A stretch of 27,588 nucleotides of DNA, taken from positions 1 through 27,588 of the IMG/VR virus record IMGVR_UViG_3300022698_000013. One strand, given 5' to 3'. Positions 1 to 27,588 of the stretch are shown piece after piece. Both the position numbers and the translations under genes were made by a program. Origin of the DNA: a virus. The first letter of the stretch is position 1. Every line of letters begins with the position of its first letter. Below the pieces are notes generated by a model, which did no database searches, was not told the origin of the DNA, and saw only the letters and a program-made list of their open reading frames with translations.

Positions 1-99
1 TATTGTGTCTTCTCCTATCAAGAGATGGCAGACATTCTGAATGACTTGTATATCAGAAACATCATCACTAAGGATGATATCCGAGGATTGGAAGAATGA
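1..99 (+). CDS. C-terminal end of an unidentified phage protein (5' partial)
   Basis: Frame 1 is open from the window edge to a TGA at 97-99 and gives 32 residues ending in DDIRGLEE. The segment is mixed-charge and likely helical, and no domain can be recognised from so short a tail. The stop overlaps the ATG of the next gene in an ATGA arrangement (96-99), the same tight style used through the rest of this operon. That supports it being the end of a real upstream gene co-transcribed with the ribonucleotide reductase genes. Its function cannot be told from this window. Confidence 0.6.
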   Translation, partial: YCVFSYQEMADILNDLYIRNIITKDDIRGLEE

Positions 100-281
100 A
101 ATACATCATGGTTGATCCTCCTAATGGGTGGGTCTGGGGGTTTCCTAAGAGGATGCCCTCAGATACAAAAGATGTAATCCAATGGTTGATTGACAATGAC
201 TATCCAAAAGAACACACACATGAATGCATGCACCTTCGTATGTGGTATTCAGGGCATGAGGACAAAGATGAAAGTAATTAA
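96..281 (+). CDS. small hypothetical protein upstream of nrdB
   Basis: A 61-residue protein that I do not recognise. It begins with a hydrophobic, proline-containing stretch (MKYIMVDPPNGWVWGFPK), is rich in Trp, His and Met, and ends in a very acidic, polar tail. It has no membrane segment or metal-binding Cys pair. Its start lies in an ATGA overlap with the preceding stop, and its end overlaps the nrdB start by 14 bases, so it sits inside a translationally coupled operon feeding into RNR. Position suggests a nucleotide-metabolism or replication accessory gene, but that is inference from neighbourhood only. Confidence 0.6.
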   Translation: MKYIMVDPPNGWVWGFPKRMPSDTKDVIQWLIDNDYPKEHTHECMHLRMWYSGHEDKDESN

Positions 282-1518
282 GAAGACTGGGTTAGTTGAG
301 CCATTTGACCGACAGAAAATCTATGATGCCATTGTAAAAGCAATGGTGGGCTGTGATAAGGGGGTAGATCGGAGCCTAGCCAATCTAATTGCAGAGCAAT
401 CTGTATACAACATTTCCCACGATGCATCAGATGGTGATGTCGTAGATGTGGCAGATATTCACACTGTTGTAGAGAATGCAATGATGCATCTCGGGGAGTA
501 TGATCTTGCACGAGAATACATCACCTATCGTGAGTCGCATCGTCCTGATGTTTTCCGTCCTCGTACTGCAATCAAGCCTTATGAATACCCCCATCTTCTT
601 GGGTTTGTAGATGCTATTCGTCAGTCCTATTGGATCCACACGGAGTTTAACTACGCCTCTGACATTCAGGACATGAAGGTGAATATGTCTGAGGCAGACA
701 GGCAGATTGTCACTCGTGCTATGCTGGCAATCAGCCAGATTGAGTCTGCTGTCAAGACATTCTGGGGTGATGTTGGCAAACACATGCCAAAGCCTGAGAT
801 TGCTAAGGTGGGGGCTACATTTGCTGAGAATGAGGTGAGACATGAGGATGCCTATTCTAACCTGATTGAAGAGATGGGCCTTAATGCAGAGTTTGAGGCA
901 ATCCAAGAAGTGCCTGCAATCAAGAATCGTATTCGTTATCTTGAACGAGCTAATATGTTCAAGAACAGTGAAGACCCTAAGGAGTTCTTTGAGGCCGTCA
1001 TCCTCTTCTCTGTGCTTGTAGAGAACATCAGCTTGTTCAGCCAGTTCTTCATCTTGATGTCCTACAACCAACACGCCAACATGCTAACAAAGATTAGCAA
1101 TGCTGTAGAGGCCACTTCTAAAGAGGAAAATCTACACGCTCTCTTTGGTGTTGCATTGATTAACATTATCAAGGAGGAAAACCCCTCTTGGTGGGATGAC
1201 AACATCCAGCAACGTGTTGTAGAAGAGATTAAGAAAGCTGTAGATGCAGAATCCTCTATCCTTGATTGGATTTATGAAGGTGTTGATAGCGAGATTGCTC
1301 CCTTAAATGTAGTTGAGGGCTACCTAAATCGTAGGGTTAATTACTCTTGCAATCTGCTTGGGCTCCCTGAACAAACCCATCTTCTTGAAACACACAAGAA
1401 AGAGACACAGTGGTTTGAAGATGAAGTGAATGTGTCCAAGGACAATGACAATTTCAATAAACGTAATACGGGCTACACTAAGCGAGCTCAATCAGTTAGC
1501 GCGGAGGACTTGTTTTAA
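268..1518 (+). CDS. nrdB: class I ribonucleotide reductase, small (radical) subunit NrdB with N-terminal ATP-cone
   Basis: A 416-residue R2 subunit that would hold the metal/radical cofactor and pass the radical to NrdA for reduction of ribonucleotides to deoxyribonucleotides. Residues 1-95 are a complete ATP-cone: they open with VIKKTGLVEPFDRQKIYDAI and end with the IH..VE and YDLAREYITYR signatures. The ferritin-like domain follows, with likely metal ligands Glu159, Glu189 and His192 (ExxH), Glu252, Glu287 and His290 (ExxH), and Tyr196 at the E. coli Tyr122 position. The first ligand is Glu where E. coli has Asp84. The C-terminus ends SAEDLF, a plausible NrdA-docking tail. I chose ATG 268, which has a GAGG 6 bases upstream and starts right at the cone; the frame is open to an ATG at 190, but that adds 26 unrelated residues overlapping the previous gene. 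The stop overlaps the nrdA start (TAATG). The reductase family is very secure; the cofactor type is not. Confidence 0.95.
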   Translation: MKVIKKTGLVEPFDRQKIYDAIVKAMVGCDKGVDRSLANLIAEQSVYNISHDASDGDVVDVADIHTVVENAMMHLGEYDLAREYITYRESHRPDVFRPRTAIKPYEYPHLLGFVDAIRQSYWIHTEFNYASDIQDMKVNMSEADRQIVTRAMLAISQIESAVKTFWGDVGKHMPKPEIAKVGATFAENEVRHEDAYSNLIEEMGLNAEFEAIQEVPAIKNRIRYLERANMFKNSEDPKEFFEAVILFSVLVENISLFSQFFILMSYNQHANMLTKISNAVEATSKEENLHALFGVALINIIKEENPSWWDDNIQQRVVEEIKKAVDAESSILDWIYEGVDSEIAPLNVVEGYLNRRVNYSCNLLGLPEQTHLLETHKKETQWFEDEVNVSKDNDNFNKRNTGYTKRAQSVSAEDLF

Positions 1519-3206
1519 TGAGCTTCAATTGGATGAATGAACAATCCCGCCTATTCCTTTCTCGTGGCTATCTGCAAGAAGGGCAGCAAGGCGAAGAGCG
1601 TGTAGCAGAGATTGCTAAACATGCTGAGTATTTGCTTGGCATCAAGGGCTTTGCAGAGAAATTCTACCACTACATGGGGGAAGGCTTCTATAGCCTTAGC
1701 TCCCCTGTCTGGTCTAACTATGGCACCAGTCGTGGCCTCCCTGTAAGCTGCTTTGGTTCATACATCAGCGACAGCATTGCCTCCATCCTAGGCACTCTAT
1801 CTGAAGTGGGCACAATGTCTAAGTTTGGTGGCGGGTGCTCTGGCTACTTCGGAGATGTTCGTCCTCGTGGTTCTAAGTTTGGATCAGATGGGGGAGAAAC
1901 ATTCGGATCTGTCCATTTTATGGAGCTGTTTGATACCCTCTCCCATGTTGTAAGTCAGGGGGCTGTTCGACGAGGCTTCTTCTCTGCCTATCTCCCCATT
2001 GAGCATGATGACATTGAGGAGTTTATTGGCATTGCTGGAGACGGCCATCGCATCCAAGGACTAACTCATGGTGTCACTGTTGGGGATGAGTGGATGCAGA
2101 GCATGATTAATGGAGACAAGGAAAAGCGACGCATCTGGGCCAAGATTATTGAGGCCCGTGGTGAGGTGGGATTCCCTTACATCATCTTCCGTGACAACGT
2201 GAACAACAATAAGCCGGATGTTTACAAAGATCGTGGCATGGAAATTGTCGCATCAAATATGTGCAGTGAAATTGCTCTTCCTTCTAATGAAGATGAGTCC
2301 TTTGTCTGTGTGCTTTCATCTATGAATCTTGAGAAGTATGATGAATGGAAAGACACGGATGCTGTAGAGGTGTTAACTTATTTCCTTGACTCTGTTGTCA
2401 CTGAGTTTCTTGAGAAGATGCAAGAGATGGAGGAGGCTGATGACAAAGATCAACGTCAGATGTATCAATACATGGAGAGGGCTGTACGTTTCGCTGAACG
2501 AAATCGTGCTCTTGGTATTGGCACCCTTGGCTGGCACAGCTACCTACAGAGCAACATGATTGCCTTTGAATCTAAAGAAGCTGCTAAGCTGAACGTAGAG
2601 ATTCATAAAACAATCAATGAGAGGGCTCACAGTGCCTCTGAGGAGCTTGCAACCATCTTCGAGGAACCTACCTACCTGAAGGGGTATGGGAGGCGCAACA
2701 CGACGCTCACAGCCATTGCTCCTACTAAGAGTAGCAGCTTCATTCTTGGGCAAGTTAGCCCTAGTGTTGAACCTGTTCTTTCAAACTACTATATCAAAGA
2801 CCTGTCTAAGATTAAGGCAAAGGTCAAGAATAAACATTTGGAAGAGATTCTTGAAAGATATGGCAAGAATACAGATGAGGTGTGGGGATCAATCATTAGC
2901 AAAGATGGCAGCGTGCAGCACCTAAGCTTCCTTTCTCAGCATGAGAGAGATGTGTTCAAGAAGTTTAGTGAGATCAATCCGACAGCCATCACTACGCAAG
3001 CTGCTGCACGTCAGCCTTATGTAGACCAAGCACAGAGCATCAACTTGATGATCCCACCGGGCACACCAGTGAGGGACATCAATCAGCTCTACATCAACTA
3101 CTGGAAGATGGGAGGAAAATCATTGTATTATCAAATCAACATCAATGCAGCACAGGAGTTTGCTCGTAATATGAACATCCTTGAATGCTCGGCGTGTGAA
3201 GCATGA
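1518..3206 (+). CDS. nrdA: class I ribonucleotide reductase, large (catalytic) subunit NrdA lacking an ATP-cone
   Basis: A 562-residue R1 subunit, much shorter than the E. coli protein (about 760) because it lacks the N-terminal ATP-cone and opens almost directly into the catalytic barrel. Visible active-site parts are Cys78 (PVSCFGSY) and Cys264 (FVCVLSSMNL) as the redox pair. Asn247, Cys249 and Glu251 (NMCSEIALP) are the thiyl-radical site, and the substrate-phosphate loop is IAPTKSSS. The Tyr537-Tyr538 dyad (SLYYQ) carries the radical from NrdB. The C-terminal tail carries Cys557 and Cys560 (CSAC), which normally re-reduce the active site and are recharged by glutaredoxin or thioredoxin. 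No redoxin gene is present in the window, so a host reductant or a phage gene outside it is implied. The start is in a TAATG overlap with nrdB, with GGAGG about 10 bases upstream, so the subunits are probably made in a coupled way. Confidence 0.96.
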   Translation: MSFNWMNEQSRLFLSRGYLQEGQQGEERVAEIAKHAEYLLGIKGFAEKFYHYMGEGFYSLSSPVWSNYGTSRGLPVSCFGSYISDSIASILGTLSEVGTMSKFGGGCSGYFGDVRPRGSKFGSDGGETFGSVHFMELFDTLSHVVSQGAVRRGFFSAYLPIEHDDIEEFIGIAGDGHRIQGLTHGVTVGDEWMQSMINGDKEKRRIWAKIIEARGEVGFPYIIFRDNVNNNKPDVYKDRGMEIVASNMCSEIALPSNEDESFVCVLSSMNLEKYDEWKDTDAVEVLTYFLDSVVTEFLEKMQEMEEADDKDQRQMYQYMERAVRFAERNRALGIGTLGWHSYLQSNMIAFESKEAAKLNVEIHKTINERAHSASEELATIFEEPTYLKGYGRRNTTLTAIAPTKSSSFILGQVSPSVEPVLSNYYIKDLSKIKAKVKNKHLEEILERYGKNTDEVWGSIISKDGSVQHLSFLSQHERDVFKKFSEINPTAITTQAAARQPYVDQAQSINLMIPPGTPVRDINQLYINYWKMGGKSLYYQININAAQEFARNMNILECSACEA

Positions 3207-3388
3207 TTGACTATCCATACTCTGTCAAGTTTGAGATGCATGGGGATGTGTTCTATATCCCCTGCACCTCTGAACGGGAGGCAAAGAAAGTGTTGAACAA
3301 TTATAGAACACGTCCTGTACAAAACCTACAGATGCAGACACATGGTGTTCTGCATGTAGATAGCCTCAGAAAGGAGGGCAAGAAATGA
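3203..3388 (+). CDS. small hypothetical protein downstream of nrdA
   Basis: A 61-residue protein starting in an ATGA overlap with the nrdA stop and ending in an ATGA overlap with the next gene. It has a beta-like N-terminal half (SVKFEMHGDVFYIPC), then a charged helix-like part (EREAKKVLNNYR) and a basic C-terminus. There is a single Cys and no CxxC, so it is not a glutaredoxin or thioredoxin despite its position after RNR. I do not recognise the family. The overlapping starts and stops on both sides argue that it is expressed. Confidence 0.6.
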   Translation: MIDYPYSVKFEMHGDVFYIPCTSEREAKKVLNNYRTRPVQNLQMQTHGVLHVDSLRKEGKK

Positions 3389-3543
3389 CTAAAGACGGCA
3401 AATGTGAATGTCATGCATTCGAGCCAGATGAATGTACCTGTGGGGCATGGGATGATGTGGCAGAGGGATGGTATGGGGATGAAGAGCTTCTCAATGCCTC
3501 TCTTGCAGATATTGATGAAGTGTTAGAGGAGGAAGAGAAATGA
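3385..3543 (+). CDS. 52-residue acidic protein with two CxC motifs, last gene of the RNR operon
   Basis: A short frame starting in an ATGA overlap (3385-3388) and ending at TGA 3541-3543. Good spacing from AAGGAGGGC just upstream supports the start. It encodes an N-terminal Cys-rich segment with Cys-Glu-Cys-His and Cys-Thr-Cys-Gly separated by eight residues, followed by a strongly acidic tail ending in five consecutive charged residues. Four Cys plus a His in about 13 residues is the pattern of a small zinc-binding or redox-active knuckle. The function is unknown. A redox partner for the neighbouring RNR is conceivable but only by location. It is the last gene before the terminator. Confidence 0.6.
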   Translation: MTKDGKCECHAFEPDECTCGAWDDVAEGWYGDEELLNASLADIDEVLEEEEK

Positions 3544-3577
3544 GTTTGTACTTACATTATTTACAATAGAAAATAAA

Positions 3578-3599
3578 AAGAGCCCTCATTGGGGCTCTT
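3578..3599. terminator. bidirectional factor-independent terminator between convergent operons
   Basis: An 8-bp perfect stem (AAGAGCCC / GGGCTCTT) with a 6-base loop. On the minus strand it is followed by TTTATTTTC, a strong U-rich tail after the endolysin gene. On the plus strand it is followed by CTTTATA, a weaker tail after the RNR operon. It lies in the only gap (3544-3629) between the two converging gene blocks, so it probably ends both transcripts. Confidence 0.85.
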
Positions 3600-3629
3600 C
3601 TTTATACTGTGTTGTTTACAGAATCTTAT

Positions 3630-4019
3630 CTAGTAGCTCCATAGATTAGGTCGCTTATAACTCTCTTCCAAATCTAGGTGAATAAATGACCTACCATTAG
3701 TCAGACTCTGACTAACACCAATCCCTGTGAATCCAAGCATAATGGCATTCTGAACAATACGGAATGCCTTCTCCCCATCTGTACAAGACACATCAGCAGC
3801 AATACCATGAGCATGCGCGCCCGGAGTATCCTTAGCCGCTTCAATAGGATGGTGGGGGCTTCTATATCCTGAATTGATTACAAAAGGAAACCCACACTTG
3901 TTGCGAAGCTCTTGCAACCTTTCCATAAAGAAAGATTGCATGTCATTCTCCCCCGTATAATGACAGTCAAACTCCTCCTTCCTGAAGTTCTTATACTTAC
4001 TCCAATCTTTAATTGCCAT
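3630..4019 (-). CDS. endolysin, M15-type zinc peptidase (D-Ala-D-Ala carboxypeptidase-like)
   Basis: A 129-residue single-domain peptidase of the M15 family (Peptidase_M15_3-like), expected to cut the peptide stems of peptidoglycan at lysis. Visible signature: SGYRSP at 50-55, then the HxxGxAxD zinc motif at His69, Gly72, Ala74 and Asp76, and the third metal ligand in FIHLDL (His114, with Asp116). There is no signal peptide or separate wall-binding domain, so export to the periplasm would depend on a holin. It is the last gene of the late operon, overlaps the upstream membrane-protein gene by 11 bases and is followed by the terminator at 3578-3599. The family call is secure; the exact bond cut is not shown by the sequence. 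Confidence 0.88.
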   Translation of the reverse strand: MAIKDWSKYKNFRKEEFDCHYTGENDMQSFFMERLQELRNKCGFPFVINSGYRSPHHPIEAAKDTPGAHAHGIAADVSCTDGEKAFRIVQNAIMLGFTGIGVSQSLTNGRSFIHLDLEESYKRPNLWSY

Positions 4020-4290
4020 TACTATTTCTCCTATCTTTTAATAATGTCTTTAAGTCTGATCTAAGTCCTTGCAGCTCCCTCAAAATACTCTCTTGATAAA
4101 CCTCAAGGCGTGTAACACGCTCCTTGTTAGCCTGATAATCCTCTAGCATCTTCTGGTTTCTCTCTACTTGACCTGTCAGACCAGCAGCCCACCACACAGC
4201 AGTGGTTGATTGCAAGATCAATACCAAGATGAGAGCAATTGGCACTCTTTTATCTAAATGCCATTGGTTGTCACTATCTACATTAGTCAT
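4009..4290 (-). CDS. single-span membrane protein with coiled-coil, next to the endolysin (possible lysis protein)
   Basis: A 93-residue protein with a short polar N-terminus, one hydrophobic segment at about 17-38 (VPIALILVLILQSTTAVWWA) and then a charged helical region (about 40-85) likely to form a coiled coil. It ends in a basic tail. This N-in single-span layout, together with an 11-base overlap with the endolysin start, fits a holin-like or accessory lysis protein. The layout also resembles an i-spanin, but a conventional spanin pair is found at 22885-23383. The alternative is a virion or membrane protein of unknown role. The membrane topology is well supported; the function is only suggested. 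Confidence 0.65.
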   Translation of the reverse strand: MTNVDSDNQWHLDKRVPIALILVLILQSTTAVWWAAGLTGQVERNQKMLEDYQANKERVTRLEVYQESILRELQGLRSDLKTLLKDRRNSNGN

Positions 4291-4302
4291 TTAAGCTCCT
4301 TC

Positions 4303-6735
4303 TCAGTTTACTGCATCACTGGTAGGGTTCATTACACGGTGGCGGACATTGAGGAGGAGTTTGGATTGAATTGATTTCTTACTTCCCCCCATAATAATGT
4401 TGATATAGTCAATAGTCTCTTGAGGCAGAGAGTCTCTTTGACCCCTCAGATATTGGGTTGTGGCTTCTGGCCCTGCATTATACATTGCAAGGGCTACGGC
4501 CCTCTGTTCCAGCTCCTTGATCTGAGGATCAAGAGACTTTGCTTTCTCCATATTCTGCTTAAGATAGGTGAGGCCAGCGGGGATTGCCTTAATAGGATTA
4601 AACCTATCTTGTTCAGAGAGGCCAAGGTCTTTGGCCGTACCCGGCATAATCTGCATAACGCCCGCTGCTCCTTTTTTAGAAACAGCATTAGGGTCAAGCT
4701 TACTCTCCTGTGTAGTCATAGCCACAGCAAGCTGGGGATCAATACCATATGCAGGGGCAAGCTGAGCAACATAATCCCTAATACCTGCCTTTTCACCACT
4801 AGCAGCCCTCAAGCGTCCTACCATATCCTTACTAATTTGTCTCATTGTTTTCACAGATGTATCCCCAGACAGGGCAGCCTGAGCGCGGATAGCCTTGTTA
4901 AGTTGATTGATATAAGGCTGGCCTTTGACAGAGGGAGGAGTACCCGAACCAATTGTCAGGAATGTGCTAGGCTCTTTCTGCTGAGCCCTCCACCTACTGC
5001 CTGTATCCCCAGTCATCCTGATCATACCAGTTGTGGGATCAACAGATAGAGATGTCATCTCTCCTTGAGAAAGGAAGTCTCCCACCTTAGTAGCGGCTGT
5101 AGTCACCATATGTTGGATGTTATTCCTAGCTATATTCTTAGTTGACTCATCCATGCTTGAGAGTAGTTCAGGGTTGGTTCTACTCATCTTGATAACATTG
5201 TCAACAGTGCCACGAACAGTGCTATAATCTTTTGCCTGATTATTTTTAATCAGTTGGGCTGACCTAATAACAATATTGGTAAAAATATTACCAGTCCACT
5301 TTTGCAGCTCTTGCTTAGCTTGACTTCCATCTGGATAATCGGTGGGGTTGTTAGCCAGATTATCAAGACCCCTGCTAGTCATCTTATTGCCAGCATCCAC
5401 TGTCTCTTCATCAACTGCATTATTGTCATTGGATGGGTCATAGTTTTCATTTGCAGATAGGAAATTAATAACATCTTGTTTAAGAGGTCCAGAAATATCA
5501 GCAAGGATAGCTTGCTGAGCCGTATCACTCAATCCAGCAATCATTTGAGAAACAACACCGAGACGCTTCAAGCTATTAGGCAGGGCTGCCTTAATCTCCT
5601 CACTTCTAATGTTGTTAGATGACTCCATGAGACCGAGTAGAGCAGGCTCATCAATAGCCTGAATAGCTTCATTGTAAGGAGTTTCAATACGAGAAATAAT
5701 AGAGTCTCTCTGAGAACGAGACATATTGGGATATTGCCCCAACACTTGCTGTACTTGAGCATCTCGCTGATTCTTAATACGATCCCTCATCATAGCCTTC
5801 TGCTGATCTTTGGCCCCACCAAGACCAATTGTGAGTTGCTCAGGCCCAACACCAAGCACATCCATCATAATTGTCTTGGATTTGTCTACAGCCATGCCAC
5901 GGTAGATTTCAGATTTCTGCTTTGCCTTGTAGTCTGCTACTTTCGTGCTATATGTAAGAGCATTCCCAGAACGTGTCATAGCCTCATCTGCAAGTTTCTC
6001 TTGCTTGAGTCTACTATAGATATCCTGAAATCTATCTGGCTCTTGATAGACAAGGCGAGGATCAACACCAATCTCCTTACTAACATCTTTGGCATATTGG
6101 GCGCGAAGTTGTCCAATCCTCTTAATTTCTTCAGTTTGGAGAGCCTCTCGTCTCTTCCTCTTGGCCTCAATACTACTCACAGCAGATGAATAATGATAGT
6201 AGTAGAGTCCATCAGACAGCATCTTTCTAGCTTGGTCGGCAATCTCTTGCTTAAAGGCAGGGTACTTCTGTTCTGCCTCTTTCAGGTTGAGGGACATACG
6301 AGCACGGAGTTCACGATCATCAATCAACCCAGATTCATAAGCTCGCTTGATCTTCTGAGCTTGGGTATTGAATTGATTGGTGGATTCTTGAATAGCCCTA
6401 GTACGAGCTTCTCCAGAGAGATTAGGGTCAATTTGATCTGATACACCAATCTGATTTCCCTGACTATCCCACTGTTGCACAGTGCCATCTAAGCCAATGC
6501 TCTGAGTATCACCAGATGGCTGAGTATCCCCCTGCACATTCAAGAACTCATTAAGAGTGTCTTGCATAATCTTTTCACCAAGACCAGTACCATAACCCTG
6601 CTTAACAGCACCACCAACAGCATCTGCTCCTGATATGAGGATACTGGCAGACTTGTCAGGCTGGTCTGCGACACCTTGATTAATATAGGTGGCAGGTTCC
6701 TGCCTCGGAACATATTTTTGGAAACTTTGCGCCAT
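4303..6735 (-). CDS. internal virion / ejection protein with C-terminal lytic transglycosylase domain
   Basis: An 810-residue protein. Residues 1-640 are polar, Gln- and Lys-rich and largely helical, with no membrane span. Residues about 652-765 are a lytic transglycosylase (SLT, goose-lysozyme-like) domain with catalytic Glu677 in TTQESKLDPNAVS, then GAAGVMQIMPGTA and ALAMYNAG. Such domains in podovirus particles are ejected with the DNA and open the peptidoglycan for genome entry. In T7 the equivalent activity is at the N-terminus of gp16; here it is at the C-terminus of the gene after the giant protein, so this looks like a gp15-type protein that has acquired the enzyme. The start overlaps the stop of the giant gene (TAATG at 6735). 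The enzyme domain is secure and the virion role follows from position. Confidence 0.88.
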   Translation of the reverse strand: MAQSFQKYVPRQEPATYINQGVADQPDKSASILISGADAVGGAVKQGYGTGLGEKIMQDTLNEFLNVQGDTQPSGDTQSIGLDGTVQQWDSQGNQIGVSDQIDPNLSGEARTRAIQESTNQFNTQAQKIKRAYESGLIDDRELRARMSLNLKEAEQKYPAFKQEIADQARKMLSDGLYYYHYSSAVSSIEAKRKRREALQTEEIKRIGQLRAQYAKDVSKEIGVDPRLVYQEPDRFQDIYSRLKQEKLADEAMTRSGNALTYSTKVADYKAKQKSEIYRGMAVDKSKTIMMDVLGVGPEQLTIGLGGAKDQQKAMMRDRIKNQRDAQVQQVLGQYPNMSRSQRDSIISRIETPYNEAIQAIDEPALLGLMESSNNIRSEEIKAALPNSLKRLGVVSQMIAGLSDTAQQAILADISGPLKQDVINFLSANENYDPSNDNNAVDEETVDAGNKMTSRGLDNLANNPTDYPDGSQAKQELQKWTGNIFTNIVIRSAQLIKNNQAKDYSTVRGTVDNVIKMSRTNPELLSSMDESTKNIARNNIQHMVTTAATKVGDFLSQGEMTSLSVDPTTGMIRMTGDTGSRWRAQQKEPSTFLTIGSGTPPSVKGQPYINQLNKAIRAQAALSGDTSVKTMRQISKDMVGRLRAASGEKAGIRDYVAQLAPAYGIDPQLAVAMTTQESKLDPNAVSKKGAAGVMQIMPGTAKDLGLSEQDRFNPIKAIPAGLTYLKQNMEKAKSLDPQIKELEQRAVALAMYNAGPEATTQYLRGQRDSLPQETIDYINIIMGGSKKSIQSKLLLNVRHRVMNPTSDAVN

Positions 6736-9700
6736 TATTTCATCTCCTCTCTAAGATCTTGAATGCTTTTAAGATATTCTTTATCATTAATTGTATTCTT
6801 TAGTTGCTGTCTCGCAGCATCAAGTTTTTGGTCACAGCTTTTATTACCAGATGCACGGCATAACTTCTGGAGCTGGTGAAAGAACACTTCTTCTTTACTT
6901 CCACCGCCCATCATTTTCTCTATGACAGACTCCATTACAGGATACTCGCCGCCAGCAACACCTCTACCAAGTTGTTTTGCAAATGCATTCCTGAATTGCT
7001 CTCTAGCAAGAGGGTCATCAATGTGAGCTGATACCAGATCAGCAGCATGGATTTCTTCCTGAAGATAGTTTGTAGCTAGCTTCTCAATGACAAGAGCCTG
7101 ATCAAAGTTTTGCCCATTCTCTGGCCGTGGTAAATCCTTTGCTGTATATCTATTTCCATCTTTACCAATAACACCATGTTCTTGGAGACGACGAAGGAAC
7201 AGAGATATGGCAATTTTAGCCGCTTCTCTGCCATCACTCTCAGCAGCAGATGGTGTATATTTTTGATCTGACTCTTCAATCATCTTGGAGATGGCATCAA
7301 ACGTATCTTCTTCTCTGTGTGTGCCAATACCAATGAACTTAGCCAGAGCTTCATTCCCTGTGGCTGTGGAATAACCCTTGCCAGTGTTCATAGAATAATT
7401 GAAGCCATAATAATAGGCCATCTTACTCTTGATGTAGTTGGAGTAGCCGGAGGAGAAAGTGGTGCCCAACCTATGAGCAAGCAATTCCCAATCTTCCTTA
7501 GAGAAGTTCATTGGACCTTTATGGGCATCAGACATATAGCTGATGGAGTTCCACATCTTAATTAGCTTGCTTGCACTGCTCCCTGTAGGCCCAAGGGCTG
7601 CTTCAACACCCTCAAGGATAGTGGGACTCTTGCCATACATAATCATGTTAGTGAGCGTTTTGCCAACGCCCTCTGCAATGTTTGGAATGCCACTACCACC
7701 CGGAGCAAATGATCCAGAGATGTTCAAATCATCTCCAGTGAGGTTGAGGAATCCAAGATCAATCAAACCACCATAGGCAGCTACATAGTTTTCATCTGTC
7801 CCATCAATGCTAAGATCATTAAAGATGGGGTCAACAAGCTTCTTCATGCCAACACCCTCTGCACCAAACAGCGTAATCTGAGATGCAAAGATACCGGCCT
7901 TTTGTGGTCCAGAGAAATACTTATTACCACCTAATGCTTTAGGCATCCAAGCCATCATGGCCTTATGCTGAATAGACATGAACTGGAGAGGGATAGACCA
8001 AAGGCCATTTGCATAGCCCGGCTCCCCTCGTTGATCCATTGATAGTGTATACTCCCGAACACGAGATGAAATGGCATCAACATGCTCTCTATCTGCTAGG
8101 TTTACCCCCGGATTCTCTCGCTTATATTGACGAGCTACAATGGCATATGTCATTGCTTGGTTCTGTGCCTCCCCTGCATCAAAACCAACACGGCGGATGC
8201 CTTGGAAGATTTGCCCAGCAAGACGCATAGATTGCTCACCGGCCTTGCCACTACTGATGCCAGAAGCAACATCACGAGCATAAGTGTGATGGGCAATGTT
8301 CTGGAACACACCACTCTCTATGGCAGACTTGAACAATTCCTTGTCTGCTGCATTAGCAGGCATAAAGTCTTTGTTTCGCAAATACCTGCCATACCAATAA
8401 AAGAGCTGCTGCCCTTTAGCAATCCCCGGAATGAAATCCCTAGTGGCAATGCCAGCGATGAACAAAGGCTGTGCAGCCTGAAGGACAAACTGACGTTGTG
8501 GGTTGAGGGCAAGCAGAGTGTAGAAGTTGTACCTACGAATATCAGAGATGATGTTCAAATCACCTGCTTTGTCATAAAGAGCTTTTGATAACCATTGCCC
8601 AAAGACACCATTACGCTCCAAACCCTCTGCAATAGACAGCATTTTATTAGCCATTGCCCTGCGCTCTGCTAGGTTACGAGCGCCAGACCTGTTATTGATG
8701 TCATTAGCATAGTAGAGGGCATCTGCCTTGTCCCTTGGGTTGTCCCAGTTAGCAGACCTAATCTCCTCCATACTGGGCATCCTCTTGGAATCCCCTTGAA
8801 GGCCGGGATGATCTTTGAGGAACATTGGCTTACCATCTTTAATGATGGTGGCTTTATCCCCAAATGTTTTGGCCCACTTATCAATGTCGATATCAATAGC
8901 CGCTCTAGTAGACATTCTGCGAGCCATGATATTGGAAGACCGCACCAATGACTCAATAGGAGGCAGCGTGTCTGCATTAATAAGGGCTTCTGACTGCCTC
9001 TTAGAGAAGAACAAACCTCTGTTGGCTGACCCGGATGTAATAGCACTATCCAGATCAGCAGGGGCCATCTCAAGGGCCCTTGTCTGCTCTAGTGTATAGT
9101 TGGGGTAGTTTTGCTTTAGATCATCAACAAGCTCAATAGCACGTTTCTTTGACTTAGCCCCTGCAATAGCTCCAAGAGGTTCTCCAGTGGTTTTATCCCA
9201 CGCACGAACAACATAGTTCATGTCATACATACGGGTGTAGTAGTTGGAGATGTAGTTGAGCTGCTTGGGGCTGAGCGGCTTGTATTGGGCATTGGCTTTA
9301 TTAGAGAAAGCCACAACACTGCCACCCGGCACCTCTTCAGTGGCTTTTCTAGTCCTAAACCAATTAACATCCTCTAGGTTTTTTGCATTGCTCCTATTAA
9401 TCTTAACAGGAACACCATCTTCCCCAATCATGTAGAAGGTTTCGCGTTCTTTCAGCTTATCCCAAGATGTAGGAGATGCAGTGAACTCCCTCTCACCAAC
9501 CACCACTGTCTGAGCGCCCTTAGTCTTCAGCTTGTTATACTCAGTGTAATTGTTTAGGAGGTACATATTGTCTTGGTGACGGTGGATAGATGAGAAAGCC
9601 TCATACTCCTTTTGATTAAGGCCATATTGGCTCTTAACAGCAGCACCAGACAGGTCTTTGCCGCCAACATCAATCAACACTTGATCAAGCTTCTTAATAG

Positions 9701-11687
9701 ATGCGTTAGACAAATCAAGAACCTTACCAAGAGCTTCCCCACCAAACATACTCTCAAGACGAGAGAGGCGATATTGTGCAGCACCCCCCCGCTCAAACAT
9801 AGAGCCTCTACCACGAGGGAGAGTCTCAAGAGGTGTACGCGCAATCATCGCTGCCCTATCAGCACCAAAAGTATGTGAGCCTGTGGAGGAAAGCTCTTCA
9901 CCTTCAATCATACGATAGGTGAATGGATCATAAGTGGAGGCACGATCAATACGAGCAAACACCTTTCCCTCATATCCATCTTCCGCTAGCTTCAACCCAT
10001 CCTTAGTTTCCTTAAGATAGGTGACACCTGCATTCTTCCCAAACAAGTCAGACATCGTTTCCTTAGCATCATCAAGAGAGGTGAAGCCCTTGCCCTTATC
10101 CTCCCCATAGAGAGCAGACACAATAGGAACACCCCTCTCATCTTGTTTAAGGATGATGTTGCCTTCTTGGATTACAGCCCCACTTAGCTTCTCATTTTGA
10201 ATAACATCTGCCTGAGCTTGGAGGGTTCGCTGTGCCTCTTCCTTGGAAAAGAAGGCAGGATTAGACATAAGAGCCATAGGATCAAATGCCTCAACAGAAG
10301 CATTACCCGCCCCATCAGATGTCTTAGGGTAGAGCATAGCCTCAAGCTGTTGGTCAATACTCATTCCTGTAAAGTTGGTTGCTACCTCATCATCTCCCGT
10401 GGCAATGAGTCGATTTTGAACAGCACGAGCTTCTTCAGGGTTAATGTCCCTCATCTTGTCAGCCATGCTGTTAACACGCATAGAGTTTTTGACAGCCACA
10501 GCGCCACGAGCAACACCCTTAACAGCTCGTAGAACTAGAGCAGCTACAGGAAGTGTAGATAAAGCTCCCTCACTATCCATAACTGCACGATCAAACCCAC
10601 TAAACCCTTCTCCTTCAAGATATGGGGAGAAGATTTCACTCATCAAATATTGATCTTGTAGGGTGTAGTGAGTGGGTCTTTCCTTGTATTGAGTGCCTGC
10701 TACAGAGATACCTTCTCTCATCTTTCTAAAAGCACCTATAATACGTTGGGCATACTTCTCCTTCTCTTTCCCTTTCAAGGACTCCAACTTACTTTGCACT
10801 TCATTTACAAGCTCACCCGGAGCAAGAGAGTTCCAATATTCCTTGGCCTTACTACCCTCTGGTTCAAAAGCTTTCTGAAACCTGCGCATCCCCTCGTTGT
10901 AGCCAATATCCACTCCGGGAACCCACGGCAGTGACATGTTAACAACACCACCATAGTATTGAGAAAAGGCAGATGCCTTCTGTAGCCAATCCCCTTCAAA
11001 GGTGAGATCAGATGCATATTCCGATTGCATAAACTCAAGAACATTTCTACGGATGTCCTGAGCTGTATCATAATATTGATTGAGGGCTTTGACAGCCTCT
11101 GGCTGCTGGCCAATTGCCTTAGCTGTGGCAGTGTCCATCATCATATCAACGGTGTTGAGGCCCTTATCAATATCTTGTGCAATGCCATGAAGAGCATCCA
11201 TCTTGTCTTTTTGATTGATAGAAGAGTCCTCGATGATGGTTCGAGCAGCATTTTTACTCTGCTCAACATACTTATCACCAAGAACTACCTTAATCTGATG
11301 GAGGCGATCACTCTTCCCAACATCGTCAAGTTCTTGAGCAATATCAAAATATGCTTTCTCAGGAGATTCACCAGAGCCAACAATAGATTCTAGATTATAG
11401 ACAGCAGCAAGAGCTTCTTTCTTTGTGTGGAGGTTTTGTGGGTCTTGTGGCTTATCATCTTCAAGAGTGAATACTGGGGCTTTACCTCCACCATCAGGCA
11501 GATCAAAAGTAGGAGATGAAGAAGCAGGCACAGGGAAATCATTAGCAGACTGATTCTGAGGTGCCTCTGAGACGCCCTGAGAGGCTTCCTGAGAAGACTT
11601 CTGTCCCTCACCCAAGCTACCCCCATCAGTCCCAGGAATAGGCTCCTCAGAGATAATAGGATTATTGGATTGTTGGGGATACGCCAT
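6735..11687 (-). CDS. giant internal virion (ejection) protein, T7 gp16-like
   Basis: A 1650-residue protein, the largest in the window. The first 110 residues are acidic, Pro/Ser/Gln-rich and probably disordered. The rest is largely helical with scattered amphipathic stretches and no catalytic motif I can name. The C-terminal third contains a conserved-looking segment (YNFYTLLALNPQRQFVLQAA, then IPLQFMSIQHKAMMAW) of the kind seen in podovirus ejection proteins that form the trans-envelope conduit. The frame is open to 11774, but ATG 11687 (MAYPQQSN) overlaps the previous stop as TAATG and has GGGGA 7 bases upstream, whereas the extra 29 residues would run inside the gp14-like gene. No transglycosylase domain is seen here; it lies in the next gene. 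The assignment rests on size, position between gp14-like and SLT genes, and general character. Confidence 0.82.
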   Translation of the reverse strand: MAYPQQSNNPIISEEPIPGTDGGSLGEGQKSSQEASQGVSEAPQNQSANDFPVPASSSPTFDLPDGGGKAPVFTLEDDKPQDPQNLHTKKEALAAVYNLESIVGSGESPEKAYFDIAQELDDVGKSDRLHQIKVVLGDKYVEQSKNAARTIIEDSSINQKDKMDALHGIAQDIDKGLNTVDMMMDTATAKAIGQQPEAVKALNQYYDTAQDIRRNVLEFMQSEYASDLTFEGDWLQKASAFSQYYGGVVNMSLPWVPGVDIGYNEGMRRFQKAFEPEGSKAKEYWNSLAPGELVNEVQSKLESLKGKEKEKYAQRIIGAFRKMREGISVAGTQYKERPTHYTLQDQYLMSEIFSPYLEGEGFSGFDRAVMDSEGALSTLPVAALVLRAVKGVARGAVAVKNSMRVNSMADKMRDINPEEARAVQNRLIATGDDEVATNFTGMSIDQQLEAMLYPKTSDGAGNASVEAFDPMALMSNPAFFSKEEAQRTLQAQADVIQNEKLSGAVIQEGNIILKQDERGVPIVSALYGEDKGKGFTSLDDAKETMSDLFGKNAGVTYLKETKDGLKLAEDGYEGKVFARIDRASTYDPFTYRMIEGEELSSTGSHTFGADRAAMIARTPLETLPRGRGSMFERGGAAQYRLSRLESMFGGEALGKVLDLSNASIKKLDQVLIDVGGKDLSGAAVKSQYGLNQKEYEAFSSIHRHQDNMYLLNNYTEYNKLKTKGAQTVVVGEREFTASPTSWDKLKERETFYMIGEDGVPVKINRSNAKNLEDVNWFRTRKATEEVPGGSVVAFSNKANAQYKPLSPKQLNYISNYYTRMYDMNYVVRAWDKTTGEPLGAIAGAKSKKRAIELVDDLKQNYPNYTLEQTRALEMAPADLDSAITSGSANRGLFFSKRQSEALINADTLPPIESLVRSSNIMARRMSTRAAIDIDIDKWAKTFGDKATIIKDGKPMFLKDHPGLQGDSKRMPSMEEIRSANWDNPRDKADALYYANDINNRSGARNLAERRAMANKMLSIAEGLERNGVFGQWLSKALYDKAGDLNIISDIRRYNFYTLLALNPQRQFVLQAAQPLFIAGIATRDFIPGIAKGQQLFYWYGRYLRNKDFMPANAADKELFKSAIESGVFQNIAHHTYARDVASGISSGKAGEQSMRLAGQIFQGIRRVGFDAGEAQNQAMTYAIVARQYKRENPGVNLADREHVDAISSRVREYTLSMDQRGEPGYANGLWSIPLQFMSIQHKAMMAWMPKALGGNKYFSGPQKAGIFASQITLFGAEGVGMKKLVDPIFNDLSIDGTDENYVAAYGGLIDLGFLNLTGDDLNISGSFAPGGSGIPNIAEGVGKTLTNMIMYGKSPTILEGVEAALGPTGSSASKLIKMWNSISYMSDAHKGPMNFSKEDWELLAHRLGTTFSSGYSNYIKSKMAYYYGFNYSMNTGKGYSTATGNEALAKFIGIGTHREEDTFDAISKMIEESDQKYTPSAAESDGREAAKIAISLFLRRLQEHGVIGKDGNRYTAKDLPRPENGQNFDQALVIEKLATNYLQEEIHAADLVSAHIDDPLAREQFRNAFAKQLGRGVAGGEYPVMESVIEKMMGGGSKEEVFFHQLQKLCRASGNKSCDQKLDAARQQLKNTINDKEYLKSIQDLREEMK

Positions 11688-12187
11688 TACAGTTTCCCCA
11701 TCTGTTTGCCCCATTGCTGGAACTGCTGCGCTCCACCAAATGTACCATAGGCAGAGCTTGCCACTTGTCCCCACATTTGTGAGTTAGCAGAATGCTGCGC
11801 AGCTTGGCTCTGGAAGGCATTAGCTCTCTGGGAGAAGATGGATGCCTTCTGTGCGTTAGCTTGTTGTGCATCCATATAAGATAGATTGCTACCAAGTTGA
11901 GACATAATAGAGGATGTACCCCCTTGCACACCAGAAGACTGCGTAGTACCTGTGTTGGCTCCAATATTCAACACCTGCCCTCGTTCTGCACGAGCAAGCC
12001 TGATTTGCTCTTGCTTCTGCTTTTCTACCTTTAGGTTAGCCATATTCTGCTCAATAGTCATTCGTTGACGCTGAGATGCAGCAGCATCTTGTTGAGCTGC
12101 TGTGGCTTTGCGGCTTTCCTGATAAGAAAGAGCTGTGCCTACCACTGAGGCGGCAACAGCAATATAACCTACAACTGAAGCACCCAT
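11687..12187 (-). CDS. internal virion protein, T7 gp14-like
   Basis: A 166-residue protein with an N-terminal hydrophobic segment (GASVVGYIAVAASVVGTALS, residues 2-21) followed by a long Ala/Gln/Ser-rich helical region with basic patches around residues 40-70 and a Gly/Ser/Thr-rich middle. This is the usual build of the small ejection protein (gp14 type) that inserts in the outer membrane and begins the DNA conduit. It sits directly upstream of the giant ejection protein, as in T7. Start and stop are both in TAATG overlaps (12187 and 11687). The identity is inferred from composition, length and order rather than from a distinctive motif. Confidence 0.75.
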   Translation of the reverse strand: MGASVVGYIAVAASVVGTALSYQESRKATAAQQDAAASQRQRMTIEQNMANLKVEKQKQEQIRLARAERGQVLNIGANTGTTQSSGVQGGTSSIMSQLGSNLSYMDAQQANAQKASIFSQRANAFQSQAAQHSANSQMWGQVASSAYGTFGGAQQFQQWGKQMGKL

Positions 12188-12528
12188 TATACTTCTCCTA
12201 AATCATGTACAAATATTTTTAACCCATCCTCTTCCTTGAGCAGCTTGAAACCAAATACAGGTTCCATTCTCTTTGCAATAGGAAGATGGGATGGGGTTAG
12301 TGTAAATACACACAAATATCCCATATCTTCTAATTGCTTCTTCACATCAGTCTCCCACACTTCTTTAGCTCTCTTAAATGCAGACTTAGATAGATGGGTG
12401 TAATTCAAGTGAAGAAATACAACTTCTTCTGACAATTCACAAACTACTTGAAAATCTTCATCTTCATAAAGAGTCATTCTCTCAAACTCAAGTGGAGATA
12501 CATCAAGCTCGTCAATATATCTATTCAT
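12187..12528 (-). CDS. GNAT-fold-like small protein (T7 gp13 position), second of a tandem pair
   Basis: A 113-residue protein with an alternating strand/helix pattern reminiscent of a GNAT acyltransferase core. A central helix (FKRAKEVWETDVKKQLEDMG) is followed by a strand, a P-x-H segment, and a C-terminal RMEPVFGFKLLKEEDGLKIF that matches the usual end of a GNAT fold. I see no convincing acetyl-CoA P-loop (R/Q-x-x-G-x-G/A), so catalysis is doubtful. It resembles the neighbouring gene at 12525-12857 in the same order of elements. It lies between tail-nozzle and gp14-like genes, exactly where T7 has gene 13, an internal virion protein needed for particle maturation. The start overlaps the previous stop in ATGA. 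The structural or morphogenetic role is inference. Confidence 0.6.
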   Translation of the reverse strand: MNRYIDELDVSPLEFERMTLYEDEDFQVVCELSEEVVFLHLNYTHLSKSAFKRAKEVWETDVKKQLEDMGYLCVFTLTPSHLPIAKRMEPVFGFKLLKEEDGLKIFVHDLGEV

Positions 12529-12857
12529 AACAATGTCTTAGCCCTGAAATAAAGCCATCCATTAAATTCATTGATAAATTCAAAGCCCAACATACGCTCT
12601 ATCCGAGTGCTGCGCCCATTTGATTTAGAAAGGAATCCATCTTTTGGAACCTTTGCAATAACCTCCCTATATCCCCTCATCTTCAACTTCCTTAAACACA
12701 GCTCTAATATCTTTTTTCTATTCTTCCAACTCTGTCTATCAATTCTTCCTGCATGTATATGCAGATGGATGAGGGCTCTTTCACCCATTTCCACTATCAA
12801 GTATCCACTATTATCTGCATACAACACCTCTCTCACAAAAGAGTGGTTGTCATACAT
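12525..12857 (-). CDS. GNAT-fold-like small protein (T7 gp13 position), first of a tandem pair
   Basis: A 110-residue basic protein, about a third charged, with the same layout as its downstream neighbour: a strand ending in LIHLHIH, a helix (WKNRKKILELCLRKLKMRGY), a strand with a following P, then RIERMLGFEFINEFNGWLYF. No acetyl-CoA loop is evident. I chose ATG 12857, which has AAGGG 8 bases upstream and only an 8-base overlap with the tail-nozzle gene. An ATG at 12890 in the same frame would add 11 residues with a 41-base overlap and cannot be excluded. It may be an internal virion or morphogenesis protein of the gp13 kind. The pair looks like an old duplication. Confidence 0.58.
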   Translation of the reverse strand: MYDNHSFVREVLYADNSGYLIVEMGERALIHLHIHAGRIDRQSWKNRKKILELCLRKLKMRGYREVIAKVPKDGFLSKSNGRSTRIERMLGFEFINEFNGWLYFRAKTLL

Positions 12858-14628
12858 TAGCGTTGCCCTTAATCTCCAAGCTATATCCAAGGATGTGGCA
12901 TCCCTTCATTGGAGGCACATCAATGCGTATACTGGCAGACTTGCCATTGCCATTCACTCTGTTCTTGCTAATCACCATTTCCCTGCCCGGATATAGTTCA
13001 AAGAGGGGGTCATTTAGTGATGCCTCTTCTACAAAGAAAGGCTCATCCCACTTATATCCCTCAAACATACTGCTCTTGTATGTATCAAACTGAGTGGCGG
13101 CTGAGGAGAAATCCCATCGCACATTCATAATAGCCCCACCACCATCAAGCATAATTGGTGCCACATCTGTGCCAACAATCAATGGACTGTGCTTATAGAT
13201 GAAGGAAGTGAGATAGGTGATCTCCTTGTCCCTAGAAGGATCACTCATAGTGGCACTACCAGATTGCAAGTGAGCGGAGTAGGCATAATAATCAGGGACA
13301 ACTCCTGCCCCTTTATAGCTCACCTCATCTACATATCTAGTGTTCTTTAACTCTCCAAAGAACAAGGCATTAGTTAGATTGGAGTTGTTAGAGGAGACAA
13401 TATATTTCTTAGCAGAAACACGAGAAGAAGTTGCGTCCAATCTATCTACAATAACAGGATCATTTGTTGAATCCACAATATCATCTCCTATGGTTGTCTG
13501 TAGTGTTGTCTGAGAGGACGCAGAGTAGATTATGTAGGGCACCTTAGCATAGGCCATTGGATAGGCATAGTCAGCCGTAGGGATAGTTTCAGAGGTGGTG
13601 AGGGTGCCCTTGCTATCATAGCCAGTGCCTTCGGCTTCATCAAACCCTGTTATATAGTTATCTGGTCCTGCAAATCGATACTTGTAGAAGCCAGAGGCAC
13701 CAATGCGGAAATTAAGCTCATGAGTTTTGAGCCCTGTTCCTGCATAATTGATGTTCTCATAATAGAGCCAACTTACAACATTCTCCCCTGCGTCGAATAC
13801 ACCTACAGCCTCTCTCTTGGCCTCCGAAGGAATAGAGGAGAGGTAGTAGTTTTGGATGGTAGTTTGAGAAATATTCTGTGCAGAGAAGATACCCTTATCA
13901 TTCGGGGAAATGAATATGATGCCAGTGGTGCCCCAATAAACCACTGCATTACCCATATTGACAATAGATTGTTTTCCTACACACCCATCTGTTGTAATCT
14001 TCTGAACACCATAAGATGTGGCCTCAAATGCACCAGTTTCATTACTAATCTGCCAAGCACCATATTCTGCAATGACAATCAAGCTATCAAGGATAGAGAC
14101 AATGCCATAGATTTGACCAGCACCAAGGATTCGTACAACACCACCATCAGATGCAATCAAATCACTAACTTCTTTTGAGGTGGGGTCTGCTGCTTGATAA
14201 CAATAGCCTGCCTGTGCAATAGACTCAAGGACTTGAGAAAAAAATACACGAGAGCTGTTGCTGTCGTCCCCTGTAACTGTAGAGTTTACGCCACTATACC
14301 AAACCCTGCCTGCATAGAAAGCTACGCAAGTGGGGGTGCCTGAGTCCTTGATAGCCGAGATGTTAAGACCAGATACAGCCCCTCTATCTACATAAAATGG
14401 ATTGATGATGTAGTGCCCCTGTGGTGCAGGGGTGTTGCCCATATTGGATGTACGCCAAAGCTTAGATTTATATTCTGGATTCCCAGTATCTACATTAGTC
14501 CCCTTGCCAATCCATTGCAAATCTGAATTAGCAGGCCATACACCAAGTTCACCTACAAATACACGAATTGCAGGGCGAGTGTCATCTGGTTTTAGTGCCG
14601 GGGCCGACCCCCCACCGCCTCCACCCAT
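12850..14628 (-). CDS. tail tube/nozzle protein, C-terminal part (T7 gp12-like)
   Basis: A 592-residue, beta-rich protein without membrane spans. After a start of six glycines it has WPANSDLQWIGKGTN at about 32-46 and then a series of propeller-like blades (CVAFYAGRVWYSGVN, VVRILGAGQIYGIV, VVYWGTTGIIFISP). These motifs are typical of the body of podovirus tail nozzle proteins. The gene before it (14646-15278) carries what looks like the N-terminal part of the same family, so the nozzle seems to be encoded in two pieces. ATG 14628 has a perfect AGGAGG at 8 bases and an in-frame TAG a few codons upstream, so this is a genuine separate start. The order adaptor - nozzle - gp13 - gp14 matches T7. 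Family confidence is good; the split is discussed as a finding. Confidence 0.8.
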   Translation of the reverse strand: MGGGGGGSAPALKPDDTRPAIRVFVGELGVWPANSDLQWIGKGTNVDTGNPEYKSKLWRTSNMGNTPAPQGHYIINPFYVDRGAVSGLNISAIKDSGTPTCVAFYAGRVWYSGVNSTVTGDDSNSSRVFFSQVLESIAQAGYCYQAADPTSKEVSDLIASDGGVVRILGAGQIYGIVSILDSLIVIAEYGAWQISNETGAFEATSYGVQKITTDGCVGKQSIVNMGNAVVYWGTTGIIFISPNDKGIFSAQNISQTTIQNYYLSSIPSEAKREAVGVFDAGENVVSWLYYENINYAGTGLKTHELNFRIGASGFYKYRFAGPDNYITGFDEAEGTGYDSKGTLTTSETIPTADYAYPMAYAKVPYIIYSASSQTTLQTTIGDDIVDSTNDPVIVDRLDATSSRVSAKKYIVSSNNSNLTNALFFGELKNTRYVDEVSYKGAGVVPDYYAYSAHLQSGSATMSDPSRDKEITYLTSFIYKHSPLIVGTDVAPIMLDGGGAIMNVRWDFSSAATQFDTYKSSMFEGYKWDEPFFVEEASLNDPLFELYPGREMVISKNRVNGNGKSASIRIDVPPMKGCHILGYSLEIKGNANV

Positions 14629-14636
14629 AGTGAAGT

Positions 14637-14642
14637 CCTCCT
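14637..14642 (-). promoter_or_regulatory. strong ribosome binding site for the downstream nozzle gene
   Basis: The minus-strand sequence reads AGGAGG followed by 8 bases and ATG (14628). It is a full Shine-Dalgarno match lying immediately after the upstream stop (TAA at 14646-14648). It shows the downstream nozzle fragment is translated independently and is not simply read through or frameshifted from the upstream one. Confidence 0.8.
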
Positions 14643-14645
14643 AAA

Positions 14646-15278
14646 TTAACTTAGAGTGGCCACATCACTATCAGTGATATCCCAGCCTTGATTCTGTAGG
14701 TTGTATCTATGCAATGTCGTGAGAGTGGCTGGACGCCTATCCGTTGTAAGTCCATCATCTACACCAGTGAAATCTCTCACTCGAATATCGATATTACCAT
14801 TAGATACAATAGGATTATTATTTGTATCAAAACCTTTATACTCAAAGTAGGTGGGTTTGACAGATTCACCAACAACAATCAGATAGCCCTGACCAGATGC
14901 AAAATCAAGAGAAGGGATATAGCTGATTGTTCGAGTCATATTAGAGGAGAAATCATACAGCTCTGTCACTCCCTCGGCTGTGATTGGGTCTTTACTGGCA
15001 GGCCAGATGTAAATTTTATAATCCACCTGAACCACAACAAACTTCTGCCCATCAGTTTGGGTGTCCCATAGATGAGAAGAAGACACCGTTGGTGCCGTAG
15101 AAGACTCAGCAAACACACTGCCACCATCTTCCATCTCAAGGCCAAGCCGCTTACGACGTGTACCATCTACAAGGAGATCAAAGTTTAGCTCACTCTTTGT
15201 AGCTCCCTCAGGAAATTGCAGAGGATTACCCTCTGTAATAAACCCCTTCTGAAAGCCATTATATGGGATGGTAGCCAT
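14646..15278 (-). CDS. tail tube/nozzle protein, N-terminal part (T7 gp12-like)
   Basis: A 210-residue beta-rich protein beginning MATIPYNGFQKGFITEGNPL. It continues with a segment in which a phage protein of this type sets out its source mesh (ELNFDLLVDGTRRKRLGLE) and a DFASGQGYLIVVGE blade, and ends with HRYNLQNQGW followed by a short tail. These are the opening elements of podovirus tail nozzle proteins, which usually run on for several hundred more residues. Here the frame stops at 14646 and the continuation restarts as the next gene 17 bases further on, in another frame. It lies after the tail adaptor and a 64-residue gene. It may assemble with the downstream product into one nozzle. Confidence 0.72.
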   Translation of the reverse strand: MATIPYNGFQKGFITEGNPLQFPEGATKSELNFDLLVDGTRRKRLGLEMEDGGSVFAESSTAPTVSSSHLWDTQTDGQKFVVVQVDYKIYIWPASKDPITAEGVTELYDFSSNMTRTISYIPSLDFASGQGYLIVVGESVKPTYFEYKGFDTNNNPIVSNGNIDIRVRDFTGVDDGLTTDRRPATLTTLHRYNLQNQGWDITDSDVATLS

Positions 15279-15283
15279 AGGTG

Positions 15284-15478
15284 TTATGCCTTCTTGATGT
15301 TGTTATATCTGCGGATAGCATGATTGGCTTCCTCATAGCTCGTATACAAGCCTTGGAGAGCCGCAGGCACCTGCCCACCGGGGTAGTAGTAGATTTCCAG
15401 CATAGAGCTATTCTCTGCTGGCTTTACACGGAGTTGCTTACCACGAGCAGTGGTGGATGCTGTCTTTGCTTCTGCCAT
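15284..15478 (-). CDS. small hypothetical protein between tail adaptor and nozzle genes
   Basis: A 64-residue basic protein I do not recognise. The N-terminal 25 residues are Ala/Lys/Thr-rich and probably flexible. The C-terminal part has LEIYYYPGGQVPAALQGLY and a short helix ending RRYNNIKKA. It starts in a TAATG overlap with the adaptor gene (15478) and ends 5 bases before the nozzle gene, so it belongs to the tail-assembly cluster. It could be a minor virion or morphogenesis protein. Expression is well supported by the coupling; function is unknown. Confidence 0.6.
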   Translation of the reverse strand: MAEAKTASTTARGKQLRVKPAENSSMLEIYYYPGGQVPAALQGLYTSYEEANHAIRRYNNIKKA

Positions 15479-16218
15479 TATTTTCTCCCGTAATTTGGAT
15501 AGGTGTCTCTAGATTGAATAACCCCTTTCTCCACAGCAAGCCTAGAACGAAGCCTAGCTGCGTCTGCTGTAGCTGCTGGATTGTCCACACCTTTGATTGA
15601 GATGAATGCTCTTGCCTTGGACTCTGCCAACAGATAGGGAAATGCTTCTTCAGGCATATCAGGGATGAATGTATTCTCTTTCCTGAACTCAGGCATTGAT
15701 GTGCCGAGGGCCACACTCTTAGAGGGCATCAATGACTCACCTACACTCTTGTCATAAGAATCACAGATGATGTATGTGACAAGCTCTATGCCATCATTGA
15801 CTGGAAGAAGAGTAAAGGTGGTGGGATCACGGTCATTCTTACACTTGAATGTGATGTTAGCCAGCTCATACTCCTCCACACCATTACTATTTGGCTTTAT
15901 GGCCATCATCCGTTCAAGGAATGTATTTATATCTACATAATCCAGCTTAGTTGAATTGTAATACAAATCTTCCAAATCCACCATCCTAGATGGAATAACA
16001 AGTGTTGGAGAGAGGATAACACCACTGTGTGCTCCTGCCTCAAGCTTAATAGGCTTCTTATGTGCAGGCCAATATCGATAGGCACTAATGTAGTTATAGG
16101 TGGTTTGGATAATATCCACCACTTGTCTGCTTTCTTGATGCTCAAAGATGTTATTGACATTGAATGAGTTCATATCAGACAAGATATTCTGCACCATTTC
16201 TAGCAATGTCAATTTCAT
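15478..16218 (-). CDS. tail tubular protein A / head-tail adaptor (T7 gp11-like)
   Basis: A 246-residue protein that starts MKLTLLEMVQNILSDMNS and continues with a VVDIIQTTYNYI helix, then W..H...LEAG and a mixed region with YELANITF. This is the typical layout of podovirus adaptor proteins that bind below the portal and form the upper tail tube. It is located between the head genes and the nozzle gene, as T7 gene 11 is. Both ends use TAATG overlaps (16218 and 15478). The C-terminal 60 residues are Ala/Arg-rich and helical. I consider the assignment firm from the N-terminal pattern, length and order. Confidence 0.82.
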   Translation of the reverse strand: MKLTLLEMVQNILSDMNSFNVNNIFEHQESRQVVDIIQTTYNYISAYRYWPAHKKPIKLEAGAHSGVILSPTLVIPSRMVDLEDLYYNSTKLDYVDINTFLERMMAIKPNSNGVEEYELANITFKCKNDRDPTTFTLLPVNDGIELVTYIICDSYDKSVGESLMPSKSVALGTSMPEFRKENTFIPDMPEEAFPYLLAESKARAFISIKGVDNPAATADAARLRSRLAVEKGVIQSRDTYPNYGRK

Positions 16219-16967
16219 TAAGAGAGCCTCTGGACTGCAAATGTAGCTGTCTGAACTGTCAGGGTTGTATTGCCTTCTGCTGCTACATAAACACCGTAAA
16301 CAGTGTTGGCAGATACATTAGGAATCATTACAGACATAACTACAGCCGTTTCTGCTGTGTCAACATCTACAATGGTCCTCTTAGTTTCAAAATAAGTGCC
16401 ATCTCCAAAGATGAAGCCAACACGTCCTTTAATATCTGCGGAAAATGCAGCACACAGACTAATCTGGTATGTACCCCCGGCTACAACAGTGAATTGACCA
16501 GAAGAAGCAGAAGAAGTGATGTTTTCTCCAGCCTCAACAGACCACATATTTGTATTGTTCAGGGGAACATAGTCACTGTTTGTTTGGAGAGTTGAGTCAG
16601 ATGCAGCAGAAATGGAGATAGTGGAGTCATTTTGACTCAGCATCCCTGCAAATGTAGGGGGCACAGTGCTGAAGTCAGACCAAGTACCGCTGCCACTTCC
16701 ATTAGCTACATACACTTGGTCAGCAGATGCAGTAGAAATGCCCTTAGGTTCTTTGTCATAGTCTTGAAGAGTGCCTGAACCAACCCCATCAGATACATAC
16801 ACCTTACCACCACTAGCAGTGCTAAATGCATTCAAGTCATTGGCATAAGGGCGGAAGGTGCCACTACCACTTCCATCTGTTACATAAACCTGATCGGCTG
16901 CTGCTGCTGATACACCTTTAGGCTCATGTAGCTCACTGTCTGGCAGATTTCTATGTATAATTGCCAT
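16218..16967 (-). CDS. head-fibre-like virion protein with three N-terminal repeats
   Basis: A 249-residue protein. Residues 15-99 are three copies of a 29-residue repeat with core D/N-G-x-G-S-G-T after a V-Y-V strand (positions 28, 57 and 86 are the Tyr). Residues 115-249 are a beta-rich domain containing VVAGGTYQISLCAAF and ending in TATFAVQRLS, like the trimeric jelly-roll tips of phage head fibres. The opening HRNLPDSELHEPKG recalls proteins annotated as head fibres, by memory. It is the first gene after the terminator at 16986-17016 and overlaps the adaptor start (TAATG at 16218). Its own AGAGGA lies before the ATG. It is probably a surface fibre on capsid or tail; which one is not decided by the sequence. 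Confidence 0.68.
   Translation of the reverse strand: MAIIHRNLPDSELHEPKGVSAAAADQVYVTDGSGSGTFRPYANDLNAFSTASGGKVYVSDGVGSGTLQDYDKEPKGISTASADQVYVANGSGSGTWSDFSTVPPTFAGMLSQNDSTISISAASDSTLQTNSDYVPLNNTNMWSVEAGENITSSASSGQFTVVAGGTYQISLCAAFSADIKGRVGFIFGDGTYFETKRTIVDVDTAETAVVMSVMIPNVSANTVYGVYVAAEGNTTLTVQTATFAVQRLS
16671..16925 (-). repeat. three 29-residue (87-base) tandem repeats in the head-fibre-like gene
   Basis: The encoded units occupy residues 15-41, 46-70 and 73-99. Units 1 and 3 are closest (EPKGxS...ADQVYVxxGSGSGT), while unit 2 is diverged (AFSTASGGKVYVSDGVGSGT). The regular spacing of the V-Y-V strand and Gly-Ser loop at 29 residues indicates duplication within a fibre shaft or collar. Confidence 0.85.
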
Positions 16968-16985
16968 AAATAATCCTCTAGTAAT

Positions 16986-17016
16986 AAAAAAGGGCCTCCC
17001 TAAGAAAGAGAAGCCC
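16986..17016 (-). terminator. factor-independent terminator after the capsid genes
   Basis: On the minus strand a 9-bp stem (GGGCTTCTC with GGGAGGCCC, two G-T pairs) with a 7-base loop is followed by six T residues. It lies 30 bases after the stop of the capsid-associated gene and before the head-fibre-like gene, matching in position the late terminator after gene 10 of T7. Partial termination here would make the head genes more abundant than the tail genes. Confidence 0.82.
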
Positions 17017-17036
17017 TCTGTTAGCCCTCAGAGGGC
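17013..17036 (-). promoter_or_regulatory. alternative hairpin that competes with the terminator stem
   Basis: GCCCTCTG at 17013-17020 (plus-strand reading) is an exact inverted repeat of CAGAGGGC at 17029-17036, an 8-bp stem with an 8-base loop. It shares four bases with the terminator's 5' arm, so both cannot form at once. A smaller GCCCT/AGGGC hairpin at 17024-17036 would be compatible with the terminator. The geometry is attenuator-like; whether it acts as one is inference. Confidence 0.5.
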
Positions 17037-17045
17037 ACTATGGCC

Positions 17046-17525
17046 TTATGCTGGGCCCGGACGGTAGCGCACCAGAAGTCGCCCTTTACCAGCCGTTAGA
17101 GTAGCAGAGGGAGCTACTGCCACTTGACCAGCATTAGCACCAATCCGCTCACCAACCAGAGCGCCTGCACCAGTGATTCGGACGCCAGCAGTGAGGCTGG
17201 CTTCAGCAGCAGCAGCAATCAGACCATCAACATCAATTGCCGTGCCATCTGCTTGCTCCAGACCAATATCCACCGTACCAGTGCCACCAGACGTAGTGAA
17301 GTCAGCTTCAACATCCAGATAGCAGTCAAGGATGGCTGCGCCTGCCGGAATGGAAACGGTCAGGCCACCATCCTGAGCACTCTTTGGTAGGTCAGTGTAA
17401 TCAAAGACATATTCAAGAGTCTTATTACCCTCATCAGTCTGTTCTACACCACCTCGGGTTTCATCAATCGCTCGCTCATTGTAGTGTCGAACTACTCCGC
17501 GAATCGGGTCAATATCATAGCTCAT
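17046..17525 (-). CDS. capsid-associated protein (possible decoration protein) downstream of major capsid gene
   Basis: A 159-residue protein, acidic at the start (IDPIRGVVRHYNERAIDETR) and then a beta-rich, Gly/Ala-rich body with strands such as LTVSIPAGAAILDCYLDVEA and a C-terminal KGRLLVRYRPGPA. It has no membrane span or enzyme motif. It lies 15 bases after the major capsid gene and shares its relatively G+C-rich, smooth codon use. It ends just before the terminator, so it is in the most highly expressed segment. These features suit a capsid decoration or head-stabilising protein. The role is inferred from place and composition. Confidence 0.6.
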   Translation of the reverse strand: MSYDIDPIRGVVRHYNERAIDETRGGVEQTDEGNKTLEYVFDYTDLPKSAQDGGLTVSIPAGAAILDCYLDVEADFTTSGGTGTVDIGLEQADGTAIDVDGLIAAAAEASLTAGVRITGAGALVGERIGANAGQVAVAPSATLTAGKGRLLVRYRPGPA

Positions 17526-17540
17526 ATGTTATACTCCAGA

Positions 17541-18479
17541 TTAGTATTTGGTAGCGTCAGAGATCAGGATGCCCAGAGAGTCATTACGCTGAGTACCAAA
17601 GCCGAAGCGACCAGTGGTGGCAAAGTGATCTTCACGAAGCGACGGCTCACGCCAGCCTTCAACAGATGGCATCTTACGCCATGCACCCATAATCGGCTTA
17701 GTGTTGTCATCCAGAACAGACATGAACACGTTGGCCACCCCGTCAGTGACGGAAGTGGTGCCATCACCCATCGTACCCTTTGGCAGACGATTGGAGGTCC
17801 AGATGTCCCATCCGAAGATGTTACGGACAAACTTGTGATCCTTGGCAAAGCCTTCAGTTACCATGCCCTCAAACATCGGGTTGTTGGATACGTTGACAAG
17901 GTTGGTGAGGCCGTTGACGGTGGCTTCTACAACTGGATCAACAATGGCAATACGACCAGCTTGCGGGACATTAGCCTTGTCAAATGCCAGCTTCATTTGA
18001 ATGAAGTGATCCAGCGTAACAAGATTGTTCGTCTCACTAGAGGCTACACGATGAGCCTGACCATTAACGGTGTTGGCTGCACTAGCAGTTTGACCAGCAT
18101 TACATGCTTGTAGGAAACGAGTCTCGAAGTTCTCCGCAATAGCACGGGTAGCTTCCATAGCTCGCATTGCTTGCAGTTGTTCAAGCTGGGTGCCATCCTG
18201 ACGAAGTTCATCAGAGATTTTCCAAGCATCACCAATGTAGTCAGTGATGTATAGCTTGATAGTGTTGGTTGAGATGTCAGTAGCATCTAGCGGCTGGCCT
18301 TCTTGCACATCTTGGATGGCAGTGGAGCCAACGGTTTTGATGTCAAGCACCGTACCAGTGTTAAAATCACTTACATTTCGGAACATACTACCCGGCAGAA
18401 GGACATCATGCAGGTTTTCCAGAATGAAGTTTGAATACTGTTGCGCTTCAATAAACGCAGTAGTGTTATTACGATCCAT
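17541..18479 (-). CDS. major capsid protein (HK97-fold type)
   Basis: A 312-residue protein beginning MDRNNTTAFIEAQQYSNFIL. A strand-rich region with IKTVGSTAIQDVQEG follows, then a long helix (MRAMEATRAIAENFETRFLQ), a central domain with RIAIVDPVVEATV and WDIWTSNRLPKG, and the C-terminal FGFGTQRNDSLGILISDATKY. This is the organisation of podovirus capsid proteins of the HK97 fold. It sits directly after an acidic scaffold gene and has GAGGA 8 bases before the ATG. Codon use is smoother and G+C somewhat higher than in neighbours, as for an abundant protein. The order portal-scaffold-capsid makes the call secure. Confidence 0.9.
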   Translation of the reverse strand: MDRNNTTAFIEAQQYSNFILENLHDVLLPGSMFRNVSDFNTGTVLDIKTVGSTAIQDVQEGQPLDATDISTNTIKLYITDYIGDAWKISDELRQDGTQLEQLQAMRAMEATRAIAENFETRFLQACNAGQTASAANTVNGQAHRVASSETNNLVTLDHFIQMKLAFDKANVPQAGRIAIVDPVVEATVNGLTNLVNVSNNPMFEGMVTEGFAKDHKFVRNIFGWDIWTSNRLPKGTMGDGTTSVTDGVANVFMSVLDDNTKPIMGAWRKMPSVEGWREPSLREDHFATTGRFGFGTQRNDSLGILISDATKY

Positions 18480-18496
18480 TATTTAATTCCTCAGAC

Positions 18497-19231
18497 TTAT
18501 TGTTGGGGTTTTGCTGAACGCCAGTTACTCATAACATCATCCGTAGACGCACCCCACATAATGGTTTTGTGCTCTTTCTTCTGTGGCTGATTGATTGATT
18601 CACTGTTATAAGAACTGGTTAGTTTAGAAGGATTAGCTTTATCCTTCTTACCAATACCGAAGAGTTCATAGACAGCATTAGGAGATCGGGCAGCAGTTTC
18701 ATTAAGCCATTCAACAGGAACATTCAGCTCCTCTGCTCGCTTATTATAAACTTCTTCTGCTCTCTCACCATACAACTCAGTCATCTTATCAACTACAGAG
18801 CTGATATTCTGTTGAGCTGTTTGATGCTGTTCTCGTTCGGAAATACGGCTATCAATGATCTTAGCAATGTCCTCTTGATTGAGCTGATATTGCTCTTCCT
18901 TACGAGTCTGTTCAGCCTGTTGAGCTTGTTGCTCTTCCTCTTTAGACTGACCAATTTTACCAAGAATATCATCCACCGTACTTGCCTCCTCAAGCTTCCC
19001 TCGAAGCTCTTCATTTTCTCGTTTTAGTTGTTCAATGAAGTCTTCCTTTGGGGGAATAGACTTGAGTGCATCTTCCACTGATCTATATTTTTTACCCTCT
19101 CCGATGAAATCGGGGGTAGGGATACCTTCCTGTTCACCCTTCTCTCCAGCTTCACCCTCTTGGTCTTGGGGTTCAGCAACTTCGCCTGTCTGAGGGTCAT
19201 CAGACTTGTCGAAAATAGTGTTGTCGCTCAT
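18497..19231 (-). CDS. capsid scaffolding protein
   Basis: A 244-residue, very acidic and Gln-rich protein with no globular-looking core: a Glu/Gly/Gln-rich N-terminus, a probable coiled coil at about 65-135 (IEQLKRENEELRGKLEEA, then KEEEQQAQQAEQTRKEEQYQ), and a short C-terminal region with Trp/Ser and two Gln at the end. Such proteins line the inside of the procapsid, bind the coat protein through the C-terminus and leave on maturation. It lies between portal (with one small gene) and major capsid genes, the standard place. Composition and position both support it. Confidence 0.85.
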   Translation of the reverse strand: MSDNTIFDKSDDPQTGEVAEPQDQEGEAGEKGEQEGIPTPDFIGEGKKYRSVEDALKSIPPKEDFIEQLKRENEELRGKLEEASTVDDILGKIGQSKEEEQQAQQAEQTRKEEQYQLNQEDIAKIIDSRISEREQHQTAQQNISSVVDKMTELYGERAEEVYNKRAEELNVPVEWLNETAARSPNAVYELFGIGKKDKANPSKLTSSYNSESINQPQKKEHKTIMWGASTDDVMSNWRSAKPQQ

Positions 19232-19239
19232 GGGCCACC

Positions 19240-19479
19240 TTAGTTTTTAAGAAGATTGATGAGAGAATTACGAGCCCTAATCTCAGCAGTGAGTTTATTA
19301 TAACGCCACTTCCACATAAGAGATGGGGAGAGGCTTAGGGCTTTCTTTTCAAGAACTTCTTTTTCCTCTTCGAGGATGTTGGTCAACATCTCTCGAAATT
19401 TGTAGGAATACTCAAACAGTTCCTCAATCTCTCTACTTTCTTCTTGAGACTTTACTTTACGAAGAAATTTACTATTCAT
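19240..19479 (-). CDS. small helical protein between portal and scaffold genes
   Basis: A 79-residue, charged, all-helical protein (EESREIEELFEYSYKFREML, then EEEKEVLEKKALSLS) with a basic C-terminal half containing WKWRYNKLTAEIRARNSL. It has no membrane span or known motif. It is translated from an AGCAGGTGAT ribosome site 38 bases after the portal stop and ends 8 bases before scaffold. It could be a minor head-assembly factor. A small terminase is not excluded, but its place after portal rather than before TerL makes that less likely. Function is unknown. Confidence 0.6.
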   Translation of the reverse strand: MNSKFLRKVKSQEESREIEELFEYSYKFREMLTNILEEEKEVLEKKALSLSPSLMWKWRYNKLTAEIRARNSLINLLKN

Positions 19480-19517
19480 ATCACCTGCTTAGACAAGTTT
19501 ATGTGTATAACGTTCCC

Positions 19518-21350
19518 TTAGGCTCCCTGTGAGCCATTCTGAGGCATTTGTTGAGCCATCATGGCCTGATCTACATTAGCATGCTCTTGTGGGCTTAGGG
19601 GGCCTTCTGGGCCGGGCTGCATTCCCTCACTCTGTACTTGCCCTTCAAGCTCTTGTTGCAGAGAAGCAGCTTCAGCCTGTTCAATCATCCCAACCCAATC
19701 TCGGAACAAGCCCCAACGCTCAAGCTGGAATTGATCCTCAATCAAGCGATAGAGTTTCTTGGAGGACATATGAGGTCCGAGCATTTGCATAAGTGGGCTA
19801 CCAGCCAACTGAGTGAGATTTTGAATAAGCTGAGATACAGAAGCAAAGTGACGTGCACCTACAGCCCTTACAGTGCCAATAGCGGTGATATCCTCTTTAG
19901 TAATTGTATCAAACTGAGCAACACCCAAGTCGTCATCAAGGATACGAGCAATATCACTGCGATCCATATTGCGGCGGCTAACTTCCAACATAGTGTTGAG
20001 GAGTGGCTCTAGAAGCTCTCGCTCAAACTTAGTGATTTTCTCTTGGAAGATGCGGATAGCTGCATTATAAAGCTGCTCCACCTCATAGGCTGTTTTCTCC
20101 CCCGGAGTACGGAAGCCCATAGCCTGCTTAGGAGCGCCAGCCATCTCTTCCATCTTGGCTTCAATCTGCTGAGCTTGAGACTCCGCCGTAATAATGGCAT
20201 TTAGGTTAGTTGCCATTTCCTGTACATCACCATCCTCCCCGATGAAGATGCGCCCACCCGGCTTCCAATCAAACTGCTCCACATTGCCCATAATCTTCAT
20301 GGGGGGATGAAGAGACAAGTCATGGGCATCTGCCTTAGCATTCTCCAGATGATCAAGTCGGTATTGCATGCCAACAAGGTTATCTAGTGGCCCCATACCC
20401 CATAAGTTGTCCGGGCGTTCACGCCAGTTGACAGATGCTTTAGTAGAGCCTTCAATCCAAGAAGGATTGGTCTCTTGTCTTAGGATGAGCCTACGATCAA
20501 TGACCGTGATGATTTGATTCTTGTGGAGGGTATTCTTTTGTTCATCAAAGATGTCCCCTTCAAACTCCAGAATCTCCACGATGCCAGAATTGTAGTAGTC
20601 ATAAGCAGAGCCAAATCCATCTACAGCCAATCCAGCAATCTTATTTACATCATTCTCTGACAGCTCAGCCATCCTACCACGAAATTCTCGTGCCTTGTCA
20701 ATGGCTTCCTTGTAGAAGCCTTTCTCCGGCTCACTCTCTTGCTCTTGTACAAGCTCACCAAGGCTCTTCAGATAGCGAGTAATTTTAGGAGTAGTGTTCC
20801 AATCACTAGCCATAGGATTGATGACAATATCAAGAGGAGAAACACGACGAACCACAGGCCCAATGTATTGGGGGATGAGTTCCCCATTCTCTTCTTCCTT
20901 GTATCTCTCCACCCAATCAACATCTGCAATGGCCTTGCCATAGTCAATGTAATCAAGGAGGAGACGTTCAATAGTTTGTCTAAAATCACTCTGAATAATC
21001 TTGTTACGGAGATAGGCAGTGATTGCTTCTTTCTTCTTCTTAGTCTCACTATTCTCATCTCCTCCCTCCCACTTCATCCAATTATCATTAGGGAATAGTG
21101 CAGAAATATAGTTGGAGTGGAGGTTGTCTCGAATCTGTGTAAGCTTAGGGATGGTGGTTTTATTCTTCCACGGAAGTTTACTATTAGTTGTCTTGGTGGT
21201 ATCTGTGGCAAACAAGTATTGACGAAGCTCCTTCTTTTCAGAGAGCCAAGGTCGTCTGCTACTGTTCCATTCATCCCACATCCGGGCAACTTTAATTGCT
21301 AGGTTATTCTTAGTAAACTCCAATCGGAGTTCTGCAACATTACCAGTCAT
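19518..21350 (-). CDS. portal protein (head-tail connector)
   Basis: A 610-residue protein that would form the dodecameric ring through which DNA is packaged and ejected. The opening has WDEWNSSRRPWLSEKKELRQ and then LPWKNKTTIPKLTQIRDNLH and NYISALFPNDNW, typical of podovirus portals. A central region follows (VVRRVSPLDIVINPMASDW), then NLWGMGPLDNLVGMQYRLDH and a long stem helix (TAESQAQQIEAKMEEMAG). The C-terminus is a Gln/Pro/Met-rich tail that is probably flexible. It starts 2 bases after the TerL stop, in the conserved terminase-portal order. Length and motifs agree with portals of this group. Confidence 0.9.
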   Translation of the reverse strand: MTGNVAELRLEFTKNNLAIKVARMWDEWNSSRRPWLSEKKELRQYLFATDTTKTTNSKLPWKNKTTIPKLTQIRDNLHSNYISALFPNDNWMKWEGGDENSETKKKKEAITAYLRNKIIQSDFRQTIERLLLDYIDYGKAIADVDWVERYKEEENGELIPQYIGPVVRRVSPLDIVINPMASDWNTTPKITRYLKSLGELVQEQESEPEKGFYKEAIDKAREFRGRMAELSENDVNKIAGLAVDGFGSAYDYYNSGIVEILEFEGDIFDEQKNTLHKNQIITVIDRRLILRQETNPSWIEGSTKASVNWRERPDNLWGMGPLDNLVGMQYRLDHLENAKADAHDLSLHPPMKIMGNVEQFDWKPGGRIFIGEDGDVQEMATNLNAIITAESQAQQIEAKMEEMAGAPKQAMGFRTPGEKTAYEVEQLYNAAIRIFQEKITKFERELLEPLLNTMLEVSRRNMDRSDIARILDDDLGVAQFDTITKEDITAIGTVRAVGARHFASVSQLIQNLTQLAGSPLMQMLGPHMSSKKLYRLIEDQFQLERWGLFRDWVGMIEQAEAASLQQELEGQVQSEGMQPGPEGPLSPQEHANVDQAMMAQQMPQNGSQGA

Positions 21351-21352
21351 AA

Positions 21353-22885
21353 TTAATATACTCCACCAAATCTACTATGATAAATTACATCATTCTGTTG
21401 TTCTGTCCAAAATCTCTTCTTCAAAGGCTTAACAGCAATCTCTACTGCTGACGCAAGGGAGTCCTTGATGTCATCATGAGCTGGTCTAACCTTCACAAGC
21501 TCTTCCTCTAGCATTGGTGTATACCCACCCTTGAAATGAAAGATGGAGAGATTCTCATATCTATGTTCAAGAATAGAAGCAATACGCTCTTCCTTATCCT
21601 TGATGGGCTTTGTTTGCTCAATACTAAACCTAGCACCACTCTTGATTACAAGATCTTTCAAATCATTTACAATGACAGACTGTGCCACTGTTGTTTCTGC
21701 TCTGAGCTTCTTAAACTCCCACTTAGTATATAGCTCCATGAGATGGTTGAAATACTCTCTAATCTTGTCTGTTCTAAATCTGTCAATATCTAATACATAG
21801 ATTAGACCATCTTCATCAATACCAATTACAACAATGGCTGTGTAGTCTGCCTTCTTTGAGAGGGAAAAAGCGAAGTCAATGGCTGCATAGACATTCAGCT
21901 TTTTCTCATTGATGAACCAATCTCCCTCCCATTGAGTCATTTTAGACTTATCATAGTATTGGAAGTTTTCCCAAGAGAGACGATTCTCAGAGGAATGGTT
22001 GGTTTCTTGGTAGTATTGTGCATAGAACTGAGTGGCATCAAGATACTTGGCCTTCTTACGAGCCAATTCCTTCATGTCGAATCCGAAGGGCTTCCCATCA
22101 CTGCCTCTGTATGACTTGGGCCAGAGGAAGTCTCCATCAGTTTCCACAACACGAATAAATGTAGTGTATACATCTCTGTGTCCCACAATCTCATTATCTT
22201 CTCCCTCAAATACTGGCTCACTCATTGACATCAGATCAGTGTAGATGTCATTGGGGTGGTAGCGTGTACCTACCACTGTCTCAGATGCCCCTGTAGTTTC
22301 AATAGATGCAAGCTGGGAGTATTGCTTAGAGACAGTGCTCCGACCTTCTTCTGTGTAGGCATTGTTAGGCACTACGATATCATCTAGGAATACATCTGTT
22401 GCGTGAAAGCCTGTGATGTTAGTGGTGAGGCCAGCAGCAAATACAGAGGAGTCACGAACACTCTCACGGCGTCTAATAGGGTGGTCAACGGAGATTTCTA
22501 CGTTAGTCCATTTCTCCCTCTTCCCTTCCTCTTTATTAATCATGTCAGGCCAATAGCGCCTATACACATCAGATGTGAGGATGTCCTTAATAGCCTTTAG
22601 CTGTTTCTCTGCTAGGGCAGAAGTAGCAGACACGTAGAGGATGGTTTTGGCTGGATCACGAGTGAGAAGCCATGCAGCTTTTACAGCAGCACAGTGAGAT
22701 TTCTGATGGTCACGAGGGAGGAGGGCAAGGGTGTTGTCACTCTCTGATCCAATCTTCCCCATCCAGAAACCAAACAGCTCCTCATGCACATCTCCATAGA
22801 CACGGAGAGGATTAACAAGCTTAGCGAAGAATCTAAGGTCTTCCTCTGCCGCCTGTCTAATCTCATCCATCTTCTTAACTGACAT
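21353..22885 (-). CDS. terL: terminase large subunit (packaging ATPase and nuclease)
   Basis: A 510-residue protein with both enzyme halves. The N-terminal ATPase has a phage-type, glycine-poor Walker A (LPRDHQKS, 56-63, with Lys62), an SATSALAEKQ segment at 86-95, and Walker B DVFLDD at 164-169. The C-terminal RNase H-like nuclease has Asp337 (AAIDFAF) with Asp347 (KADYTAIV), Glu397 (RAETTV) and Asp471/472 (HDDIKDS) as likely metal ligands. It cuts concatemeric DNA and drives it through the portal. The start overlaps the o-spanin stop (TAATG at 22885). No small terminase gene is recognisable beside it. The spanin-TerL order matches T7 genes 18.5/18.7 and 19. Confidence 0.93.
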   Translation of the reverse strand: MSVKKMDEIRQAAEEDLRFFAKLVNPLRVYGDVHEELFGFWMGKIGSESDNTLALLPRDHQKSHCAAVKAAWLLTRDPAKTILYVSATSALAEKQLKAIKDILTSDVYRRYWPDMINKEEGKREKWTNVEISVDHPIRRRESVRDSSVFAAGLTTNITGFHATDVFLDDIVVPNNAYTEEGRSTVSKQYSQLASIETTGASETVVGTRYHPNDIYTDLMSMSEPVFEGEDNEIVGHRDVYTTFIRVVETDGDFLWPKSYRGSDGKPFGFDMKELARKKAKYLDATQFYAQYYQETNHSSENRLSWENFQYYDKSKMTQWEGDWFINEKKLNVYAAIDFAFSLSKKADYTAIVVIGIDEDGLIYVLDIDRFRTDKIREYFNHLMELYTKWEFKKLRAETTVAQSVIVNDLKDLVIKSGARFSIEQTKPIKDKEERIASILEHRYENLSIFHFKGGYTPMLEEELVKVRPAHDDIKDSLASAVEIAVKPLKKRFWTEQQNDVIYHSRFGGVY

Positions 22886-23154
22886 TATTTCTCCTGCCTG
22901 CTATTAATAACAGAAATGAGAGACATTAGCTGTCTCCTGATATCCCCCCCAATGCTATTATTCTCATTAATTGTCCTGAGAACATCTCTTGGATCACTAC
23001 TTGTTGCCTTCTTGAATTTAGGGGGTTCTTGTAGTAATGACTGAGGCACATTACATGTTTGCGGCTTCGATAGAGTTGTTGTACAGCCTGATCCAAGCAT
23101 CCCCAAGATTATTACAATCAGGAGTAGAGACATCTTTGGCTTGTTCATCCACAT
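22885..23154 (-). CDS. o-spanin (Rz1-like outer-membrane lipoprotein)
   Basis: An 89-residue protein with a signal peptide: basic start, hydrophobic LLLIVIILGML, then GSGC with Cys24 as the probable lipidated residue (lipobox-like). The mature part is polar with a Pro-containing stretch (VPQSLLQEPPKFKK) and a C-terminal helix. It would sit in the outer membrane and bind the i-spanin to fuse membranes in the last step of lysis. Its first 104 bases overlap the i-spanin gene in another frame, the classic Rz/Rz1 arrangement. ATG 23154 has AAGGAG about 10 bases upstream; a second ATG two codons on is possible. Confidence 0.8.
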   Translation of the reverse strand: MWMNKPKMSLLLIVIILGMLGSGCTTTLSKPQTCNVPQSLLQEPPKFKKATSSDPRDVLRTINENNSIGGDIRRQLMSLISVINSRQEK

Positions 23155-23383
23155 TATCTATAATCTCCTTGGATTTCTCTTCTACATCCCTAGCTGTCAT
23201 CAAGACGGAGAGGTCTTGCTCATATTGTTTATTTTGCTTTTCAATGAGAGCTGACATAGCTTCAAGCTGCTTTGCCTTTGCATCATTTGTTGCATTATCA
23301 TAGCCAGCATAGTAAGCTCCCCCCACTACAGCCAGAGCGAGAGCTACTTTTGCTGCCAATCCCGTCCAGTTTGGTAATACCAT
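23051..23383 (-). CDS. i-spanin (Rz-like inner-membrane protein)
   Basis: A 110-residue protein with one N-terminal membrane segment (about 9-28, including VALALAVVGGAYYAGY). A periplasmic helical coiled-coil region follows (AKQLEAMSALIEKQNKQYEQ, then VEEKSKEIIDNVDEQAKDV) and a short C-terminus with one Cys. This is the standard i-spanin shape. It overlaps the holin gene by 40 bases and the o-spanin gene by 104 bases. Together the three form the lysis cluster placed just before TerL as in T7. Confidence 0.8.
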   Translation of the reverse strand: MVLPNWTGLAAKVALALAVVGGAYYAGYDNATNDAKAKQLEAMSALIEKQNKQYEQDLSVLMTARDVEEKSKEIIDNVDEQAKDVSTPDCNNLGDAWIRLYNNSIEAANM

Positions 23384-23574
23384 TTAGTCACTGCTCCTAT
23401 AGTGGCCCCAATAATACCAGCAAAAGCTGTCTGCTGGGAGGTGGGCTCAGGTAGGGTCATGTACCAATGCAAGATATATCCTGCTGCTGTGAGATAGAGC
23501 ACCATGAAGAGTCTTGGTACAACCCTCATTGCATCAATCGTTTCAGCCAAGTCCAGCCACTTCTGTTTATTCAT
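23344..23574 (-). CDS. holin, two-span (T7 gp17.5-like class II)
   Basis: A 76-residue protein with two hydrophobic segments at about 18-39 (VVPRLFMVLYLTAAGYILHW) and 48-67 (QTAFAGIIGATIGAVTKWYY), a short hairpin between them containing Pro residues, and charged ends. Such small two-span proteins permeabilise the inner membrane at a set time. It is followed, with overlap, by the i-spanin and o-spanin genes, matching the T7 order of holin, spanins and TerL. It lies far (about 19 kb) from the peptidase endolysin it would have to release. The call rests on topology and context. Confidence 0.75.
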   Translation of the reverse strand: MNKQKWLDLAETIDAMRVVPRLFMVLYLTAAGYILHWYMTLPEPTSQQTAFAGIIGATIGAVTKWYYQTGRDWQQK

Positions 23575-23641
23575 TAGTGTTTAGCCCCGTTTGCAACTGC
23601 CGGTGGCTGAGCATTTCGGTGCCGTTGGTGTATCGCGCCAT
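23567..23641 (-). CDS. possible 24-residue mini-gene between LamG protein and holin
   Basis: A short frame (MARYTNGTEMLSHRQLQTGL...) starts at ATG 23641 with GGAG 7 bases upstream, placed 2 bases after the LamG-gene stop, and ends at TAA 23567, overlapping the holin start by 8 bases. The coupling on both sides and the good ribosome site suggest translation, perhaps only as a leader that carries ribosomes to the holin start. It is polar, with no membrane span. It is too short for homology reasoning by eye and could be chance. Confidence 0.4.
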   Translation of the reverse strand: MARYTNGTEMLSHRQLQTGLNTNE

Positions 23642-23643
23642 GA

Positions 23644-24384
23644 TTATGCTCCGATGCCTGCGTTGTAGTGTGATTGCGCCTGTGATTCTGTCAGCACATA
23701 GTCATAAAGACTGTACTCATCGAGTTTACCGTAAAACGGTTGAGAAGAATCCACCCTAGATCCTAAAAAAACGTCTGTACTTGTGATGGACAATATTTGG
23801 TTAGCCCCGCCGGTCCTGAACCCACTTGTTTGTATTCCATTGACAATCATATATGGGTCATTCGTAGTAGACGCATTTGGTGGTATAACAAATACGGCGT
23901 GTGCTGGTTCTGTTCTGCTTATAGGACCGAAGGATCTATTGCCATCGGTGTGTCGCCAAACAATATACCAATCGCCGTCACCCAAGATTCCCTCTACTGT
24001 TAAATTAAGCGACCCACCTGAGATGTTAGGATCACCTCGGCTCAATAGCTTGGCGTCGGCTCCAACATTAGCTTTGATCCATATCTCGTGAGACTGCTCT
24101 TGTGTTCCACTGGGCATCCAGCCTGAATTATCCACCCGAACATGACCACCAGAAAAATCGATGGACGTGCCATCTTGTATGAGCGGGCTGGCACCTTGCG
24201 TATATGATCCAGAATACGAGCCGATGTGACCGTTCCCGGTTTCATCTGCCGCTGTGGTGCCACTTGTCTCGTCCAGTCGCAGATAGGCTAGTGGCAAATC
24301 CGCCATAACAGCATCTCGATAGGACGCTACCATCCCAGCAGAAACCCCGGAGGCTGCCCTAAGCGCGTGATGAAGTCGTCCCAT
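23644..24384 (-). CDS. LamG/concanavalin A-like domain protein, probable adsorption (receptor-binding) protein
   Basis: A 246-residue protein. After about 28 helical residues comes LPLAYLRLDETSGTTAADET at 30-49, the characteristic opening of LamG-like jelly-roll domains. Strands with IDFSGGHVRVDNS, HEIWIKANVG and a closing KLDEYSLYDYVLTESQAQSH follow. Such folds bind glycans and are common in phage tail tips and capsid decorations. It starts in a TAATG overlap with the tail-fibre gene, which suggests it works with the fibre. Its G+C (about 50-60% in most of the 5' half) is above that of neighbours, hinting at recent exchange. The receptor-binding role is inference. Confidence 0.72.
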   Translation of the reverse strand: MGRLHHALRAASGVSAGMVASYRDAVMADLPLAYLRLDETSGTTAADETGNGHIGSYSGSYTQGASPLIQDGTSIDFSGGHVRVDNSGWMPSGTQEQSHEIWIKANVGADAKLLSRGDPNISGGSLNLTVEGILGDGDWYIVWRHTDGNRSFGPISRTEPAHAVFVIPPNASTTNDPYMIVNGIQTSGFRTGGANQILSITSTDVFLGSRVDSSQPFYGKLDEYSLYDYVLTESQAQSHYNAGIGA

Positions 24385-24565
24385 TACGCTACACTCCCCA
24401 CGTAGGCTCCGTAGAGCGTCGTTCCCACCTTCCAGAACTCGATCACGTCAGTGGCTGTGAGCGTCGGGGCCGATCCACCAACCCACGTCATCATCGGCCA
24501 TGTGACGGTGTAGGTCGCGCCTCCCGATAGGTGCAGGGTGAACGACTGGCCACTGTTGATCGTGA
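23960..24565. other. G+C-rich block across the tail-fibre tip and LamG 5' region
   Basis: Counting in 60-base steps, bases 24181-24540 have about 55-63% G+C, with a sharp fall to 42% at 24541-24600 and 48% at 24601-24660; it also falls off toward 23760-23940 (43-45%). The high block covers the last 55-60 codons of the fibre gene and most of the LamG gene. The step lies near fibre residue 333, close to the start of its C-terminal domain. I read this as a probable recombination junction. Confidence 0.6.
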
Positions 24566-25559
24566 TACTTACAGTTTCATTTGCTGTAAGAGTGTAAAGC
24601 TGAATGCCTCCATTAGCTCTGTCAAAAGCACCAGAGGAAGCTGTGTAGACTGTCTCAGTGGTGTCTTTTGGAGCTTCCCATGCCACGCCTCCCGAGCCAT
24701 CAGCAATTGGCGCATAGCCTGCTGTAGCCGTCCCTGAGTCAATGTCTGAAACAGTGTGAGTGTGTGCTGTTGGTGTGCGAGCATCAGAGAGACGTGAGTC
24801 ATCCCCCAGCACAACTTCTGTACTGCTTGCATCTCCTGTGGATGGTACATCTTTAGAAGCTGCCGTGCCAGAGTCACTGATGGTTGATAGGGTTTGTGTT
24901 CCTGTGTGATTGGCTCTGTCTAGAAGATAGGATTCACTGAGAGTAGAGGAGATGGTGAGTTCATCTACCCCAACACTGACAGCCACACCATTTCCAGCAA
25001 GGACAGACTTCAGTTGAAGCTCACTACCAACTTTCTGCTTATACCAACCAGAGCCAGTGCCTACATTTACAATAGTGTTAGATTCACCCCCACCAGCGCC
25101 CGGAGGGTTAGCCCACAGCACACTGCCATCAGGGGCTAGTGTGGGTACTTGACCCTCTGTCCCTGTTCCTTGCTCTAGATCAGAGACAGGGTGAGTGTGA
25201 TTGATATCTGCTTTCTGATCAATACTTGTGCTGAGGCTATCAATAGCACTTTTATCAGCAGCTCCCATCAAGCCAGCAGATGTAGAGGTAGCCACTGGAA
25301 TCTGCACATCTTGGCCTTGGGTGTTTGTGATTGTGTTTAGAGAAGAGTCCCAGCCAAGATTGACATCAGGAGCATCCTCATAAACAGCATTCAAGATGGA
25401 GTAGCCGTTCATGTCCAGAGGAGCATTCATCTGATTAGATGCGCCGCCTTCTTTATTAAGACAGTCTTGGATGGCTGATGCCAATGCATTGAAATTTGTA
25501 TTTAGAGCATTGGTGGATTGGTAGCCAGATGTAATAGGCGTGATTGTTACGTCTGTCAT
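24384..25559 (-). CDS. tail fibre protein
   Basis: A 391-residue protein. The first 60 residues (ITPITSGYQSTNALNTNFNA, then NAPLDMNGYSILNA) are a common virion-attachment start of podovirus fibres. The middle is a shaft of Ser/Thr/Gly-rich repeats with His pairs (NHTHPVSDLEQGTGT and AHTHTVSDIDSGTAT, NHTGTQTLSTI). The C-terminus from about residue 322 is a compact beta domain (FTLHLSGGATYTVTW, ending TTLYGAYVGSVA) that also occurs at the tips of other phage fibres, from memory. It abuts the preceding gene (TAA then ATG) and overlaps the LamG gene by TAATG. It is likely homotrimeric and involved in host recognition, possibly together with the LamG protein. Confidence 0.82.
   Translation of the reverse strand: MTDVTITPITSGYQSTNALNTNFNALASAIQDCLNKEGGASNQMNAPLDMNGYSILNAVYEDAPDVNLGWDSSLNTITNTQGQDVQIPVATSTSAGLMGAADKSAIDSLSTSIDQKADINHTHPVSDLEQGTGTEGQVPTLAPDGSVLWANPPGAGGGESNTIVNVGTGSGWYKQKVGSELQLKSVLAGNGVAVSVGVDELTISSTLSESYLLDRANHTGTQTLSTISDSGTAASKDVPSTGDASSTEVVLGDDSRLSDARTPTAHTHTVSDIDSGTATAGYAPIADGSGGVAWEAPKDTTETVYTASSGAFDRANGGIQLYTLTANETVSITINSGQSFTLHLSGGATYTVTWPMMTWVGGSAPTLTATDVIEFWKVGTTLYGAYVGSVA
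24678..25199 (-). repeat. two copies of a 29-residue His/Trp repeat in the tail-fibre shaft
   Basis: Residues 121-149 (25113-25199) and 266-294 (24678-24764) align as HTHxVSD[LI]xxGTxT..G..P..ADG-type units ending in a conserved Trp. The copies are 145 residues apart. They are typical shaft modules and point to internal duplication. Confidence 0.65.
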
Positions 25560-26201
25560 TTAGTTTCCTCTCGAAGTGCAGGAAGGCTCTCTACCTGTCC
25601 ATCCATCTTTATCCACCATTTCAAACTGAAATCTTAATTGATCACTCATCCCAATATTGGTGAGCTTTTTACTGACTAGTCCTGTTGTAAGAGTGTACTC
25701 CACCACATACCTATCTCTTTGCACTCTCATGCACAAATCTCCCCCTTTTATGTAGGCAAGGATGATGTCACTGTTTACAATGTTAAACTGCCTATTGTCA
25801 TCAATAGCACATACAATAGATGTTATAGAAGGATCTAGTTCTTCCAGAACATATTGGGAGTTGTCTGTATCGTACCACCTAAACTTAGCCTGACCACAAG
25901 CCACATAAGCCACCACAAGGAGCATGTTCTGGTCAAAGGCGAAGCTGAATTGGTCTATAGGAGACTCAGGGATAGTTATGTTTATTTCTTCTCCATCCTT
26001 AGAGGGAGTTATTTTAATCTCTGTCTCACTTCTGGTTGTTCTTGTGGCAACACCAAGCCACTCTTGGAATTCCAGCCCATATGTGGAGTCTTGGAGTCCA
26101 AGGGCCCCCCTCACTCTCCATGCGAGCTTGCCATTCTTCTGGGCTATATCAAAAGGAGCTGTGATATATTCAGAAGATAGGATATTATCTGGGAGAGACA
26201 T
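25560..26201 (-). CDS. tail-associated structural protein of unknown function
   Basis: A 213-residue protein made of short alternating strands, for example GKLAWRVRGALGLQDSTY, NMLLVVAYVACGQAKFRWYD and DIILAYIKGGDLCMRVQRDR, which suggest a beta-propeller or sandwich. It has four or five Cys and no signal peptide or enzyme motif. It starts in a TAATG overlap with the preceding gene (26201) and abuts the fibre gene downstream, so it belongs to the fibre/adsorption cluster. It may link the fibre to the tail. I do not recognise a named family. Confidence 0.6.
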   Translation of the reverse strand: MSLPDNILSSEYITAPFDIAQKNGKLAWRVRGALGLQDSTYGLEFQEWLGVATRTTRSETEIKITPSKDGEEINITIPESPIDQFSFAFDQNMLLVVAYVACGQAKFRWYDTDNSQYVLEELDPSITSIVCAIDDNRQFNIVNSDIILAYIKGGDLCMRVQRDRYVVEYTLTTGLVSKKLTNIGMSDQLRFQFEMVDKDGWTGREPSCTSRGN

Positions 26202-27109
26202 TACACTCTAGCCCAAGAGATGTTAAAGGTAATGGACAATTCCTTGGTGTTGTCTTTTACTATAGCGGGATTAAAGGACATCTTCCAAGAGGAGCCACAA
26301 AGAGTCTGCCTCAGTCCAATAAAATCAACACTCACATTAGATTCATTAATACCCCAAAATAGGGTTAGGTCCCGATTAAAGCTACCTTGTGTATAGGCAG
26401 ATGCACTGACCGTACCTTGATAGCTGCCTCCCTGACCTATCTGATAGTCCAGTAGGCTTACTCCAGCATCTGAACGAACCATACCATATCCAACTGGGTT
26501 TATCGCAGCCCAATAGTCGGTAGATGTGCCCCCATTTGCCCTAATAACTACATTTCGTGAGACAGGGGTACCATCCTCATCAATATCTACTGTCGCATTG
26601 ATGTCTGTGGACATAATGGTTGTTCTAACTTCATATACCACAGTGAGGAATTCATTTGAAAGAACAGTGATTGTGGTGGGGTTTCCACCACCATCTACGA
26701 CAAGAGCACGGCTGAATAGATCATTCCCCTGATCGGTGGAGATGCCTCCATGATTAAAGGTGAAACCAACCTCTGCTATATTACCTGCTGCTTCCCCCTC
26801 CCCAAACTGAACAGTGTGGCGATACCAGCCATAATCATTAACAGAGTCCACCCCATTCTCTAGGTAGGTTGGTCTAGTTCCCCTTGCAATCAGAGTGCCA
26901 AGTGCAGTGTCTGTAACTGCCGGAGGGGTATTATCTGCCCCAACAAGAATATCCCAATATCCGTACGCCATCAGATAGTTGGTGGATAGGTAATCCATGC
27001 CAGCATCAGTGATAAGGTTGGGCATCCACCCACTTTCATATGTGATATCCTTGCATTCCTTGTCCCTGCTCTTGATGAGCTTATAAAAACCTTTTACGCC
27101 TACTTCCAT
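26201..27109 (-). CDS. tail-associated structural protein of unknown function (fibre cluster)
   Basis: A 302-residue, beta-rich protein. It begins MEVGVKGFYKLIKSRDKECK and has SGWMPNLITDAGMDYLSTNY, followed by a region rich in Gly, Asn and Thr (VGFTFNHGGISTD) and Tyr-containing strands. Proteins with an opening of this kind (unsupported N-terminus, then a 'leave nothing on at the edge' Leu-Ile-Thr-Asp-Ala-Gly element) occur as tail or neck structural proteins of phages, from memory. It is coupled to the next gene by TAATG and lies 4 bases after the preceding gene. Its role in adsorption is inferred from the cluster. Confidence 0.6.
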   Translation of the reverse strand: MEVGVKGFYKLIKSRDKECKDITYESGWMPNLITDAGMDYLSTNYLMAYGYWDILVGADNTPPAVTDTALGTLIARGTRPTYLENGVDSVNDYGWYRHTVQFGEGEAAGNIAEVGFTFNHGGISTDQGNDLFSRALVVDGGGNPTTITVLSNEFLTVVYEVRTTIMSTDINATVDIDEDGTPVSRNVVIRANGGTSTDYWAAINPVGYGMVRSDAGVSLLDYQIGQGGSYQGTVSASAYTQGSFNRDLTLFWGINESNVSVDFIGLRQTLCGSSWKMSFNPAIVKDNTKELSITFNISWARV

Positions 27110-27113
27110 AAAT

Positions 27114-27575
27114 TTACACCGTTGTTAGTGATCCAGAAATAACACTTGGAGTGGCTGCAAATATATCAGGTGTGTTGTCATATGTGACATACCCAACTGT
27201 AGTTGTTAAGCTACCACTTGAAATAGAGGGAGTCGCCACCATCCCCTCTGCTGAGACTGCATAAGTTGTTCTAATCACCGTAGTGGTGAGATAGCCATCA
27301 ATAATAGAGAGAGTGGCTGAGAATCCTTCTGGCACTACTTCGTATGTGCTATAAACAACAAGAGCGGTGAGAGATGCAGAAAGAATAGAGGGAGTTGCCT
27401 CAACCCCATCGAGAGGGTGGGCTGCTCCTCTACGGAGTCGGACAGCCTTGATTGAAGGCGTTGGGTTAATCTCTTCAGGCACATAAATAGGATAGGGCTT
27501 GGATGTAGGGAGAACAGCTCCACAACTCTCAAACCACTTATCCTTACCTGTTCTTACATCAAAGAGAAAAGGCAT
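27114..27575 (-). CDS. repeat-containing structural protein, first gene of the visible late operon
   Basis: A 153-residue protein. Residues 1-50 include FDVRTGKDKWFESCGAVL and a Pro-rich stretch. Residues 57-153 consist of 27-residue repeats with the core ATPSI.SGSLTTTV and a following Tyr-x-Thr-Tyr; the last copy is cut short by the stop codon. An in-frame TAA at 27579-27581 just before the ATG supports the start, although the ribosome site is weak. The beta-strand repeats suggest an elongated adhesive or connector protein in the fibre cluster. No family is recognised. Confidence 0.6.
   Translation of the reverse strand: MPFLFDVRTGKDKWFESCGAVLPTSKPYPIYVPEEINPTPSIKAVRLRRGAAHPLDGVEATPSILSASLTALVVYSTYEVVPEGFSATLSIIDGYLTTTVIRTTYAVSAEGMVATPSISSGSLTTTVGYVTYDNTPDIFAATPSVISGSLTTV
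27117..27407 (-). repeat. 27-residue (81-base) tandem repeats
   Basis: Units start at residues 57, 84, 111 and about 138 (a constant 27-residue period), each with [AS]T[PL]S[IV] and then S/D-G-[SY]-L-T. Unit 4 is truncated at the stop codon. A weaker TPSI element at residues 39-42 may be a diverged remnant out of phase. Confidence 0.8.
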
Positions 27576-27588
27576 AGCTTACAACTGC

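Follow-up and report, generated by a model that had tools for sequence, protein, structure and literature searches.

The attachment of an ATP-cone to NrdB, the radical-generating subunit of ribonucleotide reductase (RNR), was published in 2018, and viruses were among the carriers named in that paper. The class Id radical subunit, NrdBi, is defined by a Glu as the first metal ligand together with a Trp, and one of its subgroups carries a Lys three residues ahead of the Trp (PMC6754362). In the NrdB of Leeuwenhoekiella blandensis, a loop formed by residues 171–175 contains Lys174, and a salt bridge joins D73 of the cone internally to R95, while D73 also touches K89 in the partner (PMC5794259). 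The enzyme of Facklamia ignava uses the same switch even though its cone is only 28% identical to the L. blandensis-type cone, and both enzymes tetramerize with dATP (PMC6187632). The β-then-α gene order was accounted for in 2022: cones on the β subunit accompany it, and it is found in 70 of 104 NrdAi operons (PMC9669993). In the ocean, viruses that carry class Id RNRs are common (PMC12918982).

The DNA analyzed here, referred to as the window, comprises 27,588 bases and is a linear record in IMG/VR. On its + strand, nrdB (268–1518; 416 aa; PF00268 and PF03477) precedes nrdA (1518–3206, + strand; 562 aa; PF02867), and the two genes overlap by ATGA. This β-α order fits the pattern described in PMC9669993. 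Seen in the window itself are the layout of the domains, the homologies, the predicted fold, the conservation of residues at the metal site and in catalysis, and the order of the genes. The ATP-cone profile PF03477 matched NrdB residues 1–92 (268–543, + strand) over profile positions 1–87 of 88, scoring 64.7 bits (cut-off 25.8; E 1.1e-17). It was followed by the ferritin-like metal-binding core, matched by the small-subunit family PF00268 at residues 101–368 (568–1371, + strand; E 1.6e-49). The 562-aa NrdA matched PF02867 (E 3.6e-88) and, weakly, PF00317, with no PF03477 match in the Pfam scan. When the whole window was searched for the ATP-cone family, a single place was found, at 268–543. 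A cone on both subunits was thus ruled out, since this is the sole cone place and NrdA has no PF03477 match. An earlier note on this DNA had described a complete cone on NrdB and a cone-less NrdA of 562 residues; the Pfam results agree with both statements, and its coordinates and the motifs it gave for the opening and closing of the cone were correct.

Several lines of evidence place both subunits in class Id. The best PDB sequence match of NrdB was 5OLK from L. blandensis (E 1.8e-114), aligned over residues 2–416 and therefore covering the cone. The AlphaFold model of NrdB had a mean pLDDT of 85, with values of 73–93 in the block of cone residues 1–90, where strands were predicted at 2–4, 10–12, and 58–60 and helices at 15–28, 35–52, 61–74, and 78–90. 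Foldseek with this model also returned 5OLK at the top (392 columns, TM 0.80/0.84), followed by other class Id β subunits. The earlier note had named the L. blandensis enzyme as an example of a cone on NrdB, and sequence and predicted fold both show the window enzyme to be of that kind. In the model, the first bundle helix is broken near K163, between helices 142–161 and 166–172, at the place of the Lys174-containing loop of L. blandensis. The first metal ligand shows the Asp-to-Glu replacement (E159, aligned to L. blandensis E170), and W166 (Trp for Tyr) and K163 align with W177 and K174, which places the protein in the Lys subgroup. E159, K163, and W166 did not vary among the relatives compared, 80 of them viral and 79 bacterial. 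The other metal ligands E189, H192, and E252 are kept in the alignment to L. blandensis, E287 and H290 were invariant in the alignment of relatives, and Y196 and T283 are likewise kept, as they align with the L. blandensis protein and do not vary among relatives.

For NrdA, the best PDB sequence matches were 6DQX (E 4.5e-213) and 6DQW (E 1.4e-178), whose PDB names say only alpha chain. We take these two entries to be class Id α subunits of the cone-less "minimal architecture". The median length of class Id α subunits is 565 aa (PMC9531940), so the length of the window NrdA is not unusual. It keeps the active-site Cys triad C78/C249/C264, the N247/E251 pair, the tandem Y537-Y538, and the C-terminal C557/C560. 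A truncated NrdA was ruled out, as its 562 aa are the class Id norm and its catalytic residues are complete. By sequence, the window NrdB and NrdA are a class Id pair (NrdBi/NrdAi), an RNR subclass that has already been described.

The window enzyme resembles the L. blandensis NrdBi/NrdAi (5OLK, 6SF4, 6SF5; PMC5794259) in the cone at the N-terminus of NrdB, the cone-less NrdA, and the β-α gene order. The two NrdB proteins align over their full length with ~46% identity, all metal-site residues are kept, and the predicted fold matches. In contrast to the L. blandensis system, the window enzyme is phage-borne, its genes overlap by ATGA, and its cone lacks the interface residues D73 and I93. The Grx-cone-NrdBi of F. 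ignava (PMC6187632) is also of class Id, with a cone on NrdB and, in F. ignava, dATP tetramers, but it has an additional N-terminal glutaredoxin domain that is absent from the window NrdB. Among phages, a cone-bearing NrdB followed by NrdA is shared with Staphylococcus phages (Silviavirus, Sciuriunavirus, Baoshanvirus), Sporosarcina phage Lietuvens, and Salicola phage SCTP-2; however, their NrdB proteins are just 41–44% identical to that of the window, and several of them have an interrupted nrdA. Closer in sequence are environmental viral contigs from IMG/VR (L087–L166), with full-length cone-bearing NrdB proteins of 50–52% identity and, where present, NrdA directly downstream, although structural genes of the window type were not found within their 5 kb flanks.

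The cone-bearing arrangement of class Id NrdB is common in phages. In the phage collection, 66 records matched at least 80% of the NrdB length, and cone-bearing full-length homologues came from dozens of named Staphylococcus, Sporosarcina, and Salicola phages. In the five named phages examined in detail, the cone-bearing nrdB was followed by an nrdA sequence. A full-length cone-bearing NrdB was present in all of the best 80 IMG/VR loci, with nrdA downstream where the contig reaches; because these are the best-scoring matches and are biased to full-length proteins, the count indicates a common arrangement rather than its true frequency. The Pfam scan of 32 sampled members found the cone in every one (32/32), and the best 80 matches in bacterial genomes, which carry the same bias towards full-length proteins, came mainly from Flavobacteriia and Patescibacteria. 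The β-then-α order was found in the window and in 161/161 loci with both genes. With the window NrdB as a single query, no viral contig was matched, whereas an alignment query retrieved hundreds of relatives. Homing endonucleases of the HNH or GIY-YIG type interrupt nrdA in many Staphylococcus phages (L005, L077–L103); the window nrdA has no such interruption.

The distribution looks different from the side of NrdA. Among the 15 relatives collected by NrdA with >50% identity, the NrdB cone was present in 2 (L175 and L176), with L174 ending at its contig end. As most of these nearest relatives have no NrdB cone, the cone has been gained or lost repeatedly. In the tree, the window NrdB fell into a clade (support 100/100) made up of 31 viral rows and 2 bacterial ones; its branch is long (1.72), and its closest placement is less sure (94/90). 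The NrdB proteins of the phages of Staphylococcus and Sporosarcina branch elsewhere, adjoining Bacillota, so the class Id enzyme is present in at least two phage lineages. The earlier note had seen a cone that was moved to NrdB in this phage, an arrangement it considered unusual. Neither view is supported by this comparison: the cone-bearing NrdBi is an old subclass shared by many bacteria and phages, and the arrangement is found in the 66 phage records and the best 80/80 environmental contigs.

We consider it highly likely that the window encodes a phage class Id RNR with a dimanganese NrdB, the overall activity of which is set by the N-terminal cone of NrdB through dATP-driven formation of β4. 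The radical cofactor of NrdB would be dimanganese (by analogy, Mn2 IV/III), and NrdB would hand the oxidizing equivalent on to C249 of NrdA, where ribonucleotides would be reduced to deoxyribonucleotides that feed phage DNA synthesis. With ATP bound, NrdB would be dimeric and able to build the active α2β2 complex. With dATP bound, the cones of two NrdB dimers would pair to give β4, and thus the non-productive α2β4 or α4β4 complexes. The metal identity, the binding of two nucleotides, the tetramerization, and the inhibition by dATP are taken from homologous enzymes. On this analogy, dATP-driven oligomerization of NrdB is the likely mechanism, as the earlier note supposed.

The state of the switch was judged by comparing the cone with the rest of the protein and with the known interface. 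For pairs with core identity of 50–55%, mean cone identity was 34.3% for the window and 30.3% for other pairs, and for core identity of 55–60% it was 37.5% and 33.8%, respectively. A decaying cone was ruled out, as the cone divergence is not above the expectation based on the core. The nucleotide-side positions that are conserved across relatives are kept in the window (K5, K6 as an R-to-K replacement, F13, K17, I18, Y87, and R88). The L. blandensis interface residues D73, M80, K89, I92, I93, and R95 correspond to T66, M73, R82, I85, T86, and R88 in the window. M80, I92, and R95 are therefore kept and K89 is conservatively replaced by R82, whereas T66 and T86 differ from D73 and I93. At position 76, the L. 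blandensis paper gives Asp76 and the sequence gives Glu76 and Asp77; the window has E69 and N70. T66 (463–465) was found in 0/159 of the environmental and bacterial relatives compared. T86 (523–525) was also found in 0/159 of them and is shared only by Salicola phage SCTP-2, where the T66 position is occupied by K. These two replacements could alter the strength of the tetramer and retune the switch.

Carried further, the changes at T66 and T86 might mean that this phage lineage keeps the cone as a nucleotide-binding sensor with an altered pairing surface, so that dATP switches the enzyme off less effectively or in a rewired manner, not at all, or only at a higher threshold, and dNTP production persists at high dATP. 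The absence of T66 from the 159 relatives and the rarity of T86, shared only with SCTP-2, are in line with such rewiring, and a phage would presumably gain by avoiding the shut-off. We nevertheless regard it as unlikely, because M73, I85, R88, and R82 preserve much of the interface, the more divergent cone of F. ignava still tetramerizes, and the whole cone diverges no faster than the core. It is far less probable still that the cone is a non-functional remnant that came with the gene. The cone is missing in some related viral class Id NrdB proteins (among them L172–L174, L177–L184, and L188, of which L174 ends at its contig end), which indicates that it is dispensable in some phages; but in the window the domain is intact and scores well over the Pfam cut-off, its fold is confidently modeled, and the constraint on it is comparable to that in relatives. 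Cone divergence within the range predicted from the core argues instead for a functional domain, and by analogy with the characterized enzymes the NrdB cone is probably a working ATP-on/dATP-off switch that acts through dATP tetramerization.

The terminase, portal, and major capsid proteins of the window are 45–56% identical to those of the Zobellviridae phages ICP2 and VP41s3. The structural genes lie on the − strand in the ICP2/VP41s3 order and converge on the + block. By its sequence, the window is a fragment of a Zobellviridae-like phage; the record is probably incomplete, since replication genes are absent from it. The earlier note had called for a survey of whether the arrangement is routine in related phages. 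It is routine in phages in general, but no such pattern emerged for the window's own family: neither a class Id RNR nor an ATP-cone was found in the nearest Zobellviridae-like records available for comparison (ICP2, VP41s3, and three IMG/VR fragments), in a search run without a positive control and on records some of which are fragments. ICP2 has no annotated RNR. In VP41s3 (L168), an anaerobic ribonucleoside triphosphate reductase is annotated at 9714–11582, near the end of the + block. The RNR class may thus be swapped at one genome position, with an anaerobic-type enzyme in VP41s3 and nrdBA in the window.

The window RNR adds a phage enzyme to the class Id RNRs that carry their ATP-cone on NrdB, an arrangement that has already been explained, and it leaves the general picture of RNR regulation unchanged. 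With it, a Zobellviridae-like phage joins the bacteria and viruses already known to have such an enzyme, and its cone offers a natural interface variant for probing how the NrdB switch works.

Beyond nrdA, the + strand holds a short acidic open reading frame with cysteines at ~3385–3543 (MTKDGKCECHAFEPDECTCGAWDD...). An inverted repeat at 3575–3602 marks the junction between the + block and the convergent − strand structural genes and is terminator-like when read from either strand. The number of terminator-like sites near this repeat was not above that in shuffled sequences, and only its position speaks for a terminator role. Elsewhere in the window, two small overlapping genes on the − strand (22885–23154 and 23051–23383) resemble an outer/inner spanin pair: a lipobox-like LGSGC is present in one, and the N-terminus of the other has a hydrophobic stretch.
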